From positions 2,046,001-2,110,000 of the forward strand of contig NZ_CP102381.1 of the NCBI RefSeq assembly GCF_029201445.1: 64,000 nt of DNA. Reading direction: 5' to 3'. This document shows positions 1 through 64,000 of this stretch, one piece after another. Numbering within the stretch: position 1 is the first letter of the stretch; each line of letters starts with the position of its first letter. The position numbers and the translations under genes were made by a program. Origin of the DNA: Thiomicrorhabdus lithotrophica (GTDB lineage: Bacteria; Pseudomonadota; Gammaproteobacteria; Thiomicrospirales; Thiomicrospiraceae). The notes beneath the pieces were generated by a model. It was not told where the DNA came from. It saw only the letters and a program-made list of their open reading frames with translations, and did not search any database.

Positions 1-1784
1 TTACCGGTAAAATTTACGAGAGTCCGCAGTTTATCTACATGCTGATTCCAATGTGCTTATTTGCTCATTACCCCGCTGAAACTCGTTTGCAGTACATTAA
101 AGACTTCTACGATGCTTCATCACAATTTAAACTGTCTTTGCCAACACCAATTATGTCTGGTGTTCGTACTCCAACACGCCAGTTCAGTTCTTGTGTTTTA
201 ATTGAATGTGGAGACTCTTTAGACTCTATCAATGCGACCTCCTCATCTATTGTTAAATATGTTTCTCAACGCGCCGGAATCGGTGTGAATGTAGGTCGTA
301 TTCGTGCACTAGGTAGTGAAATCCGTGGTGGTGAAGCCTACCACACAGGCATGATTCCTTTTATTAAGCACTTCCAAACTGCAGTTAAATCTTGTTCGCA
401 AGGTGGTGTTCGTGGTGGAGCAGCCACTCTGTTCTACCCAATTTGGCACTTAGAAGTTGAGTCTCTGATAGTTCTTAAAAACAATCGTGGTGTTGAAGAG
501 AACCGTGCTCGTCACTTAGATTATGGTGTTCAAATCAATAAAATGATGTATCAACGTATGATTGAAGGTGGAGATATCTCCTTATTCAGCCCATCAGATG
601 CACCAGGCCTGTATGACGCTTTCTTTGAAGATCAAGAAGAGTTTGAACGTCTGTATAAAATCTATGAAGCGGACGACAGCATTCGTAAAAAGAAAGTAAA
701 AGCGATTGATCTATTTACTCAAATTGCGCAAGAACGTGCACAAACAGGACGAATCTACATTCAAAACGTAGACCACTGTAATACACATAGTCCATTTGAC
801 CCAAGTAAAGCACCAGTTCATCAATCTAACTTATGTTTAGAAATTGCTTTACCGACCAAACCTTTGAATTCAGTAGAAGATCCAAATGGTGAAATCGCCC
901 TTTGTACTCTGTCTGCATTTAATTTAGGTGCTATTGAAAACTTAGAAGAGCTAGAGTCACTATCAAATCTAATCGTACGTGCTTTAGATAGCCTACTAGA
1001 TTACCAAGACTACCCAGTTGAAGCGGCACGCCACTCAAGTATGGGGCGTCGTACTTTGGGTGTAGGTGTGACTAACATGGCTTACTACCTAGCTAAAAAC
1101 AAAACCAAATACTCTGATGGCTCAGCCAATGGCCTGATGCACCGTACTTTTGAAGCGATTCAATATAACTTATTAAAAGCTTCAAATACATTGGCGAAAG
1201 AACAAGGCGCATGTGATTACTTTGAAGATACCACTTACTCACAAGGTATTTTGCCAATTGATACCTATAAAAAAGAGTTAGACGAAGTCTGTAAGGAACC
1301 ACTGCATTTAGATTGGGAAGCGTTACGTTCTGAGATAAAAGAACACGGCTTACGTAACTCAACCTTAACCGCATTAATGCCTTGTGAGACGTCTTCACAG
1401 ATTACTAACTCAACCAATGGTATTGAACCACCACGTGGTTATGTATCGGTTAAAGCGTCTAAAGACGGGATTCTAAAACAAGTTGTCCCTGGCTTTAAAG
1501 AACACCGTGATGACTATGAATTACTCTGGCATATTCCAGATAACAAAGGTTATTTACAGTTAGTGGGAATCATGCAGAAGTTTGTTGACCAAGCGATTTC
1601 ATCAAACACAAACTACGATCCAGCACGATTTAACGAAGATAAAGTTCCAATTAAATTGGTTCTTCAAGATCTGCTTTATGCTTATAAAATGGGATTAAAA
1701 ACGCTGTATTACCACAACACACGTGATGGGGCGGATGACAACCAGGAAGATGATGGTTGCGCAGGTGGTGCTTGCAAGCTTTAA
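1..1784 (+). CDS. nrdA: Ribonucleoside-diphosphate reductase alpha subunit, class Ia (5' end outside window)
   Basis: Catalytic large subunit that reduces ribonucleoside diphosphates to deoxyribonucleotides using a radical generated in NrdB. The frame is open from base 3, so the visible start codon at 39 is internal and the N-terminal ATP-cone region lies outside the window. Visible are the TRQFSSCVLIECGDS substrate-site cysteine region, the NLCLEIALP and CTLSAFNLGA active-site loops, the TLYYHNTRDGA radical-transfer tyrosine pair, and the C-terminal redox-active cysteines in DGCAGGACKL. These match E. coli NrdA closely. A rho-independent terminator follows about 130 bases downstream. nrdB is not next door but starts at 9987 on the same strand. 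Confidence 0.97.
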   Translation, partial: TGKIYESPQFIYMLIPMCLFAHYPAETRLQYIKDFYDASSQFKLSLPTPIMSGVRTPTRQFSSCVLIECGDSLDSINATSSSIVKYVSQRAGIGVNVGRIRALGSEIRGGEAYHTGMIPFIKHFQTAVKSCSQGGVRGGAATLFYPIWHLEVESLIVLKNNRGVEENRARHLDYGVQINKMMYQRMIEGGDISLFSPSDAPGLYDAFFEDQEEFERLYKIYEADDSIRKKKVKAIDLFTQIAQERAQTGRIYIQNVDHCNTHSPFDPSKAPVHQSNLCLEIALPTKPLNSVEDPNGEIALCTLSAFNLGAIENLEELESLSNLIVRALDSLLDYQDYPVEAARHSSMGRRTLGVGVTNMAYYLAKNKTKYSDGSANGLMHRTFEAIQYNLLKASNTLAKEQGACDYFEDTTYSQGILPIDTYKKELDEVCKEPLHLDWEALRSEIKEHGLRNSTLTALMPCETSSQITNSTNGIEPPRGYVSVKASKDGILKQVVPGFKEHRDDYELLWHIPDNKGYLQLVGIMQKFVDQAISSNTNYDPARFNEDKVPIKLVLQDLLYAYKMGLKTLYYHNTRDGADDNQEDDGCAGGACKL

Positions 1785-1911
1785 ACAGGCCTTTTTGCGC
1801 AAACTCTGCGTTGGTTGACGGTTCGTTTACACAAGTAAACTTCACCATAAACCGCCTTGATTTTAAGCAAAAATTCTCTGTTTAAAGAAATAGAACATTC
1901 ATCTATACAAG

Positions 1912-1942
1912 AAAGCGATTGAAGCAATTCAATCGTTTTTTT
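1912..1942 (+). terminator. Rho-independent terminator downstream of nrdA
   Basis: An 8-bp perfect stem (CGATTGAA with TTCAATCG, loop GCAA) extended by A-T pairs is followed by seven T residues at 1936-1942. It lies in the otherwise gene-free stretch between nrdA and the convergent cysQ. Confidence 0.8.
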
Positions 1943-1964
1943 GTTTTTAGAGATAAAAAACATC

Positions 1965-1976
1965 ACCAGGCCTGGT
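1965..1976. repeat. Iterated palindrome ACCAGGCCTGGT, intergenic copy
   Basis: Exact 12-bp copy just beyond the cysQ stop codon, in the convergent nrdA-cysQ gap. Part of the window-wide repeat family described in the findings. Confidence 0.9.
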
Positions 1977-1992
1977 AACAATTAGATATTGA

Positions 1993-2895
1993 TTAAAATA
2001 TCTCTGGAAATTTAGGCCATGGGTAATCGGTATCGCTGACTGCGATAAAGAATGGGTTTAAGAGTGATTCCGTTTGAATATATTCTAAAGGGTGGCCTGC
2101 TGCATTTAATACGCCACCGCCTGCGACCTCTAAAATACATTGAGCGGCAGCCGTATCCCATAATGAAGTTGGCCCAAAGCGGGGATAAACATCGGCTTGA
2201 CCTTCTGCAACCAAACAAGTCTTCAATGCTGAACCCATTTTTACGGTCGTGCTATGTCCTAACTGCCCCATAAAACGTTGTAAAGCACCTCCATGCCTAC
2301 GACTTACGGCTACTTTAAACGCTTCCCCTTCTCCATTATGTTGGATGGGTATTTTGGCAACTGAGATAGGTTTGGCATCATGTAACATGAGCTGCCATTC
2401 AAGCTCCAAATTGATACTACTTGGCACCAAACCTTCAATTTTACCGACTCGGTTATTCACAGCTGCATCTAGGCTTTGGTAGGCAAAATATAAATTTCCA
2501 AGTTCGGTACCGTACACCACACCCAATACGGGTTTATGGTCATGAATCAAAGCGATATTAACGCTGTATTCATCGGTTTTTGCAATAAACTCTTTAGTAC
2601 CATCCAAGGGGTCAACTAACCAATAGGTTGACCAGGCCTGGCGATCTTCAAATGGAATTTTTCCAACGCTCTCTTCGGTCACAAGCGGAATATTTGGCGT
2701 GAGTTTTGACAAAGCCTTGCAAATAAAATCGTCAGCCGCATGATCGGCTTCAGTCACTGGTGAGCCATCGGCTTTATGCTCTATATCAACATCCTCTAGC
2801 TGATGGTAATACTTGGAAATTAACTGCCCTGCTTCATAAGCAATATGACAAACTTCTGGCAACCAAACATCTAGTTTTATCGTTGTATCAGACAT
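1993..2895 (-). CDS. cysQ: 3'(2'),5'-bisphosphate nucleotidase CysQ
   Basis: Inositol-monophosphatase-family enzyme that hydrolyses 3'-phosphoadenosine 5'-phosphate to AMP, recycling the by-product of sulfate assimilation. The metal-binding motifs are in order: DGSPVTEAD near residues 43-51, VTEES at 72-76, DPLDGTKEF at 95-103 and SLWDTAAAQ at 244-252. At 300 residues it is longer than E. coli CysQ (about 246); the extra length is mostly a segment around residues 150-195 between the DPLDGT motif and the C-terminal half. It sits 39 bases behind nudE on the same strand, so the two are probably co-transcribed. A one-mismatch copy of the iterated palindrome lies inside the gene at 2631-2642. Confidence 0.9.
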   Translation of the reverse strand: MSDTTIKLDVWLPEVCHIAYEAGQLISKYYHQLEDVDIEHKADGSPVTEADHAADDFICKALSKLTPNIPLVTEESVGKIPFEDRQAWSTYWLVDPLDGTKEFIAKTDEYSVNIALIHDHKPVLGVVYGTELGNLYFAYQSLDAAVNNRVGKIEGLVPSSINLELEWQLMLHDAKPISVAKIPIQHNGEGEAFKVAVSRRHGGALQRFMGQLGHSTTVKMGSALKTCLVAEGQADVYPRFGPTSLWDTAAAQCILEVAGGGVLNAAGHPLEYIQTESLLNPFFIAVSDTDYPWPKFPEIF

Positions 2896-2934
2896 AAAAT
2901 CCCATAAAAAATATCGTTAGAAATCAATCGAAAA

Positions 2935-3483
2935 TCAAATGTAATTGCGTTCTTTTAAAAGTAACATTAGGGCAGCATAAGCCCTGCCTTCGCTAAATTC
3001 GGGGTGCTGTATCAACGCATGCCAATCAGATAGGTGCCACTTAATCACTTCAAGGGGTTCTGGCTCGTCACCTTCAGCATCGTCTTCCGTTAGGTCAGTG
3101 GCTAAAACAATATGAGTGTAATGCGTCATATAACCCGCGGCTAAACTAACTGAATCCAATAATCGTACTGTAGCAGGTAAATGACCTACTTCTTCCTGGC
3201 TTTCTCTAATACTGGCTTCTTTCCACGTCTCACCTGGATCAACCTTACCTTTAGGAAACCCTAACTCATAACGCCCAACACCTGCCCCATATTCACGAAT
3301 CAATAAAACATGGTCATCATCTAACAATGGAATAATCAACACGGCACCATCGGTGCTACCTAATAGCCGTTCATAGGAGACTTGAGTGCCATTTGAAAAC
3401 TCAAGCTCTTGCTTTTGCACAGTAAAAATTCGTGACTGAGCAGTAATATTTTCAGCTAAAATAGTGGGCGTTTTTTTTGACAT
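2935..3483 (-). CDS. nudE: Nudix hydrolase NudE (ADP-compounds hydrolase)
   Basis: Cleaves nucleoside diphosphate linked compounds such as ADP-ribose, NADH and Ap3A in E. coli. The Nudix box is complete: G79, E85, R93-E94, E97-E98 and G100, in the sequence from GKVDPGE to REsqEEVG. Length (182) and the N-terminal RIFTVQKQELEFSNG segment match the NudE subgroup rather than generic Nudix proteins. It is divergent from the yrfG-like nucleotidase, the same neighbourhood found in enterobacteria (nudE-yrfG), which supports the assignment. Probably the first gene of a nudE-cysQ unit. Confidence 0.9.
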   Translation of the reverse strand: MSKKTPTILAENITAQSRIFTVQKQELEFSNGTQVSYERLLGSTDGAVLIIPLLDDDHVLLIREYGAGVGRYELGFPKGKVDPGETWKEASIRESQEEVGHLPATVRLLDSVSLAAGYMTHYTHIVLATDLTEDDAEGDEPEPLEVIKWHLSDWHALIQHPEFSEGRAYAALMLLLKERNYI

Positions 3484-3615
3484 GCAGCTTAACCTAAACT
3501 TGGGTTTTACTTGAATTGATTTTACTTAAATTAGTTTTACTTAAAATTTAGAAGCTGATATGGTTTACAACTTCGTTTTAACCTTTTTAAATCATCATAC
3601 GCTACAGGATAAAAA

Positions 3616-4305
3616 TTGCCAATGACTCAGACTTCTAGAACAAGCTTAATTGACTGGTCAAATATTGAGACAGTTTTACTCGATATGGATGGTACATTGC
3701 TAGACTTACATTTTGACTGGAACTTTTGGATGGATGTTATTCCTCAAGCCTATGCGGATAAAAATAATATAGACCTTGTTCACGCCAAAGCACTAATTCA
3801 TGAGCGAATTCATTCACAAACCGGAACCTTAAACTGGTATTGCTTAGATTACTGGACTGAAATTTTAGATTTGCCTATTGCTGAATTAAAACGTGAATTG
3901 CGCCATCAAATCAAAGTTCATCCTGAGGTTATGGAGTTTTTAGCTTTCTTAAAAGCGCAAAATAAAACCGTTGTGATGGTGACCAATGCACACCGTGATA
4001 GCTTAGCTGTAAAGCTGGAAATGACGGAAATTGGAAATTACTTTGATCGAATGATTTCCTCCCACGATTTTGGTATGCCCAAAGAGGATGTTGCGATATG
4101 GACTGAGATTCAAAATGTCGTGCCTTATAATCCGCAAAAAACCTTGTTAATTGATGATAATGTTCATGCCTTAACAACAGCTCAGCAATACGGGATTAAA
4201 CATCTACTGTGCGCAATTTTTGTCAGTCCTAAGCTAGATCCAATTGACCCTAAAGGCTTTCCACACTTCAGTAAATATTCAGAAATCATGCCTAGAAAGT
4301 TTTAA
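3616..4305 (+). CDS. yrfG: HAD-family GMP/IMP nucleotidase YrfG
   Basis: HAD hydrolase that in E. coli dephosphorylates purine nucleoside monophosphates. The nucleophile motif is LLDMDGTLLD (D23 and D25 from the first possible start), followed by the family-typical LNWYCLDYW, the motif II threonine in VMVTNAH, K in GMPKED and the acidic motif LLIDDN. Start choice is uncertain: a TTG at 3616 has AGGA six bases upstream, while an ATG at 3622 is 12 bases from the same AGGA; both give a nearly identical protein. Divergent from nudE. A weak inverted repeat and an imperfect copy of the iterated palindrome (from 4316) follow. Confidence 0.88.
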   Translation: MPMTQTSRTSLIDWSNIETVLLDMDGTLLDLHFDWNFWMDVIPQAYADKNNIDLVHAKALIHERIHSQTGTLNWYCLDYWTEILDLPIAELKRELRHQIKVHPEVMEFLAFLKAQNKTVVMVTNAHRDSLAVKLEMTEIGNYFDRMISSHDFGMPKEDVAIWTEIQNVVPYNPQKTLLIDDNVHALTTAQQYGIKHLLCAIFVSPKLDPIDPKGFPHFSKYSEIMPRKF

Positions 4306-4383
4306 AAACAAAGTTACCAGGCCTGTATACCCTCTTCTTGAGGGTGAAATTTAACCAAAACATCACGTTCTCTTTAATCAAAA

Positions 4384-5013
4384 TCAACTCTTTATTAAAT
4401 AAACCTTTTCTATGGTGTTCACACCTTTACGGCTAAAGGAAAATTCTTCAACTTTAGTTACCGTTGCAAAGGGTTCAAATAGTGTACGAATCTCTGATTC
4501 TGAAACCGAAAACGGAGGCCCTTGCATTTTGCTTTGATCATACTCCATCGCCACTAATAGATATTGCGCCCCCCTCGATAAAATAGAGTGCAAATGTTTT
4601 ACGTAATCTTGACGCATTTCTGGTGGCAAGGCGACAATAGCGGCTCGATCAAAAACCACGTTAATATCGCTACAATCTGCTGCGGTTAAATGAAAAAAAT
4701 CTCCACACAAAAGCGTCATATCAGGCAGTTTATAACCACAATGATTGGCCAACGCCACGGGTTCCGCTGTTAATTTATTTTCAGCTAAAAACTCATCTAA
4801 AGCTTTTTGACTTAATTCAACACCTAAAACAGAATGACCTTGCTGAGCCAACCAAATCATGTCTAGCGACTTACCACATAAAGGAACCAACACATTCTCA
4901 TCGCCGTTCAGTTCCAGCTTTGACCAATGGTTTTTTAAATAAGCATTAATGTCAGACTGATGGAACCCCACGACACCGTTCGCCCACATGTCATGCCAAA
5001 AATTTGCTTCCAT
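4384..5013 (-). CDS. tpm: Thiopurine S-methyltransferase family protein
   Basis: SAM-dependent methyltransferase of the bacterial TPMT family, which methylates thiopurines and, in several bacteria, tellurite and selenium compounds; the physiological substrate is usually unknown. The family signature FWHDMWANGVVGFHQ opens the protein, the SAM-binding region is VPLCGKSLDMIWLAQQG near residues 43-59, and the acidic adenosine-binding segment is around VFDRAAIVALPPEMR. Length (209) is typical. It stands alone, convergent with yrfG. Confidence 0.9.
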   Translation of the reverse strand: MEANFWHDMWANGVVGFHQSDINAYLKNHWSKLELNGDENVLVPLCGKSLDMIWLAQQGHSVLGVELSQKALDEFLAENKLTAEPVALANHCGYKLPDMTLLCGDFFHLTAADCSDINVVFDRAAIVALPPEMRQDYVKHLHSILSRGAQYLLVAMEYDQSKMQGPPFSVSESEIRTLFEPFATVTKVEEFSFSRKGVNTIEKVYLIKS

Positions 5014-5102
5014 TTAACCCTTCCTTTTAAATAAGACCTTTATAATAGGCGCAATATATTAACACAGACACTAAAAATACTTGCTGCTCAAAGAAGCATC
5101 AA

Positions 5103-5705
5103 ATGTCAATCAACGTGAAGAGAATTATGAATACTGAAGCCCCTAAAGAGCCACAAAACCAAGAAGTAGAATCTCAAAAATTATGGCAAAAAAACTGGTT
5201 TAAGAACCTAATTACCGTATTGATATTTATAGGGGTATTTATCTCCTTGCGTCCATTTATGCAAGGTGACGTCATACATGGCCAAGCCCCGATTATGCAA
5301 GTCACGTCAATTAATGGCAAAACATTAGACTTACAAGCACTTAACCAACAAGGCAAACCAGTATTAGTTCATATTTGGGCAACCTGGTGCCCCATTTGTG
5401 AAGTCAGTAAAGGCGGCATAGAATCGATTGCAGAAGACTATGCGGTTATTAATATTGCTACTCAATCCGCCGATGACGAGCAACTGCTTAGCTACGCAAA
5501 AGAAAACGATATGAATCCAGATTTCATCGTTAACGATTTAGAAGGGAAATGGCTAAAAACCTTTGGCGCTAAAGCCGTACCTGCGGACTTTGTGATTGCA
5601 CCCAATGGTGAAATAGAATTTATTGAAGTCGGTTTTACTACAGCATGGGGTTTACGCTTACGTTTATGGTGGGCAGGCTTATCAACAGAACCCGCTGGTC
5701 AATAG
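5103..5705 (+). CDS. Membrane-anchored thioredoxin-like disulfide oxidoreductase (TlpA/ScsD-like)
   Basis: A single N-terminal membrane segment (residues 34-50) places a thioredoxin fold in the periplasm. The redox motif is WATWCPIC (C96, C99), and the cis-proline region appears as AVPADFVI. The CPIC pair and overall shape resemble ScsD/TlpA proteins that reduce or form periplasmic disulfides, for example in cytochrome c maturation or copper stress; which role applies here cannot be told. An ATG at 5127 has a better-spaced AAGAG than the first ATG and may be the true start. The next gene begins directly after the stop codon. Confidence 0.82.
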   Translation: MSINVKRIMNTEAPKEPQNQEVESQKLWQKNWFKNLITVLIFIGVFISLRPFMQGDVIHGQAPIMQVTSINGKTLDLQALNQQGKPVLVHIWATWCPICEVSKGGIESIAEDYAVINIATQSADDEQLLSYAKENDMNPDFIVNDLEGKWLKTFGAKAVPADFVIAPNGEIEFIEVGFTTAWGLRLRLWWAGLSTEPAGQ

Positions 5706-6419
5706 ATGAAATACGATGGTGTAACAATTCACTGCGTAAGAGATGAATTCGGTTTAATTGAAGTTGTTGAAAATCGTATCACTCGAAAACTCTACTTTGA
5801 TTCTCCGATTGAACAAAGCTGCATTTTCAAAAATGCACCCATGACATTAAATTTTGAGTATCAAGAAAAAATCATTGAACGCATTCATGCTTTTGCTTTA
5901 AGCAAAAAGACCAATCAACCGATTAGAGCCTTAATGCTGGGACTCGGCGGCGGCACGATGGCACAACACCTATTTCATACTTTACCCAATTTGCAAATTA
6001 CGGTAGTGGAACTGCGCCAAGCGGTCATTGATTGCGCTTACCAATACTTTCAACTCCCAGATGAACCTGAAATAGAAGCGGTTCAAGCCGATGCGCTTGA
6101 GTTCATTAAAGAGAACGAGCATCTTTATGATGTCATCATTGTAGACATCTTTGATGCGCAAGGAATGCCATCGGCGTTAAGTGACATACAGTTTCAAAAC
6201 AACCTTTGGCAATCGCTGAATTCACCAGGCCTGCTAATCTTTAATCTGTGGTATCAATGGGATGCAAAACAGGCTAATGGCAAACCTGTTCCAACAGAAG
6301 AAACTCAACAAGTATTGGAATTTTGGCAGACTTTAAGCAATGAAAATACGGACTGTATTTTAAATCGCTATAATATCCAATCTAGCCAAAACTTGATTAT
6401 TGAAGCGCTTAAAAAATAA
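5706..6419 (+). CDS. Spermidine-synthase-like methyltransferase-fold protein
   Basis: Contains the glycine-rich nucleotide-binding loop MLGLGGGTMAQ (residues 77-87) followed by an acidic strand end VVELRQAVID (E102), and a VQADALEFI segment, all characteristic of SpeE-family proteins. At 237 residues it lacks the N-terminal beta domain of full-length spermidine synthase (about 280-290), so it may act on something other than putrescine. It starts one base after the stop codon of the thioredoxin-like gene, indicating translational coupling. Specific activity is not assigned. Confidence 0.75.
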   Translation: MKYDGVTIHCVRDEFGLIEVVENRITRKLYFDSPIEQSCIFKNAPMTLNFEYQEKIIERIHAFALSKKTNQPIRALMLGLGGGTMAQHLFHTLPNLQITVVELRQAVIDCAYQYFQLPDEPEIEAVQADALEFIKENEHLYDVIIVDIFDAQGMPSALSDIQFQNNLWQSLNSPGLLIFNLWYQWDAKQANGKPVPTEETQQVLEFWQTLSNENTDCILNRYNIQSSQNLIIEALKK

Positions 6420-6493
6420 CGTTAAAAATCTTTTAAGACTCATCACAAAACCTGGCTTTTCATACTTACTCAAAAGAATACATCGAATACACT

Positions 6494-8431
6494 ATGGCAC
6501 TGTTATTTCTACGCGACATCTCTCTCAGCTTCGGCGCTGCTCCCTTATTAGATAAGGTCTCTTTTCAACTTGAACCGCAGGAGCGTGTCTGTATTGTTGG
6601 CCGAAATGGTGAAGGGAAATCCACACTTTTAAAAGTCATTGAAGGTTTAATTCAAGCCGATGGCGGTACTCGCATTGTGCAAGATGGTGTCAAAATCGCC
6701 AAGCTTCAGCAAGAAGTTCCGCACGATACCATAGGAACGGTATTTCATGTGATTGCCCAAGGCATGGGAAATATTGGCGAACTATTGGAACGTTTCCATG
6801 AGTTAAGTGTTGAATTAGAACAAAACTATACAGAACAAGTTTTAGAGAACTTCACCAAAACACAGCAAGCAATCGAGTCGCAAAACGGCTGGGAACTCAA
6901 ACAACGTGTAGACACCATTATTTCTAAATTAGGTCTGCCAGAAGACAGCGAATTTTCAAAACTCTCTGGTGGAATGAAACGCAGGGTATTATTAGCACAA
7001 GCACTGGTGCAAAATCCAGACGTTTTACTCCTTGATGAGCCAACTAACCACTTAGACATCCCCTCTATTCAGTGGCTAGAAGGTTTTTTAAAAAACATTC
7101 GTTGTTCACTGGTTTTTATCACGCACGATCGTGCCTTTTTACAAGCGCTAGCCACTCGTATTATCGAGCTAGACCGTGGTAATTTAAGCAACTGGCAGTG
7201 TGACTATCACACTTACTTGCAACGTAAAGCCGATACTTTAGAAGCAGAAGCCAAACAAAACGCGCTGTTTGATAAAAAGCTAGCCCAAGAAGAGACATGG
7301 ATTCGCCAAGGAATTAAAGCACGTCGTACTCGTAACGAAGGTCGTGTTAGAGCCTTAGAAAAATTGCGTGAGACCCATAAAGCACGCAGAAGCCAACAAG
7401 GTACAGCCAACTTACAAGTAAACCGTTCAGAGGCTTCTGGTAAGCAAGTTTTTGATATTGAAAACTTGACCTTCAACTACCCTAACAAGCCAATCGTTAC
7501 CGACTTAAGCACGCTGATTATTCGTGGGGATAAAGTGGGAATCATTGGTGAAAATGGTTGTGGTAAATCGACGTTACTTGCTCTGTTATTAGGTAAGCTA
7601 CAGCCAGATTCAGGAAGCGTCAAACTCGGCACCAACATTGATATCGCCTATTTTGACCAGCACCGTGCACAGTTAGATGAAAATAAACCGGTGGTAGAAA
7701 GTGTTCTAGAAGAGAGTGATCACGTTGAAATTAATGGTCAACGTAAACACATCATGAGTTATTTATCGGACTTCTTGTTCTTGCCTGAACGCGCTAGACA
7801 GCCAGTTAAATCCTTATCGGGTGGAGAGCGAAACCGTCTTTTACTAGCGCGAGTGTTTGCCAAACCGTCTAACTTATTAATTTTGGATGAGCCAACCAAC
7901 GATTTAGATGTTGAAACCCTTGAACTGCTGGAAGAGTTATTAATGAACTACAAAGGTACGGTATTGATTGTAAGTCATGACCGTGCCTTCTTAAATAACG
8001 TTTGTACTAGCAGTTTAGTGTTTGATGCACCGGGTGTCGTCAATGAATATGTTGGGGGTTATGATGACTGGTTACGTCAACGTCCTGCTCACTATGGTGA
8101 TGCCGCTAAAATCACTGGAACAAGACAACCAGAAGCAGAAAAACCTAGCCCAGAGGTTGAACCGCCCGTTAGCAAAACGGCAACCACGAAAAAGCCTAAA
8201 AAACTCAGCTACAACGACCAACGTGAATATGATGCTCTACCTGAATTATTAGAAACATTAGAAGCTGAATTAGAAGCGATTAATGAACAAATGGCGCAAC
8301 CCGACTTTTATCAACAGGGTGAAGAAAAGGTTCAAGCTACCTTACAAACCTTGAATGAAAAAGAAACGGAATTAGAAGCCGCATTTGAACGTTGGGAAAT
8401 TCTAGAAACGATGGTGATGGGTGATGCTTAA
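6494..8431 (+). CDS. uup: ABC-F ATPase Uup
   Basis: Soluble protein with two ABC cassettes and no membrane domain. Cassette 1 has the Walker A GRNGEGKST (36-44), signature LSGGMKRR and Walker B LLLDEPTNHLD; cassette 2 has GENGCGKST, LSGGERNR and LILDEPTNDLD. A charged coiled-coil C-terminal domain (about residues 565-640) after a proline/lysine-rich linker identifies Uup rather than EttA or YheS. In E. coli Uup binds ribosomes and branched DNA and lowers precise excision of transposons. Monocistronic by spacing. Confidence 0.93.
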   Translation: MALLFLRDISLSFGAAPLLDKVSFQLEPQERVCIVGRNGEGKSTLLKVIEGLIQADGGTRIVQDGVKIAKLQQEVPHDTIGTVFHVIAQGMGNIGELLERFHELSVELEQNYTEQVLENFTKTQQAIESQNGWELKQRVDTIISKLGLPEDSEFSKLSGGMKRRVLLAQALVQNPDVLLLDEPTNHLDIPSIQWLEGFLKNIRCSLVFITHDRAFLQALATRIIELDRGNLSNWQCDYHTYLQRKADTLEAEAKQNALFDKKLAQEETWIRQGIKARRTRNEGRVRALEKLRETHKARRSQQGTANLQVNRSEASGKQVFDIENLTFNYPNKPIVTDLSTLIIRGDKVGIIGENGCGKSTLLALLLGKLQPDSGSVKLGTNIDIAYFDQHRAQLDENKPVVESVLEESDHVEINGQRKHIMSYLSDFLFLPERARQPVKSLSGGERNRLLLARVFAKPSNLLILDEPTNDLDVETLELLEELLMNYKGTVLIVSHDRAFLNNVCTSSLVFDAPGVVNEYVGGYDDWLRQRPAHYGDAAKITGTRQPEAEKPSPEVEPPVSKTATTKKPKKLSYNDQREYDALPELLETLEAELEAINEQMAQPDFYQQGEEKVQATLQTLNEKETELEAAFERWEILETMVMGDA

Positions 8432-8517
8432 GTTTTATTTTAAGCACGTTTTCTAAATAAATTTACCTGTTAACAGGCCTGGTAGGTTAGCTTTTGAGGT
8501 TTGATTTATCTGACCTA

Positions 8518-9090
8518 TTGAGAAGCCTTTCTGATTGCCCTATTTCTTCAGGTCTTTTCTTATTTGGCTTCCCGTCACTTTATTTGCTTGTCCAAATAAA
8601 GTAACCAAACAAAAGACACCCTACAGACACAATCAATTTCACTAAGCTTGCTTGCTAAGATTTCAAAACTCGCTTCGCTCAGACAATGAAATCTTTTAAC
8701 GCCCTCTACGCTAAGTGAAATCACGATTGCTTACAGAAGGGAGTTCTGCCTACGTTAATTCCGTATTTATTTCTCATGAATTATCTTATGCTAAAATTGT
8801 AGCAGCTTGGTAACTTCTCTTAGTGTTCTGTAAAGCCAACCACAAACGCTAAAATCCCCTTGTAATAAATTGTGAAAAGTTCTTAACGAAGTGAACGTTT
8901 AAAAACTTCAGCTGTTTGAGATGAATTTATTCAGCGAGTTCTGAAGTTTCAGTGAATGAGTTTAGAACTTGCCAATTTATGGAGCGGGGTGCCCTTTTTG
9001 TGGTTACTATTTTTAGGCAAGTAAAAATAGTAACGGGAAGCCTAAATGAGAATTTTAAAGGCATATAGCTATTCGAAAAGGCTTCTCAAT
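8518..9090. mobile_element. MITE-like element with about 100-bp imperfect terminal inverted repeats, no coding capacity
   Basis: The left arm (about 8518-8620) and the reverse complement of the right arm (about 8987-9090) correspond along their length: both begin ATTGAGAAGCC, then after a variable stretch share GGCTTCCCGT, a TACTT/CACTT hairpin-like segment around GCTTG/ACTTG, GTAACCA, and end in GACACC/GGCACC. The roughly 370-bp centre holds AAACTCGCTTCGCTCAGAC-type sequence but no open frame for a transposase. Repeats of this general form recur in gammaproteobacterial intergenic DNA. I could not identify a target-site duplication, so mobility is inferred from structure only. Confidence 0.55.
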
Positions 9091-9126
9091 CATTAACACT
9101 TTACTCTGATTAAATTATTTTAAGCT

Positions 9127-9138
9127 ACCAGGCCTGGT
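9127..9138. repeat. Iterated palindrome ACCAGGCCTGGT, intergenic copy
   Basis: Exact 12-bp copy between the MITE-like element and the end of the receiver-like gene, close to that gene's stop codon. Confidence 0.9.
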
Positions 9139-9184
9139 TAATTTTAAATCTAATTAAGAAAATTTAGATTAATTCTTCTGAAAT

Positions 9185-9649
9185 CTACTTTTTCAACCTT
9201 GCCGCAGGTGTGGTATCACCTCGCATGGCATTCCAGTGGTTTAAGCGTCTTAATACTCGCAACATATGATTAGGTGAAATGGGATGGGTTAGACAATCCG
9301 TAAAGTAACCCTGTTCAATTACATCTTGGATTGCAAACTTTTGTTCAGGCGTAGCCGTAAGGATTAGCGGTGCTTTTAGAATACTCGGATTCACTTGTAC
9401 GATGTTTGACCACGGTTCAGCGAGCTCCTTTGCAAGTTCAGCGGCCACAAAAACGGCAAAAAACACCCTATGTGTTGAGTAACGACGCGACTCTAAATCG
9501 GCGAGCATCTCTTGAGCATTTTTCATCCAAGTGACTTCAATTCCATAACGCTGCAAAAAGATTTTAATTTCTTTAAAACGAATCTCATCCGTTTCGCAAA
9601 CAGCCACCTTTTTACCTTGTAACCAAATCTGTTTTTCTTTAAATGACAA
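9185..9649 (-). CDS. Small protein with a degenerate response-regulator receiver fold
   Basis: 154 residues. The pattern resembles a CheY-like receiver: a first strand ending in acidic residues (KVAVCETDEIR, 14-24), a helix LKIFLQRYG-like segment, a central strand, a strand-4 threonine in PLILTATPEQ (94-103) and a strand-5 segment CLTHPISPNHMLRVL where receivers have the KP motif. The phosphoacceptor Asp is not present in the central strand (FFAVFVAAE) and the conserved Lys is replaced by His, so phosphorylation is unlikely. No output domain is present. Translation probably starts at a TTG, justified by a strong GAGGAG seven bases upstream. Function unknown. Confidence 0.6.
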   Translation of the reverse strand: MSFKEKQIWLQGKKVAVCETDEIRFKEIKIFLQRYGIEVTWMKNAQEMLADLESRRYSTHRVFFAVFVAAELAKELAEPWSNIVQVNPSILKAPLILTATPEQKFAIQDVIEQGYFTDCLTHPISPNHMLRVLRRLNHWNAMRGDTTPAARLKK

Positions 9650-9986
9650 TTGATCTCCTCAGCGTTGCAAACCAATATAATAAGCCAACCAGTCTATGCT
9701 GAATAGATGATTTAATACATAGAATTTTTCTTCATTAAGATTACATTATCTATTATTCAGCCCAATAACATCAAACCGAATCAAGCTTCGTAGTAGAAAT
9801 ACTACTCCTGTAAAAAGGTTACAAGGCCTGGTATAAAACTCTTATATTGTGCCATTAAAAAATACAGGCACTATATAAGCGGTGTAACGCATAAAAAACT
9901 TCTTTAATCCGCTGTTCTAAAATACAAAACTGTAATACAATGTTTCGACTAAATTTAATCCCAATTACGTATTAGGTGAACAGTAC
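9650..9986. other. Upstream region of nrdB
   Basis: 337 bases without a gene. It contains a small hairpin GTAGTA-GAAA-TACTAC near 9790-9806, a one-mismatch copy of the iterated palindrome at 9821-9832 (ACAAGGCCTGGT), and a partly symmetric GCACTATATAAGCGGTGT at 9868-9885 that loosely resembles an NrdR box. The NrdR resemblance is weak and no second box with regular spacing was found. Confidence 0.3.
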
Positions 9987-11120
9987 ATGAGCTGCAACGA
10001 TAAACATACTTATTCTACATTCTGCCGTTCAACTAACGATGCCTTAAAAGAACCGATGTTCTTTGGACAAAACGTTAACGTTGCACGTTATGATCAGCAA
10101 AAATATCCTTTTTTTGAAAAGCTTATAGAGAAGCAGTTAAGTTTTTTCTGGCGTCCGGAAGAAGTGGATTTATCCAGCGATCGTACTGAATATGCAGACC
10201 TCCCTAAAAATGAACAGCATATTTTTATCAGTAATCTAAAGTACCAAACATTATTAGATTCTGTTCAAGGACGCTCACCAAACGTTGCATTACTGCCATT
10301 AGTGTCAATTCCTGAGCTAGAAACCTGGATTGAAACTTGGTCTTTCTCTGAAACCATTCATAGTCGTTCTTACACGCATATTATTCGTAATATCGTCGCT
10401 GATCCTTCTGTGGTGTTTGATGATATCGTCACTAATGAAGAAATCACTAAACGTGCTGAAAGCGTTACACTTTATTATGATGAGTTAATTGCTTTAACGA
10501 ATCATATGTATGCCAATCACATTGATATTGATAAAGATGATGAGTTCCGCAAAAAAATTAAAACAGCGCTTTATCTAACGATTGTGTCGGTGAATGTTTT
10601 AGAAGCGATTCGTTTCTATGTCTCGTTTGCTTGTAGCTTCTCTTTTGCCGAACGTTCATTAATGGAAGGTAATGCAAAAGTCATTAAGTTGATTGCACGT
10701 GATGAAGCCCTTCACCTTTCTGGTACGCAAAACATGATTACCATTCTTGCTGAAGGTAAAGATGACCCTGAAATGGCTGTGATTGCTCAAGAACAAGAAG
10801 AGATGGTTTACGATATTTTCCGTGAAGCGGCTGAACAAGAAAAAGAGTGGGCAGACTATCTGTTTAAAGACGGTTCGATGATTGGTTTGAATGCCAGCAT
10901 CTTAAAAGATTATGTTGAATACATTACCAATGTACGCCTTAAAGCGATTCGTTTGAACCCCATTTTTGAAAATACCAGCAACCCTCTACCTTGGATGAAT
11001 AACTGGTTAGTCAGTGACAATGTGCAAGTTGCACCACAAGAATCTGAAATTAGTTCTTACCTAGTAGGACAAGTAGATTCAAAAGTAGATAGTGACGACT
11101 TTAGCGAATTCTCTTTGTAA
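9987..11120 (+). CDS. nrdB: Ribonucleoside-diphosphate reductase beta subunit, class Ia
   Basis: Small subunit carrying the diferric-tyrosyl radical cofactor. Iron ligands and radical site are visible: D91 in [11 protein letters not shown]122 and H125 in [12 protein letters not shown]129 as the radical tyrosine, and a second E/H set in [13 protein letters not shown]. The C-terminal tail [20 protein letters not shown] is the NrdA-docking peptide. Length (377) is normal. A strong terminator follows at 11149. Its separation from nrdA by eight unrelated genes means the subunits cannot be transcribed together. Confidence 0.97.
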
Positions 11121-11148
11121 TTCACTAAAACAGATACACTGAACGATC

Positions 11149-11181
11149 AAGGCCAGGTAGAGTAAACTACCTGGCCTTTTT
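11149..11181 (+). terminator. Rho-independent terminator of nrdB
   Basis: A perfect 12-bp stem (AAGGCCAGGTAG with CTACCTGGCCTT) around a 6-base loop, running into a short T tract. Confidence 0.85.
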
Positions 11182-11218
11182 AGTTTATGTACACTTGAAC
11201 ATCTACTGATTGATTGTT

Positions 11219-11230
11219 ACCAGGCCTGGT
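11219..11230. repeat. Iterated palindrome ACCAGGCCTGGT, intergenic copy
   Basis: Exact copy within TACCAGGCCTGGTA in the convergent gap between nrdB and the deacetylase-family gene. A looser inverted repeat (ACCCT...AGGGT, about 11232-11268) beside it could end transcription from the minus strand. Confidence 0.9.
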
Positions 11231-11305
11231 ATACCCTGCGGCCTCTCATAAATAGTGAGGAAGGGTAATAAGTTCATCATTCAGCTAACAAACTTTTAGT
11301 AAAGA

Positions 11306-12229
11306 TTAATCCAATTCAAATAACGTTCTAATATGCTCTCTTGCAGAGACACTTAAAGCACCCAAATCGTAACCCCCTTCTAATACCGAAACAATTTTAC
11401 CACCAGAATGTTGATCTGCAATTTTACCAATTTCAGCGGTAATCCAAGCAAAATCAAATTCATGTAATTGCAAGTTACCCATTGGATCGAGGGCATGTCC
11501 ATCAAAACCAGCTGAAATCAAAATCAACTCCGGTTTAAATTTTTCTAGTGCCGGTAAACCTGTATCTGACCAGGCCTGTCTAAACACCTCACCATTGCTG
11601 TATTTTTCTAGCGGAAGTTTAACCATATTATCAATATCCGACTTTGGTTCGGTAAACGGATAAAGCGGAAATTCAAAACTAGAGCCAAACCAAACCTTGG
11701 GCTGTTTTCTGGCGTAAGATTCTGTACCGTTACCGTGATGGACATCAAAGTCGATAATCGCTACACGCTTATAGCCATACTTTTCTATCGCATAAGCGGC
11801 ACCAATTGCAACATTATTAAAAAAACAAAACCCCTGAGCCTCATCGTATTCTGCATGATGCCCAGGTGGACGAACATTACAAAAAACACGCTTAAAATCA
11901 CCTGAATCAACCGCATCAATCCCGTCTAAAACCGCACCTACAGCATATTTAGCCGCCTGAATTGAATCCGGACACAAATTCACATCTTCCGCAATTTCAA
12001 CCACGCCACTTTTAGGAACTTTAGCCTCTAACTCGTCAATTAATTTTGGATGATGAACCAGCGCAATTTCATCATTCGTTGCTGCTCTAGATTCATGATG
12101 CGCAAACCAATCAAACATCTGTGCACAAATTAATTGGTCCTTAATCCTAGAGACACGTTCAGCCGTTTCTGGATGGTGTAAACCATTGTCATGCAAAAGA
12201 CATAAAGAGTTGCTAATATAGAGGTTCAT
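11306..12229 (-). CDS. Histone-deacetylase-family protein (AcuC/AphA-like zinc amidohydrolase)
   Basis: Zinc-dependent amide hydrolase of the arginase/deacetylase fold; bacterial members remove acyl groups from lysines or polyamines. The active-site His pair is PPGHHAEYD (H124, H125), zinc ligands are in DFDVHHGNGTE (D162, H164) and SAGFDGHALDP, and the C-terminal LEGGYDL carries the conserved glycines/tyrosine. Length (307) is typical. It is divergently arranged with the acyl-CoA synthetase/GNAT gene, only 25 bases between start codons, which suggests a linked role in lysine acylation. Substrate not provable from sequence. Confidence 0.85.
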   Translation of the reverse strand: MNLYISNSLCLLHDNGLHHPETAERVSRIKDQLICAQMFDWFAHHESRAATNDEIALVHHPKLIDELEAKVPKSGVVEIAEDVNLCPDSIQAAKYAVGAVLDGIDAVDSGDFKRVFCNVRPPGHHAEYDEAQGFCFFNNVAIGAAYAIEKYGYKRVAIIDFDVHHGNGTESYARKQPKVWFGSSFEFPLYPFTEPKSDIDNMVKLPLEKYSNGEVFRQAWSDTGLPALEKFKPELILISAGFDGHALDPMGNLQLHEFDFAWITAEIGKIADQHSGGKIVSVLEGGYDLGALSVSAREHIRTLFELD

Positions 12230-12254
12230 TATTCATTCTCAATTAAGGCTTGTT

Positions 12255-14948
12255 ATGGGTCCGCACTATCTTACAAAACTTTTCAAACCTAACAGTATTG
12301 CTGTATTTGGTGCGAGTGAGCGTCCAGAATCGGTAGGCGGCAACGCTTTACAAAATCTACTTAAGGCTGGTTTTAAAGGCGACATTTATGCTATTAATCC
12401 TAAGCATGATACGGTACAAAATCAAGTCTGTTATCCAAATATTGAATCGGTTCCCACTATCCCTGACTTAGCCGTGATTGCAACGCCTGCCAAAAGCATT
12501 CCCGCCATTATTCAAGCCTGTGGGGAACGCGGTGTTGGCAATGCCGTTATTCTGTCTGCTGGATTTGAAGATAAAGCTGGAAAGGTTCTCCAACAAAAAA
12601 TGGTTTCCATCGCTAAAAGCTATGGCATGCGTTTAATTGGCCCTAACTGTTTGGGCATTTTACGTCCAGAAATTGGCCTTAATGCAACCTTTAGTAAGAA
12701 CCAAGCCATTCCAGGTAGTCTCGCTTTAGTTTCGCAATCTGGCGCAATTTGTACTGCGGTGCTTGACTGGGCAGAAGCCAACGGAGTCGGCTTTTCACAG
12801 GTTATTTCTACTGGTGATGCGGCCGATATCGACTTTGGAGAAATACTCGACTTTTTGGCCTTAGACCCACAAACCAAAAATATCTTACTTTATATTGAAG
12901 GTATCGCGAATTCACGTCAGTTTATGAGTGGACTAAAAGCAGCGGCGAGAATGAAACCGGTTATTTTATTAAAGTCCGGACGCATGCCAGAAGGCTCTAA
13001 AGCTGCAGTATCGCATACTGGTGCACTAGTAGGTGGTGATGATGTCTTTAGTGCAGCCATAGAGCGTTCTGGTGCGGTAAGAGCTCAGTCAATCTCGCAG
13101 CTATTTGCCGCAGCCAAAGCCCTATCTCACAACATTAAAATCAACAACAACCGATTGGCTATCTTAACAAATGGTGGTGGGCCTGGTGTTATGGCAACCG
13201 ACCGTGCCGCTGAACTTGGTGTTAAAATGCCCGACATCAGCCAAGATAGCATGCAAAAATTCAATGCCTTTTTACCTGAACACTGGTCGCATGGTAACCC
13301 AATTGACATATTGGGAGATGCTACCGGGCAACGCTATACTCAGGCTTTAGATGTTTGCCAAAATGATAACCAATATGATGGCATCCTCATTTTATTAACA
13401 CCACAAGCGATGAGTGATCCTTCTGGTATTGCACGCGCAATCATTGAATACACTCAAAAAACCGAAAATTGCAAACCCATCTTTACGGCTTGGTTAGGCG
13501 AATCTTTGGTAAGCGAAGCCAGAGTACTTTTTAGTAAAGCCAAGATTCCAACTTTTAGAACACCTGAAGCCGCAGTTGAAGCGTTTAGCTTTATCTCTAC
13601 TTACCATCAGAACCAGGCGCTGTTAATGCAATCGCCAGCACCAGCAGATCAAGTTTGTAAAGAGTCAGACATTTCAGGCGCACGTGCCATTATTGAATCT
13701 GTCTTAGCTGAACATCGTACTATTTTGAGTAGTGCTGAAACCAGAGCCATTATGAATGCCTTTGGCGTCCCCATTACACCTGCTATTGAGGTCTCTTCAG
13801 CGAACCAAGCAATGGTTGCAGCAGAATCAATAGGATTTCCTGTCAGTTTAAAAATCAATTCTCCAAACCTCACTCATAAATCTGATGTGGGAGGCGTTAA
13901 GCTTAATTTGACGACGGTTCAAGAAGTGCGCAGTGAATACACCAAAATGATAGAACGTATTAAACAAGAACAACCTAATGCCGTCATTCAAGGTGTCACG
14001 GTTGAACCGATGTTTAAACGTCCACATGTACGTGAACTGTTAATTGGCGTAATGCGTGACCCTGTATTTGGTCCAGCCATCACTTTTGGTAGCGGTGGAA
14101 CCAGTGTAGAGGTCATTAAAGATAATGCAATTGCATTGCCACCGCTCAATCAATTTTTAGCTCGAAAAATGATTACCCAAACCAAAGTCTCCAAAATGCT
14201 AAAAGCTTTCCGCGGTTTACCTGAAGTCAATTTTGACGCCATTGTCGATGTATTATTGCGTATTTCGGATATGGTGGCACAACTGCCTGAAATTTTAGAG
14301 CTGGATATCAATCCACTGTTTGCCGATGAAGAAGGTGTGATGGCTGTTGATGCTCGTATCAGTGTGCAAGCCCCGCCTTTCAGTCACAAACCTTATCAGC
14401 ACATGGCGATTCATCCTTATCCGAGTGAACTCATTCATTCCCTTGAAACCCATAGCGGGCTGATAGTTGAATTAAGACCTATTCGCCCAGAAGATGCTGA
14501 ACTTGAGTTAGATTTTGTTAGAAACCTATCTGAGCGTAGTCGCTATTTACGTTTTATGAACAGCATTCAAACTTTATCGCCCTTGATGCTGTCTCGATTT
14601 ACACAAATTGACTATGACAGAGAGATGGCCTTTATTGCGACAACCAAAAATAAACAAGATAAAAATATAGAAATTGGCGTCACACGCTATACCACTAACC
14701 CTGATGGTAAAAGCTGTGAAATGGCGGTAGTTGTACGTGATGATTATCAGCATCAAGGCGTGGCAAGCGCCTTACTTGCTAGCTTAATTCAACACGCAAA
14801 AGCCAAAGGCTTACGGAAAATGGAGGGGGAAGTATTAAGTGAAAATGGTCCAATGATAGATTTGGTTAAAAACCATAACTTTAGTGTAAAACCCACTCAA
14901 GACGATCCAACGGTTTTACAAATTGAATTAAATTTAGATTTGGCTTAA
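12255..14948 (+). CDS. ADP-forming acyl-CoA synthetase / GNAT acetyltransferase fusion (Pat/PatZ-like)
   Basis: Domains in order: CoA-binding Rossmann domain (about 1-130), two succinyl-CoA-ligase-like domains (150-460), an ATP-grasp domain (490-700) and a C-terminal GNAT domain (735-890; acetyl-CoA loop near DDYQHQGVASALL). This is the architecture of protein lysine acetyltransferase Pat/YfiQ, which silences acetyl-CoA synthetase. Unlike E. coli YfiQ, the phosphohistidine motif of active ADP-forming synthetases is retained (SHTGALVGG, H254), so the synthetase half may be catalytic. AAGG sits eight bases before the ATG. Divergent from the deacetylase-family gene. Confidence 0.88.
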   Translation: MGPHYLTKLFKPNSIAVFGASERPESVGGNALQNLLKAGFKGDIYAINPKHDTVQNQVCYPNIESVPTIPDLAVIATPAKSIPAIIQACGERGVGNAVILSAGFEDKAGKVLQQKMVSIAKSYGMRLIGPNCLGILRPEIGLNATFSKNQAIPGSLALVSQSGAICTAVLDWAEANGVGFSQVISTGDAADIDFGEILDFLALDPQTKNILLYIEGIANSRQFMSGLKAAARMKPVILLKSGRMPEGSKAAVSHTGALVGGDDVFSAAIERSGAVRAQSISQLFAAAKALSHNIKINNNRLAILTNGGGPGVMATDRAAELGVKMPDISQDSMQKFNAFLPEHWSHGNPIDILGDATGQRYTQALDVCQNDNQYDGILILLTPQAMSDPSGIARAIIEYTQKTENCKPIFTAWLGESLVSEARVLFSKAKIPTFRTPEAAVEAFSFISTYHQNQALLMQSPAPADQVCKESDISGARAIIESVLAEHRTILSSAETRAIMNAFGVPITPAIEVSSANQAMVAAESIGFPVSLKINSPNLTHKSDVGGVKLNLTTVQEVRSEYTKMIERIKQEQPNAVIQGVTVEPMFKRPHVRELLIGVMRDPVFGPAITFGSGGTSVEVIKDNAIALPPLNQFLARKMITQTKVSKMLKAFRGLPEVNFDAIVDVLLRISDMVAQLPEILELDINPLFADEEGVMAVDARISVQAPPFSHKPYQHMAIHPYPSELIHSLETHSGLIVELRPIRPEDAELELDFVRNLSERSRYLRFMNSIQTLSPLMLSRFTQIDYDREMAFIATTKNKQDKNIEIGVTRYTTNPDGKSCEMAVVVRDDYQHQGVASALLASLIQHAKAKGLRKMEGEVLSENGPMIDLVKNHNFSVKPTQDDPTVLQIELNLDLA

Positions 14949-15034
14949 TGTTTAAACCTTAATTTAAACTGGGTTTAATTCAAGCACCTCACTTAGCAGG
15001 CCTGGTAAGTTAAGCTGGGGTTTTCTATTCTATT

Positions 15035-15859
15035 TTAAGCAAATTTAACCGCTTTAAAGAAACGAATCTGCGCTAAAGCAACTTGTTCCATTGAATTAGC
15101 CACAATAGCAACCACACCACCTTTTACTGGCACAATTTCACCTTGATAACCACTCTTTTGAAAAGCGTGCATCGCTTCTACTTGCTGTCCGGGCATCACA
15201 ATAATTGTCACAGGCTGGCCTTGCTCTTGCATCACAATATGTAAACCCAGCTGACCTTCCACATCACACATTCCGGCGTAACTCATCCCTTCAACAGGTT
15301 TAGAGAGTTGTGCGCCAACATTCGCAAATAACTGCTGTAACTCTTGTTCACTATTAGGGAGTTTTACAGCCGTCATTAAACTTGGGTCGTGTTCAATATG
15401 AGCAATGATATGATCAATTGTTGCCTCACCGGATAAAGGAGTGATATGTTGAGAGTTTTGCCAAACACCAAGCAAAATCGCTACACCCATTACACTGGCC
15501 GCCAGCCCCATTTTCCAAGAACCAAACAATACTCTATTTATCCAGCCTGTTTGAGCCTCATTACTCACTGAAGGTTCAAGCACGGTGACATTATCAATAC
15601 CCATCGCGTCTTTATCTGCTTGCTCTACATTTACAGAACCTGTCTCCAAGTTCTCCTGATAACTTTGATTAAGAAGAATGCGAGCATGCAATCCTTCTGG
15701 CACTTCAACATCTAACACGTCTGAAAGAGTTTGATCAAAGTCCCTAGCGCTTTGAACCAGTGATTTCTTTTCAGGGTAATCTTCTAAATACTCAATCATT
15801 TCATCATCTAAAATTTGAGGGTGCGTCAGCAATTTTGTACGAAATGTCATTTCATTCAT
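15035..15859 (-). CDS. DUF3379-like membrane protein, likely partner of the ECF sigma factor
   Basis: A cytoplasmic N-terminal half (1-114), one membrane segment at about 115-133 (MGLAASVMGVAILLGVW) and a C-terminal periplasmic domain. It overlaps the upstream sigma factor gene by four bases (ATGA), the usual arrangement for an anti-sigma factor, and its content resembles the DUF3379 family found beside ECF sigma genes in marine gammaproteobacteria. No zinc-binding anti-sigma motif (HxxxCxxC) is visible. The anti-sigma role is inferred from topology and coupling. Confidence 0.68.
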   Translation of the reverse strand: MNEMTFRTKLLTHPQILDDEMIEYLEDYPEKKSLVQSARDFDQTLSDVLDVEVPEGLHARILLNQSYQENLETGSVNVEQADKDAMGIDNVTVLEPSVSNEAQTGWINRVLFGSWKMGLAASVMGVAILLGVWQNSQHITPLSGEATIDHIIAHIEHDPSLMTAVKLPNSEQELQQLFANVGAQLSKPVEGMSYAGMCDVEGQLGLHIVMQEQGQPVTIIVMPGQQVEAMHAFQKSGYQGEIVPVKGGVVAIVANSMEQVALAQIRFFKAVKFA

Positions 15860-16389
15860 TTTTTTGCTCCCTCTTGTTCCATCATTAAATTAAGTACTGC
15901 GTTTTCATCATTAACTAGTTGTTTCAATTGCTGTCTCGCTCTAAAAAGCCGAGTATTGACTGTGGCTAATTTCAAGTCGAGCTCATTCGCAATTTCATCG
16001 CCACTAAACCCCCACATAACTTGCAGAATAAGGGGTTCTTTATACTCATCAGGCAATTTCAATATCATATGGTGTAGCTGTTCTTTTTCTAATTTATTAC
16101 TTGGTTCATTACGATAATCATCGGCAACTAAGCTCTCTTCTATCTCTAGTAATTGCGGCTGATACTTTTCATAAAGTCGAGCATTTTCTCGCCTTAAAAT
16201 GGTAATCAACCATGCTTTACCTGCCTTTTCATCCTTTAAACTTTCAATTGATTTCCAGGCACGAGCAAAGGTTTCTTGCACCAAATCTTCTGCTAGCGTG
16301 GGTTGTTTGCACAACCAATAAGCATAACGATAAAGATCATTTGCATAGGCCGAAACCAGCTGTTCAAAAAAACGATTTTTATGCTGCAT
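15856..16389 (-). CDS. ECF-type sigma-70 family RNA polymerase sigma factor
   Basis: 177 residues with region 2 (YANDLYRYAYWLCKQPTLAEDLVQETF, with the DLVQETF core-binding helix) and region 4 (LPDEYKEPLILQVMWGFSGDEIA, then the recognition helix segment TVNTRLFRARQQL). Regions 1 and 3 are absent, as expected for ECF sigmas. Co-transcribed with the overlapping DUF3379-like gene. The stretch between it and hmuV is 122 bases and could hold its own promoter; I could not recognise an ECF-type -35/-10 there. Confidence 0.9.
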   Translation of the reverse strand: MQHKNRFFEQLVSAYANDLYRYAYWLCKQPTLAEDLVQETFARAWKSIESLKDEKAGKAWLITILRRENARLYEKYQPQLLEIEESLVADDYRNEPSNKLEKEQLHHMILKLPDEYKEPLILQVMWGFSGDEIANELDLKLATVNTRLFRARQQLKQLVNDENAVLNLMMEQEGAKK

Positions 16390-16511
16390 GGAATAGTCTC
16401 AAGTACATGGAATTTTCTCTTATTAGATATACTAACCTTAACAACTGCTTACTAGACAAGACCGTCTAGTCTGATAAAACTTTCAAACAAGTAAAGATTA
16501 ATTAAACTTTA

Positions 16512-17333
16512 TTACTCATATTCTAAAACAGGCAGAATCATAGGCTGTTTTATGCCATAAATATCTACAGCGAGCGTCTTCAAGTCTAAGGTATGCAGTA
16601 TATTCTCAGGAGTTAAAACTTCTTCAGTCGAGCCTTCAGAAACCAGCTTACCGGCTTTTAGTATTTTTACTTTATCGGCTAGTTGACTGGTTAAATTTAA
16701 ATCATGTAACACCATCACAACCCCTAAACCTTGCTGTGCCCAGCGCTTAAAACAACTTGATAATAATTGCTGGTGATGTAAATCTAAACTACTGGTCCAT
16801 TCATCTAAAAATAACCACTTTCCTGAAAAAGGCTTAGTTTGATTAGCCTGTAAAGGCTCTAACGGCCATATTTGTGCTAACACTCTTGCTAGCTGAACAC
16901 GCTTTTGTTCGCCACCTGACAAGGTCACGACATCACGCTCTGCTAAATGCTCTATATCACATACTTGCATTGTAGCCTGGGTGATTAAATTAGCATTGCT
17001 TGGTTGTTGTTGTACCTCTGCTCCCAATTTAACTAACTGCTGAACCTTAAGAGAAAACACCATGTTTTGTAGTTGAGGTAACACAGCACGCTGCATTGCA
17101 AGCTCCGCAAAAGAGCAAGAATCTAATTCTGTGTCTTGCAAGAATATCTGTCCCGAACTCGGTGTCAGCTCTTTACTTAATAGTGATAACCAGGTTGATT
17201 TACCAGCACCATTTTTACCTAAAATAACACTAATTTCACCACTATTAAAAGTACTGTTAATCTCTTCTAACAACAGTTTAGATTGCACTTTGTAATTTAC
17301 GTTTTGGCAAAGAATTTCAGAAATCTGCAACAT
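16512..17333 (-). CDS. hmuV: Heme/iron ABC transporter ATP-binding protein (HmuV-like)
   Basis: ATPase of a type II importer. Walker A is GKNGAGKS (39-46 from the chosen start), signature LSGGEQKRVQLARVLAQ, Walker B WLFLDEWTSSLD, switch His in MVLHDLN. The ELAMQRAVLPQ segment after the Walker A region is characteristic of HmuV. The ATG at 17333 overlaps the permease stop codon (TAATG) and is preferred to an upstream TTG. Walker B carries Trp where DEPTSS is usual (DEWTSS). A B12 or siderophore substrate cannot be excluded. Confidence 0.82.
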   Translation of the reverse strand: MLQISEILCQNVNYKVQSKLLLEEINSTFNSGEISVILGKNGAGKSTWLSLLSKELTPSSGQIFLQDTELDSCSFAELAMQRAVLPQLQNMVFSLKVQQLVKLGAEVQQQPSNANLITQATMQVCDIEHLAERDVVTLSGGEQKRVQLARVLAQIWPLEPLQANQTKPFSGKWLFLDEWTSSLDLHHQQLLSSCFKRWAQQGLGVVMVLHDLNLTSQLADKVKILKAGKLVSEGSTEEVLTPENILHTLDLKTLAVDIYGIKQPMILPVLEYE

Positions 17334-18358
17334 TACTTGACCCAACCTTTACGCTGATTCAGCAACATCACTAAAAAGAATGGGCCACCTAACAGTGCCA
17401 TAAAGAGCCCTATCGGTAATTCGGAAGGCACAATGATTGTTTTAGCAATCCAATCGGCAAACACTAATAGTACAGCGCCTGCCAAAGCACTCAATGGAAT
17501 CAGTTGACGATGATCAGAACCGATCCATAAACGGATAATGTGTGGCACAATCAGGCCAACAAAACCAATCACTCCCACGGTAGCCACCGCCACTCCTACC
17601 ATAAAGGCACTACCCCACATAATTTGCCATTTGATATGTTTGTTATCATATCCCATGTGCAAACTGATATTTTCGCCCAACATAAAGGCATTTAAAGGGC
17701 GTGCTAAGCGCCATAACAACAAAGACATTATGACCGTGACCGTGGTAACGATGCTCACTGCTGACCAACTTACGTTGGCAAAAGAACCCATCATCCAAAA
17801 CGTGACGGTACGTAACTGTAAATCATCTGAAATACTAATAAGTAGTTGGGTGCCCGCGCCAGCTATAGCATTCACAGCTACACCAGCCAATAACATTAAG
17901 GCCACATCAGTCCTGCCATAACGTGTTGCAAGCGAATAGATAAACCAAGTTGCCAGGCCTGCACTAATAAAAGCGGCTAGACTCATCTGCCAAGCGGCAA
18001 TCGACCCAAACAAAGTCGAACCTAAAACAATCATAAAAACCGCGCCTAAAGCAGCACTGCTGGAAACGCCAATTAATCCAGGTTCTGCCAATGGGTTTCT
18101 AAACAGAGCTTGCAGTGCCACCCCTGAAATAGCCAGGCCTGCTCCAATCACCAAAACAACAACTAGACGAGGTAAACGTAACTCCCAAAGAACCAAAGAC
18201 TGTTGAGAGTTTAACCCTGTTAAATATGCTGAGCTATCTATATTCACGCTACCCGAACTGATGTGTAAAACCAATCCCAATAACAACAACAACGTTAACA
18301 CGAATACTGCAAAACGAGTGGTATGTAAAAATTGAATTTGAGTAGCGGGATTATTCAC
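17333..18358 (-). CDS. hmuU: FecCD-family ABC transporter permease (HmuU-like)
   Basis: Hydrophobic protein of 341 residues with about ten predicted membrane segments and the FecCD signatures GAGLAISGVALQALFRNPLAEP and GFVGLIVPHIIRLWIGSDHR. It forms the membrane pore for the HmuV-like ATPase. The start codon overlaps the end of yihY by eight bases and its stop is fused to the ATPase start, so yihY-hmuU-hmuV form one unit. No periplasmic binding protein or TonB receptor gene is adjacent. Two near copies of the iterated palindrome core lie inside the gene. Confidence 0.85.
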   Translation of the reverse strand: MNNPATQIQFLHTTRFAVFVLTLLLLLGLVLHISSGSVNIDSSAYLTGLNSQQSLVLWELRLPRLVVVLVIGAGLAISGVALQALFRNPLAEPGLIGVSSSAALGAVFMIVLGSTLFGSIAAWQMSLAAFISAGLATWFIYSLATRYGRTDVALMLLAGVAVNAIAGAGTQLLISISDDLQLRTVTFWMMGSFANVSWSAVSIVTTVTVIMSLLLWRLARPLNAFMLGENISLHMGYDNKHIKWQIMWGSAFMVGVAVATVGVIGFVGLIVPHIIRLWIGSDHRQLIPLSALAGAVLLVFADWIAKTIIVPSELPIGLFMALLGGPFFLVMLLNQRKGWVK

Positions 18359-19352
18359 TTTTACTTTCCACGGGTATTGCTGTATTTGCTTTTTTAACTG
18401 AATTTGATTTCTGCAATTTTGACTCTTTTGCTCGATTGGATTTCTCTGAGTTGGTTTGCAAAATATTGCTTTTTAACAAAGTCACGACCACCGCGCCGTT
18501 CCAAATCACAATAAACCAGACTAAATACAACCAAAGCAGAAACAGCGGCACCGCAGCGAACGCTCCATAAACCAAGGCATAAGTAGGAAACCATTCAACA
18601 TATAAAGCAAAACCAGATTTAAGCAACTCTAGCTGAAGCATGGCAAAGAGGCCACTAATCAACGCAACATTAAATGGAACCTTTGCGACAGGCACCATTT
18701 TATAGAGCGCAGTAAACCCTAACCAAGCCAAAATAAGCGGTACAATTTGCATACCTGAAGTTAATTTATCAATCCAAGGCGTCGTTTCTACAAATAATGG
18801 CAAAGCCAAAAGTGATGAGCTCGCAACCAAACTTAAACCTAAAAGCAACGGGCCTAAAAGACTAACCCCTAAATAATGAAGCAAACTCACCCACCACTTA
18901 CGCTCTAATCGTTCAGACCAAAGACCATTCAGCTTTTGATCCACTTTCCAAAGTAACATTAAGGTAGTAAACAGCATAACTACCAGGCCTGGTCCTTTTA
19001 AGTCTGCCGCTTGTAAAGAAAATTTGAATAGATATTCTTCAATCACAGGTTGAGAATTTGGCATCAAGTTACGTACCACTTGCTCCATCACTAGGCTTTC
19101 AAAAGAAGCAAAGTAACTCGAAACCGAAAACAGACCCAACATCACGGCTAACATCGGCACAACACCAATCAATGAGGTATAGGCTAAAATCGCCACCGAA
19201 TCGGTGCCTTGACGGTTTATAAAGTGCAAAAACACTTGCTTCCAAAAGTGCCAATTACTTACCTGTTTAAGCAAGTTAAACATCGTCATTGATTGAGATA
19301 TTGGTTTTGGTTCTGTTTGAGACTTAGCTTGCAAAGGTATTGCTCCAGACAT
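18351..19352 (-). CDS. YihY/UPF0761 family inner membrane protein
   Basis: Six predicted membrane segments and the family motifs ILAYTSLIGVVPMLAV, a central WxxxxxNGLW-like segment (DQKLNGLWSERLERKWW) and a C-terminal LLWLYLVWFIVIWNGAVV. The old name RNase BN for this family is not supported. At 333 residues it is longer than E. coli YihY (290), with an N-terminal extension and a Lys/Ser-rich C-terminal tail. Its co-transcription with the heme transporter genes is unusual. It contains an exact copy of the iterated palindrome. Confidence 0.85.
   Translation of the reverse strand: MSGAIPLQAKSQTEPKPISQSMTMFNLLKQVSNWHFWKQVFLHFINRQGTDSVAILAYTSLIGVVPMLAVMLGLFSVSSYFASFESLVMEQVVRNLMPNSQPVIEEYLFKFSLQAADLKGPGLVVMLFTTLMLLWKVDQKLNGLWSERLERKWWVSLLHYLGVSLLGPLLLGLSLVASSSLLALPLFVETTPWIDKLTSGMQIVPLILAWLGFTALYKMVPVAKVPFNVALISGLFAMLQLELLKSGFALYVEWFPTYALVYGAFAAVPLFLLWLYLVWFIVIWNGAVVVTLLKSNILQTNSEKSNRAKESKLQKSNSVKKANTAIPVESKSE
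18982..18993. repeat. Iterated palindrome ACCAGGCCTGGT, inside yihY-like gene
   Basis: Exact copy within coding sequence, read as GPGLV on the minus strand. Confidence 0.88.
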
Positions 19353-19496
19353 TTCTATGTGCGAACTTGTATAAAAAACTTATACGTTTAATTATCGCAC
19401 AATACAAAATGTAATGGTTATTGACTCAAACAAGTGGAGAACGTTATCGTTTGAAAAGGATTGACTGATTTACCTAATAAAGATTTGTAAGCAAAG

Positions 19497-20345
19497 CTAC
19501 AAAGGTTTAACAATGGCTAGTGCTTGCAGTTGTTGAAGTGTTTGTTTAGCAAAATTAAAAAGCGTATTTTCATCAATCTCAATATTATGAGTGACGGCTA
19601 ACAATGCCGCTTTCGCCGATTTAAATTCAGGCAATTGCAGGAGCCATTGATATAACAGCGGTGTCAAATTCATAAAATCAACACGCTCATTACCCTGTTT
19701 ATCTTCCGTTCTGTATACCAACAAAGTAATTGTTTCAACTGGCTTTTCACTTGGTTGAAAATCTTTTGCCAATTGATGGACAGGCCACTCATAAGCCAAT
19801 AACCAAGCTAGCGGGGAAAGCTCATAATTTAAATCCAAATCTATTGGCTTGACATCATCTACAATCAAACCCACTTCTTCAGAGACTGATAATGCCAACT
19901 CAACCCATTCATAATGTGCCAGCTCTAATAAAAATTTAGGATCCGCTTCTAATAGAGAAAATTCACTTTCTAAAAAAATTAAAAACTCTTCACCCAATTG
20001 ATGAAACAGCGGCGTTTTTGCATTATGTTTAACCATGTATTCACGCACGACTTCATTCCAGCGTGAATCCCCTAAGATCTGCTTACAAACAGGAAACAGC
20101 TGACTAAAGAAATCTTGAAGATTATTAAAGAATAAGTCTTGATAGGCTTTAAGGCGCCTTGGTTCAATAGGTTGTTCATTGTCGGGTTGATAAGCGACTT
20201 CATCCGGATTACGAATGTGCGCAGCAAGCTGCACCTGTAACTGCTGAAAGTAAGGTAAGGCTGTTAAGTCAACATTTGAAGTTACCACACCCCGCAAGGG
20301 AGTATAAAGGCCTGATTGCTGGCTGGTGGAAGCCTTATGCGACAT
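19497..20345 (-). CDS. hvfC: DUF2063-family partner of an MNIO enzyme (HvfC/BufC-like)
   Basis: N-terminal DUF2063 domain (about residues 20-115, with AAHIRNP, RRLKAYQDLFFNNLQDFF and FPVCKQILGDSRWNEVVREYM) followed by a C-terminal HvfC-type domain. Family members act with the DUF692 enzyme as a recognition or scaffold subunit that delivers the precursor peptide. The true start is the ATG at 20345, which has GGAGA nine bases upstream and overlaps the end of the DUF692 gene by 11 bases; a longer frame to 20405 would lie wholly inside that gene. Last gene of the bufferin-type operon. Confidence 0.88.
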   Translation of the reverse strand: MSHKASTSQQSGLYTPLRGVVTSNVDLTALPYFQQLQVQLAAHIRNPDEVAYQPDNEQPIEPRRLKAYQDLFFNNLQDFFSQLFPVCKQILGDSRWNEVVREYMVKHNAKTPLFHQLGEEFLIFLESEFSLLEADPKFLLELAHYEWVELALSVSEEVGLIVDDVKPIDLDLNYELSPLAWLLAYEWPVHQLAKDFQPSEKPVETITLLVYRTEDKQGNERVDFMNLTPLLYQWLLQLPEFKSAKAALLAVTHNIEIDENTLFNFAKQTLQQLQALAIVKPL

Positions 20346-21177
20346 GAGAATCTCTCCAAGCTTTTTGATAGCCTCTGATTTGCTCAACCTCTTCAAGCAA
20401 TTCACTTAAAGGTGGAATATTAAAATCTCGTTCTAACAGTGTTGGGATAACTCCATGATGCTGATAGGTTTGCTCTAAAAGCGCCCAAACCTGTTCTTTG
20501 ACGGGTTGCCCATGAGTATCAATCTTTAGATCGTCCGCTTCATCAAAGTGCCCTGCCATATGCAGATACATCATACAGTCTGTCGGCATTGATTGCATAT
20601 ACTCTGTGGCATCATATTGGTGATTAATAGAATTCACATAGGTGTTATTTACATCAAACAGCAGGCCGCAATCAGCCTCTTCTAATACCGCTTTAACAAA
20701 TTCCTGCTCGGTCATTTGGCTGGTTGGCATTGCATAAAAAGAGACGTTCTCAATACCTATTTTTTGTTCAAGAATATCTTCTACTCTGCGAATTCTATCC
20801 GCAACATATTTGACGGCTTCTTCAGTGAATGGAACGGGCATTAAGTCATATAAATGACCGCTATCACCGCAATAGCTTAAATGTTCTGTATAGGCCCGAA
20901 TGTCATGTTTTTTAAAGAACTTTTTAAGAGAATATAAATAGTCTTCATCTAGCGGTTTAATACCACCTAAATCTAAAGATAAACCATGACATACAAAGGG
21001 AAAACGTTCGGTTAAAGACCTGAGTTGACGACCTTGCTTACCACCAAAATGTAACCAGTTCTCTGGAGCAATTTCCATAAAATCAACAGCAAAATCTGGT
21101 GTTTGTAAAACCTCATCAAAGAAGCTTCTTCTAAGACCTAACCCAACACCTTCTACAGGATACTTTTTTGAACTCAT
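20335..21177 (-). CDS. hvfB: DUF692 multinuclear non-heme iron oxidase (MNIO; HvfB/BufB-like)
   Basis: TIM-barrel oxidase of 280 residues. Characterised relatives (MbnB, TglH, HvfB, BufB) use two or three irons to convert precursor cysteines, with HvfB/BufB forming oxazolone-thioamide groups. Candidate metal ligands appear in HGLSLDLGG, ENVSFYAMP, LLFDVNNTYVNSINHQYD, MYLHMAGHFDE and DTHGQPV near the C terminus. Located directly between its likely substrate gene and the DUF2063 gene, overlapping the latter. An AGGTG seven to eight bases before the ATG supports the start. Confidence 0.92.
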   Translation of the reverse strand: MSSKKYPVEGVGLGLRRSFFDEVLQTPDFAVDFMEIAPENWLHFGGKQGRQLRSLTERFPFVCHGLSLDLGGIKPLDEDYLYSLKKFFKKHDIRAYTEHLSYCGDSGHLYDLMPVPFTEEAVKYVADRIRRVEDILEQKIGIENVSFYAMPTSQMTEQEFVKAVLEEADCGLLFDVNNTYVNSINHQYDATEYMQSMPTDCMMYLHMAGHFDEADDLKIDTHGQPVKEQVWALLEQTYQHHGVIPTLLERDFNIPPLSELLEEVEQIRGYQKAWRDSHVA

Positions 21178-21231
21178 CTAATACACCTAACGGCTAAGAC
21201 TTTAAATAACAAAAAACAACTTTTTAAAACA

Positions 21232-21243
21232 ACCAGGCCTGGT
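21232..21243. repeat. Iterated palindrome ACCAGGCCTGGT between RiPP precursor and MNIO gene
   Basis: Exact copy in the 200-base leader between the precursor and the MNIO gene. With flanking AAAAC and GGTTTT it forms a longer near-perfect stem (about 21226-21249), so the transcript may be attenuated here. Confidence 0.88.
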
Positions 21244-21377
21244 TGGTTTTCTCCAACTGAACCTATCTAGATGTTTTAAGAACCTGTTTAGTATGTTCTA
21301 TATGCAACCAACACGAAATGTAGATTTCATGCTGGTTTGATCATAGTGAAATTAAACTTAGTGAATCCTAGTTGTAA

Positions 21378-21728
21378 CTACTCTTTTGCGCCACATTTAC
21401 CTTCAGCTTTTTTACCACCACAAGCGCCTTCTTTTTTCTTGCCTCCACATGAACCTTCGGCTTTCTTGCCACCGCATGAACCTTCGGCTTTCTTACCGCC
21501 ACATGAACCTTCGGCTTTTTTACCACCACAAGAACCTTCAGCTTTCTTACCGCCACATGAACCTTCGGCTTTCTTACCACCACAAGAACCTTCCATGGCA
21601 ACTTGTGAATAGCCTGAGTCCATTTGCTTAAATCCAAATGGGTTTTCAGCGGCACTTGCAACACCAGAAGCACCAACCATTGCAGCACCCGCTAATTTTA
21701 AAAAATCTCTACGTGAATTTGTTTTCAT
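21378..21728 (-). CDS. hvfA: Bufferin/HvfA-type RiPP precursor with eight Cys repeats and a Tat signal
   Basis: 116 residues: a leader with perfect twin-arginine motif SRRDFLK (5-11), hydrophobic stretch and AxA cleavage site (ASA, 24-26); a short conserved segment AENPFGFKQMDSGYSQVAM (27-45) resembling HvfA proteins; then eight 9-residue units, six EGSCGGKK, one EGACGGKK and a final EGKCGAKE. Each unit has one Cys, the residue modified by MNIO enzymes in copper-binding bufferins and oxazolone-thioamide metallophores. GGAGAG lies six bases before the ATG. Upstream gene of the operon with the MNIO and DUF2063 genes. Export by Tat rather than Sec is unusual for this family. Confidence 0.88.
   Translation of the reverse strand: MKTNSRRDFLKLAGAAMVGASGVASAAENPFGFKQMDSGYSQVAMEGSCGGKKAEGSCGGKKAEGSCGGKKAEGSCGGKKAEGSCGGKKAEGSCGGKKKEGACGGKKAEGKCGAKE
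21381..21593 (-). repeat. 27-bp tandem repeat encoding the Cys motifs of the RiPP precursor
   Basis: Seven full 27-bp units and a final shorter unit, each coding one 9-residue Cys motif. Units differ at synonymous positions (for example GGCTTTCTTACC against GGCTTTTTTACC), so they are not a very recent slippage product but are still prone to copy-number change. This long array leaves open frames on other strands that are not genes. Confidence 0.9.
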
Positions 21729-21869
21729 AACTGCTCTCCGATTTCTCTATTTATAAGAATATGTAATCCTTGCAACTAATAAGACCTGCAAAAATTTTAT
21801 TTATTTCACATAATAAATATTTTTTTATTTAATGGTTAATGGAATAAAAGAGAAGAGATGTTTAGAACA

Positions 21870-24707
21870 TTAAACTGGTTTCTGTAAGTCTAAAAGTTGT
21901 TTTTTTGTTAAAAGATCAACATGCGGTTTACCAATATAGTAGCCCTGAGCAAAATCTACTTCAAGCTCAACCAGCTTATCGAGAACATCTTGATCTTCCA
22001 CAAATTCAGCTATAGTTTGCATACCAAAAGCTTTCGTCATAATAACAACACTCTTAATAAACGCTTGGTTTTGCGGTAGATTGTGAATGTTTTGGATGTA
22101 GGATCCATCAAGTTTGACATAGGTGAGTGGCAACTCTTTTAAGTAGCTGAACGAAGAATAACCAACACCAAAATCATCTAATGCAATTGAAACACCAATT
22201 TCGTTGAGCTCTTTTAGGTTTTTCAGCACCTGTACAAAGTTATCGATATAAGCGGTTTCCGTCAATTCAACAATCAAGTTTTGAGAACTAATTGAATATT
22301 CGTCCATTAGTTGAATAAAGTTTTTTGAAAACAACTGCTCTTGTAATGAAGGGGCCGAAACATTAATCGCAAACTTTAAATCTGGCTGTTCAGTTAATGC
22401 CGCTTGCATGAATTTAAAAACTGACTTAATGACCCAAAAATCAATTTCACGGATTAATCCAACACGTTCTGCAACAGTAATAAATTCTGCCGGAGAAATC
22501 CATTCATCATTTACTGATTTTAAACGTAGCAATACTTCGTAGTGACTGACCCTATGATTAACGATGGTTAAGATGGGTTGAAAAACTAACAAAAACAAAT
22601 CATTTTGTAACGCTTGTTTTAGCAGTTCCATTAAGTCATGTTCAGCTTTTAAATCATTGAGTTGATCATCTGCATAATCAAAGATATGCCAATTTTTTAA
22701 ACCTTTTTTCTTCGCTTTATACATTGCCATATCGGAATGAACAATTAATGATTGTTCATCAGTACCATGCTCTGGAAACAAAGCCCCACCCAAACTCACA
22801 CTATATTCCACTTGTCTGTCATCACTTAATTCAATAGTACGGCTTAATTGATCAGATAAATTAGATAAAACATGTGGTAACTTTTCTTCTGTAACACCAG
22901 GTAAAACAATAGTAAATTCGTCACCCGCTAATCGGCTTATAGAATCATTCTCACGTGTATGTTTTTTAAGCTGTTCAGCAATATCAACTAAAACCTTATC
23001 TCCTACCAAATGACCATAAATATCATTGATTTGCTTGAAACGATTCACATCAATAAAGACTATTGCTCCACTTTTTTCTCGCGCTAATATCTCTTCTAAA
23101 TTTTTATTAAAGGCTCGACGGTTACCTATTTTAGTTAAGCTATCGTTATTTGCTAGCCAATGCAGAGCAAGCTCATCTTTTTTACGTTGAGTAACATCCA
23201 TTCCGATGGATAGAACTTGATCATAGCCGCTGTCATCCTTAACTAAAGTATGAGTCCACGCTAGTGTACGAGTATCACCCTGGTTTGTATGCATATTCAC
23301 TTCTTGTTGAAAGCTATCAACCAAACCTTCCTGTAATTCTTCCAAGCCATCTATAAACAATTTTCTATCATAAGAAGATATAAATAAGTCTAAGAAACTA
23401 TTCTGTTGTTTTGTTAACAAGTCATGCACAAATAAATTATTGTGACTGATTGTTTCAAATTCGTAAGACTGAGTTAATATGTAAAGATTGGCGTTGTCAA
23501 AGAGTCTTTGCAAAAAGGCTTTAGAGCGAGTTAGCATCATTATTTTTGAATTTAGTTCTTCTTTAGAAACCTCAACTTTATTATGTAAAGAATCAAGCTC
23601 ATTAGATAAATAAAGCGTACTATCTTCTAATTGAGTCAGCTCATCACGGATATAACTTTTAGAGGATTTAACCAAGTTTGCGGCGGCGCTATATTCATGT
23701 TTTGGTAATAGCTCTAAGGCTTGAACAATTCTTAATAGGCGCTTAATCGGCCCAAGCATGACAAATATCAAAAATAACTCTGCTACAAACCAACCAACTA
23801 GACTTGTAAATACCTCATTCATGATTTCTAACTTGAGTAGTTCTTGACGTTTAGATTCATTGGCTATATTCATGTAATAAGCAGTAGAGCCGACCTGAAC
23901 ATAATTGCTTGGAATCATTTTTTGAATAGAGTAATTATTGCTCCAAGCATTCCATAAAGAAACATCTCGAATAGCATGAATATCATGCTGCTTACTGAAA
24001 TCTTTAAGAACTGGGAACATTTGATCGAAGTTAGTCATTGCCCAAATATGAGCGTTCCAACTGTCTAAAAAATGCCCATCGTTTACACGATTCTTGTCTT
24101 TATTATCGATAATAACCGCGACATCAGAAGAACTTACCGCATGATAACGGCTAATGACGTCGGCCATATTTTGCCCAAGAATAATAATTCCCAAGCTGCC
24201 ATCCTCAAAGACAAAAGATTCCATAACAAGCTGCTGACAAGAATCACTACAAAAAACAAAGGTTTGAGGTTGATTTTTGACTTGTGAAACAAAAAGACGA
24301 AGTGAATTATGTAGACTTTGAATGGTTTCTTCATTTTGAAATTGATGCGCTTCACCTAGAAACTCTTTATTGACGCTTAGAATGGCAACATAATCAATAC
24401 CGATATTTAAGTTCCAAGCAAACCATTTGTCTTGTAAATATTGTTTAATTGAATGAGAATTTTCGGTAATTTTTTTAGACTTTATTTGAGGATTATCAAC
24501 AATCAACTGAGCATATTCCGACAACTTTAGATAATTATCAGTGATGAGTTGATCAAGAATTTGTTGGTGTCTTTTTTGATTTTGCTCAATGCCTGCACGG
24601 TAATTTTCAATATTTTGGTAAATACTTTGCGTCACCCATGCCAAGCTAATTAAAAATAGCACTAAACTTAAAAAAATTACCGCTTTCCACTTGATACTTA
24701 CAAACAT
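21870..24707 (-). CDS. Membrane sensor with PAS, GGDEF and EAL domains
   Basis: 945 residues: membrane segment (about 10-28), a large periplasmic sensing region to about 300, second membrane segment (304-325), coiled coil (about 350-395), PAS-like region (395-515), GGDEF domain with RLAGDEF (520-680) and EAL domain (690-940) with EVLLRL, NVSAPS, ELTETAY and DDFGVGYSSF. The signature AGDEF is an accepted variant of GGDEF and the EAL motifs are complete, so both cyclic-di-GMP synthesis and breakdown are possible. It lies 17 bases behind the porin-like gene, as the last of three genes starting with a small phosphate-binding-like protein, which probably feeds it ligand. Confidence 0.9.
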   Translation of the reverse strand: MFVSIKWKAVIFLSLVLFLISLAWVTQSIYQNIENYRAGIEQNQKRHQQILDQLITDNYLKLSEYAQLIVDNPQIKSKKITENSHSIKQYLQDKWFAWNLNIGIDYVAILSVNKEFLGEAHQFQNEETIQSLHNSLRLFVSQVKNQPQTFVFCSDSCQQLVMESFVFEDGSLGIIILGQNMADVISRYHAVSSSDVAVIIDNKDKNRVNDGHFLDSWNAHIWAMTNFDQMFPVLKDFSKQHDIHAIRDVSLWNAWSNNYSIQKMIPSNYVQVGSTAYYMNIANESKRQELLKLEIMNEVFTSLVGWFVAELFLIFVMLGPIKRLLRIVQALELLPKHEYSAAANLVKSSKSYIRDELTQLEDSTLYLSNELDSLHNKVEVSKEELNSKIMMLTRSKAFLQRLFDNANLYILTQSYEFETISHNNLFVHDLLTKQQNSFLDLFISSYDRKLFIDGLEELQEGLVDSFQQEVNMHTNQGDTRTLAWTHTLVKDDSGYDQVLSIGMDVTQRKKDELALHWLANNDSLTKIGNRRAFNKNLEEILAREKSGAIVFIDVNRFKQINDIYGHLVGDKVLVDIAEQLKKHTRENDSISRLAGDEFTIVLPGVTEEKLPHVLSNLSDQLSRTIELSDDRQVEYSVSLGGALFPEHGTDEQSLIVHSDMAMYKAKKKGLKNWHIFDYADDQLNDLKAEHDLMELLKQALQNDLFLLVFQPILTIVNHRVSHYEVLLRLKSVNDEWISPAEFITVAERVGLIREIDFWVIKSVFKFMQAALTEQPDLKFAINVSAPSLQEQLFSKNFIQLMDEYSISSQNLIVELTETAYIDNFVQVLKNLKELNEIGVSIALDDFGVGYSSFSYLKELPLTYVKLDGSYIQNIHNLPQNQAFIKSVVIMTKAFGMQTIAEFVEDQDVLDKLVELEVDFAQGYYIGKPHVDLLTKKQLLDLQKPV

Positions 24708-24724
24708 AAATTAGTTAACCAACA

Positions 24725-25987
24725 TCAGAATTTATAACTTAACTGTAAGCCATAGGCATTCCAATTTTCCTGAAGGGCTTCCTGTTCTATACCTTCATAC
24801 ACAGGTAACCATACGGTTCCTTCATTGAGAGAAACTTGCCCAGCTAAAGTCCAGTCACTGTCTATCAGCCATTTAATTCCAAAAGTAACCCCTGTGCCAT
24901 ATCCATGATAAGGGTTATTCACCGTCGCGTTTCTGATGCCTTGACGGTCATTGTCGATTAGATAAAGTTGATTGTAACGTATCATTGTTTGAATGGATTC
25001 ATTGGCAAACCACTCTGCCTGCAAGTAAAAGCCTTCTGAGGTGACGCTGACGTTATCTGGGCTACCGGCAATTTCGAGATCCATATCAACAAAAATATTC
25101 AAATATTCTGCGGTAAATAGCCAATCTTTATAACCATACTGCACTGAAGCCAATGCATAAAGCGCATCTAGCTCTATGCCTGTTAAATAAGGTCTGAAGT
25201 TATTTGTGATTGCTGCAAAAGGGTTTGCTGGATTTGCAATAAATGCAGCTGTCTGGGCATCAAGTGTTGACTGCGCATCTTTCAACTCAGTCAAAATATG
25301 CAAAACACTCAGACCAAAATTCAAATCATGGCTGCTATTTGGGATAAAGTTAAGCTTCAATCCTTTTGAGGTAACTTCATCAAACTGCCCCTCTACATCT
25401 GTTCCCACCAAGTAGTGTTCTATTGCTGGGCCATCAATATCTCTACGCCCGGCATAGGCATCCCAACTAAATAACCCAACATCACTCGAAAATGACCCGT
25501 ATAAATCCACACCATCAGACGTTAACGCAATATCCCTAAGCGATTCAAAGTAAACCGCACTAGGTACTGTAATGCCGGGTCGGCTATTTGGAATATCCCT
25601 AGACGTATTATAAATTCCAAATTGATTCTTAATACGTCCAAAACGAACACCAAAGGTAGCAGCAGCATCAGACACAACCAAATAATCTGCTAACAAAAAA
25701 TCTATTTTCACAGCCCCATCACTAGCTTCATCCACCTTTCGGCTTAAAACCTGGCCTGCAACGCGAAAATGACTGTCGAATTCCCAAAAACCATTTAAGC
25801 CAACTTCTCTAAAGTTCAAACTGCCATTTTCGGCATCCGTCCCAGCATAGGGATTGTCAGGGCTATAGACATAACTTTGACTCACAAAACCATGAAGTTC
25901 TGCTGAATCGTTAATAGTAATTGCATGTAACTGATTAGAGACTAATACACTCCATAGGATAACGAATAGTTTAGCGACATTATTCAT
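24725..25987 (-). CDS. Outer-membrane porin-like beta-barrel protein
   Basis: About 420 residues with a signal peptide (MNNVAKLFVILWSVLVSNQLHA), no internal hydrophobic helices, many alternating strands and a C-terminal aromatic residue (LQLSYKF), all typical of trimeric porins or similar barrels. No substrate-specific signature was recognised. The ATG at 25987 overlaps the end of the upstream gene by eight bases and is preferred to an upstream start at 26008. Middle gene of the binding protein-porin-GGDEF/EAL unit. Confidence 0.78.
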   Translation of the reverse strand: MNNVAKLFVILWSVLVSNQLHAITINDSAELHGFVSQSYVYSPDNPYAGTDAENGSLNFREVGLNGFWEFDSHFRVAGQVLSRKVDEASDGAVKIDFLLADYLVVSDAAATFGVRFGRIKNQFGIYNTSRDIPNSRPGITVPSAVYFESLRDIALTSDGVDLYGSFSSDVGLFSWDAYAGRRDIDGPAIEHYLVGTDVEGQFDEVTSKGLKLNFIPNSSHDLNFGLSVLHILTELKDAQSTLDAQTAAFIANPANPFAAITNNFRPYLTGIELDALYALASVQYGYKDWLFTAEYLNIFVDMDLEIAGSPDNVSVTSEGFYLQAEWFANESIQTMIRYNQLYLIDNDRQGIRNATVNNPYHGYGTGVTFGIKWLIDSDWTLAGQVSLNEGTVWLPVYEGIEQEALQENWNAYGLQLSYKF

Positions 25988-26411
25988 CTTGAATTCCCAT
26001 ATGAACAACCTTAACCCCTTTTACTTTAGCCTTCTCTCCGATATAGCCTATTGCACCCGGAGTTGTCTGGATTTTTTTTAACATTTCAGCTTCTGATTTA
26101 ACAACTGTTGGTGCGCGCCCTATCCCGGTAAAGATCAACCTATTCCACAGACGGTCTAATTGGTGAGGCTGCATTTTGAGTTTAGAGATAATAAATGAAC
26201 GGTGTAATTTACTGCGACTAGGGAAGACAAAAACGCGGATTGGTTCTCCATTTTCCCAGCTTTTAAGTTGCATGGCGTAGATACGACTTAAACTTTGTGC
26301 ATCTAAACGTTCCGCTTCCACAGAAGGATGAATTATAACCTTTGCTGAAGCCAAACTGGTGTTGCTAAATAAAGCAATCAACATGAAGGCAAATAGATTT
26401 TTTTTCAACAC
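25980..26411 (-). CDS. Small phosphate-ABC-transporter-type periplasmic binding protein
   Basis: 143 residues with a signal peptide (about 1-23). The body is a short version of the PstS-like fold: VIIHPSVEAERLDAQSLSRIYAMQLKSWENGEPIRVFVFPSRSKLH-type N-terminal segment (quoted in parts: LSRIYAMQLKSWENG, RVFVFPS) and the late TPGAIGYIGE motif of PstS-family proteins. No permease or ATPase genes are nearby; instead a porin and a GGDEF/EAL sensor follow with overlap. A sensing role is therefore more likely than transport. Confidence 0.75.
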   Translation of the reverse strand: MLKKNLFAFMLIALFSNTSLASAKVIIHPSVEAERLDAQSLSRIYAMQLKSWENGEPIRVFVFPSRSKLHRSFIISKLKMQPHQLDRLWNRLIFTGIGRAPTVVKSEAEMLKKIQTTPGAIGYIGEKAKVKGVKVVHMGIQDE

Positions 26412-26531
26412 AAAATCCCTTGGTAAAACTTAGTACTCATTGCATTTCACCCCATAATGAATAATAAGTCAAATCATCACTAGAACAAGCAACATACATC
26501 AAAATAAAACGAACCAGAATCGGTTAAATAT

Positions 26532-27095
26532 TCACGCTCGATGCAAAGCCTGTTCAACTTCCGTACGCTTTACTTTACCCTGCAATCTTTCTAATAACGT
26601 AAGTGCAAAGTCCATGGCTGTTCCCGGCCCCTTGGAGGTAATCACCTGGCCATCCTCTACCACGCCCTGCTCAAGGTATTGCATACCTATCGCAGGTTTC
26701 ACATCAATCACGCCAGGATAACTGGTCGCTTGTTTACCATTTAATAATCCTGCAGACACCAAGACCTGCGGCGCGGCACAAATCGCCGCGACAACGCCTC
26801 CTTCAGAAACCGTCTTTTGTAACATCGCTATCACTCTAAGATCTTTCTGAAGATAATCTGCGCCAGGCAGGCCACCGGGCAAAACAATCATATCGAAAGC
26901 ATCGTCTATCAAAGAAGCAAGTTGCGTTTGCGCAACTAATTGAACACCACGACTTGCAGTAATAACCCGATTCTCATCTAAGCTCGCCGTCACAACCTTA
27001 ACACCACCTCTTATCAGGATATCAATAATTGTGACCGCTTCTAACTCTTCACTACCTTGCGCTAAAGGGACTAATACTTTTGGAGAACTCATCAC
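26532..27095 (-). CDS. DJ-1/PfpI family protein (YajL-like)
   Basis: 187 residues with the nucleophile-elbow cysteine in VVAAICAAPQVLVSAG, the conserved acidic residue near the N terminus (GSEELEAVTIIDIL) and the IVLPGGLPGADYLQ loop. Closest in form to YajL/ThiJ and DJ-1, proteins linked to protection against oxidative and carbonyl stress; the deglycase activity ascribed to the family is disputed. Single gene, downstream of the C-terminal processing protease after its terminator. Confidence 0.87.
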   Translation of the reverse strand: MMSSPKVLVPLAQGSEELEAVTIIDILIRGGVKVVTASLDENRVITASRGVQLVAQTQLASLIDDAFDMIVLPGGLPGADYLQKDLRVIAMLQKTVSEGGVVAAICAAPQVLVSAGLLNGKQATSYPGVIDVKPAIGMQYLEQGVVEDGQVITSKGPGTAMDFALTLLERLQGKVKRTEVEQALHRA

Positions 27096-27152
27096 ATAAT
27101 TCCTCTTAAAAAATAGACACTAATTTTTTTATTATAAACCTGGTGTAAAAAA

Positions 27153-27187
27153 AAACCGCAAGCAACATTAACATTTGCTTGCGGTTT
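27153..27187 (-). terminator. Rho-independent terminator of the S41 protease gene
   Basis: A 13-bp stem (AAACCGCAAGCAA with TTGCTTGCGGTTT) and, reading the minus strand, a run of T residues complementary to the A tract at 27147-27155. Confidence 0.88.
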
Positions 27188-27218
27188 ATTCATTAAGCGT
27201 AATGACCACGTTACATAT

Positions 27219-28571
27219 TTATTTGGCCATTTGCTGGGCTAAAGACATTGCCTTAACAAGACGTAACGCCTCATTCAGTTCATAGTCTTTATCGAGAAGT
27301 TTTTCTAACTCTTCTGCCGCTTTAGTTTTTTCATCTTTTTTATCTGAGGCTTGCTCTGCTTCTGCATCACCATTTTCAAGATGTCCTGCAAGGTCACTCT
27401 CTTTTACATTGGTAAGGTTTTCTTTCTCGACCTTTTGAACCTTAACCAATTCAATCTCTAAATCAGGCTTAATCCCTTCTGCCTGAATAGAACGTCCCGA
27501 CGGAGTATAGTAACGTGCAGTCGTTACCTTAATAGCCGCTCCATTATTAAGCTGTAATAGAGTTTGTACAGAGCCTTTACCAAAACTGGTTCTACCAGCA
27601 ATAATCGCTCTTTTTTGATCTTGTAAAGCACCAGCAACAATCTCTGATGCTGAAGCAGACCCTTCATTGATAAGCACAACAATCGGCTTACCCTTCATAA
27701 CATCGCCTTTTTCTGCCTCAAAACGCATTTTCGAATTTTTAATACGGCCTTCTGTATAAACAATTAGCCCTTCATTTAAAAAGGCATCCGAGACCTGTAC
27801 AGCAGCATTTAAAACACCACCTGGGTTATTACGTAAATCAAGCACAAGCCCCTCTAATGGCGCGCCATTTTCTTTTTCCAACTTAGTAATCGCCTTAACT
27901 AAATCAGGTCCCGTTCTCACTTGGAACTGACTAATTCGTGCATAACCAACATTGTCTTTTAATAAGCGCTGTTTTAAGCTTTTAACTTTAATAACCGCAC
28001 GTGTAATTTCAACTCTAATTGGCCCATCTTCACCTTTACGCACAATAGTCAAAGTTAGCTTTGTACCAGGCTTACCACGCATGATTTTTACCGCTTCACT
28101 GAGTGTTTTACCTTTTACAGGTTCTTTACCAAGTTTGATAATTAAATCGCCAGACTGAATTCCAGCTTCTTGTGCGGGTGTATCATCAATGGGTGAAATA
28201 ACTTTTACAAAACCATCTTCCATACCCACTTCCATACCTAAGCCACCAAACTCACCGCGGGTATGCTCTTCCATCTCTTTATAATCAGTTGGAGGCAGGT
28301 AAGCTGAGTGAGGGTCTAAGTTAGAAAGCATGCCACTAATAGCGCCCTCTAATAATTTCTTATCATCAATCTCATCCACATAATCGTGTGAGACTCTTTC
28401 AAAGACTTCAACAAAGGCTCGTAATTCTTGTAATGGTAATGAAACTTGTTCTGCTTGAGCTACTGAGCCAGCATCTTTATCTGCCCAAACGGTAGTCCCA
28501 ACAGCAATTAGCGCCCCTAAAACGGCTCCAGAGCCTATTAACATAATTTTTTTTAGTCCCGATGTGCTCAC
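27219..28571 (-). CDS. S41-family C-terminal processing peptidase (CtpA-like)
   Basis: Periplasmic or membrane-anchored protease. N-terminal hydrophobic segment (about 7-30), then a PDZ domain (GLGMEVGMEDGFVKVISP to GKPGTKLTLTI), and the catalytic core with the nucleophile Ser in NEGSASASEIVAGAL and the general-base Lys in GRTSFGKGSVQT. The C-terminal tail is charged and coiled. A GTG at 28571 with GGAGAG closely upstream is preferred to the ATG at 28583, which overlaps that ribosome-binding site. Length (about 450) matches the CtpA/CtpB group rather than long E. coli Prc. Divergent from the ArsR regulator. Confidence 0.9.
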   Translation of the reverse strand: MSTSGLKKIMLIGSGAVLGALIAVGTTVWADKDAGSVAQAEQVSLPLQELRAFVEVFERVSHDYVDEIDDKKLLEGAISGMLSNLDPHSAYLPPTDYKEMEEHTRGEFGGLGMEVGMEDGFVKVISPIDDTPAQEAGIQSGDLIIKLGKEPVKGKTLSEAVKIMRGKPGTKLTLTIVRKGEDGPIRVEITRAVIKVKSLKQRLLKDNVGYARISQFQVRTGPDLVKAITKLEKENGAPLEGLVLDLRNNPGGVLNAAVQVSDAFLNEGLIVYTEGRIKNSKMRFEAEKGDVMKGKPIVVLINEGSASASEIVAGALQDQKRAIIAGRTSFGKGSVQTLLQLNNGAAIKVTTARYYTPSGRSIQAEGIKPDLEIELVKVQKVEKENLTNVKESDLAGHLENGDAEAEQASDKKDEKTKAAEELEKLLDKDYELNEALRLVKAMSLAQQMAK

Positions 28572-28746
28572 GCAACTCTCCATGGATAACTTGTTTTTAG
28601 CTTTACAATCATAGTGTTAATAGATATGTAAAATATATTCCCAAAAATAATTAGTTCATTATAAATTAACTTTAGGTGACAGATTAGATGGATTTCATTA
28701 GAATTTAAAACTAAATCATAATATCGTTATACAGTGAAATCATAAA

Positions 28747-29064
28747 ATGACAATCCAAGAAAACTCAGTTTTTGAAATGAAAGAAGATAATATCAACAAA
28801 GCATCTAAAGCACTTAAAGCAATGGGGCACCCTCTTCGCCTGAAAATTTTATGTGTAATTGGTGAACGAGAGCTACCCGTTATGGATATCGTTAAGCAAG
28901 TGGGTACAACTCAAAGTAACATTTCACAACATATTGATATTCTAAGAGAAAAAGAAATCATCACGTCAAGACGCGAAGGTAGCAAGATTTTGTGTAAAGT
29001 TCGTGATCACAATATTTTGACATTGATGGGTGCGATGCAAGAAACTTTTTGCACCGTGGATTAA
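28747..29064 (+). CDS. ArsR-family repressor with persulfide-sensor cysteine spacing (SqrR/BigR-like)
   Basis: 105-residue winged helix protein: GHPLRLKILCVIGERELPV, recognition helix TTQSNISQHIDILREKEII and wing SRREGSKILCKV. It has cysteines at 36, 83 and 102. C36 lies in the helix position ILCxIGE and C102 near the C terminus, 66 residues apart, exactly the spacing of the reactive pair in SqrR (C41/C107) and BigR (C42/C108), which sense sulfane sulfur. Metal-binding ELCVCDL of ArsR/SmtB is absent. An AT-rich 160-base region separates it from the divergent protease gene. Confidence 0.85.
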   Translation: MTIQENSVFEMKEDNINKASKALKAMGHPLRLKILCVIGERELPVMDIVKQVGTTQSNISQHIDILREKEIITSRREGSKILCKVRDHNILTLMGAMQETFCTVD

Positions 29065-29082
29065 ACCTTGTTAACAGAGAAC

Positions 29083-29913
29083 TTAACCATACATAGACTC
29101 AGACATTGGTAACTGCATACGTAGATTAAACTGCTGTCTTTCTTGGTTAATATTTATACTAGACGGATTTTCTTCTTCAGAGGAAATCGTCGCTAAAGAA
29201 CTTAATTCCTTATCAGATAAAGATTGCTCATCACTAGAATCTTTATCGGCCTCTTCCATTAAAGCATTTTCCTCTTCAAGCGCTTGCATAGAAATTTCCA
29301 TCCTTGCTTGCGCCATCATTCTCACAGCCGCCTGTGCTACTTTTTGATCTTGAGCAGAAGGTTCTGCAGGTGCTAATGCCGCTCTATGAATCACCATAGC
29401 CTTCTGAAGTGTTGCCTCTGGGTCTCCTGCAATAGCAGAGGTATCAATACTCACCTCTCCGCCAATCGCATAGCGCTTTCCATCAGGCCCAGTTTGATAA
29501 GTTAAACTCATTCCTCCTCGTGCATAGCCACCAGCAGCGGCCAAATGTGCCATTTCATGAGTTCTAACTTCGGTATCTCTAGCTTTAAGCTGAGTAATAA
29601 CTTGCTCTACTTGCTGCTCTTGTTTAGCGACATCAGAGGTGAGGTTATTTTGCTCGCTTAAAGAAGAACCATCCTTACTTTCACCATTTACTAGTGTCTG
29701 ATTAATCGCTGATTCATTTTGTTTACTTACAATGGCATTTGAATATTGAACAGGTCTTGAGGATTGACTTTGAAGAGAGCTAGGTTTATCAATTACGTTC
29801 GACTGAATGAATTTTGCAGGCTCAGAATTAAGAGGAGACACACCTGTACCTATTCCACTAATGCCAGAATAAGACATGCCTACCGAATACAACCCTTGAA
29901 TACCACTATTCAT
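29083..29913 (-). CDS. SprA-related putative metalloprotease-like protein
   Basis: 276 residues. The central conserved domain has a HEMAH zinc-protease-like motif in RTHEMAHLAAAGGYARGG, followed by YQTGPDGKRYAIGGEVSID and a helical HRAALAPAEPSAQDQKVAQAA segment, which together define the SprA-related / CJM1_0395-type family. N- and C-terminal parts are low-complexity Ser/Gln/Glu-rich. No signal peptide is obvious. Function in the family is poorly known and protease activity is unproven. Convergent with the ArsR gene, 18 bases apart. Confidence 0.78.
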   Translation of the reverse strand: MNSGIQGLYSVGMSYSGISGIGTGVSPLNSEPAKFIQSNVIDKPSSLQSQSSRPVQYSNAIVSKQNESAINQTLVNGESKDGSSLSEQNNLTSDVAKQEQQVEQVITQLKARDTEVRTHEMAHLAAAGGYARGGMSLTYQTGPDGKRYAIGGEVSIDTSAIAGDPEATLQKAMVIHRAALAPAEPSAQDQKVAQAAVRMMAQARMEISMQALEEENALMEEADKDSSDEQSLSDKELSSLATISSEEENPSSININQERQQFNLRMQLPMSESMYG

Positions 29914-30395
29914 GCTTTATCAACACCCACTTAATAAAACCAATAATTAATTATAGCAAATAAACCATTAATTTCAATAGGTTAGTTTATTACTAATACA
30001 AACTATATTTTACTACATTAACAAATAGTCATTTTTATTACACACCAGTCTGAATTGTTAGACTAAAAAATTTGCTGCTGAATTAATATCCTTTTATTGC
30101 CGTGGTCGCTCTGAACGCAATATGACGAAATTAAATGTATACAAACGAACGGCAAAGATATGATGTAACTCATTTACGTATAGCAAGCGCGACGCAAATA
30201 TTTACTTAATTAGCCATACCCTAGAACTATAGACTGATTTCTACCTTGGTGAACACTAATACATCCAATAAAAACTTAAACTAAGGATACCCATACTTCC
30301 GTTTTCAAACCGAGACAATTGATCCCGATTATCTACTGATAAGACATTAAGACAGATTAAAACTCTATTACTGCATGACAATATTTGATAATAGG
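29914..30395. other. 482-base AT-rich interval without a recognised gene
   Basis: No convincing reading frame. It presumably carries the promoter of the SprA-like gene on the minus strand. A small inverted repeat AGTCT...AGACT lies near 30050-30066. I see no known RNA or mobile element. Confidence 0.5.
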
Positions 30396-30472
30396 TGGTG
30401 GGCCCTCACGGACTTGAACCGTGGACCTATCGATTATGAGTCGAGTGCTCTAACCAGCTGAGCTAAGGGCCC
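30396..30472 (-). tRNA. tRNA-Ile (CAU anticodon, lysidine-type tRNA-Ile2)
   Basis: 77 bases folding as a standard cloverleaf: acceptor GGGCCCT with AGGGCCC, D stem GCTC/GAGC, anticodon loop CTCATAA, T arm CACGG-TTCAAGT-CCGTG and an encoded CCA end. The CAU anticodon fits elongator Met, initiator Met or Ile2. The sequence is closest to E. coli Ile2 (CCTTAGCTCAG start, GACTCATAATCG anticodon region, T-A closing pair of the acceptor), so the C is expected to be modified to lysidine by TilS. The outermost anticodon-stem pair (C27-U43) is mismatched. Confidence 0.82.
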
Positions 30473-30486
30473 CAAATTGGGATTCT

Positions 30487-30510
30487 TAAGTTACCAGGCC
30501 TGGTAACTTA
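30487..30510. repeat. Extended 24-bp perfect palindrome containing ACCAGGCCTGGT
   Basis: The exact core (30493-30504) is flanked by TAAGTT and AACTTA, giving 24 bases of perfect symmetry, the longest in the window. It lies between the tRNA promoter and the tRNA 5' end, so it would be in the tRNA leader transcript as a 10-bp stem with a GGCC loop. Confidence 0.92.
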
Positions 30511-30519
30511 GGTGGCGCT

Positions 30520-30548
30520 ATTATAACGAGTGATATTCGCTTTGTGAA
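30520..30548 (-). promoter_or_regulatory. Sigma-70 promoter for tRNA-Ile
   Basis: Reading the minus strand, TTCACA (-35, 30543-30548), a 17-base spacer and a consensus TATAAT (-10, 30520-30525), 48 bases before the tRNA. Confidence 0.75.
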
Positions 30549-30653
30549 TGGTTTGGTTTAATATTTATTTGTTTTGTATCAATTTACTTATTATCTAAAA
30601 TTATTCATCTAATAAATAGACATTTAAAGTACTTGTATTTATTATCGAAAACA

Positions 30654-30690
30654 AAAAAGGCCGTGTTTTCTAATAAAACACGGCCTTTTT
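30654..30690 (-). terminator. Terminator of rpoD
   Basis: A 16-bp stem (AAAAAGGCCGTGTTTT with AAAACACGGCCTTTTT) around CTAAT, with A and T tracts on both sides, so it could act in both directions. It lies between rpoD and the tRNA promoter. Confidence 0.9.
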
Positions 30691-30725
30691 ATTTGATTTA
30701 AATTTTACTTAATTAAAAGTGTTAA

Positions 30726-32510
30726 TTAATCAAGAAAGCTTTTTAAGCGCTCAGCACGGCTTGGATGACGAAGCTTACGTAAAGCTTTCGCTTCAATTTG
30801 ACGAATACGCTCACGTGTTACATCAAACTGTTTACCTACCTCTTCAAGCGTGTGGTCAGTATTCATGCTTAAACCAAAACGCATACGTAGTACTTTTGCT
30901 TCACGTGGCGTAAGCGTGCTTAGCATTTCACGTACTGTTTCGCTCATACCTTCTGAATCGGCCGCATCTTGTGGAGACAAGATGTTTGAATCTTCAATAA
31001 AGTCACCTAAAGATGAATCTTCATCATCACCAATTGGTGTTTCCATAGAAATCGGTTCTTTAGCGATCTTCATAACCTTACGGATTTTATCCTCAGGCAT
31101 TTCCATCTCTTCAGCAAGCTCTTCAGGCGTAGGCTCACGCCCCATCTTTTGCAGAAGCTGACGTTGAATACGGTTAAGCTTGTTAATCGTTTCAATCATG
31201 TGTACTGGAATACGAATAGTACGTGCCTGGTCGGCGATTGAACGAGTAATAGCCTGACGAATCCACCAAGTAGCATAAGTAGAGAACTTGTAACCACGAC
31301 GGTATTCAAACTTATCTACGGCCTTCATTAAACCAATGTTACCTTCTTGAATCAAGTCTAGGAACTGTAAACCGCGGTTAGTGTATTTTTTAGCGATAGA
31401 GATTACCAAACGTAGGTTAGCTTCAATCATTTCACGTTTAGCAATACGTGCTTTGTTCTCAGCCTTGCTTAATTTTTTATAAACGGTTTTATAAAGAGAA
31501 ATCGGCATTTTTTCCGATTTCTGAATCATCGCTAAACGCTTCTGTGCTCGATTTACATCTGATCTAACCAACTCTAGTGCTTCGGCTTGCTTAGGTGCAG
31601 CCGCTACCAAACGATCCATCAAATCCGCATCAGTTTCTGAACCAATAAAAGTTTCTAAGAACAATGGACGTGGAACTTTAACCTTACGAAGCACTAAGTC
31701 AACAATGACTTTTTCTTGTTCACGGATTGCTTTGATTTTATCTTTAATAGTACGGATAACACGATTAGAAAAAACGGGCGTAATCTTTACACCACGTAGG
31801 TGCTCAACCACAGCTTGACGTTTCTTAATCGATTTTGCATCTTCTGAACCCTCTTTTGCTTCAGAATCTAATGCTGCTTTATTTAACTTCTGCAGTGTCT
31901 TTAAGAATTTTTCTAGCTGTTCTTGGTTGATTCCATCTTCTTTTGGTTCATTATTGTCACTATCTGGAGACAATTCCTCTACTGGAATATCAATCAAATC
32001 TTCAGGACGAATAAAACCTTGAACAACATCCGCGATTTTACCTTCACCCGCTTCCATTTTTTCGAAGGTATGAAGGATTGACACAGCAAAGTTTGGATAA
32101 GTCGCTAAAGCATCCAACATATCGCGGATACCCCACTCAATACGCTTAGCAATATCGATCTCACCATGACGAGTCAATAGCTCAACAGAACCCATTTCAC
32201 GCATATACATACGAACAGGATCCGTTGTACGTCCAAATTCTCCATCCACTTCTGCCAGTGCAGTTAATGCAGCTTCAGCGGCGGCATCATCAAACGCACC
32301 ACCCTCTTGAGTCAGAAGCTCATCTTCATCTGGCGGAGATTCAAACAGTTTGATACCAAAGTCTTTAAGAATAGTTAATACTTGACCTAACTGATCTTCT
32401 TCAATGTCATCGGGCAAAACATCATTTACATCGGCAAACGTAAGGTAACCTAACTCTTTCGCTCGCTCAATCAAATCAATTAGCTGTTGCTTTCTTTCGA
32501 CTTTTGTCAT
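30726..32510 (-). CDS. rpoD: Primary sigma factor RpoD (sigma-70)
   Basis: 594 residues with region 1.1 (1-80), an acidic stretch, the non-conserved region (about 130-370), region 2 ([37 protein letters not shown]), region 3 and region 4 (the helix-turn-helix [19 protein letters not shown] and the end [13 protein letters not shown]). The ATG at 32510 has GAGG seven bases upstream; an upstream TTG at 32522 overlaps that ribosome-binding site and is rejected. Last gene of the macromolecular synthesis cluster. Confidence 0.98.
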
Positions 32511-32678
32511 GTTTTGCCTCAAATAAAGTTTCTATAATTCATTTTTTTCTAAAAATCTATCAGTACATATCAAGTACAGACAGAAAAAACAGAACACGCG
32601 ATTATACTAAAATTCTGCTTAAAATGGGTAATATTATTCTTTTAAAATTAGTCAGTTAGCTTTTAGCTGTTAAGCCAG

Positions 32679-34463
32679 TCATTGCTTACTCTTTACCAAA
32701 GTTTGCAACCTCAGCATTTCATCGGCATTCCAACCTGATTGACCAAGCTTCCTTTCATCCATGGTAGCCGCAATCGCCATAATACAAACCTCAAACTCCG
32801 CTTGAATAAATGCCTCATCATCTGGTATATCGGATTGTTGAACCAAGCCCAACTCTGCTTGATAACCTGCATTGACAACCACATCAATCGCTACCTGCGT
32901 ATCAAAGTTATTAGCCTGCAACGTTTTAATAAAGCCACCTAATACTACATAGTCACGCTGTTTGGATTTTACAAGGTCTTGTACAAACTCTTTTGCAAAC
33001 ACCTCACTCCAAACAGGGCGCTTTAATAATAAACGCAACATCTTTAAAGGCATTGTGACAATTTTACTCGTCACTTCTTCTTGGTTTTTAGACTGACCAG
33101 GCCTGGTGTTATCTTTCTTAAACTGAGCAAAACCAGACTTAACATTCATCTGTTTTTCAACACGCCAAGTTGGTAAATCCACCAAATTGGCAACCCCTTC
33201 AGCCAGCAAAAACTGATAGAGACCATGCGCTGATTGAACATAAGGCTCAGCTAAAGAGACAAACTGCTGGCGACCTTCAATACTATTCACAGGAAAAGAG
33301 AGCTTTCCTTGTAAGCCCTGCATTAAGAACTCGGACAAAGATAGTGCATTAGACGCCCTATTATTAAAACCGTCCATTCCATCTTTTCGCACCATTGAAT
33401 CTGGATCTTCACCTTCTGGCAAAAACAGAAACTTAACAGAACGCTCTTTTTCCATCATTGGCAGAACAAGCTCTAGCGCCTTCCAGGCTGCTTTGAGGCC
33501 TGCTGAGTCACCATCAAAACAAAAAACCACTTCATTTACTTGTCTAAACAGTAGTTCTAAATGCTCAACTGTCGTCGCTGTTCCCAAGGTAGCAACAGCA
33601 TTTCGTATGCCAAATTGCGCGAGCGCAACAACATCCATATAACCCTCAACCACCAAAATATTATTATATTTTTGGCGAGACTGTCGCATCTCGTATAAGC
33701 CATACAAGGTGTAGCTTTTATGAAAGATTGGGGTTTCAGGTGAGTTGAGGTATTTAGGCTGGTCATCACCTAAAACACGACCACCAAATGCAACGACACG
33801 ACCCCGACCATCTCTAATTGGAAACATTATGCGATGACGGAAACGGTCATATTTCTTGCCATCTTCTTTTTCAACCAGCATTCCAACTTCAACTAATTGC
33901 TGCTGCAATTTTTGATCAGCTGATAATCCCTTAACAAGACTATCCCAACCTGGAGGCGCAAATCCTATAACAAATTCTTTGGCTACATCAGCACTTAAAC
34001 CACGTTGCTTTAAATACGATTTAGCTTCTGCTGACTGAGAATGATCGCGCAACTGGTGACGATAGAACTTTGCAACAAGATGCATAACATCATACAAATC
34101 ACGTTGCTGCTGTTGCTTAACCTGTTGGGCTTTTTGTTGCGCTGGCGTTCGCTGCTCTCGAGGAACGACCATTCCGTATTGAGAGGCAAGTGCTTCAACC
34201 GCTTCTACAAATGATAAGCCGTCGTATTCCATAAGGAATTTAAGAGCATCACCACTCGCTCCACAGCCAAAACAGTGATAAAACTGTTTGGTTGAACTAA
34301 CATTAAACGAAGGACTTTTTTCATCATGAAACGGGCAACAGGCCTTATAGGAAGAGCCTGCTTTTTTAAGTGGTACACGTTGATTTATGACCTGCACAAC
34401 GTCGGCTCGAGCCAATAATGTCTCGATAAACGAACGTGGAATGCTCCCACTTTGTTCAGCCAT
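32679..34463 (-). CDS. dnaG: DNA primase DnaG
   Basis: Makes RNA primers for replication. N-terminal CHC2-type zinc motif (CPFHDEKSPSFNV, YHCFGCGASGD), TOPRIM catalytic domain with EGYMDVVAL and the acidic CFDGDSAG motif, and a C-terminal DnaB-binding helical domain. The ATG at 34463 has AAGG eight bases upstream and is preferred to the GTG at 34469. An exact copy of the iterated palindrome falls in the linker between TOPRIM and helicase-binding domains, where it encodes TRPGQS, a place tolerant of insertion. Confidence 0.97.
   Translation of the reverse strand: MAEQSGSIPRSFIETLLARADVVQVINQRVPLKKAGSSYKACCPFHDEKSPSFNVSSTKQFYHCFGCGASGDALKFLMEYDGLSFVEAVEALASQYGMVVPREQRTPAQQKAQQVKQQQQRDLYDVMHLVAKFYRHQLRDHSQSAEAKSYLKQRGLSADVAKEFVIGFAPPGWDSLVKGLSADQKLQQQLVEVGMLVEKEDGKKYDRFRHRIMFPIRDGRGRVVAFGGRVLGDDQPKYLNSPETPIFHKSYTLYGLYEMRQSRQKYNNILVVEGYMDVVALAQFGIRNAVATLGTATTVEHLELLFRQVNEVVFCFDGDSAGLKAAWKALELVLPMMEKERSVKFLFLPEGEDPDSMVRKDGMDGFNNRASNALSLSEFLMQGLQGKLSFPVNSIEGRQQFVSLAEPYVQSAHGLYQFLLAEGVANLVDLPTWRVEKQMNVKSGFAQFKKDNTRPGQSKNQEEVTSKIVTMPLKMLRLLLKRPVWSEVFAKEFVQDLVKSKQRDYVVLGGFIKTLQANNFDTQVAIDVVVNAGYQAELGLVQQSDIPDDEAFIQAEFEVCIMAIAATMDERKLGQSGWNADEMLRLQTLVKSKQ
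33096..33107. repeat. Iterated palindrome ACCAGGCCTGGT, inside dnaG
   Basis: Exact copy in the interdomain linker of primase, read as TRPGQ on the minus strand. Confidence 0.88.
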
Positions 34464-34506
34464 ATTCACACCTTATCCACAGAAAAATACACAGACCCTA
34501 AAACCA

Positions 34507-34541
34507 AAAAAACCCGCTAGCAAAATACTAGCGGGTTTTTT
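34507..34541 (-). terminator. Terminator between yqeY and dnaG
   Basis: A stem of about 12-14 bp (AAAACCCGCTAG with CTAGCGGGTTTT, loop CAAAATA) with a T run on the minus strand. Its place just before dnaG matches the internal terminator T1 of the E. coli rpsU-dnaG-rpoD operon, which limits primase expression. Confidence 0.88.
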
Positions 34542-34589
34542 CTAGAAGTGTCAGCTCAATGAAATTAAACTAAATCAGTAAAACGAATT

Positions 34590-35039
34590 TTAGCCTAACT
34601 TCGCTTTAATTAACTTACTGACTTGTCCCATATCTGCACGACCTTGCATCTCTGGTTTTAACAAGCCCATAACTTTACCCATGTCTTGCATGGAGCTGGC
34701 ACCTGTTTTTGTCATAGCATCATCAATTAACGCGTTAATTTCATCTTCTGTTAAAGCTTGTGGCATGAAATCCTGAATGACTGACATCTCATAGGCTTCT
34801 TGCTCAGCTAAGTCCGGACGATCTGCATCCGTAAATTGCTGATGAGAATCACGACGCTGTTTCATAGCTTTATCTAAAATAGCTAAAACACCAGCATCAT
34901 CTACTGTGATTTGATTATCAATCTCAACCTGTTTAATCGCCGCTAAAAGAGAACGTACTACTTGTAGACGCTCTTTATCTTTTGCTTTCATACAGGCTTT
35001 CATTTCAGCCGTTAGTTGTTCTTTCATTGTTGCTGACAC
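34590..35039 (-). CDS. GatB/YqeY domain protein
   Basis: 149-residue protein with the YqeY fold shared with the tail of the GatB amidotransferase subunit (KEQLTAEMKACMKAKDKERLQVVRSLLAAIK, IQDFMPQALTEDEI, MGKVMGLLKPEMQGRADMG, quoted in parts). Free-standing members may bind tRNA but have no proven role. The first start is a GTG at 35039 with AGGCGA upstream; the ATG at 35027 lacks one. Fifteen bases behind rpsU, an insertion into the classical rpsU-dnaG order that is common in other gammaproteobacteria. Confidence 0.9.
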   Translation of the reverse strand: MSATMKEQLTAEMKACMKAKDKERLQVVRSLLAAIKQVEIDNQITVDDAGVLAILDKAMKQRRDSHQQFTDADRPDLAEQEAYEMSVIQDFMPQALTEDEINALIDDAMTKTGASSMQDMGKVMGLLKPEMQGRADMGQVSKLIKAKLG

Positions 35040-35054
35040 TAACTATCGCCTAAC

Positions 35055-35270
35055 TTAGTACATACGTGTTGTACGACGGTTTTCACGAGATAAACGTTTT
35101 GCTAAACGCTTAACTGCTGCAGCCTTCATACGTTTTTTAGCCCAAGTTGGCTTCTCATAATACTCACGTTTACGAGTTTCAGTTAACACACCTGCTTTTT
35201 CGCAAGCACGTTTAAAACGACGTAAAGCTACGTCAAATGGTTCAGTATCTCTGATTTTTACGCTTGGCAT
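35055..35270 (-). CDS. rpsU: 30S ribosomal protein S21
   Basis: 71 residues, strongly basic, with the S21 signature [16 protein letters not shown] and a C-terminal [10 protein letters not shown]. First gene of the rpsU-yqeY-dnaG-rpoD cluster. Divergent from tsaD as in E. coli. Confidence 0.97.
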
Positions 35271-35447
35271 AATTTCGACCTATTAAAAATTTAATATTCA
35301 TTGCATCTTCCTCACGCAAGAAATGAGAAATAGCAGAAAGGGGAAGATTATAAATTTCCTACCGCTTTTTTGCAAACCTTTTTCAGATAAATTTTAAGAT
35401 TATTGTTAAAATTCAGCTACTTTGATTCAAACAGTAGAGTTTTAAAA

Positions 35448-36473
35448 ATGTTGGTACTAGGAATAGAGAGTTCTTGTGATGAAACAGGTGTGGCCATTTA
35501 CGACACAAACAAAGGGTTAATCGCACATACCCTCTATACTCAAATAGAGCTGCACGCTCAGTATGGTGGTGTGGTTCCTGAGCTAGCCTCACGCGACCAT
35601 ATCCGAAAACTTACCCCTCTTATTCTACAGACACTAAAAGAGTCTAATATTGACCGTAAAGAGTTAAATGGCATTGCCTACACCGCTGGGCCTGGTTTAA
35701 TTGGCGCCCTTTTAGCAGGTTCATCTGTAGCACGTAGTTTGGCGTATGCCTTAAACATCCCTGCCATTGGTGTACACCACATGGAAGGCCATTTACTTGC
35801 CCCGATGCTTGAAGAAATTAAACCCGAATTTCCATTTATCTGCTTACTTGTCTCTGGTGGTCACAGTATGTTGATAAGAGTGGATGGCATTGGACAATAC
35901 AAGCTACTAGGTGAAACTTTAGATGACGCTGCAGGTGAAGCATTTGATAAAACCGCTAAACTTTTAGAGTTAGGCTACCCTGGCGGACCTAATGTTTCCA
36001 ACCTAGCTTTAAAAGGCAATACTGAACGCTATAAATTTCCACGTCCGATGGTTGACCGACCAGGCTTAGACATGAGCTTTAGTGGTTTAAAAACCTATAC
36101 ATTAAACACCTGGCAAGCCGCTGTTAAAGATAATGATGCTACCGAACAAACCAAAGCGGATATTTGCCGGGCATTTGAATTAGCCGTTGCTGATACTTTA
36201 GCCATTAAATCAAAACGTGCTTTAGAACAAGAAAACCTAAACCGTTTAGTCGTTTCAGGTGGTGTGAGTGCTAACCGAGAGATTCGCAGTAAACTCGATG
36301 CCTTAATGAAAAAACGTAACGGCGAAGTGTTTTATCCTAGGCTAGAGTTTTGTACCGATAATGGCGCCATGATTGCCTATGCAGGCGCTCAACGCTTAGC
36401 CGCAGGACAAAGTAATGATTTAAACTTTGCTGCAACCCCTCGTTGGAATTTAGAGGACCTTGCTAAGATTTAA
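35448..36473 (+). CDS. tsaD: tRNA N6-adenosine threonylcarbamoyltransferase TsaD
   Basis: Transfers the threonylcarbamoyl group to A37 of ANN-decoding tRNAs together with TsaB and TsaE. ASKHA fold with [11 protein letters not shown] at the N terminus, the metal-binding HMEGHLLAP (HxxxH), LVSGGHSML and the [10 protein letters not shown] end motif. Translation start at the ATG 35448, since the N-terminal [12 protein letters not shown] is the family start; an upstream frame extension of 15 residues is not conserved. 341 residues, normal length. A symmetric repeat follows the stop codon. Confidence 0.96.
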
Positions 36474-36509
36474 GCTGAAATATTAGTTAAATTAAATCTA
36501 GTTAAATTG

Positions 36510-36529
36510 AGCTACCAGGCCTGGTAGCT
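36510..36529. repeat. Extended 20-bp palindrome containing ACCAGGCCTGGT
   Basis: The exact core (36514-36525) is flanked by AGCT on both sides, giving 20 bases of symmetry between the convergent ends of tsaD and plsY. It could fold as an 8-bp stem and serve as a terminator, though no T tract follows. Confidence 0.92.
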
Positions 36530-36542
36530 TGATATTTACAAG

Positions 36543-37169
36543 TTATGACTCTTTATCATTCGTCTCTTTAGGTGCTTTAATCAAACTCTCTTCGCCATTT
36601 AATAAACGCTGAATATTGCCTTTATGACGCCAGAATAAAATCAAAGTCATGACTGCGCTTACCCACACCCATTCGACTTGCCCAGATAAAAACCAAATAT
36701 AAATTGGAGCGAGAATGGTTGCAATCAAAGCAGACAAAGACGATATTTTTAATACCTTAGCCACAAACAACCAAGTTCCCGCTACCGCTAAACCGATTGG
36801 TAAAGACAAACCAAACATCACACCCAGCATAGTCGCTACGCCCTTTCCGCCTTTAAAACCAAAAAACACAGGATATAAATGTCCAATAAATGCAGCAAAC
36901 CCAACCAGAACAATCACTAATGGTGAAGCACCAAGCCCGTGAGCAAGGAGCACAGGTAACAAACCTTTTAACATATCAAATAAAAGTGTTATCCCAGCGG
37001 CCTTCTTGCCTTTTTCGCCCCCAATTCTTAAAACATTGGTCGCGCCCGGATTTCCTGAACCGCCTTCTCTAGGATCTGGCAAACCCATCATTCTACATAC
37101 AATAATTGCGGTTGAAATTGAGCCTAACAAATACGCTCCAACAATCAACAATAAGGCATTTAATTCCAT
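36543..37169 (-). CDS. plsY: Acyl-phosphate:glycerol-3-phosphate acyltransferase PlsY
   Basis: Inner membrane enzyme that starts phospholipid synthesis using acyl phosphate from PlsX. About five membrane segments and the three PlsY motifs: GSGNPGATNVLR (motif 1), LPVLLAHG-like helix and GFKGGKGVATMLG (motif 2), and FLFWRHKGNIQRLLNG near the C terminus. Divergent from folB, the same arrangement as ygiH-folB in E. coli. Confidence 0.95.
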   Translation of the reverse strand: MELNALLLIVGAYLLGSISTAIIVCRMMGLPDPREGGSGNPGATNVLRIGGEKGKKAAGITLLFDMLKGLLPVLLAHGLGASPLVIVLVGFAAFIGHLYPVFFGFKGGKGVATMLGVMFGLSLPIGLAVAGTWLFVAKVLKISSLSALIATILAPIYIWFLSGQVEWVWVSAVMTLILFWRHKGNIQRLLNGEESLIKAPKETNDKES

Positions 37170-37182
37170 TTATCTTCCTTTC

Positions 37183-37194
37183 ACCAGGCCTGGT
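37183..37194. repeat. Iterated palindrome ACCAGGCCTGGT, intergenic copy
   Basis: Exact copy 14 bases upstream of the plsY start codon, at the position of its ribosome-binding region or leader, in the divergent gap to folB. Confidence 0.9.
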
Positions 37195-37293
37195 ACTAGT
37201 TAGTCAACTATTTAATATTTACTTAATAATTGCATGATTTTACAAGAAGTAGATAATAAGCGTTGAGTTAAAATTTTAGGAATAGCATCAATC

Positions 37294-37680
37294 ATGAGCC
37301 AGCATGCCTTTGCACAACCGATGGATACCGTCTTTATTGAAGGCCTAAAAACCCAAGCCATAATTGGTATTTACGATTGGGAAAGAGAAAATCGTCAACC
37401 TCTGATTTTTAACATTGATATGGACTTACCAATTTCGCAAGCGGCACAAAGTGATGATATTAATGATACTGTTGATTACAAACAGGTTTCCGATGAAGTG
37501 ATTGCTTTAGTGGCAAATAGCAGGCATGAGCTGCTGGAGACTTTATGTGAAGAGATTTGCCAACACATTTTAAACAACCACAACGCGGTGCAGTTAATTC
37601 GTTTAAAAGTCAGCAAGCCAAAGGCTGTAGAAGAAACGGACACTGTAGGTTTGAAAATCACTCGTCAAAGAGCTATTTAA
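37294..37680 (+). CDS. folB: Dihydroneopterin aldolase FolB
   Basis: Folate pathway enzyme converting dihydroneopterin to 6-hydroxymethyl-dihydropterin. Signature MDTVFIEGLKTQAIIGIYDWERENRQ (quoted in parts: FIEGLKTQAIIGIYDWE) with the catalytic Glu/Lys framework and the DTVDYKQVSD and LLETLCEEI segments. 128 residues from the first ATG; an internal ATG at 37321 matches the usual family start but has no ribosome-binding site. Confidence 0.93.
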   Translation: MSQHAFAQPMDTVFIEGLKTQAIIGIYDWERENRQPLIFNIDMDLPISQAAQSDDINDTVDYKQVSDEVIALVANSRHELLETLCEEICQHILNNHNAVQLIRLKVSKPKAVEETDTVGLKITRQRAI

Positions 37681-37692
37681 CGCTTTTTAAGT

Positions 37693-38151
37693 TTAATTTG
37701 AATGCAGCTCTTTTTGTTCTTGAGCAGCGCGTTTAATTAATGGCACAATCTGTTCCATATACAAACAGGCGTGCTGTTCAGTAATTTTATCCATTGCGAC
37801 ATAATCGTCTTCAAATTGACGACGATTCTGTTTAGATAGATTTTTAGCCACTTTTTTATATAGCCCATCCCCTTCTGCCAAACGAACAATGGTTACCAAC
37901 TGCTCTGGCGTGACTTGAGGAGCAAATTTCTGCACAATACGATCATCTACACCTATCATTTTTGAAGCCAAAACTCGATAAGCTGTCAATTTGCGTTTCG
38001 TATTTTCATCATCAATAGCACTATTTTGATTTAAGCGCTGATCAATCACTTGCTGCAACGCCTTGACCACATCACTTGGTAAACTAAAAATAACAGGGCC
38101 AATTTCTAATTGGTATTCACCTGTTTTATTACGACTCGCTGAAATTTCCAT
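37693..38151 (-). CDS. Unknown protein with FliG C-terminal-like fold, second of a tandem pair
   Basis: 152 residues. The N terminus (GEYQLEIGPVIFSL) looks like a short beta hairpin followed by a helix; the C-terminal half (VTPEQLVTIVRLAEGDGLYKK onward, with NLSKQNRRQFEDDYVAM) has the helix pattern of the FliG C-terminal domain. It aligns end to end with the upstream neighbour (IG in the hairpin, Y and L of the middle helix, QK before the FliG-like part), so the two are tandem paralogues. The gap between them is 17 bases. No flagellar genes are in the window. Function unknown. Confidence 0.65.
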   Translation of the reverse strand: MEISASRNKTGEYQLEIGPVIFSLPSDVVKALQQVIDQRLNQNSAIDDENTKRKLTAYRVLASKMIGVDDRIVQKFAPQVTPEQLVTIVRLAEGDGLYKKVAKNLSKQNRRQFEDDYVAMDKITEQHACLYMEQIVPLIKRAAQEQKELHSN

Positions 38152-38168
38152 GACTTAAACCTAACTTT

Positions 38169-38633
38169 TTAAATATAACGTGTTTTTTCAGAAGTGAATT
38201 CAATTTGTCCAAGCGCCTCTAACTCAAATGTTTTTTCAACTATACGACGAATTGCCTCTTTAGCGACTTCCTCTGCTGGAATAATGGCTGCTGCCAAATC
38301 GCGCGCTATCTGTTTAGACAAAATACCACCAATATTTGCCATTACAGTCGCATTCAGTTCTTTATCTTGGGCAAGCAACATCATTATTAATAGGTCTTTA
38401 GTATCTAAAACACGTAACAGTTTTTGCATATGAATTGGCGTTAGCACTTTCATACGCAATCCCAACTTCACGTAGCTATCCAAAGTAGAGTGCTCACAAC
38501 CTTCATCTAATGCAAGCATGTGTTCTAAAGTAATATTTAAAAGTGCAACTGAAAACTGGTCCATCTTAACGGCACCACAGCCGATATGGACTAACCACTC
38601 ATTCTCTTGTAACTTTTTAATACCAACTTTCAT
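38169..38633 (-). CDS. Unknown protein with FliG C-terminal-like fold, first of a tandem pair
   Basis: 154 residues. N-terminal hairpin LQENEWLVHIGCGAVKM, helix region, then LLRVLDTKDLLIMMLLAQDK, VMANIGGILSKQIARDLAAA and IRRIVEKTFELEALGQIEF, a pattern close to the last domain of the flagellar motor switch protein FliG, which ends in a similar helix and short strand. The rest of FliG is missing, and flagellar genes are not nearby. Paralogue of the downstream gene. Function not assigned; a torque-ring role would be a guess. Confidence 0.65.
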   Translation of the reverse strand: MKVGIKKLQENEWLVHIGCGAVKMDQFSVALLNITLEHMLALDEGCEHSTLDSYVKLGLRMKVLTPIHMQKLLRVLDTKDLLIMMLLAQDKELNATVMANIGGILSKQIARDLAAAIIPAEEVAKEAIRRIVEKTFELEALGQIEFTSEKTRYI

Positions 38634-38857
38634 TTCTTTCTCTCATAACGCATATAGACTAAGACTGTTTAACAGACATTCTAAAACTAAAATAAATTTA
38701 AGCAAACTTCTTTCCAAGAGTACATAAAAACCATATTAGCCTACACAATGCTTTTAAAACCACGATAAAGAAGCAATATTAATCGTCTGTAATCTAGCCG
38801 TCTCATCTGCTTTACTGCATAATATCACATACTTTAACCAACATAATTTGAAGCTCA

Positions 38858-40078
38858 ATGAAATCATCTTACAATCAAACCATACCTGGTAAAAACAGCG
38901 CCAAATCATTACCAACCCCTTCTGAAGAAGCGATTGAGCATAGTAAAAAACTCTCCACCAATATTCGCCGTTATTTAAGCCGTCATAAAAACCTTCCATT
39001 CTCTAAGTTTATGGAGATGGCACTCTACACGCCGCAGTTAGGTTACTATGCAGGTGGCTTACCTAAGTTTGGTAAAGCAGGTGACTTTATTACCGCGCCT
39101 GAAGTGTCACCTATTTTTTCCCGCTGCCTTGCTCGTCAGGCTGCACAAGTTCTATCCCAACTTGATGAACCCAATCTTATCGAGTTTGGTGCTGGACAAG
39201 GCACCATGGCAAAAGACATTCTGCTTGAACTGGAAAAAATACAACAACCTCTACACCGCTATTACATCGTAGAGATTAGTGCCGATTTAAGAACACGACA
39301 GTTGCAAACATTTGAAAAGCATCTTACTACCGAGACGATCAAAAAAATCACCTGGTTGGATGAACTACCCAAAACCCCCATATCAGCTGTGGTCCTGGCT
39401 AACGAAGTACTTGACGCCATGCCTTTTGAGCGTATTAGAGTCGAACCAGACCAGGCCTTGCAAGGCTATGTTAGCTTTAATGAAACTGAGAAACAGTTTG
39501 AATGGAACTATCAAACCATTACCGATTCAGGACTTCAAAAGTTTGCTAATCAACTCATTCAACACATCGGGAAGGTTTCCGATTTAGGCTATGAAACCGA
39601 GATTAACCTTAACCTCAAGCCTTGGTTAAAAAGTGTCAGTGACATTCTTTCTGAAGGCGCCGTTCTGTTGGTGGACTATGGCTATAACCGTCATGAATAT
39701 TATCAACCAGCACGAGTAATGGGAACATTACGCTGCCACTATCAACATAGAGCCCACAACAACCCATTCTTTTATCCAGGATTACAAGACATTACTGCAC
39801 ACGTTGACTTTACCGCCGTAGCAGAAGATGCTTTTGACAGCGGCTTTAAAGTTGCTGGCTTCACCACTCAAGCACATTTTTTGATGGGTAGCGGCTTATT
39901 AGAAATGTCGGTTGACCCTGAAATGCATGTCACAGAACAGATTCAGATTGCCCAACAAATAAAAACGCTCACCTTGCCAGATGAGATGGGAGAAACTTTT
40001 AAAGCCATTGCGTTGACGAAAAACTTTGACCAACCTCTAATCGGGTTTAGTGTCCGCGACTTAAGACACCAGTTATAA
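38858..40078 (+). CDS. SAM-dependent methyltransferase, MidA/NDUFAF7 family
   Basis: 406 residues with the DUF185 hallmarks: FSKFMEMALYTPQLGYYAGG, GKAGDFITAPEVSPIFS, the SAM-binding loop LIEFGAGQGTMAKDIL, and VLANEVLDAMPFERI, LLVDYGYNRHEYY, GTLRCHYQHRAHNNPF. The human orthologue NDUFAF7 dimethylates an arginine of complex I; bacterial substrates are unknown. Divergent from the FliG-like pair. A 9-bp stem-loop (40094-40115) follows without a T tract. Confidence 0.9.
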   Translation: MKSSYNQTIPGKNSAKSLPTPSEEAIEHSKKLSTNIRRYLSRHKNLPFSKFMEMALYTPQLGYYAGGLPKFGKAGDFITAPEVSPIFSRCLARQAAQVLSQLDEPNLIEFGAGQGTMAKDILLELEKIQQPLHRYYIVEISADLRTRQLQTFEKHLTTETIKKITWLDELPKTPISAVVLANEVLDAMPFERIRVEPDQALQGYVSFNETEKQFEWNYQTITDSGLQKFANQLIQHIGKVSDLGYETEINLNLKPWLKSVSDILSEGAVLLVDYGYNRHEYYQPARVMGTLRCHYQHRAHNNPFFYPGLQDITAHVDFTAVAEDAFDSGFKVAGFTTQAHFLMGSGLLEMSVDPEMHVTEQIQIAQQIKTLTLPDEMGETFKAIALTKNFDQPLIGFSVRDLRHQL

Positions 40079-40209
40079 ACAGAACCTAAAACTGGGTTAA
40101 GAGGATTCTTAACCCTACTAACAAACATACGTATAATCAATTTTATCTCAACTCAAAACAGTTAAGACTCGTTGGGTCTTTACTTACATAAGTTAAATAA
40201 GGAATTTAG

Positions 40210-41019
40210 ATGGAACCTGCTTTAGACTGGCTACAAATCACCGTACTTGCCTTAATTCAAGGGCTAACGGAGTTTTTACCTATTTCCAGTTCCGGCCACT
40301 TAGTACTCACTCCACAGATTTTTGGCTGGCCTGACCAAGGCCTAGCTTTTGATGTAGCTGTACACATTGGTACACTTACCGCAGTAGTCATCTATTTTAA
40401 AAAAGATGTCTGGTTAATGACTCGCGACTGGAGCTCTTCCATAATCACTCGACAACCTACTTCTAACAGCAGACTGGCTTGGTGGGTTATTTTTGCAACC
40501 ATACCAGCTATTGCCTTTGGCTTATTTCTAAATAATGGCGTTGAGGAAGCCCTACGCAATCCACTTATTATTGCCGCTACTACGATTGGATTTGGTGCTT
40601 TATTGTGGTGGTCAGATATTAAAGGACAAAAAGTTCGAGATGAATACAACCTAAGTTTTAAGGATATTATGATTATCGGATTTGCCCAAGCGCTTGCCTT
40701 AATACCTGGCACATCCCGTTCAGGTATTACCATTACTGCGGCCTTAATGATTGGCCTAACCCCTCAAGCGGCGGCACGGTTCTCTTTCTTGCTATCCATA
40801 CCAATCATATTCGGCGCAGGTTTAATTAAACTTAAAGATTTAATAGAAGGAACATTACCTGTTCAGTGGGATGCCATGATTGGCGGCGCTCTGATTTCAT
40901 TTATCAGCGCCTATATTGTTATCTCTATTTTCTTAAAATGGATTAATAAAATTGGCATGGCTCCATTTGCACTTTACCGTTTTGTTTTAGGTGCATTACT
41001 GATTTACCTATTTATCTAA
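40210..41019 (+). CDS. uppP: Undecaprenyl-diphosphate phosphatase UppP (BacA)
   Basis: Inner membrane enzyme that regenerates undecaprenyl phosphate for peptidoglycan and other surface polymers. Catalytic motifs LIQGLTEFLPISSSGHLVL (Glu-rich motif) and PGTSRSGITIT are both present, with several membrane segments. 269 residues. AAGGAA sits eight bases before the ATG. Confidence 0.96.
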   Translation: MEPALDWLQITVLALIQGLTEFLPISSSGHLVLTPQIFGWPDQGLAFDVAVHIGTLTAVVIYFKKDVWLMTRDWSSSIITRQPTSNSRLAWWVIFATIPAIAFGLFLNNGVEEALRNPLIIAATTIGFGALLWWSDIKGQKVRDEYNLSFKDIMIIGFAQALALIPGTSRSGITITAALMIGLTPQAAARFSFLLSIPIIFGAGLIKLKDLIEGTLPVQWDAMIGGALISFISAYIVISIFLKWINKIGMAPFALYRFVLGALLIYLFI

Positions 41020-41069
41020 CAAATAAAACCTTAAAGACTAGAATAACCTGCCTATGCTAAAGTAACCTT

Positions 41070-42566
41070 ATGAAATTATATAGCGCACAAGCCTCACAAG
41101 CCATTGACCAAGATGCCATTCAAAATGCCAAAACTCCTGGTATTTTATTAATGAAACGCGCTGGTTTTTTTGCCTTCAAAACCCTTGAAAAAACCTGGCC
41201 AAGCGCCAAACACATGCACATCGTTTGCGGCACTGGTAACAACGGTGGAGATGGCTTTGTTATTGCCCAATACTGCGTTTTAGCAGGTTACAATGTTAGC
41301 GTAAGCATTCTGGGAGACGCGAAAAAGATTAAAGGCGATGCATTGACCGCCTTAACGGAATTAAAAGCATTATCGGTTGAACCTCAAGATTTCTTGGAAC
41401 AGAGTCTTCAAGAAGCAGATGTCATTATCGATGCCATTTTTGGAACCGGTTTAGATAAACCCGTGACAGAAAACTATGCCAAAGCGATTGAGGAAATCAA
41501 CCAAGCCAAAAAACCTGTTTTAGCGATGGATATACCGAGTGGATTAAATGCCAATACGGGTGCCATCATGGGCACCGCCATCCAAGCACAACAGACCTGC
41601 ACTTTCATTACTCAAAAACTTGGGTTATACACTTTTCAAGGCCCAGAAAGCGCAGGTAAAATTCATTTTAGTCCACTCTTTATCCCTGCTGAACTCTATG
41701 AAAAACAAGTTGCACTCGCCGAAAACCACCCCCTTAAATTCTGGCTAAACATCTTACCAATCAGACTTGCATCACACCACAAAGGTGTATCAGGTACTGT
41801 TTGCTTAGTCGGTGGTAATCAAACCATGATGGGCGCAATTCAATTAGCAGGCCTGGCAAGTTTAAAAACGGGAGCAGGCCTGGTTAAAATCATTACCCAT
41901 AAAGAACATGGCATTGCTATCACTCAGGCCATTCCAGAAGTCATGTGCTATCCAACAGATGAGCTATTAACTCAAGCAAGCTTGGCAAATGTAGTCGGCA
42001 TTGGTCCAGGCTTAGGGCTAGACGACTGGGGACAAGCCCTCTTTCAACAAGTCATGGATTTACCATTATGCAAAGTTATAGACGCTGATGCTCTTAAGCA
42101 CCTAGCTAAGTTTGTGCAAACGCAAGAAATCCTAGTAAATAACATAAGCAATAACTGGGTACTTACACCACACCCTGGTGAAGCCGCTTTGCTATTAGGC
42201 ACAGACAGCAAAACCATACAACAAGATCGCATTAACGCCGTTAAGCAACTCCACCAAAAATATGGTGGGGTCATTGTCCTCAAAGGCAATGGCACGCTGA
42301 TTTACGATGGTGAGCACATGGAAATTTGTTTAGCAGGTAATCCCGGCATGGCAGTTGGTGGAATGGGAGATGTATTAACTGGCACCATAGCAACCTTTAT
42401 TGCCCAAGGCTTATCATTATGGAATGCCGCCTGTTTAGGCGTATCTTTACATGCCCATGCAGGCGATGTGTTAGCAAACCAAAGTGGCCAGCCAGGCATT
42501 TTACCTTCCGAAGTTGCTACGGTGATGAGTCAGTTACTCTCTTATAGCGATAGTCCAACAACTTAG
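41070..42566 (+). CDS. nnrDE: Bifunctional NAD(P)HX epimerase/dehydratase (NnrE-NnrD)
   Basis: Repairs hydrated NADH and NADPH. The N-terminal YjeF_N epimerase domain (1-215) has GTGNNGGDGFVIAQ and IIDAIFGTGLD; the C-terminal YjeF_C ADP-dependent dehydratase (about 230-490) has VGGNQTMMGAIQLAGLASLKTG, VGIGPGLGLDDWGQ, DADAL, LTPHPGEAALLLG and GNPGMAVGGMGDVLTG. Fused length (498) matches E. coli YjeF. Two near copies of the iterated palindrome lie close together in the coding sequence (41845 and 41873). Fifty bases after uppP, possibly co-transcribed. Confidence 0.95.
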   Translation: MKLYSAQASQAIDQDAIQNAKTPGILLMKRAGFFAFKTLEKTWPSAKHMHIVCGTGNNGGDGFVIAQYCVLAGYNVSVSILGDAKKIKGDALTALTELKALSVEPQDFLEQSLQEADVIIDAIFGTGLDKPVTENYAKAIEEINQAKKPVLAMDIPSGLNANTGAIMGTAIQAQQTCTFITQKLGLYTFQGPESAGKIHFSPLFIPAELYEKQVALAENHPLKFWLNILPIRLASHHKGVSGTVCLVGGNQTMMGAIQLAGLASLKTGAGLVKIITHKEHGIAITQAIPEVMCYPTDELLTQASLANVVGIGPGLGLDDWGQALFQQVMDLPLCKVIDADALKHLAKFVQTQEILVNNISNNWVLTPHPGEAALLLGTDSKTIQQDRINAVKQLHQKYGGVIVLKGNGTLIYDGEHMEICLAGNPGMAVGGMGDVLTGTIATFIAQGLSLWNAACLGVSLHAHAGDVLANQSGQPGILPSEVATVMSQLLSYSDSPTT

Positions 42567-42679
42567 ATTTTTGTCGACTTACCAGCCCTGATAAGTTTCC
42601 AAATCTGCAAAAGACTCTTTATCAAAACTTAATAATTCCATTAGCTTTAAGGCAAGATAGCTATTCAAAAGGATAAACA

Positions 42680-43681
42680 ATGCAAAGCCAATCTAAAACA
42701 CTTGTTAGCATGCTCTTAACCATGCCTTTTCAAATGGCATTTGCAAACCAAACTTCTCCTACCGATATCTACGATGATATCTGTATAAAACAAGCACTAG
42801 CAACACTGCCTGCCGAGACTACATTACAAGAACTTCGCCAACTGTGCTTAACAACAAAAGGTGTGCTTGCACAAGAAACATCCCCCATTGAAAAAAGAAT
42901 TCAATCTGACCGATTAAGCCAATTTGACCAGTTTTCTATTCAAGCATATCACCCCAATTACATCCTACTTGGCTCTTACAATTTTGCAGAAACCAATGAA
43001 AAACCCTACCTAAACACAACTTTTTCAGGTGATGATTTTTTTCAACCGATAGAAGCTAAGTTTCAAATCAGTTTAAAAGCTCCGATTGCTGACAATATTT
43101 TGGGTTGGGGTGACCACTGGTTTCTTGCCTACACCAACCGCTCTTTTTGGCAAGCCTACAACAGCCATATATCATCCCCGTTCCGTGAAACTAATCACCA
43201 ACCAGAAGGCTGGATTAGTTTTGATAACGACTGGAAGATTGCAGGTTGGAAAAATCGTTTAATCGATGTCGGTCTTGTGCATGAGTCAAATGGGCAAACG
43301 AACAGCTTATCGCGTTCGTGGAATCGAGTTTACCTGAGGCTTTTATTTGAAAAAGAGAGTTCAGCCTTTAGCTTCAAGCCTTGGGTTAGAATCCCTGAAA
43401 ATCGATCTGATGACGACAACCGTGATATTACCCACTACATGGGTAAATCGGAATTAAGTTACTACACCAAATACACCGACCATAACTTTAGAATGACCGT
43501 GCGCAACAATTTAGACTTTGAAGACAATAAAGGTGCGTTAGAGCTAGGTTACACCTACCCTATTCACCGTAATCTCAACTTCTATGCGCAATGGTTTTAC
43601 GGTTATGGCGAAAGTTTGATTGACTACAATTACCGAAACAACACCCTAAGTATTGGGGTGCAGGTTGGTAACTTATACTAG
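42680..43681 (+). CDS. pldA: Outer membrane phospholipase A PldA
   Basis: Beta-barrel phospholipase that hydrolyses surface-exposed phospholipids and keeps the outer leaflet lipopolysaccharide-rich. A signal peptide (about 1-23) is followed by an N-terminal extension with two Cys, then the barrel. The catalytic motif VHESNGQTNSLSRSWNRVY contains the His, Ser and Asn of E. coli OMPLA (H142, S144, N156 equivalents). 333 residues. Convergent with purK, with a variant palindrome (GCCAGGCCTGGT, 43692-43703) between. Confidence 0.93.
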   Translation: MQSQSKTLVSMLLTMPFQMAFANQTSPTDIYDDICIKQALATLPAETTLQELRQLCLTTKGVLAQETSPIEKRIQSDRLSQFDQFSIQAYHPNYILLGSYNFAETNEKPYLNTTFSGDDFFQPIEAKFQISLKAPIADNILGWGDHWFLAYTNRSFWQAYNSHISSPFRETNHQPEGWISFDNDWKIAGWKNRLIDVGLVHESNGQTNSLSRSWNRVYLRLLFEKESSAFSFKPWVRIPENRSDDDNRDITHYMGKSELSYYTKYTDHNFRMTVRNNLDFEDNKGALELGYTYPIHRNLNFYAQWFYGYGESLIDYNYRNNTLSIGVQVGNLY

Positions 43682-43762
43682 AACATGACTTGCCAGGCCT
43701 GGTGGCCTACCAAGCCAAACTTTAGCAGGAATTTAAATAGAAAATAAAGTGTATTTTAGGCA

Positions 43763-44872
43763 TTACATTTTTGGTAAGAAGTCCGATAATCTTTGAATGT
43801 CTTTATATAAAGAGTCTTCATCAACTGCTATCACATTAATATGCCCAAGCTTCCGTCCTGCGCGCTCTTCTTTATCATACAAATGTAAAAAGGCATTAGG
43901 CATGGTTAACACTTTTTCAACGGGCCCTGTTTCACCAATAATATTTATCATTGCCGCAATAGGTTGGCGTGGTGAGGTATCACCTAATGGCATGCCTGTA
44001 ATGGCACGTACATGATTTTCAAATTGAGAAGTATACGCCCCTTCAATGGTCCAATGACCAGAATTATGCACTCTTGGAGCCATTTCATTCGCCACTAAAC
44101 CGTCTACCGTTTCAAACACCTCAAGTGTTAAAACACCAACATGATCCAACTCATCTAACAAGCTTTGCATATAGTGTTCTGCTTGCTGTTGAATCTCTGC
44201 TGAAATCTCTCGGGCTGGAGCGATGGTGTAACGCAAGATGCCTTCGTGGTGAACATTTTGTACCAACGGATAATAGACATGTTCGTTATTGGCATTACGC
44301 ACGGCAACAATCGAAAGCTCACGCTGAAAGTTAATAAAACCTTCCAAAACCAATTCACGGCCACCAATTTCTGACCAGGCCTGGTCAACTTGAGAAACCT
44401 CTTTTAAAACAAACTGACCCTTTCCGTCATAACCTTCAGTCGTCGTTTTTAAAACGGCTGGCAATCCAATTTCTTCTACTGCTAGCTTTAAACTTTCTAA
44501 TGAGTCGACAATTTGATACGGAGCACAAGGAATATTTAACTGATCAAACATCCCTTTTTCACGGCCACGATGCTGAGCAATAAATAACGACTTTTCCGCA
44601 GGATATACAGGTGTGGTTTTGGCAATTTCTCTAACTTGTTCAATAGAGGTATTTTCACTTTCATAGGTAATGACATCCGAAAACTCCACCAGCTTATCTA
44701 ATGAATTCGTATCATCTGATTGTTTATACATATGCCCAAGCAAAGCCGATGGCTCGTCATCACTTGTTCCATAAAAACCAAACTTTTGCCCTAACGGATA
44801 ACCTGCAATCGCTAACATACGACCAAGCTGTCCTGCACCTAAAACACCAATGCGTTTTGTAATGGGGGTCAT
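43763..44872 (-). CDS. purK: N5-carboxyaminoimidazole ribonucleotide synthase PurK
   Basis: Purine synthesis step that carboxylates AIR with ATP and bicarbonate. ATP-grasp fold with RIGVLGAGQLGRMLA, LKTTTEGYDGKGQFVL and NEMAPRVHNSGHWTIEG. The ATG at 44872 has GGAGAAGG upstream and is preferred to a frame extension to 44917 that runs through the terminator hairpin. An exact palindrome copy (44374-44385) lies inside, encoding DQAWS. Follows purE. Confidence 0.96.
   Translation of the reverse strand: MTPITKRIGVLGAGQLGRMLAIAGYPLGQKFGFYGTSDDEPSALLGHMYKQSDDTNSLDKLVEFSDVITYESENTSIEQVREIAKTTPVYPAEKSLFIAQHRGREKGMFDQLNIPCAPYQIVDSLESLKLAVEEIGLPAVLKTTTEGYDGKGQFVLKEVSQVDQAWSEIGGRELVLEGFINFQRELSIVAVRNANNEHVYYPLVQNVHHEGILRYTIAPAREISAEIQQQAEHYMQSLLDELDHVGVLTLEVFETVDGLVANEMAPRVHNSGHWTIEGAYTSQFENHVRAITGMPLGDTSPRQPIAAMINIIGETGPVEKVLTMPNAFLHLYDKEERAGRKLGHINVIAVDEDSLYKDIQRLSDFLPKM
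44374..44385. repeat. Iterated palindrome ACCAGGCCTGGT, inside purK
   Basis: Exact copy flanked by TG and CA (16-base symmetry), read as DQAWS on the minus strand. Confidence 0.88.
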
Positions 44873-44886
44873 TACCTTCTCCAAAT

Positions 44887-44937
44887 AAAAAAACCGTAAT
44901 GGGGGGCATTTTATCAAACAACCACCATTACGGTTTT
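44887..44937 (-). terminator. Terminator or attenuator between purE and purK
   Basis: A 13-bp stem (AAAACCGTAATGG with CCATTACGGTTTT) with T residues on the minus strand, placed after purE (44959) and before the purK start (44872). It would reduce readthrough into purK. Confidence 0.75.
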
Positions 44938-44958
44938 GAAAACTTTTAACTGCGGCTT

Positions 44959-45462
44959 TTATTCAACGCGAGGATCAGGGTTCTCTAATACCGTGTCCGT
45001 TTGCTCTTCTCTAAAGTTAATGACCGCTGTACGAATAGCAGGATTGGAATTACCCACTATTTGCGAAGCTAAAATACCAGCGTTTTTTGCGCCTGCATCA
45101 CCAATAGCTAAAGTTCCAACGGGAACACCGCCAGGCATCTGCACAATTGATAACAATGAATCCTGGCCATTTAAAGCACGAGACTTAACTGGAACACCTA
45201 AAACAGGAACCACAGTCTTTGCCGCAACCATACCTGGCAAATGCGCTGCACCACCAGCACCGGCAATAATCACTTGTAAACCGCGTTCTTCAGCATGTTC
45301 TGCGTACTCAAACATTAGATCAGGTGTTCTATGTGCAGAAACTACTTTAACTTCATGAGGCACACCAAACAATTCCAGCATATCTACAGCATGCTTCATC
45401 GTTGGCCAATCAGATTTTGAACCCATAATTACGCCTACTAAAGGCTGAACTGCATCCGTCAT
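44959..45462 (-). CDS. purE: N5-carboxyaminoimidazole ribonucleotide mutase PurE
   Basis: Converts N5-CAIR to CAIR. Class I PurE with [29 protein letters not shown] and the [14 protein letters not shown] loop. The ATG at 45462 opens [11 protein letters not shown], the usual start, and gives 167 residues; the longer frame to 45624 has no homologous sequence. Upstream partner of purK. Confidence 0.95.
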
Positions 45463-45663
45463 TTTTACACCAAGGTATTTAAGAAAGCGCGATATTCTAC
45501 TTGAATTACAAGAAACGTCAAGCCCTCTAGTAATCATAAGTATTTGAATAGTCAAGCATAAGTAACTTTGAACTCTAAGAAAAACGAGATTTTCACTTCT
45601 TCTGTTAGAATCAACTATATTCATTAAGGTTATTTAAAAATTATCATTCAGTGTAAATACAAT

Positions 45664-46557
45664 ATGAAACTCATTTCTCTAATAACGCTATTTTTATTAT
45701 CGACCATGACGGGCTGCTCACAGCAGGACGCTTCTAGTCATGAGCCTGAGGTGGTAGAAACTCATAACTTAAAAACTGAGTACCGATTCGCAGTCCACCC
45801 TTTACACAATCCTACTCGCTTATTTGATGTTTTTAATCCTTTATTAGAATACTTAAACAACAACATTAACAACGTTCACTTTATTCTAGAAGCCTCTAGA
45901 GATTATGAAACTTTTGATAATAAGCTCAAAGAAAAAACCGTTTCTTTTGCACTGCCTAACCCATATCAAACCTTAATAGCGCTCGAAAATAATTATCGAG
46001 TCATCGCTAAAATGGGAGATGACATTAATTTTAAAGGCATTATTTTAGTTAGAAAAGATAGCCACATCCGCAAACCAAAAGACCTTAAAGGCAAGTCCGT
46101 TAGCTTTCCCGCACCCACTGCGCTTGCCGCAACCATGCTGCCGCAGTATTTTTTACATACTCACGGCCTAAATATCAACAAAGATATAACAAATAAATAT
46201 GTTGGTTCTCAAGAATCATCTATTATGAATGTTTTCTTAGGCACAACATCTGCGGGTGCTACTTGGCCACCGCCTTGGCAGGCACTATCAAATGAACGCC
46301 CAGAACTAAAGGAACAGCTCGAGGTTATTTGGGAGACTCAATCACTCCCTAATAATAGTATTGTAATAAGAGATGATGTACCGGATATATTAGCTATTCA
46401 AGTGCAAACATTGTTAGCGAACTTACACAATACAGTTGAGGGAAAGCTCATTTTGAAAAAAATGTATTTATCAAAATACGAAACAGCAGATAATGAAACC
46501 TACAACAGTGTAAAAAAATTCGTAGCAACATTTGATAAAACTGTTAGGCCTTTGTAA
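45664..46557 (+). CDS. PhnD-like periplasmic binding lipoprotein
   Basis: Signal peptide with lipobox TGC (about residue 18) marks a lipoprotein anchored in the inner or outer membrane. The 297-residue body is of the phosphate/phosphite/phosphonate binding family (YRFAVHPLHNPTRLFDVFNPLL, GKSVSFPAPTALAATMLPQYFL). No transporter genes follow; a GGDEF/EAL sensor gene begins 21 bases downstream, so the pair probably forms a ligand-responsive cyclic-di-GMP module. The bound ligand is unknown. Confidence 0.82.
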   Translation: MKLISLITLFLLSTMTGCSQQDASSHEPEVVETHNLKTEYRFAVHPLHNPTRLFDVFNPLLEYLNNNINNVHFILEASRDYETFDNKLKEKTVSFALPNPYQTLIALENNYRVIAKMGDDINFKGIILVRKDSHIRKPKDLKGKSVSFPAPTALAATMLPQYFLHTHGLNINKDITNKYVGSQESSIMNVFLGTTSAGATWPPPWQALSNERPELKEQLEVIWETQSLPNNSIVIRDDVPDILAIQVQTLLANLHNTVEGKLILKKMYLSKYETADNETYNSVKKFVATFDKTVRPL

Positions 46558-46578
46558 TTTTATCCAAAAGAGCATGAG

Positions 46579-48987
46579 ATGTTAAAAAAGCTGTATGCAC
46601 ACTCTATAAAACGAAAACTTATTTTAGCAATTGCGGGCCTGCACGCTGTTCTAATGACGATATTTGTGATTGATTTAGTTCATCGTCAACAAAGTTTTCT
46701 TATGCAAGAGTCTCATGTATCCACTTCAGGTATTGCTAAAACATTAGCTGCCAATAGCACTCCTTGGGTTCTCTCAAATGATTTGGTTGGACTTGAAGAA
46801 ATTATTCGCTCACAAGACCAACAACCCAACTTTCAGTTTGCCATGATTACTGACTCTAATGGTAAAATTCTTGCGTACCACCATAGTAAAAATCACACAA
46901 AAGATCTGATTGGTAAATCAATCAAAATAGAACCATTAGACATAGCTCTAAAAAACAAAGAATTAGCCATATTCAGTGATACTAAAACCAAGATTGATGT
47001 AGCTGCACCAATAAAAGTGAACGATAGCCTTATAGGTTGGGCAAGAATCCACATGGCGCGTGACAACATCTACGATAGTATTCGTGTCATTTCAATTGAA
47101 GGTATTCTCTACACCTTGTTTGCGATTTTAATTGGTTCTATTTTTGCCTGGCGCATGGGGAGCAACTTAACCAAAGGAATTTACGAACTCATCCACACGA
47201 CTCAAAGGGTTAGAGCCGGAGAGCGTAAAATCACTCTATCGCTAAAGCGAAAAGATGAACTACAAATACTTTCCGATAATTTTCAATCCATGCTCACAAG
47301 CTTAAGTGAAAAAGAGCGAGAGCTTTATGCTGAGAAAGAACGATTAGAAATCACTTTAATGTCAATTGGGGATGGCGTTATTACGACAGATATGGATGGT
47401 TTGGTTACTTATCTCAATCCGGTTGCAGAACATCTTACAGGTTGGAGTAATCATGCAGCTCGTGGCTTTCACATTGAGGAAGTTTTCAAAATCTATCACG
47501 AATTGACCATGGATCCCGCTGAAAATCCGGCCTTAAAGAGTATGGCAACCCAGAAAATTACTCTTTTAGCAAACCATACGGTTCTATTGAACAGAGCAGG
47601 AGAAAAAATTTCTATCGAGGATTCTGGCGCTCCAATAATTGACAAGTCAGGCAAGATTATAGGTGCTGTTTTAGTTTTTCACGATGCTACTGAAGCTCGT
47701 CAGCTCCGCAAGCGTTTAACTTGGCAGGCGCAACATGACACTCTTACCCAATTAGCAAACCGTCAAGCATTTGAAACAAAGTTAGATGACCTCATTTCAA
47801 AAAGCATAGATTCTCCTCAAAACCAACACTGTTTGATATACATTGATTTAGATCAGTTCAAAATTGTAAATGATACCGTGGGGCATGCGGCTGGTGATGA
47901 GCTTTTAAAACAAGTTGCTTCTATCTTGCAACAACAAGTTAGAGACTCCGATCTACTTGCCCGAATTGGTGGAGATGAATTTGCTATCGTATTGGAAAAC
48001 TGCTCAACATCCAATGCGGAACAGGTTGCCGAGAAAGTTCGTCAAGTAGTGCATAACCACCGATTTACCTGGAACGACCGAATTTTTGATATTGGAACGA
48101 GTATTGGTATTGCTCAGATGAAAGGCCTCATCAACAAGGCAAATGTAATGAGCCAGGCGGATGTTGCTTGCTATATAGCTAAAGAACAAGGACGCAACCG
48201 AGTTCACATATTTAAAGAGGATGATCAAGTCTTAGCCAGAGAATTCAATAATCTTGATTGGGCTAACCGAATCAAACGTGCTATTGAAGATGAACAATTT
48301 GTACTCTATGCACAAAAAATCACCCCTTTACAACACATTGAAGCTAACGAGACCTACGAAGTATTAATCCGTTTACAACCACCAGAAGGAGAATTAATTT
48401 TCCCCGACCAATTCCTTCCTGCAGCAGAGCGTTTTAACCTAATGGGTGAATTAGACATATACATCGTAAAACGTGCTTATAAGTGGTTAAAAAACAACTT
48501 TAACAATGTCAAACTTCTAAACATAAACATTTCAGGTCAATCACTTGATGATGATAAATTTAACAATGCACTTTTAGAACTTCTAGAAAAGGATTCTAAA
48601 ATCAATCAAAAAATCTGTTTTGAAATAACTGAAACCACAGCTATTACTCATATGTCTGCTAGCATCTCTTTCTTAAACAGAATTAAGAACCATGGTTGTA
48701 GCTTAGCTTTAGATGATTTTGGCTCTGGATTCTCTTCATTCGGATGGTTAAAAACTCTTCCTGTAGACTATGTAAAAATTGATGGTACTTTTGTTTTAGA
48801 TGTTTTAACTGATAGTGTTGATGCAGCTATGGTTAAAGCCATTCACTCCATTAGTGAGGAAATGGACATCAAAACCATTGCTGAATTTGTAGAGAACCAA
48901 GCTGTTTCTGATTGGTTAAAAGAGACGGGTATAGATTATGCACAAGGCTATCACTTTAGTAGACCAAACCCACTAATAAACATTTAA
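46579..48987 (+). CDS. Membrane sensor with HAMP, PAS, GGDEF and EAL domains
   Basis: 802 residues: membrane segment (13-31), periplasmic domain (about 35-165), second membrane segment (172-195), HAMP (195-250), PAS domain (255-375, ERLEITLMSIGDGVITTDMDG), GGDEF domain (RIGGDEF, 385-545) and EAL domain (560-800: EVLIRL, NISGQS, EITETT, DDFGSGFSSF). The complete GGDEF and EAL motifs suggest dual activity. Directly behind the PhnD-like lipoprotein, its likely input. Confidence 0.9.
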   Translation: MLKKLYAHSIKRKLILAIAGLHAVLMTIFVIDLVHRQQSFLMQESHVSTSGIAKTLAANSTPWVLSNDLVGLEEIIRSQDQQPNFQFAMITDSNGKILAYHHSKNHTKDLIGKSIKIEPLDIALKNKELAIFSDTKTKIDVAAPIKVNDSLIGWARIHMARDNIYDSIRVISIEGILYTLFAILIGSIFAWRMGSNLTKGIYELIHTTQRVRAGERKITLSLKRKDELQILSDNFQSMLTSLSEKERELYAEKERLEITLMSIGDGVITTDMDGLVTYLNPVAEHLTGWSNHAARGFHIEEVFKIYHELTMDPAENPALKSMATQKITLLANHTVLLNRAGEKISIEDSGAPIIDKSGKIIGAVLVFHDATEARQLRKRLTWQAQHDTLTQLANRQAFETKLDDLISKSIDSPQNQHCLIYIDLDQFKIVNDTVGHAAGDELLKQVASILQQQVRDSDLLARIGGDEFAIVLENCSTSNAEQVAEKVRQVVHNHRFTWNDRIFDIGTSIGIAQMKGLINKANVMSQADVACYIAKEQGRNRVHIFKEDDQVLAREFNNLDWANRIKRAIEDEQFVLYAQKITPLQHIEANETYEVLIRLQPPEGELIFPDQFLPAAERFNLMGELDIYIVKRAYKWLKNNFNNVKLLNINISGQSLDDDKFNNALLELLEKDSKINQKICFEITETTAITHMSASISFLNRIKNHGCSLALDDFGSGFSSFGWLKTLPVDYVKIDGTFVLDVLTDSVDAAMVKAIHSISEEMDIKTIAEFVENQAVSDWLKETGIDYAQGYHFSRPNPLINI

Positions 48988-49009
48988 CCTTTTTCAAAAA
49001 CCTTATCTC

Positions 49010-50860
49010 TTATTTAGGCTTTGAAGAATCCACAATGTAATATGTATTGCCCCCCGCTTCCTTAGCACCTTTTTTAGCCTTTGTTGCATAAGATGCAAGT
49101 TTTTGAGTATGTTCAAAATACTCTGGGTTAACTAATAATATCCCTACAGACAAAGTCATCAAAGGATAGAACTGTCTTTTTTTCTTTCTATCAACGGCAT
49201 TAATTCCACCAGACTTTCGATCTTCTTCATTATAGAAATCAACAACTTGACTTTCAAAATCCTTAAGTATTCGTTCAGCACATTGCACATGATTATCAAC
49301 AAACGTACTCATAATGACAAAATCATCACCTCCAATATGTCCTACAAAAGACTCACCATGAATAATCTGTTCTTCAGGAACAACCTTTTTAAGAATATCT
49401 GCAATTAACCCAATAACACCATCCCCTTCTTGAAAACTATATGAGTCGTTAAAAGGCTTAAAATTATCAACATCTATATACATCACCATAAACGGGTTTT
49501 TATTTTTCAAAAACTTATTGAGTTTTTTCTGAATCGGTACATTGCCAGGCAAGCCAGATAACGGGTTAGCATATTGGGCACTTTGTACTTTTAAGTCGGT
49601 AATTTTTCTTAATAAATCTCTAAAATCACCACATCCTAAATATTTCTTCTTTTTCTCAATAATAAATGCATCTCTACTACCAAACTCTCGACTCTCTGTT
49701 ACTAATCGACTTAAATCAACCAAAGAGGTTTTTGCATCAACTATTATTGGCGTTTTATCCATAACACTTTTGACCGTTTTACGAGAATGAAGCTCTTGAC
49801 CAAATTTTCTGGCTAATAAATCCATCAAATCACGGCGCCACACCATTCCTAAAACACTTTTCTCGTCTACAACAGGAAAATAGTCCCATTCTGGGTGCTC
49901 CAAAAACATCTCAGAGACTGAATTAACTAACTGGCTGGGGCCAACAGAAGGGTGTTTAAATGCAATTTCAGAAACCGATTCACCTTTCTCGCTCTTAACA
50001 AAAGAGGGATGTTCTGGCCACTCATACAGCAAAACTTCAGAAATTTTTTCATCTGGTTTTTTAAACAAAAAACCTTGAACTAAATCGACATCAAGCTTCA
50101 TCAAAACTTCAAGCTCTTCTTCTGTTTCAACACCTTCTGCCACTACTCTGGTATTTGTACTTTTTGCCAAAGTCATAAGGGTTTCCATAAAGTGCCGCTT
50201 GTCTTCATGCAAATGTATATCTGAAACAAAATGTCGGTCAATTTTGACAAAATCAGGACGGACTTCTGACCAGATTCTTAAGCCATTATACCCACTACCC
50301 AAATCATCAATCGCTACCTTAAAACCTATTGAACGGTAATAGTTTATAGCTGCAATAAAAGCTTCGAAATTATCAACGGGTTGAAGCTCAGTGATTTCAA
50401 TCACCACTCTATCAGGAGAAATTCCAAAGGCCTCCAACGCATTCAATGTTAACCCTTTTTGATGTGAAGGATTCATAACGGAATTGATAGAAATATTTAA
50501 AAACAGGTGTAAATGTTCATCTTGCGCAGCTTGCTCTGCAAATGCCTTAATAGTTGACATCCTTGCAAACGTATCAACTTCATACAGCACGCTTTTTTCT
50601 TCAGCAACTTTAAACAGGTTTAAAGGATGATATAAAGCTGAATTAAATGGCCCTCTCACTAAACCTTCAAATGCACAGACTTTCTTTCGTTTTAAATCTA
50701 CGATTGGCTGAAAAACACATTGCAATTTTTGATTATTAACAATATCAAGTAATTCAGAACCTAGCCCTGTCTGCTTTAAAAATAGCTGTTGACTGGCATC
50801 TAAAACTTGCCAAGCTTGTAATTCAAATTCGGATTTTTCATCTGTTGTGTATAAGTGCAT
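49010..50860 (-). CDS. Soluble EAL-CBS-GGDEF protein
   Basis: 616 residues, no membrane segment. The EAL domain comes first (about 45-285: CAFEGLVRGP, EITELQPV, DDLGSGYNGL, VKIDRHFV), then a CBS pair (about 300-420, with MVWRRDLMDLL and KSVMDKTPIIVDA), then GGDEF (about 430-600, with HIGGDDFVIM). CBS domains usually bind adenine nucleotides. The EAL signature is EGL and the cyclase signature GGDDF, both tolerated variants, so activity is plausible but not certain. Convergent with the previous sensor, 22 bases apart. Confidence 0.9.
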   Translation of the reverse strand: MHLYTTDEKSEFELQAWQVLDASQQLFLKQTGLGSELLDIVNNQKLQCVFQPIVDLKRKKVCAFEGLVRGPFNSALYHPLNLFKVAEEKSVLYEVDTFARMSTIKAFAEQAAQDEHLHLFLNISINSVMNPSHQKGLTLNALEAFGISPDRVVIEITELQPVDNFEAFIAAINYYRSIGFKVAIDDLGSGYNGLRIWSEVRPDFVKIDRHFVSDIHLHEDKRHFMETLMTLAKSTNTRVVAEGVETEEELEVLMKLDVDLVQGFLFKKPDEKISEVLLYEWPEHPSFVKSEKGESVSEIAFKHPSVGPSQLVNSVSEMFLEHPEWDYFPVVDEKSVLGMVWRRDLMDLLARKFGQELHSRKTVKSVMDKTPIIVDAKTSLVDLSRLVTESREFGSRDAFIIEKKKKYLGCGDFRDLLRKITDLKVQSAQYANPLSGLPGNVPIQKKLNKFLKNKNPFMVMYIDVDNFKPFNDSYSFQEGDGVIGLIADILKKVVPEEQIIHGESFVGHIGGDDFVIMSTFVDNHVQCAERILKDFESQVVDFYNEEDRKSGGINAVDRKKKRQFYPLMTLSVGILLVNPEYFEHTQKLASYATKAKKGAKEAGGNTYYIVDSSKPK

Positions 50861-51033
50861 GAGCTCAAAGAACCATTTTTGTAGAAGTTGACTAGCTATT
50901 GTATTGACTACACCAAGTCACTATTAAGAACTCTATTTGACAAAAACATTACCAAAAAATGACAGTGATCGTTAAGTCTATGGGCTTTTTCTCATAAACT
51001 TGAACCTGAAAATAAAATAAGGGATAATACTTT
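50861..51033. other. Promoter-side region between the EAL-CBS-GGDEF gene and the metK leader
   Basis: Divergent interval without a gene; together with the riboswitch and metK leader it makes 315 bases. Contains GGGATAATAC at 51021-51030, a possible -10 region just upstream of the riboswitch. Confidence 0.35.
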
Positions 51034-51090
51034 CATGCGCCGATTTGATATCAGCTTGCGGGCGCTTAAAAAGTACGGCTAAAGCGAGGA
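51034..51090 (+). ncRNA. SAM-II-like riboswitch in the metK leader
   Basis: The pseudoknot skeleton of the SAM-II class is visible: P1 GCGCC (51037-51041) with GGCGC (51061-51065), the internal GATTTG and GCTTGC elements, an A-rich TTAAAAAG joint and the terminal GCTAAA core. SAM-II aptamers bind S-adenosylmethionine and lower expression of methionine genes. The gene behind it, metK, makes SAM, so feedback is sensible. SAM-II is best known from alphaproteobacteria, so its class here rests on motif comparison by eye. Confidence 0.72.
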
Positions 51091-51142
51091 ACCCTTCAAG
51101 ATTTTTCTAAACGTTCCCAGCATTGCCCCGTACCTCGTTTTT
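51085..51142 (+). promoter_or_regulatory. Expression platform of the metK riboswitch
   Basis: CCTCG at 51133-51137 can pair either with CGAGG at 51085-51089 at the end of the aptamer (seven pairs when flanks are included, followed by five T, terminator-like) or with CGAGG at 51162-51166, which contains the metK ribosome-binding site. The two pairings exclude each other, offering a switch. Which state SAM favours cannot be told from sequence. Confidence 0.5.
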
Positions 51143-51175
51143 AATAAACATACATTCTTACCGAGGAACAAAAAA

Positions 51176-52336
51176 ATGACTAAAACGACTGTATTTACAT
51201 CTGAATCCGTATCAGAAGGCCACCCAGATAAAATCGCTGACCAAATATCTGATGCGATGCTCGATGCCATTCTTAAGCAAGACCCTCGTGCTCGTGTTGC
51301 CTGTGAAACCTTTGTAAAAACTGGAATGGTTATGCTTGGTGGTGAAATCACCACTGAAGCTTGGGTTGATCAAGAAGAACTGGTTCGTAACGTAGTCAAA
51401 GAAATTGGTTATGATCACGGTGATCTAGGCTTTGATGGTGAAACTTGTGCCGTGCTTTCTTCTATTGGTAAACAATCCCCAGAAATCGCAATGGGTGTTG
51501 ACGATACTGCAGAACATGAGCAAGGAGCTGGTGACCAAGGTTTAATGTTTGGTTATGCCTCTAACGAAACCGATGTATTGATGCCAGCACCAATCTATTA
51601 CGCACACCGTTTGATGGAACGCCAAGCTTATGTGCGTAAATCAGGCACCTTGGATTGGTTACGTCCGGATGCAAAAAGCCAGGTAACTTTGCGTTATGAA
51701 GACGGCAAACCCGTTGCAATTGATGCGGTTGTTTTATCGACTCAACACGGCCCAGATGTAGATAACGAAACCCTACGTGAAGCCATCATGGAAGAGATTA
51801 TTAAGCCAACCCTTCCTGAAGAGTGGCTGCATAAAGAGACTCAATTCCACATTAACCCAACTGGACGTTTTGTGATTGGTGGTCCAGTAGGTGATGCGGG
51901 TTTAACGGGTCGTAAAATCATTGTTGATACTTATGGTGGTATGGCTCGTCACGGTGGTGGGGCTTTCTCTGGTAAAGATCCATCAAAAGTAGACCGTTCT
52001 GCAGCGTACGCTGGACGTTACGTGGCAAAAAACATTGTTGCCGCGGGCTTAGCTGACAAGTGTGAAATTCAAGTCTCTTATGCGATTGGTGTTGCAGAAC
52101 CTACTTCTATTAGCTTAGAAACTTTTGGCACAGAAAAAGTTGATATCAGCTTAATTGAACAGCTAGTACGCGAGCACTTTGATTTACGCCCTAAAGGGTT
52201 AATTGCCATGCTAGATTTATATCGCCCTATTTACCAAAAAACAGCCTCTTACGGCCATTTTGGACGTGAACTTCCAGAGTTCACTTGGGAAAAAACCGAT
52301 AAAGCCGATATTTTACGCAGCGATGCAGGCCTATAG
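51176..52336 (+). CDS. metK: S-adenosylmethionine synthetase MetK
   Basis: Makes SAM from ATP and methionine. Motifs: [53 protein letters not shown] and [19 protein letters not shown]. 386 residues, usual length. GAGGAA precedes the ATG by eight bases. Preceded by the SAM-II-like riboswitch and followed by metF. Confidence 0.98.
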
Positions 52337-52371
52337 TTTTTATCCAACTAAAAAATAAAATTGATGGTTTA

Positions 52372-52383
52372 ACCAGGCCTGGT
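52372..52383. repeat. Iterated palindrome ACCAGGCCTGGT between metK and metF
   Basis: Exact copy within 16 bases of symmetry (TAACCAGGCCTGGTTA). A partial second copy (AACCAGGCCT, 52396-52405) follows 20 bases later. In the metK-metF gap, where it might weaken readthrough. Confidence 0.9.
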
Positions 52384-52430
52384 TAGTTTTATACAACCAG
52401 GCCTAAACAGGATTTAAAAGAGAAATTGAA

Positions 52431-53282
52431 ATGAAGTCTCAACAAAAATATCCACAAAAATTTAGCTTAGAGTTTTTCCCTCCTAGAACAGAAAAAGGCA
52501 TGGATAAACTGAAAACTGTCATTGATGAACTGGGGACATTAAAACCAGAATATATGTCGGTTACTTACGGTGCAGGCGGCACAACTCAAGAAAAAACTCT
52601 TGAAACGGTTCGCTATATCCAAGAAAAAACTCCTTATGAAGCAGCACCGCACTTAACCTGCATTGGTGCTTGTGAAGATAGCGTAACAGAGTTACTTGAT
52701 ACCTATGAAGCTTTAGGCATTAAGCGTATTGTGGCTTTAAGAGGGGATTTACCTTCAGGCATGATGGACCCAGGTGAATTTAAGTACGCAAGCGATTTAG
52801 TGAAATTCATCAAAGATCAACGTGGTGATAAATTTCATATTGAAGTCGCCGCTTATCCAGAAACCCACCCGCAGGCTCGTAACTGTGATGTAGGCATAAA
52901 ATGGTTTAAACATAAAGTTAATCAGGGTGCAGATTCAGCGATTACTCAATACTTCTTTAACTTTGATAGTTACTGCTACTTTATTGATAACTGTGAACGA
53001 AATGGAATTGACTTACCGATTATTCCTGGAATTATGCCCATCACCAACTATGAGAACTTAATCCGTTTTTCTGAAGGTTGTGGCGCAGAAGTTCCTCGCT
53101 GGTTAAAGTGTCGTTTAGAAAGCTTTGAAGATGATAAAGAGAGCCTACTGGCCTTTGGTAAAGACGTCGTTCAAGAACTGTCTCAAAAGCTGTTGGATGC
53201 CGGTGCGCCGGGGATTCATTTTTATAGCATGAACAGCATTGAACCCACCTTAGAAATTACTCGTAATCTAACATTCAAATAA
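52431..53282 (+). CDS. metF: 5,10-methylenetetrahydrofolate reductase MetF
   Basis: FAD enzyme supplying 5-methyl-tetrahydrofolate for methionine synthesis. TIM barrel with FSLEFFPPRTEKG at the N terminus, MSVTYGAGGTTQ, HLTCIGA, RIVALRGD and the FAD-binding AAYPETHP. 283 residues. Follows metK, giving a methyl-cycle pair. Confidence 0.96.
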   Translation: MKSQQKYPQKFSLEFFPPRTEKGMDKLKTVIDELGTLKPEYMSVTYGAGGTTQEKTLETVRYIQEKTPYEAAPHLTCIGACEDSVTELLDTYEALGIKRIVALRGDLPSGMMDPGEFKYASDLVKFIKDQRGDKFHIEVAAYPETHPQARNCDVGIKWFKHKVNQGADSAITQYFFNFDSYCYFIDNCERNGIDLPIIPGIMPITNYENLIRFSEGCGAEVPRWLKCRLESFEDDKESLLAFGKDVVQELSQKLLDAGAPGIHFYSMNSIEPTLEITRNLTFK

Positions 53283-53291
53283 GAGCCGTCT

Positions 53292-54044
53292 ATGCGCATC
53301 TCTCGCCTGTTTTTAGAAGGAAGCTATCAAGCTAACCAAACCATTCCTTTACCAAAAGAACAGGCGCACTATGTTTTAACCGTTTTACGGCTTAAAAATA
53401 ACTTTCAAATTGAAGTATTTAATGGACACGGCCTGCTCGCCAAAGGAACACTCATTGTTACTAGTCGGCGCACCGCTGACTTTCAAATTGAATCCGTTGA
53501 AGAAACCCAAACTGAGTCTCCACTTAATACTATTTTAGTTCAAGGTATCTCTAAAGGTGACCGCATGGATGCTTCTATTCAAAAAGCCGTTGAACTTGGA
53601 GTTACAGCTATACAGCCTGTTTTTACTGAACGTTGTGATGTAAAGCTACAAGATGACAAGCTTGAAAAACGTCGTAACCAATGGCAAACAATTGTGATTA
53701 ATGCCTGTGAACAAAGTGGCCGAACAGTGGTGCCACAAATTCTGCCCATTCAAACCTACCAGGCCTGGTTAGATTCTAAAAGCGAAAGCTCTCAACCTAC
53801 TTTTGGTTTAGTTTTAGATCCGTATGCTAAAAGTTCGCTTAAAACCGTGGCACAACCAGCGACAGAAACGCCTATTCATTTATTAGTTGGACCTGAAGGT
53901 GGTTTAACTGAAAATGAAGTAGAGGCTGCAAAAATGGCTGGATTGACTGCTGTTCAGCTAGGCCCAAGAGTTTTAAGAACTGAAACCGCTGGCCCGGCTA
54001 TTTTGGCTATATTGCAAACCTTATGGGGAGACTTTAGCTTTTAA
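53292..54044 (+). CDS. rsmE: 16S rRNA (uracil1498-N3)-methyltransferase RsmE
   Basis: SPOUT-class methyltransferase with N-terminal PUA-like domain (RISRLFLEGSY, HYVLTVLRL) and the knot motifs LVQGISKGDRMDASIQKAVELGV, LLVGPEGGLTENEVEAA and LGPRVLRTETAGPAIL. 250 residues. Nine bases after metF, so co-transcribed. Contains an exact palindrome copy (YQAWL). Confidence 0.95.
   Translation: MRISRLFLEGSYQANQTIPLPKEQAHYVLTVLRLKNNFQIEVFNGHGLLAKGTLIVTSRRTADFQIESVEETQTESPLNTILVQGISKGDRMDASIQKAVELGVTAIQPVFTERCDVKLQDDKLEKRRNQWQTIVINACEQSGRTVVPQILPIQTYQAWLDSKSESSQPTFGLVLDPYAKSSLKTVAQPATETPIHLLVGPEGGLTENEVEAAKMAGLTAVQLGPRVLRTETAGPAILAILQTLWGDFSF
53758..53769. repeat. Iterated palindrome ACCAGGCCTGGT, inside rsmE
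   Basis: Exact copy, read as YQAWL on the plus strand. Confidence 0.88.
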
Positions 54045-54147
54045 AGTTTTTTCAAGCAGGTTTATTAAATTAATGTGTTATATCTCAGTCATTTAACGTA
54101 AAATCACTCCTATACAGGTGATTCTATAATTAAGAAAAGGCTTTTTA

Positions 54148-56547
54148 ATGACACTCGGGGTTCAAACAATTAAGTTAATCTTGTTATCCCTCATTTCAAG
54201 CTGGCTTTTGTTTAGCTTGCCCTCTTATGCAAATACCGAAAACACCTCTTCAGCTAGTTCAACAAAAACAGAAATTACGAATCTAGAACCCGTTTCTTTA
54301 CAATTAAAATGGCTCCACCAGTTTCAATTTGCTGGTTATTATGCGGCTAAAATTAAAGGTTTTTACCAAGATGAAGGTTTAGATGTCACTATCAAACCAC
54401 GTGAGGTATTTGTTAATAATATCGAGCAGGTTATTGATGGTGAATCCGAATATGGTATTGCCGATAGCATGCTAATGCTCTATCAGGCGCAAGGTGCTCC
54501 TCTTAGCATTGTCAGTCCAATTTATCAGCACTCACCTCAAGTCTTTATCACTCTAAAGTCAAGTGGTATAAATAGTCTCTACGACCTAAATGGAAAAAAT
54601 GTCGCTTTCTATCAAACCGATACCGATGGTTTTCCACTATTAGCGATGATGCACCATAACAACGTTGTTCCAAACTTGGACCGGGTGATTATAAAATCTG
54701 GTCCCGAAATGTTAGAACAAGGGCAAGTTCAAGCCTATCCAGGCTACCTATCAAATGAAGCCTATTATTTTTATCAAAAAGGCATCAAGATTAACATTTT
54801 CAATCCTATGAACTACGGGATAGATTTTTACGGCGATTTGATTTTCACAAACAATAATGAATTAAACAACCACCCTAACAGAGTTGCCGCCTTTAAACGC
54901 GCATCACTAAAAGGCTGGGAATATGCCCTCAATCACAAAGAAGAAATCATCAACTACCTCATTAATGACCTAAAAGTTGAGAAATCATTTGAGCATTTGA
55001 TGTATGAATCCCAGGTTGTTGAAGAGGCCATTAAACCAAAGACTATCCCCATTGGCACATTAGACACAGGGCGCTTAGAGTATATTAAAAAGCTTTTGGT
55101 CAAACATGACTTGCTTAACAATAAGTTTGATGTATCCAAAGGTGTCTATAAAGAAAAGTCTAAAAACTTCACATTGACCAAAGAGGAGATTGATTGGGTT
55201 AATAAGCACCCCGTTGTAAAAGTAGCCATTGATAATAACTGGGCTCCTTTTGAATTCATTGATAAAAATGGGGAATACGATGGTATTGCTCACGACTATT
55301 TAGACTACTTAACCGCCTTTACAGGGATTAAATTTATTCCCGATAAATCACTCTCCTGGGATGAAGCAGTTGAATCTGTCAAAACGCATAAACTAGACAT
55401 GTTTTCGGCCGTAGTTAACACACCAGAACGTAGCAAATATGTGAATTTCACGACGCCTTATCTAGATTTTCCGACAATTATTGCCACACTTAAAGGTGAA
55501 AACTATATAAATAGCCTAACCCAACTCAAAGACAAGACGCTTACGGTAGGTAAAAACTATGTAGCCCACGAGTTACTTAAAAATAACTACCCTGAACTCA
55601 AACTTCTCTTGGTTGAAAATCCAGCCAAAGGATTAGAAGCGGTATCCCAAGGTAGAGCTTATGCCTATATCGACAATGCTGCGGTTGTGGCGCACAACAT
55701 TCGTTCATTAGGATTTTCTAACATTCAAATTAGCGGTGAAACCCCTTTTAAAGCCAATGTATCGATGGCTATTCGTAAAGACTGGCCAGAACTGCACTCG
55801 ATTATTCAAAAAGCTTTAGACAGCATTAACGCTGAAACCAAAAGAAATATAAGTAACCGTTGGTTGAAAATTGAATATCAGCAGGAAATTGAATGGCGCA
55901 GAGTCTTAATACTTGCTATTCCAGTAATCCTTATCATATTCGTTATATTGCTTTATAACCGCAGACTAAAGTCATTAAACTCTCGATTACAGGTTATAAA
56001 CAAAAAGCTCATAGACACACAAAGCACCTTAGAAGAAGCCAATATTCAGCTTGAAACACTATCTATAACAGACTTTTTAACAGGTGCTTATAATCGTAAA
56101 TATACCGATCATGTGTTAGAAAGCGAAATCAGTTTGAGTAATCGTAGCAACACACCACTTAGCATCCTACTTTTTGATTTAGATAACTTTAAGCATATAA
56201 ACGACAAGTATGGACACTTAATTGGCGATGAAGTTTTAAAAGCCGTTTGTCAAAGTATTATGACTCAAATCCGTATATCCGACACTCTTGGGCGCTGGGG
56301 TGGAGAGGAGTTTATTTTGATTTGTCCTGCAACAGATCACCAACAAGCTGAAGTAATAGCAACCAAAATTTTGAGCGGTGTTAGTCAAATCAAGTTCGAA
56401 GAGGGCTTTACGCAAACCATTAGTATCGGCCTAGCAAGTCACGTACAAAATGAACCTATGCTAAAGTTTTTAGATAGAGCGGATAACTATCTTTACAAAG
56501 CCAAAAATCTGGGTAAAAACCAAATCGTTTCTAGCACCACTGAGTAA
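54148..56547 (+). CDS. Sensor diguanylate cyclase with NMT1/THI5-like and PBPb periplasmic domains
   Basis: 799 residues: signal peptide (1-28), an NMT1/THI5-type binding domain (48-290: LQLKWLHQFQFAGYYAAKIKG), a second PBPb/SBP_bac_3-type domain (350-570: VKVAIDNNWAPFEFIDKNG, YVNFTTPYLDFPTIIA), a membrane segment (588-608), a coiled coil and a C-terminal GGDEF domain with RWGGEEF. No EAL domain, so it should only make cyclic-di-GMP. Two ligand modules in one chain suggest integration of two periplasmic signals, for example a pyrimidine-like and an amino-acid-like compound. Confidence 0.9.
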   Translation: MTLGVQTIKLILLSLISSWLLFSLPSYANTENTSSASSTKTEITNLEPVSLQLKWLHQFQFAGYYAAKIKGFYQDEGLDVTIKPREVFVNNIEQVIDGESEYGIADSMLMLYQAQGAPLSIVSPIYQHSPQVFITLKSSGINSLYDLNGKNVAFYQTDTDGFPLLAMMHHNNVVPNLDRVIIKSGPEMLEQGQVQAYPGYLSNEAYYFYQKGIKINIFNPMNYGIDFYGDLIFTNNNELNNHPNRVAAFKRASLKGWEYALNHKEEIINYLINDLKVEKSFEHLMYESQVVEEAIKPKTIPIGTLDTGRLEYIKKLLVKHDLLNNKFDVSKGVYKEKSKNFTLTKEEIDWVNKHPVVKVAIDNNWAPFEFIDKNGEYDGIAHDYLDYLTAFTGIKFIPDKSLSWDEAVESVKTHKLDMFSAVVNTPERSKYVNFTTPYLDFPTIIATLKGENYINSLTQLKDKTLTVGKNYVAHELLKNNYPELKLLLVENPAKGLEAVSQGRAYAYIDNAAVVAHNIRSLGFSNIQISGETPFKANVSMAIRKDWPELHSIIQKALDSINAETKRNISNRWLKIEYQQEIEWRRVLILAIPVILIIFVILLYNRRLKSLNSRLQVINKKLIDTQSTLEEANIQLETLSITDFLTGAYNRKYTDHVLESEISLSNRSNTPLSILLFDLDNFKHINDKYGHLIGDEVLKAVCQSIMTQIRISDTLGRWGGEEFILICPATDHQQAEVIATKILSGVSQIKFEEGFTQTISIGLASHVQNEPMLKFLDRADNYLYKAKNLGKNQIVSSTTE

Positions 56548-56642
56548 GCAAATATTTTTAAATAAGAATCGCTCTCAGGTAGCATTAAATCTGAGTATAA
56601 TGGAACGCTAATAATTCCTCTGTCAAGATAAGAGATCATTAC

Positions 56643-57953
56643 ATGCCATCAACAAACCAAGTGCCTCACTTACAAACTGCATTAAAAGGCCCTCTTTTAG
56701 AGCTTGAAAAACACCTTTTAGATAACAGAACCGCAATTGAGTCCTGGTTCAGAAAGCAGTTCAAAAACACCCCTGCACCTTTTTATGGTTCTGTTGATTT
56801 ACGTAATGCAGGTTTTAAATTAGCACCCGTCGATACCAATCTGTTTCCAGCTGGTTTTAATAACCTACATCCAGACTTACGTTCATTAGCAGTGCATGCA
56901 GCACAACACGCTGTTACTCAAGTCTGTCCAATTGCAGATGGTGTGTTGATTATTCCTGAAAACCATACTCGTAACCTATATTATTTAGAAAACGTTTATG
57001 CTTTACAGACCATTTTGGAGAGTGCAGGTTATGAAGTCCATATTGGCTCATTAATTCCTGAACTTAATGCACCCATGGTAGTCGAATTGCCTTCTGGTAA
57101 CGCTTTAACCCTTAAACCGATTGTCCGCGAAGGTGATCGTGTTGGTGTGGACAACTTCTTTCCTTGTGCCGTATTACTTAATAATGATCTTTCTGGTGGT
57201 CGTCCTGAAATATTAGAAGGCATTGAACAAACCCTATTACCGCCTATGGAGTTAGGTTGGGCTGACCGATATAAAACAGAACACTTTGCGCACTACTCCG
57301 ATGTAACCGAGGCATTTGCTCAATTGATTGATATAGATCAATGGCTTATTAATCCAACATCTATTCCTTGTGGTCCAATTAACTTTAAAGATCGTACAGG
57401 TATTGAAGAACTTGCTCAAGCGGTTAACAAGGTACTAAAAGAAACCCAAACTTACTACGACACCCATGATATTAGCTGCAAGCCATTTGTTATTGTTAAA
57501 TCTGATAGCGGTACTTATGGCATGGCCATTATGTCCGTTGATAGTCCTGAAGACATCCTCAACCTAAATCGTAAACAACGCAATAAAATGGCCTCCGTTA
57601 AAGAAGGACTTCAGGTTGAACAGATGTTAGTTCAAGAGGGCGTTTACACTTATGAAACCATGAAGGACGCGGTTGCAGAACCCGTCGTTTATATGATTGG
57701 TAGCCAAGTTATTGGTGGATTCTATCGTGTACATACTGGTAAAACAGCAACAGACAACCTTAATTCTCCAGGCATGCATTTTGAACCGCTCTCTTTTGAA
57801 GAGTCATGCGTATTACCCGATGATTCACAAACACCTGATGCGAGTCCAAATCGTTTTTACGCATACGGCGTTATTGCACGTTTAGCGCTTTTAGCTGCCG
57901 CTCGTGAAATTGCTGATTCAAAAGGTAATTTACCTGCTATTGATGCAATTTAA
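56643..57953 (+). CDS. gshA: Glutamate-cysteine ligase, proteobacterial GshA type
   Basis: First step of glutathione synthesis. The 436-residue protein resembles the GshA family that is unrelated in fold to E. coli GshA (EKHLLDNRTAIESWFRKQFKNT-like N terminus, GFKLAPVDTNLFPAGFNNL, FVIVKSDSGTYGMAIMSV, MIGSQVIGGFYRVH). It is 31 bases before gshB, which supports the assignment. Confidence 0.92.
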   Translation: MPSTNQVPHLQTALKGPLLELEKHLLDNRTAIESWFRKQFKNTPAPFYGSVDLRNAGFKLAPVDTNLFPAGFNNLHPDLRSLAVHAAQHAVTQVCPIADGVLIIPENHTRNLYYLENVYALQTILESAGYEVHIGSLIPELNAPMVVELPSGNALTLKPIVREGDRVGVDNFFPCAVLLNNDLSGGRPEILEGIEQTLLPPMELGWADRYKTEHFAHYSDVTEAFAQLIDIDQWLINPTSIPCGPINFKDRTGIEELAQAVNKVLKETQTYYDTHDISCKPFVIVKSDSGTYGMAIMSVDSPEDILNLNRKQRNKMASVKEGLQVEQMLVQEGVYTYETMKDAVAEPVVYMIGSQVIGGFYRVHTGKTATDNLNSPGMHFEPLSFEESCVLPDDSQTPDASPNRFYAYGVIARLALLAAAREIADSKGNLPAIDAI

Positions 57954-57984
57954 ACTCATTCTCTTCTAGATAAAAGGACAACAA

Positions 57985-58944
57985 ATGGCTTATCGTGTTG
58001 GTATTGTAATGGATCCAATTTCGGGGATTAAACCTCATAAGGATAGTTCTTTTGCCATGCTTCTAGAAGCTCAACGCCGTGGTCACGAACTGATTTACAT
58101 GCAACCTGAAGACCTTTATCTAAAAAATGGTCAAGCATTTGCCATTAGCAGCGAATTAAAAGTTTGGGATCGCCCAATCACTGAACAGTTTTATGGGTTT
58201 GGCGCTTCACACGATATTGCGCTTAATACACTCGATATTATTCTGATTCGACAAGATCCACCTTTTACCAACGACTACCTCTATAGCACCCATATTTTAG
58301 AACAGGCGGAAGCTGAAGGTGTTCTAGTGGTCAACAAGCCGCAAAGCCTACGTGATGCGAACGAAAAGTTATTTGCTAGCTGGTTTCCAGAATGCATACC
58401 ACCAACCGTTGTGACTGCGAATGCTGATAAACTGAAAGCGTTTATACAGGCACATCAAGATACGATTCTTAAGCCGTTAGATGCGATGGGTGGTGCCTCT
58501 ATTTTTAGAGTACGTAAAGATGATCCGAATATTAGCGTAATTATTGAAACCATGACTGAGCATGGCAGTCACCACATTATGGCACAAACCTATCTACCTG
58601 AAATTAAAGCGGGCGATAAACGTATATTGCTAATTAATGGTGAACCCATTGATTATACCCTTGCCCGTATTCCTGCTGAAGGTGAAACGCGTGGCAATAT
58701 AGCCGCAGGTGGTACCGGGGTTGGTATGGAAATTACACCTAGAGAACGTTGGTTATGTGAACAGATTGCCCCAACATTAAAGGCTAAAGGTTTATATTTC
58801 GTTGGTTTAGACGTCATTGGGGATTACATCACTGAAATTAATGTCACTAGCCCAACCTGTATTCGTGAACTCGACAGTCAGTTTCATTTGAATATTGCAG
58901 GGGTTCTGTTTGATTGTTTAGAAACACAAATACAAAGCCATTAA
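57985..58944 (+). CDS. gshB: Glutathione synthetase GshB
   Basis: Joins glycine to gamma-glutamylcysteine. ATP-grasp with VGIVMDPISGIKPHKDSSFAML, LRDANEKLFASWFPE, ILKPLDAMGGASIFRV and GGTGVGMEITPRE, and the C-terminal FVGLDVIGDYITEINVTSPT (quoted in parts). 319 residues. AAAGGACA precedes the ATG by six bases. Same unit as gshA. Confidence 0.96.
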   Translation: MAYRVGIVMDPISGIKPHKDSSFAMLLEAQRRGHELIYMQPEDLYLKNGQAFAISSELKVWDRPITEQFYGFGASHDIALNTLDIILIRQDPPFTNDYLYSTHILEQAEAEGVLVVNKPQSLRDANEKLFASWFPECIPPTVVTANADKLKAFIQAHQDTILKPLDAMGGASIFRVRKDDPNISVIIETMTEHGSHHIMAQTYLPEIKAGDKRILLINGEPIDYTLARIPAEGETRGNIAAGGTGVGMEITPRERWLCEQIAPTLKAKGLYFVGLDVIGDYITEINVTSPTCIRELDSQFHLNIAGVLFDCLETQIQSH

Positions 58945-58948
58945 CAAG

Positions 58949-58987
58949 TTACCAAGCCTTTTTACCTAGCCTTGCGAGGCCTGGTAA
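58949..58987. repeat. Interrupted variant of the iterated palindrome
   Basis: TTACCAAGCC (58949-58958) and GGCCTGGTAA (58978-58987) are complementary except one position but are separated by 19 bases. It reads like the palindrome opened by a loop, placed after gshB and before apbE, and could fold as a hairpin. Confidence 0.6.
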
Positions 58988-59052
58988 TTTATAACTTACT
59001 AAGCCTCACTCAAAAAATTAAAATATACAATGTTAAATCAAGGTCAAACATA

Positions 59053-60099
59053 GTGTTTCCAGTTATATTTCAAACGATTTTTCACCGATTCACGACTTTA
59101 CCGTTTACTTTAGCTAGCCTGATTCTATTATTTAGTATGACTGCTTGCCAATCCCAATCCTTTGAACCAACAAAAACCACTCTATTTGTCTTTGGCACGA
59201 TGGTCGATATTGCCGTTTATGACACAGAACCCAACATAGCCGAACAAGCCATTTCACAAGTAGAGCAAACCTTTCAGACGATGCACCATGAATGGCATGC
59301 ATGGGAAAAAGGCGGCATTGTTAGCAAGATAAACCAAGCTATCGCTAGAAAACAAAGTATAGAAGTGCCTAAGTCCGTAAAAAACTTCATACTTACATCA
59401 CAAGATTTAAGCCAAAAAAGCCAAGGTCTTTTTGACCCAGGAATCGGAAGCCTAGTCGCTTTATGGGGGTTTCATGCTGAAGAATGGCAAGGCCCACCCC
59501 CTAGTGACCAACAGATTAAGCATTGGCTAGAAAACAAACCATCCATCGCAAATATTAGCTTTAAAAAAAACCAACTGTCTAGTCAAAACTCTTACGTGCA
59601 AATGGACTTTGGTGGCAATGCCAAAGGCCTAGCAATTGATATTGCGTTAGCCAGCCTAAAAAAAGCCGGGATTAAAAATGCTCTTGTAAGTATTGGTGGT
59701 GACATGAAAGTCATGGGTTCAAAAAACAACCAGGCCTGGTCAATTGGCATTCAAAACCCTCAAAACCTCAATAAAGCATTGGCACAAATTGCACTGCAAG
59801 ACAATGAAAGCATTATGACTTCAGGAAACTACCAACGTTACTTTGAATGGCAAGGAAAGCGTTATTCTCATATCCTTGATCCAAATACAGGGTATCCAGC
59901 CAATAGCTTTTCTTCTGTAACGGTTATTCATAATGATGCAACTACAGCCGATGCCGCCGCTACCGCACTACTAATTGCTGGCCCTGCGCGCTGGGAGGCA
60001 GTTGCCAAATCAATGGGAATAACACAGGCATTTTTAATTGATACTGAAGGAAATATCCTACAAACAAAAGCCATGGCAAAGCGCGTGAAACTGCTATAA
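59053..60099 (+). CDS. apbE: FAD:protein FMN transferase ApbE (lipoprotein)
   Basis: Attaches FMN to a Thr of target flavoproteins such as NqrB, NqrC or RnfD/G. A signal peptide with lipobox TAC and a Ser/Gln tail places it at the membrane. Motifs: TLFVFGTMVDIAVYD, VQMDFGGNAKGLAID, ALVSIGGDMKVMG, SGNYQRYFEWQGKRYSHILDP (in parts) and VTVIHNDATTADAAATAL. A GTG at 59053 with AAGG upstream opens a normal lipoprotein signal; the longer frame from 58972 begins inside the interrupted palindrome and is unlikely. Contains an exact palindrome copy. Confidence 0.92.
   Translation: MFPVIFQTIFHRFTTLPFTLASLILLFSMTACQSQSFEPTKTTLFVFGTMVDIAVYDTEPNIAEQAISQVEQTFQTMHHEWHAWEKGGIVSKINQAIARKQSIEVPKSVKNFILTSQDLSQKSQGLFDPGIGSLVALWGFHAEEWQGPPPSDQQIKHWLENKPSIANISFKKNQLSSQNSYVQMDFGGNAKGLAIDIALASLKKAGIKNALVSIGGDMKVMGSKNNQAWSIGIQNPQNLNKALAQIALQDNESIMTSGNYQRYFEWQGKRYSHILDPNTGYPANSFSSVTVIHNDATTADAAATALLIAGPARWEAVAKSMGITQAFLIDTEGNILQTKAMAKRVKLL
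59729..59740. repeat. Iterated palindrome ACCAGGCCTGGT, inside apbE
   Basis: Exact copy, read as NQAWS on the plus strand. Confidence 0.88.
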
Positions 60100-60106
60100 T
60101 TCAGCT

Positions 60107-60673
60107 ATGAATCAATTAACTTCCTTAGAACATCACTTCCTCATTGCAATGCCTGCATTAGAGAACAGCTGGTTTGAAAAAACAGTCATCTATCTTGTTG
60201 AAGACAATGAATATGGTTCGATGGGATTAGTCATCAACTTAGCCAATAAACTCGACATAAAAGACTTACTTGATCACTTTGAGTTGCCTGTTCCAACAGG
60301 CGCTGATTTTCTTGAACAAACCGTCTTGATTGGTGGGCCTGTTGATTTAGAGCGCGGCTTTATTCTGCATCCATCTAACGGCAACTGGAAAAGCACCATG
60401 CAACTGCCTGACAATTTAAACATGACAGTGTCAGAAGATTTTCTTGAAGCGTTAAGTGAGAGCCAAGTCACTGATAAATTCATAGTCTGCTTAGGTTTTG
60501 CCGGTTGGGAACCTGGACAACTCGCACAAGAAATTCAAGATAATAGCTGGCTAACCATTCCTTACAATGAAAGCCTGCTCTTTGACACTCCAATAGAAAA
60601 TCGCTGGGAAGTCGCCTTAGGAACCTTAGGCATTTCTCCAGAATTTTTAAGCTGTGAAGCAGGCAATGCTTAG
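60107..60673 (+). CDS. YqgE/AlgH family protein
   Basis: 188 residues with the family signature HHFLIAMPALENSWFEKTVIYLVEDNEYGSMGLVIN (quoted in parts: FLIAMPAL, FEKTVIYL, GSMGLVIN), VLIGGPVDLERGFILH and FVCLGFAGWEPGQL. Name AlgH comes from Pseudomonas, where it affects alginate; molecular role unknown. Overlaps ruvX, a pairing conserved across gammaproteobacteria, with pyrB often near. Confidence 0.93.
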   Translation: MNQLTSLEHHFLIAMPALENSWFEKTVIYLVEDNEYGSMGLVINLANKLDIKDLLDHFELPVPTGADFLEQTVLIGGPVDLERGFILHPSNGNWKSTMQLPDNLNMTVSEDFLEALSESQVTDKFIVCLGFAGWEPGQLAQEIQDNSWLTIPYNESLLFDTPIENRWEVALGTLGISPEFLSCEAGNA

Positions 60674-61085
60674 TTCCCACAACAAAATACCCAAACCTGA
60701 TGGGGTGATTATTGGATTTGATTTTGGTTTACGCCGAATTGGCGTCGCTATTGGGCAAACCATCACTCAAACAGCTACCCCAGAAGCGATTGTAAACAGC
60801 AAAGATGGTAAGCCAGATTGGGAGCATATCACTAAACTTTTTGAACAGTGGCAACCTACCGCAATTGTAGTAGGATTGCCGATGCGTTTAGATGGAACAG
60901 AACAAGCTTTAACCCAACCTGCTCGCAAGTTTGGGCAGCGTTTAAGTGGACGCTATAATCGTCCTGTTTTTTATATTGAAGAGCAATTAAGTTCGATTGA
61001 AGCGGAAAACCGTGGTCTCAAACAGAAACATATAGATGACCATGCCGCCCAAATTTTACTAGAAAATTGGTTACAATCTCTTTAA
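60666..61085 (+). CDS. ruvX: Holliday junction resolvase-like nuclease RuvX (YqgF)
   Basis: RNase H-fold protein of 139-143 residues involved in 16S rRNA 5' end processing and needed for growth in E. coli. Catalytic acids in IIGFDFGLRRIGVAIG, and VVGLPMRLDGTEQ and FYIEEQLSS are family motifs. The ATG at 60666 overlaps the yqgE stop by eight bases; a GTG at 60654 is also possible. Confidence 0.93.
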   Translation: MLSSHNKIPKPDGVIIGFDFGLRRIGVAIGQTITQTATPEAIVNSKDGKPDWEHITKLFEQWQPTAIVVGLPMRLDGTEQALTQPARKFGQRLSGRYNRPVFYIEEQLSSIEAENRGLKQKHIDDHAAQILLENWLQSL

Positions 61086-61145
61086 ACAGTTTGAGCATCA
61101 TTCATAATATTGCTCTTACCAAAACTTATTATATGAGACTTTCGC

Positions 61146-61658
61146 ATGACTGAACTCGACATTGATGTTCCCCAGCTGATTAACAATATTTGTGAGCAAC
61201 TAAAACAAAAACCTATGTTCAAGCAAGCACCGAAAATGATTGGTATTCGTACTGGTGGTGAATGGGTTGCGCAAAAAATCCATCAACAACTTGAATTAAC
61301 AGATGAACTTGGCGTTATAGACATTGCATTTTATCGAGATGACTTTTCAAAAATTGGTTTAAACCCAACCGTCAAACCCTCTCACATTCCTTGGGATGTT
61401 GACAATCAACACATAATTTTAGTGGATGATGTGCTCTACACAGGCCGTACAACGCGTGCCGCACTCAATGAGATATTCGACTTTGGTCGTCCTGCCAGCG
61501 TAACACTCGTGACGCTACTTGACCGCAAAGGCTGTCGTGAGTTACCTTTTCAAGCCGATATTACGGGTGAAAGCTTAGAGTGCAGTCAAACAATTAAATT
61601 AACAGGGCCTGACCCTTTAAAAGTGACTATTTTGGAGAACAGTGAGGAGACTGCATGA
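61146..61658 (+). CDS. pyrR: PyrR bifunctional regulator / uracil phosphoribosyltransferase
   Basis: PRTase fold with the PRPP loop [19 protein letters not shown] and the [10 protein letters not shown] segment typical of PyrR. In Bacillus PyrR attenuates the pyr operon through mRNA binding; in gammaproteobacteria it is commonly found upstream of pyrB-pyrC' and may act mainly as uracil phosphoribosyltransferase. Its stop codon overlaps the pyrB start (ATGA), and GAGGAG lies just before pyrB. First gene of this group. Confidence 0.92.
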
Positions 61659-62710
61659 GTGCTAAGTTAGCAGGTTCAAACATTCAGTTAAATGAACTTG
61701 GAAAATTGAAACACTTTTTAACCCTTGAGGGATTAAAAGCGCATCATTTAACCGAGATTCTGGACACCGCTGAATCGTTTATTAACCCAACCACCAACGA
61801 AATCAAGAAAGTTCCGATTTTGCGTGGTAAAAGCATTATGAACCTATTCTTTGAACCAAGTACCCGAACTCGCACTACATTTGAAATTGCTGAAAAACGT
61901 CTTTCTGCCGATGTTGAAAGTTTAGACATCCAAACGTCAGCTACCAAAAAAGGAGAATCTTTACTCGATACTCTTTGGAACTTGCAAGCTATGCAAGCTG
62001 ATATGTTTGTTATTCGACATTCAGAAAGTGGCGCAGCTCATTTCTTCTCACAACATGTTGCACCTCACGTACATGTCATGAATGCTGGTGATGGTCAACA
62101 CGCCCACCCTACTCAAGCGATGCTCGATATGTTTACCATTCGTAAACACAAAGGCGATATTTATGATTTAACCGTTGCGATTATTGGTGACGTACTGCAC
62201 TCTCGCGTAGTGCGTTCACAAATCCAGGCTCTTAGTATTTTAGAAGCTCGAGAAATTCGTGTTATTGGTCCAAAAACCTTAATGCCTGAATCACCCGAAG
62301 CAATGGGTGTGCATGTTTATCATGACATGGAAGAAGGCCTAAAAGACGTAGATGTTGTGATTATGGTTCGTTTACAAAATGAACGTATGACAAGTGCCCT
62401 AATCCCAAGTGAAAAAGAGTTCTTTAAGCTTTATGGTTTAACAGAAAAACGCTTGGCACTCGCAAAACCTGATGCCATCGTCATGCACCCTGGGCCAATT
62501 AACCGTGGTGTTGAAATAGACTCTGCCGTTGCCGATGGACCTCAATCCGTTATTCTTGAACAGGTAACTTATGGAATTGCCGTTCGCATGGCGGTTATGG
62601 CTATCATTATGAGTAATGCTGCGCAACTTGCCCAACATAAACTTGAACAAGAGCAACAAGCAAGTTTAGATTTAGTCGATATGAATGATTCAATGGAGGA
62701 CACACTGTGA
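61655..62710 (+). CDS. pyrB: Aspartate carbamoyltransferase catalytic subunit PyrB
   Basis: Second step of pyrimidine synthesis. Carbamoyl phosphate site [23 protein letters not shown], and the [13 protein letters not shown] aspartate-binding motif; LQNERM is in the 240s loop. 351 residues including an N-terminal extension (about 15 residues) and C-terminal tail, as in the Pseudomonas-type enzyme that forms a complex with a PyrC'-like partner rather than with PyrI. Overlaps the next gene by four bases (GTGA). Confidence 0.96.
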
Positions 62711-63993
62711 GACATATCATTTCAAACGGTCGTGTCATCGATCCAAGCCAAAACTTAGATAAAATAACCAATGTCTATCTTTCCCGTGGCCGTGTCGTAG
62801 CGGTTGCTGATGAGGCACCAGAAGGCTTTACAGCCGATCAAGAGATTGATGCTACGGGCAAATGGATTCTACCAGGCCTGGTAGATTTACAAGCACGTTT
62901 AGGTGAACCTGGAAACCAATATGCAGGTAATATCGCATCCGAAACTCAAGCAGCGGTTGCGGGTGGAATTACGAGCATTTGTTGCCCACCAGATACCTCT
63001 CCTGTCAATGACTCTCAAGCCGTCACTGAGTTACTACAACGCCGCGCAAGGCAAGCAGCCACAGCCTTTATTATGCCCATTGGGGCCATTACACAAGGAC
63101 TAGAAGGTGAACGTTTAAGTAACTCCTTCTCTCTTAAACAAGCTGGCTGCATTGCTTTAAGCCAAGCGAACAAATCTATCCAAAACCCGCTAACGCTAAA
63201 AAATGCCTTAGAGTACAACTCAACCTTAAATATCCCAATTTTTCTGCGTTGCGAAGATACGCAATTAAAAAATGGAGGAATCGCACATAGTGGTCCAGTA
63301 AGTTCCCGTTTAGGACTGCCTGAAATCCCTCCTGCAGCAGAAACAACTGCTTTAGCTAGAGACTTACTATTAGTGGAAGAGTCAGGTGTTAAAGCGCACT
63401 TTTCACAAATTTCATGTGCTCGCTCGGTTGAGTTAATTGCGGATGCTAAAAAACGAGGGTTACCCGTTACCTGCGATGTCGCAATTCATCAATTGCATCT
63501 GTCTGAGATGGACTTACTTGGCTTCAATAGTCTATTTAATGTATCTCCACCGCTAAGAGGCATGAGCGATAAACAAGCACTTATCCTGGGCGTCAAATCC
63601 GGCATTATTGATGCTATCGTTAGCGACCATACACCTTTAGAGAAAGATGACAAACTACTACCATTTGGTGAAAGTGCGCCTGGCATTAGTGGTTTAGAAA
63701 CTTTACTCTCTCTACTCTTAAAGCTGGTTCAAGAGAACACGCTTGAATTAATGACGGCAATACGTTGTGTGACACAAATGCCTGCTCAGATTATTGACTG
63801 CCAAAGAGGTTCTCTCGCCGAAGGAAGTTCAGCTGATTTATGTATTTTGGATCCTGAGGCCATTTGGACTTTAGAAACCCAAAACATGCTAAGTGAAGGT
63901 AAAAATACCCCCTTTGCAGGTTGGGAGTTTATTGGTAAAGTTGAACAGACCTTCTTTCAAGGGCGTCCCGTTTACAAAAGTAGCCAAACATAA
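62707..63993 (+). CDS. pyrC': Dihydroorotase-like protein PyrC', probably inactive
   Basis: 428 residues with dihydroorotase fold, but the metal-binding signature HxHLREPG is replaced by [10 protein letters not shown], so both His ligands are gone. Further ligand positions look changed too (HFSQIS where active enzymes have H-V-S; IHQL for HHL), though SDHTP is kept. In Pseudomonas a similar inactive PyrC' is needed to assemble active ATCase, which fits its position overlapping pyrB. Starts with GTG and GGAGG upstream. A catalytic pyrC must be elsewhere. Contains an exact palindrome copy near its start (PGLVD). Confidence 0.92.
62871..62882. repeat. Iterated palindrome ACCAGGCCTGGT, inside pyrC'
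   Basis: Exact copy within TACCAGGCCTGGTA, read as LPGLVD on the plus strand, a conserved spot in dihydroorotases. Confidence 0.88.
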
Positions 63994-64000
63994 AAGTTTG

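Follow-up and report, generated by a model that had tools for sequence, protein, structure and literature searches.

The window (the whole 64,000-nucleotide stretch analysed here of the genome of Thiomicrorhabdus lithotrophica, a marine sulfur bacterium) contains three adjacent genes on the minus strand: an hvfA-like precursor gene (21378-21728, 116 amino acids); hvfB (20335-21177, 280 amino acids), coding for an MNIO (DUF692) maturase; and hvfC (19497-20345, 282 amino acids), coding for a DUF2063 and NGO1945_C/RRE-type partner. The first-pass annotation had read precursor, DUF692 MNIO and DUF2063 genes in this order, and the coordinates agree. The hvfA start is preceded by GGAGA, and GGAG(A) is likewise seen in most of 16 aligned loci. 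For hvfC the longest frame opens at GTG 20405; we place the start at ATG 20345, in overlap with the stop of the MNIO gene, and the hvfC/hvfB overlap is 11 bases.

HvfB scores above cut-off with PF05114 (343.5 bits) and with the NCBIfam HvfB model NF003818 (423.3 bits, cut-off 360), and matches PDB structure 3bww (E 1e-71). The HvfC partner encoded beside it is recognized above cut-off by PF09836, PF22106 and the NCBIfam HvfC model NF050145 (223.4 bits, cut-off 142), and matches PDB structure 3dee (E 1.5e-5). These profile matches support the assignment of the system to the HvfABC (oxazolin/captophorin-type) RiPP operons. The initial label was "Bufferin/HvfABC-type", and only its second half stands: the system is not a bufferin one, because PF10048 (DUF2282) has no match anywhere in the genome and the MNIO stays short of the NCBIfam BufB cut-off (271.2 bits against 310); the precursor has no Buf2-type match either. 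A HvfX/DoxX partner was also sought, and PF07681 has no match in the whole genome.

The precursor starts with MKTNSRRDFLKLAGAAMVGASGVASA, followed by AENPF, and consists of a signal with the motif SRRDFLK, a conserved ENPFGF..MDSGYSQVA segment and eight EGxCG units with Gly after Cys, adjoining hvfBC. All eight Cys lie inside the repeats, of which six read EGSCGGKK, one EGACGGKK and one, the only one with Lys, EGKCGAKE; eight units with a final EGKCG form and a perfect SRRDFLK motif had been described earlier, and the precursor frame bears this out. At the DNA level, the array is a 27 bp tandem repeat with a 54-bp higher-order period. We file the precursor as an HvfA variant, not as a model-defined member, because the NCBIfam HvfA models gave no match to it up to the maximum E of 10; a relative (L003, 82% identical to it in alignment) passes an HvfA model with 24.5 bits, cut-off 19.5.

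Ser and Gly around Cys had been thought to mark a new substrate class. This fails, because 20 of the 149 non-Tat HvfA-type frames contain EGSCG as well and published data on FonBC show that the position is tolerant: Ala, Arg or Thr is accepted before Cys and a small residue is required after it, Ser not being mentioned in the available part of the report (PMC13097082). In two of the non-Tat frames every Cys sits in EGSCG (nine of nine in L272, six of six in L244). The NPF...GY segment that follows the signal is retained in Tat-type and non-Tat precursors alike, with counts of NPF and GY biased toward that motif because frames without an NPF-like anchor were excluded from the 149, eight of which come from the same order as the Thiomicrorhabdus family.

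The hvfA-hvfB gap (21178-21377, minus strand) has a predicted stable RNA fold (z -3.85, with none of 200 shuffles equally stable), and it is conceivable that it limits read-through. A terminator scan gave no minus-strand match in the gap, whose one site is on the plus strand, and found 2 terminator-like sites in the region, 2.1 being expected. The gap also contains one CAGGCCTG palindrome (21234-21241); this sequence occurs 26 times in the window and 881 times genome-wide, which rules it out as an operon-specific operator.

Also on the minus strand lies a gene for an ECF sigma factor, a candidate hvfABC regulator (15856-16389, 177 amino acids, Sigma70_r2/r4_2), which falls in the NCBIfam PRK12517 subfamily (240.9 bits, cut-off 197). 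It overlaps a gene for a DUF3379 protein (15035-15859, minus strand; PF11859, 121 bits, cut-off 33.2), possibly an anti-sigma factor, judging by its position. The sigma gene is found near hvf in 13 of the 15 relatives fetched, and in the same 13 a DUF3379 gene is the next after it. A candidate ECF promoter box, TGAAA-N17-GGTCTT, precedes hvfA (21781-21808, minus strand), and another with the same 17-base spacing precedes the sigma gene (16458-16485, minus strand). Upstream of hvfA, TGAAA-N17-GGTCT recurs at 13 of 16 loci (T. lithotrophica and L398-L412); two others have one-base variants (L402, L409), and it is missing in L410. A strict box within 160 bases of the sigma gene was not found in 5 of the 13 relatives. 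L280-L283, L286 and L287 have no box.

In the T. lithotrophica genome there are six sites with spacing 17, four of which sit 31-68 bases before msrP, a DUF4395 gene, the sigma gene and hvfA. Four relatives have 18 sites: ten fall within long frames, and of the other eight, three precede hvfA, three the sigma gene, one an msrP-type gene and one a DoxX gene. Enrichment is slight: 9 sites (spacing 16-18) against 7 in the reversed control in the T. lithotrophica genome, and 18 against 12 in the four relatives. Because the box is scarcely enriched genome-wide, the regulon is drawn from position and conservation. What is new is a candidate box common to the hvfA, ECF sigma, msrP and DUF4395 genes, to be paired, as we infer from the sequence, with this sigma factor. 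A stress-response sigma factor may thus switch on hvfABC along with the protein-repair enzyme MsrP, although msrP is preceded by the box in this genome and in only one of the four relatives. The YedY of Caulobacter, which enters the comparison below, we take to be MsrP.

The box common to hvfA and msrP would also fit an operon for defence against hypochlorite or oxidative stress, not for copper binding. According to the part of the literature available, RpoE2 of Haemophilus influenzae, under HOCl, governs MetSO reductases as well as DoxX, COG3767, UPF0276 and DUF2063 genes (PMC7907618). Against this, the characterised captophorins are described as binding Cu (PMC13097082), and copper and oxidative roles may coexist; we regard a purely oxidative function as somewhat unlikely. 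We prefer an HvfABC operon for a probably copper-binding peptide, and the box that hvfA and msrP have in common points to one more sigma factor coupling MNIO metallophores to methionine-sulfoxide repair, after those of Caulobacter and Haemophilus.

HvfA-family precursors are expected to have a Sec signal peptide; here the motif and the TIGR01409 Tat signal model (23.6 bits, cut-off 16.7) indicate a Tat-type signal instead, although Pfam TAT_signal (PF10518) scores 19.5 bits, under its cut-off of 22.7. The genome encodes TatC (PF00902, 227.3 bits). The best 13-residue Kyte-Doolittle mean is 1.61 +/- 0.25 in Tat precursors (n=35) and 1.95 +/- 0.20 in non-Tat ones (n=149), with 1.62 in T. lithotrophica. 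S or T stands before RR in 33 of the 35 distinct Tat precursors, RR itself being the rule by which these were selected, and four codons are used at each Arg position.

Twin-arginine signals are able to work through Sec too. The motif might be a relic or a coincidence, with export by Sec as for other HvfA peptides. Known HvfA and bufferin precursors are reported to use Sec (PMC12452194, PMC13419390), the core is small and possibly has no need of folding, and the Pfam model falls below its cut-off. Yet RR is kept across four genera although the repeats diverge freely, the S/T-R-R-x-F-L-K consensus stands against K-rich n-regions in non-Tat precursors, and the h-region is less hydrophobic. We consider Sec export improbable. 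The Tat-type signal proposed at first reading holds as a prediction, being kept across the HvfB clade, with a less hydrophobic h-region and TatC present, and its presence on this precursor is supported; the release of a folded, copper-loaded peptide, claimed along with it, is a possible, putative consequence.

The Tat motif is found in HvfA-type precursors adjoining HvfB in Thiomicrorhabdus and three related genera. In the HvfB tree (131 rows, with identical HvfBs merged and the short fragment L163, from the same genome as L178, omitted), a single clade with SH-aLRT 100 comprises 30 rows: 27 Tat, one Sec (a label which in our counts means absence of the Tat motif) and two without an adjacent precursor. 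Where the neighbouring precursor could be read, 27 of 28 rows are thus Tat-type; G410 lies within the clade, yet is not Tat-type. The minimum number of Tat/Sec label changes on the tree is 2. A class-wide search gave matches in 109 of 369 genomes; a part of the matching places, 100 loci (L032-L061, L210-L279), yielded 98 repeat-bearing frames, two in the family (L032, L038) and 96 outside it, none of the latter accepted as Tat. Across all sets, ten loci with RR (L020, L054, L088, L111, L115, L118, L210, L223, L241, L247) were manually assigned to Sec, since a better ATG lies downstream of RR. A looser Tat test additionally marked L230, L234 and L274, which a narrower one did not.

Among DUF2282 precursors, 93 of 94 loci (L295-L388) were examined; RRxFL occurs in L298 and KRxFL in L309 and L328, six loci with RR ahead of a better start (L302, L326, L334, L365, L376, L385) being excluded from the count. 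The first Met of L298 is uncertain. Literature searches, with subscription journals mostly outside their scope, gave no match for twin-arginine with "RiPP precursor", only an unrelated one for twin-arginine with MNIO, and, among the matches listed for bufferin with twin-arginine, only incidental overlap (PMC13328260).

Within the genus there are also HvfA-like genes of non-Tat type (L202, L204, L205, L207, L208, L209), none seen beside an MNIO. That the peptide acts chiefly in unmodified form, as a Cys-rich thiol buffer or metal sponge of the periplasm, MNIO modification being optional, is quite improbable: HvfA-like genes, two of them Tat-type (G216, G019), do occur in five genomes of at least 99% completeness that have no PF05114 match, but HvfB stands beside the precursor in T. 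lithotrophica and for the 27 Tat rows in the tree.

The reading we favour, and think rather probable, is that of an HvfABC RiPP operon whose precursor is Tat-type instead of Sec. Envelope or metal stress would release the ECF sigma factor from its DUF3379 partner, and the freed sigma, acting at the TGAAA-N17-GGTCTT box, would transcribe hvfABC and also its own gene, msrP and the DUF4395 gene. In the cytoplasm, HvfC would hold the precursor while HvfB oxidises the eight EGxCG Cys, each probably becoming a 5-thiooxazole (-4 Da). Once modified, the peptide would exit via Tat, with cleavage after ASA. In the periplasm it would bind a soft metal, Cu(I) or another, while MsrP would repair oxidised methionines.

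How Sec-type MNIO precursors escape premature export, before modification, is a question raised in the accessible text of PMC12452194. Our evolutionary proposal, on the doubtful side, is that a single transition in the family that includes Thiomicrorhabdus and Hydrogenovibrio took a thiooxazole RiPP from the Sec to the Tat route, so that modification would be complete, and copper perhaps already bound, before export. Tat quality control would replace whatever brake holds back Sec-type precursors, and HvfC recognition would then lie in the retained NPF...GY segment, not in the signal. Such a natural exchange of Sec for Tat, in a system that is otherwise alike, allows one to test directly whether HvfBC are guided by the signal or by the NPF...GY segment.

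The HvfABC operon type is already known; the variant here, as predicted, is a Tat-type export signal, of a kind that serves folded proteins, on an HvfA-type, probably copper-binding peptide, seen in T. lithotrophica and in most close relatives examined. With bufferins (Buf1 DUF2282, Buf2) the system shares an MNIO, a DUF2063 partner and a precursor with a signal peptide; it differs in the DUF2282 and BufB results given above. Its relatives are the HvfABC-type "captophorins", namely oxazolin of H. influenzae, fontiphorin, bulbicupramide and gonophorin (PMC13419390, PMC13097082, as far as these sources are available). Like H. influenzae oxazolin, it has the HvfB and HvfC families, the gene order and EGxCG repeats (PMC13419390, PMC13097082); unlike oxazolin, it has a Tat-type signal instead of Sec, Ser instead of Lys before six of the eight Cys, a 9-residue EGSCGGKKA unit and no DoxX match genome-wide. 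The lipidated oxazolin NedA of Neisseria dentiae likewise puts an HvfA-type core on another export signal, there reported from experiment and a lipoprotein (SPII) signal, here Tat-type (PMC12636315). In H. influenzae, genes of equal domain content are described as ECF-controlled (PMC7907618); in T. lithotrophica such control is a prediction. The Caulobacter sigmaF-NrsF regulon, as given in the part of the report available, includes two DUF2282-DUF692-DUF2063 operons, one with DoxX, as well as YedY (PMC3511200), and so, like the candidate here, ties an ECF sigma factor to an MNIO operon and a YedY/MsrP-type molybdoenzyme. Caulobacter has a DUF2282 precursor, a DUF1109/NrsF anti-sigma factor and a GTAACC-N16-CGAA box (PMC3511200), whereas T. 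lithotrophica has an HvfA-type precursor, a DUF3379 partner and the TGAAA-N17-GGTCTT box. The candidate regulon thus appears to parallel the published Caulobacter and Haemophilus ones, with another sigma/anti-sigma pair and another box.

The gene set and order proposed in the first-pass annotation, precursor, then MNIO, then DUF2063 protein, are confirmed on the minus strand. The hvfA-type precursor gene (21378-21728, 116 aa) is transcribed first, followed by the MNIO gene hvfB (20335-21177) and by hvfC, encoding a DUF2063/NGO1945_C protein (19497-20345, with its start taken as the ATG overlapping the MNIO stop codon). The MNIO scores 423.3 bits against the NCBIfam HvfB model (cut-off 360) and 271.2 bits against the BufB model (under the cut-off of 310), and its partner scores 223.4 bits against the HvfC model (cut-off 142); with both Hvf cut-offs passed, the assignment to HvfABC-type operons stands. 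The closest solved structures by sequence are 3bww for the MNIO and 3dee for the partner, and the nearest named HvfB loci belong to Thiomicrorhabdus (84, 80, 76 and 72% identity) and Thiomicrospira sp. WB1 (68%). The precursor starts with MKTNSRRDFLKLAGAAMVGASGVASA and contains six EGSCGGKK units, one EGACGGKK and one EGKCGAKE; upstream of its ATG is a ribosome-binding GGAGA, and GGAG(A) is found in most of the 16 aligned loci. DoxX, though common in such operons, had no profile match anywhere in the genome, a single 2.52-Mb contig.

The precursor signal matches the Tat model TIGR01409 (23.6, cut-off 16.7) and falls short of the Pfam TAT_signal cut-off (19.5, cut-off 22.7); TatC is encoded in the same genome. 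Across the genus, the HvfA-type precursors read beside an HvfB are of the Tat type, upstream sequence being too short for such a reading in two loci (L013 and L026), and the second, bufferin-kind MNIOs of three genomes (G016, G022, G415) lie beside DUF2282 genes that lack RR. A set of 35 distinct Tat precursors, for which RR itself was the selection rule, has Ser or Thr before RR in 33 and Asn in 2, with four codons used at each Arg position. The best 13-residue hydropathy averages 1.61 in Tat versus 1.95 in non-Tat precursors, and is 1.62 in the window precursor.

The precursor profile was matched in 38 of the 62 genomes of the order (in some only because a larger protein carries a Tat signal), and an MNIO is present in 32. 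A quick HvfB tree, with weak deeper branches, has 131 rows, labelled by pattern match and a hand list of ten loci: 27 Tat-linked, 73 Sec-linked and 31 with no recognised neighbour. The 27 Tat rows all sit in a single clade of 30 (SH-aLRT 100), together with G410, labelled Sec, and two rows that have something other than a precursor next to HvfB; the tree needs at least two changes of label, for example one gain and one loss. At the level of the class, 109 of 369 genomes were matched, and 100 loci were read, 98 of them with a frame; none of the 96 frames outside the family that includes Thiomicrorhabdus and Hydrogenovibrio was accepted as Tat-type. These sequences point to a Sec-to-Tat change common to 27 of the 28 members scored in this HvfB clade, apparently new relative to the HvfA RiPP family, which is described as Sec or lipoprotein in the portions of PMC12452194, PMC12636315 and PMC13419390 consulted. 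The clade, the lower hydropathy, TatC and the Ser or Thr before RR sustain the earlier claim of Tat export as a prediction, and are not proof of export by this route; the precursor likely carries a Tat signal.

A DUF2282 bufferin precursor beside a second MNIO in genome G406 (L298; L290 2753-3028) begins MDNSKLEARRMFLK, which may be a separate, independent signal of the Tat type in a different family of precursors; its start codon is uncertain because of an internal Met after RR. DUF2282 loci L309 and L328 have a KRxFLK motif.

Behind the signal, Tat and non-Tat precursors share a stretch, ENPFGFKQMDSGYSQVA in the window and NPFGLSALDGGYMQVA and similar elsewhere, with GY in 29 of the 35 Tat frames and in 138 of the 149 non-Tat ones, counts that are biased upward because inclusion required an NPF-like anchor. 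According to PMC13419390, H. influenzae HvfA without its signal is poorly modified, and the signal is therefore part of the leader in that species; the natural signal swap lets one ask which part, signal or post-signal stretch, matters.

Ser and Gly around Cys had been proposed to mark a possible new substrate class, a proposal we reject. EGSCG is present in 3 of 35 Tat precursors and in 20 of 149 non-Tat ones, and two of the non-Tat precursors have every Cys in this context; at unit position 3, Tat precursors have 208 Lys and 13 Ser among 244 units, and non-Tat precursors 802 Lys and 59 Ser among 940. According to the FonBC sections of PMC13097082, which make no mention of Ser before Cys, this position tolerated Ala, Arg and Thr and was poor with Phe and Glu, and a small residue was required after Cys. 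Given this tolerance and the non-Tat occurrences, Ser before Cys looks like ordinary tandem-repeat variation.

HvfA-like genes occur without any PF05114 (MNIO) match in five genomes that are at least 99% complete (G012, G013, G019, G216, G417), with one Tat-type gene each in G019 and G216, and non-Tat genes adjoining DoxX and an ECF sigma gene in G012 and G216. Loci L282-L287 hold such genes from the genus, L282 and L283 being Tat-type, and L286 and L287 having non-Tat ones beside DoxX and an ECF sigma gene. In G403 and G404, the Tat-type precursor (L280, L281) adjoins DoxX, a 2OG-Fe(II) oxygenase and a DUF4395 gene, and the MNIO/DUF2063 pair lies at a separate place (L288, L289). In both arrangements the peptide seems able to exist with no maturase nearby.

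The window also contains 26 sites of the strongly over-represented palindrome CAGGCCTG, mostly extended to ACCAGGCCTGGT (among them 21234-21241, 18984-18991 and 30495-30502), against an expectation of 0.57 from dinucleotide shuffles or 0.34 from base composition; 14 of them are outside long frames, which cover 84% of the window. The genome has 881 copies versus 2 in the reversed control, and copy number varies patchily within the order, from 0 to 1,173 over 62 genomes. It resembles a highly iterated palindrome or a DNA-uptake-type sequence.

Aligning 16 hvfA upstream regions revealed a recurrent TGAAATAAA ... GGTCTTA. The window has two perfect sites with a spacing of exactly 17, one before hvfA and the other, 5 kb away, before the gene for an ECF sigma factor (15856-16389, minus strand). 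TGAAA-N17-GGTCT precedes hvfA in 13 of 16 loci (the window and L398-L412), has one change in L402 and L409, and is absent in L410. This sigma gene and the adjacent DUF3379 gene (15035-15859, minus strand) are near hvf in 13 of the 15 relatives fetched; the box lies at most 160 bases before sigma in the window and in 8 of these 13 (once with spacing 18), farther upstream in L400 and L406 and about 310 bases away in L398, is a one-base variant in L404, and is not clearly present upstream of sigma in L405. By its place, the DUF3379 protein would be an anti-sigma factor; no paper naming this domain was found in the literature searched. Between BrkB and the sigma gene are genes for a FecCD-type permease and an ABC ATPase (16512-18358, minus strand), possibly an iron-, heme- or cobalamin-type importer.

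The box is not clearly enriched genome-wide, as spacings of 16-18 give 9 sites versus 7 in the reversed control; at a spacing of 17 there are six sites, four of which are 31-68 bases before msrP (NF003767, 455.3 bits, cut-off 207), DUF4395, sigma and hvfA. The DUF4395 membrane protein behind this box (L394, 1563716-1563743 of the genome) may belong to the same function as hvfA, because its relatives in G403 and G404 adjoin hvfA. Four relatives have 18 sites, ten of them within long frames; of the remaining eight, three stand before hvfA, three before sigma, and one each before DoxX and a PF00174 gene whose start resembles that of MsrP. The control gave 12 sites against these 18, which slightly lowers our confidence in the whole explanation, an HvfABC operon with a Tat-type precursor in a sigma-box regulon; we hold it to be fairly probable.

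Under this explanation, stress would free the sigma factor, and hvfABC, msrP and DUF4395 would then be transcribed; HvfBC would modify the precursor Cys residues in the cytoplasm, and the modified peptide would exit by Tat and bind soft metal in the periplasm. Sequence shows the gene identities and the recurrence of the boxes, whereas the remainder of the scheme is inferred from characterised relatives.

We take YedY of Caulobacter to be of the MsrP type. As described in PMC3511200, two DUF2282-DUF692-DUF2063 operons, one of which includes DoxX, and the molybdoenzyme YedY are under the control of sigmaF in Caulobacter, through the box GTAACC-N16-CGAA. The H. influenzae RpoE2 regulon, according to PMC7907618, includes MsrAB, MtsZ and genes for DoxX, COG3767, UPF0276 and DUF2063, the latter four being hvf genes by their domain content. 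A similar pairing of MNIO genes with an Msr-type gene in the Thiomicrorhabdus genome supports a putative joint role of hvfABC and msrP in metal and periplasmic oxidative stress; the sigma/anti-sigma pair and the box differ from those of both systems.
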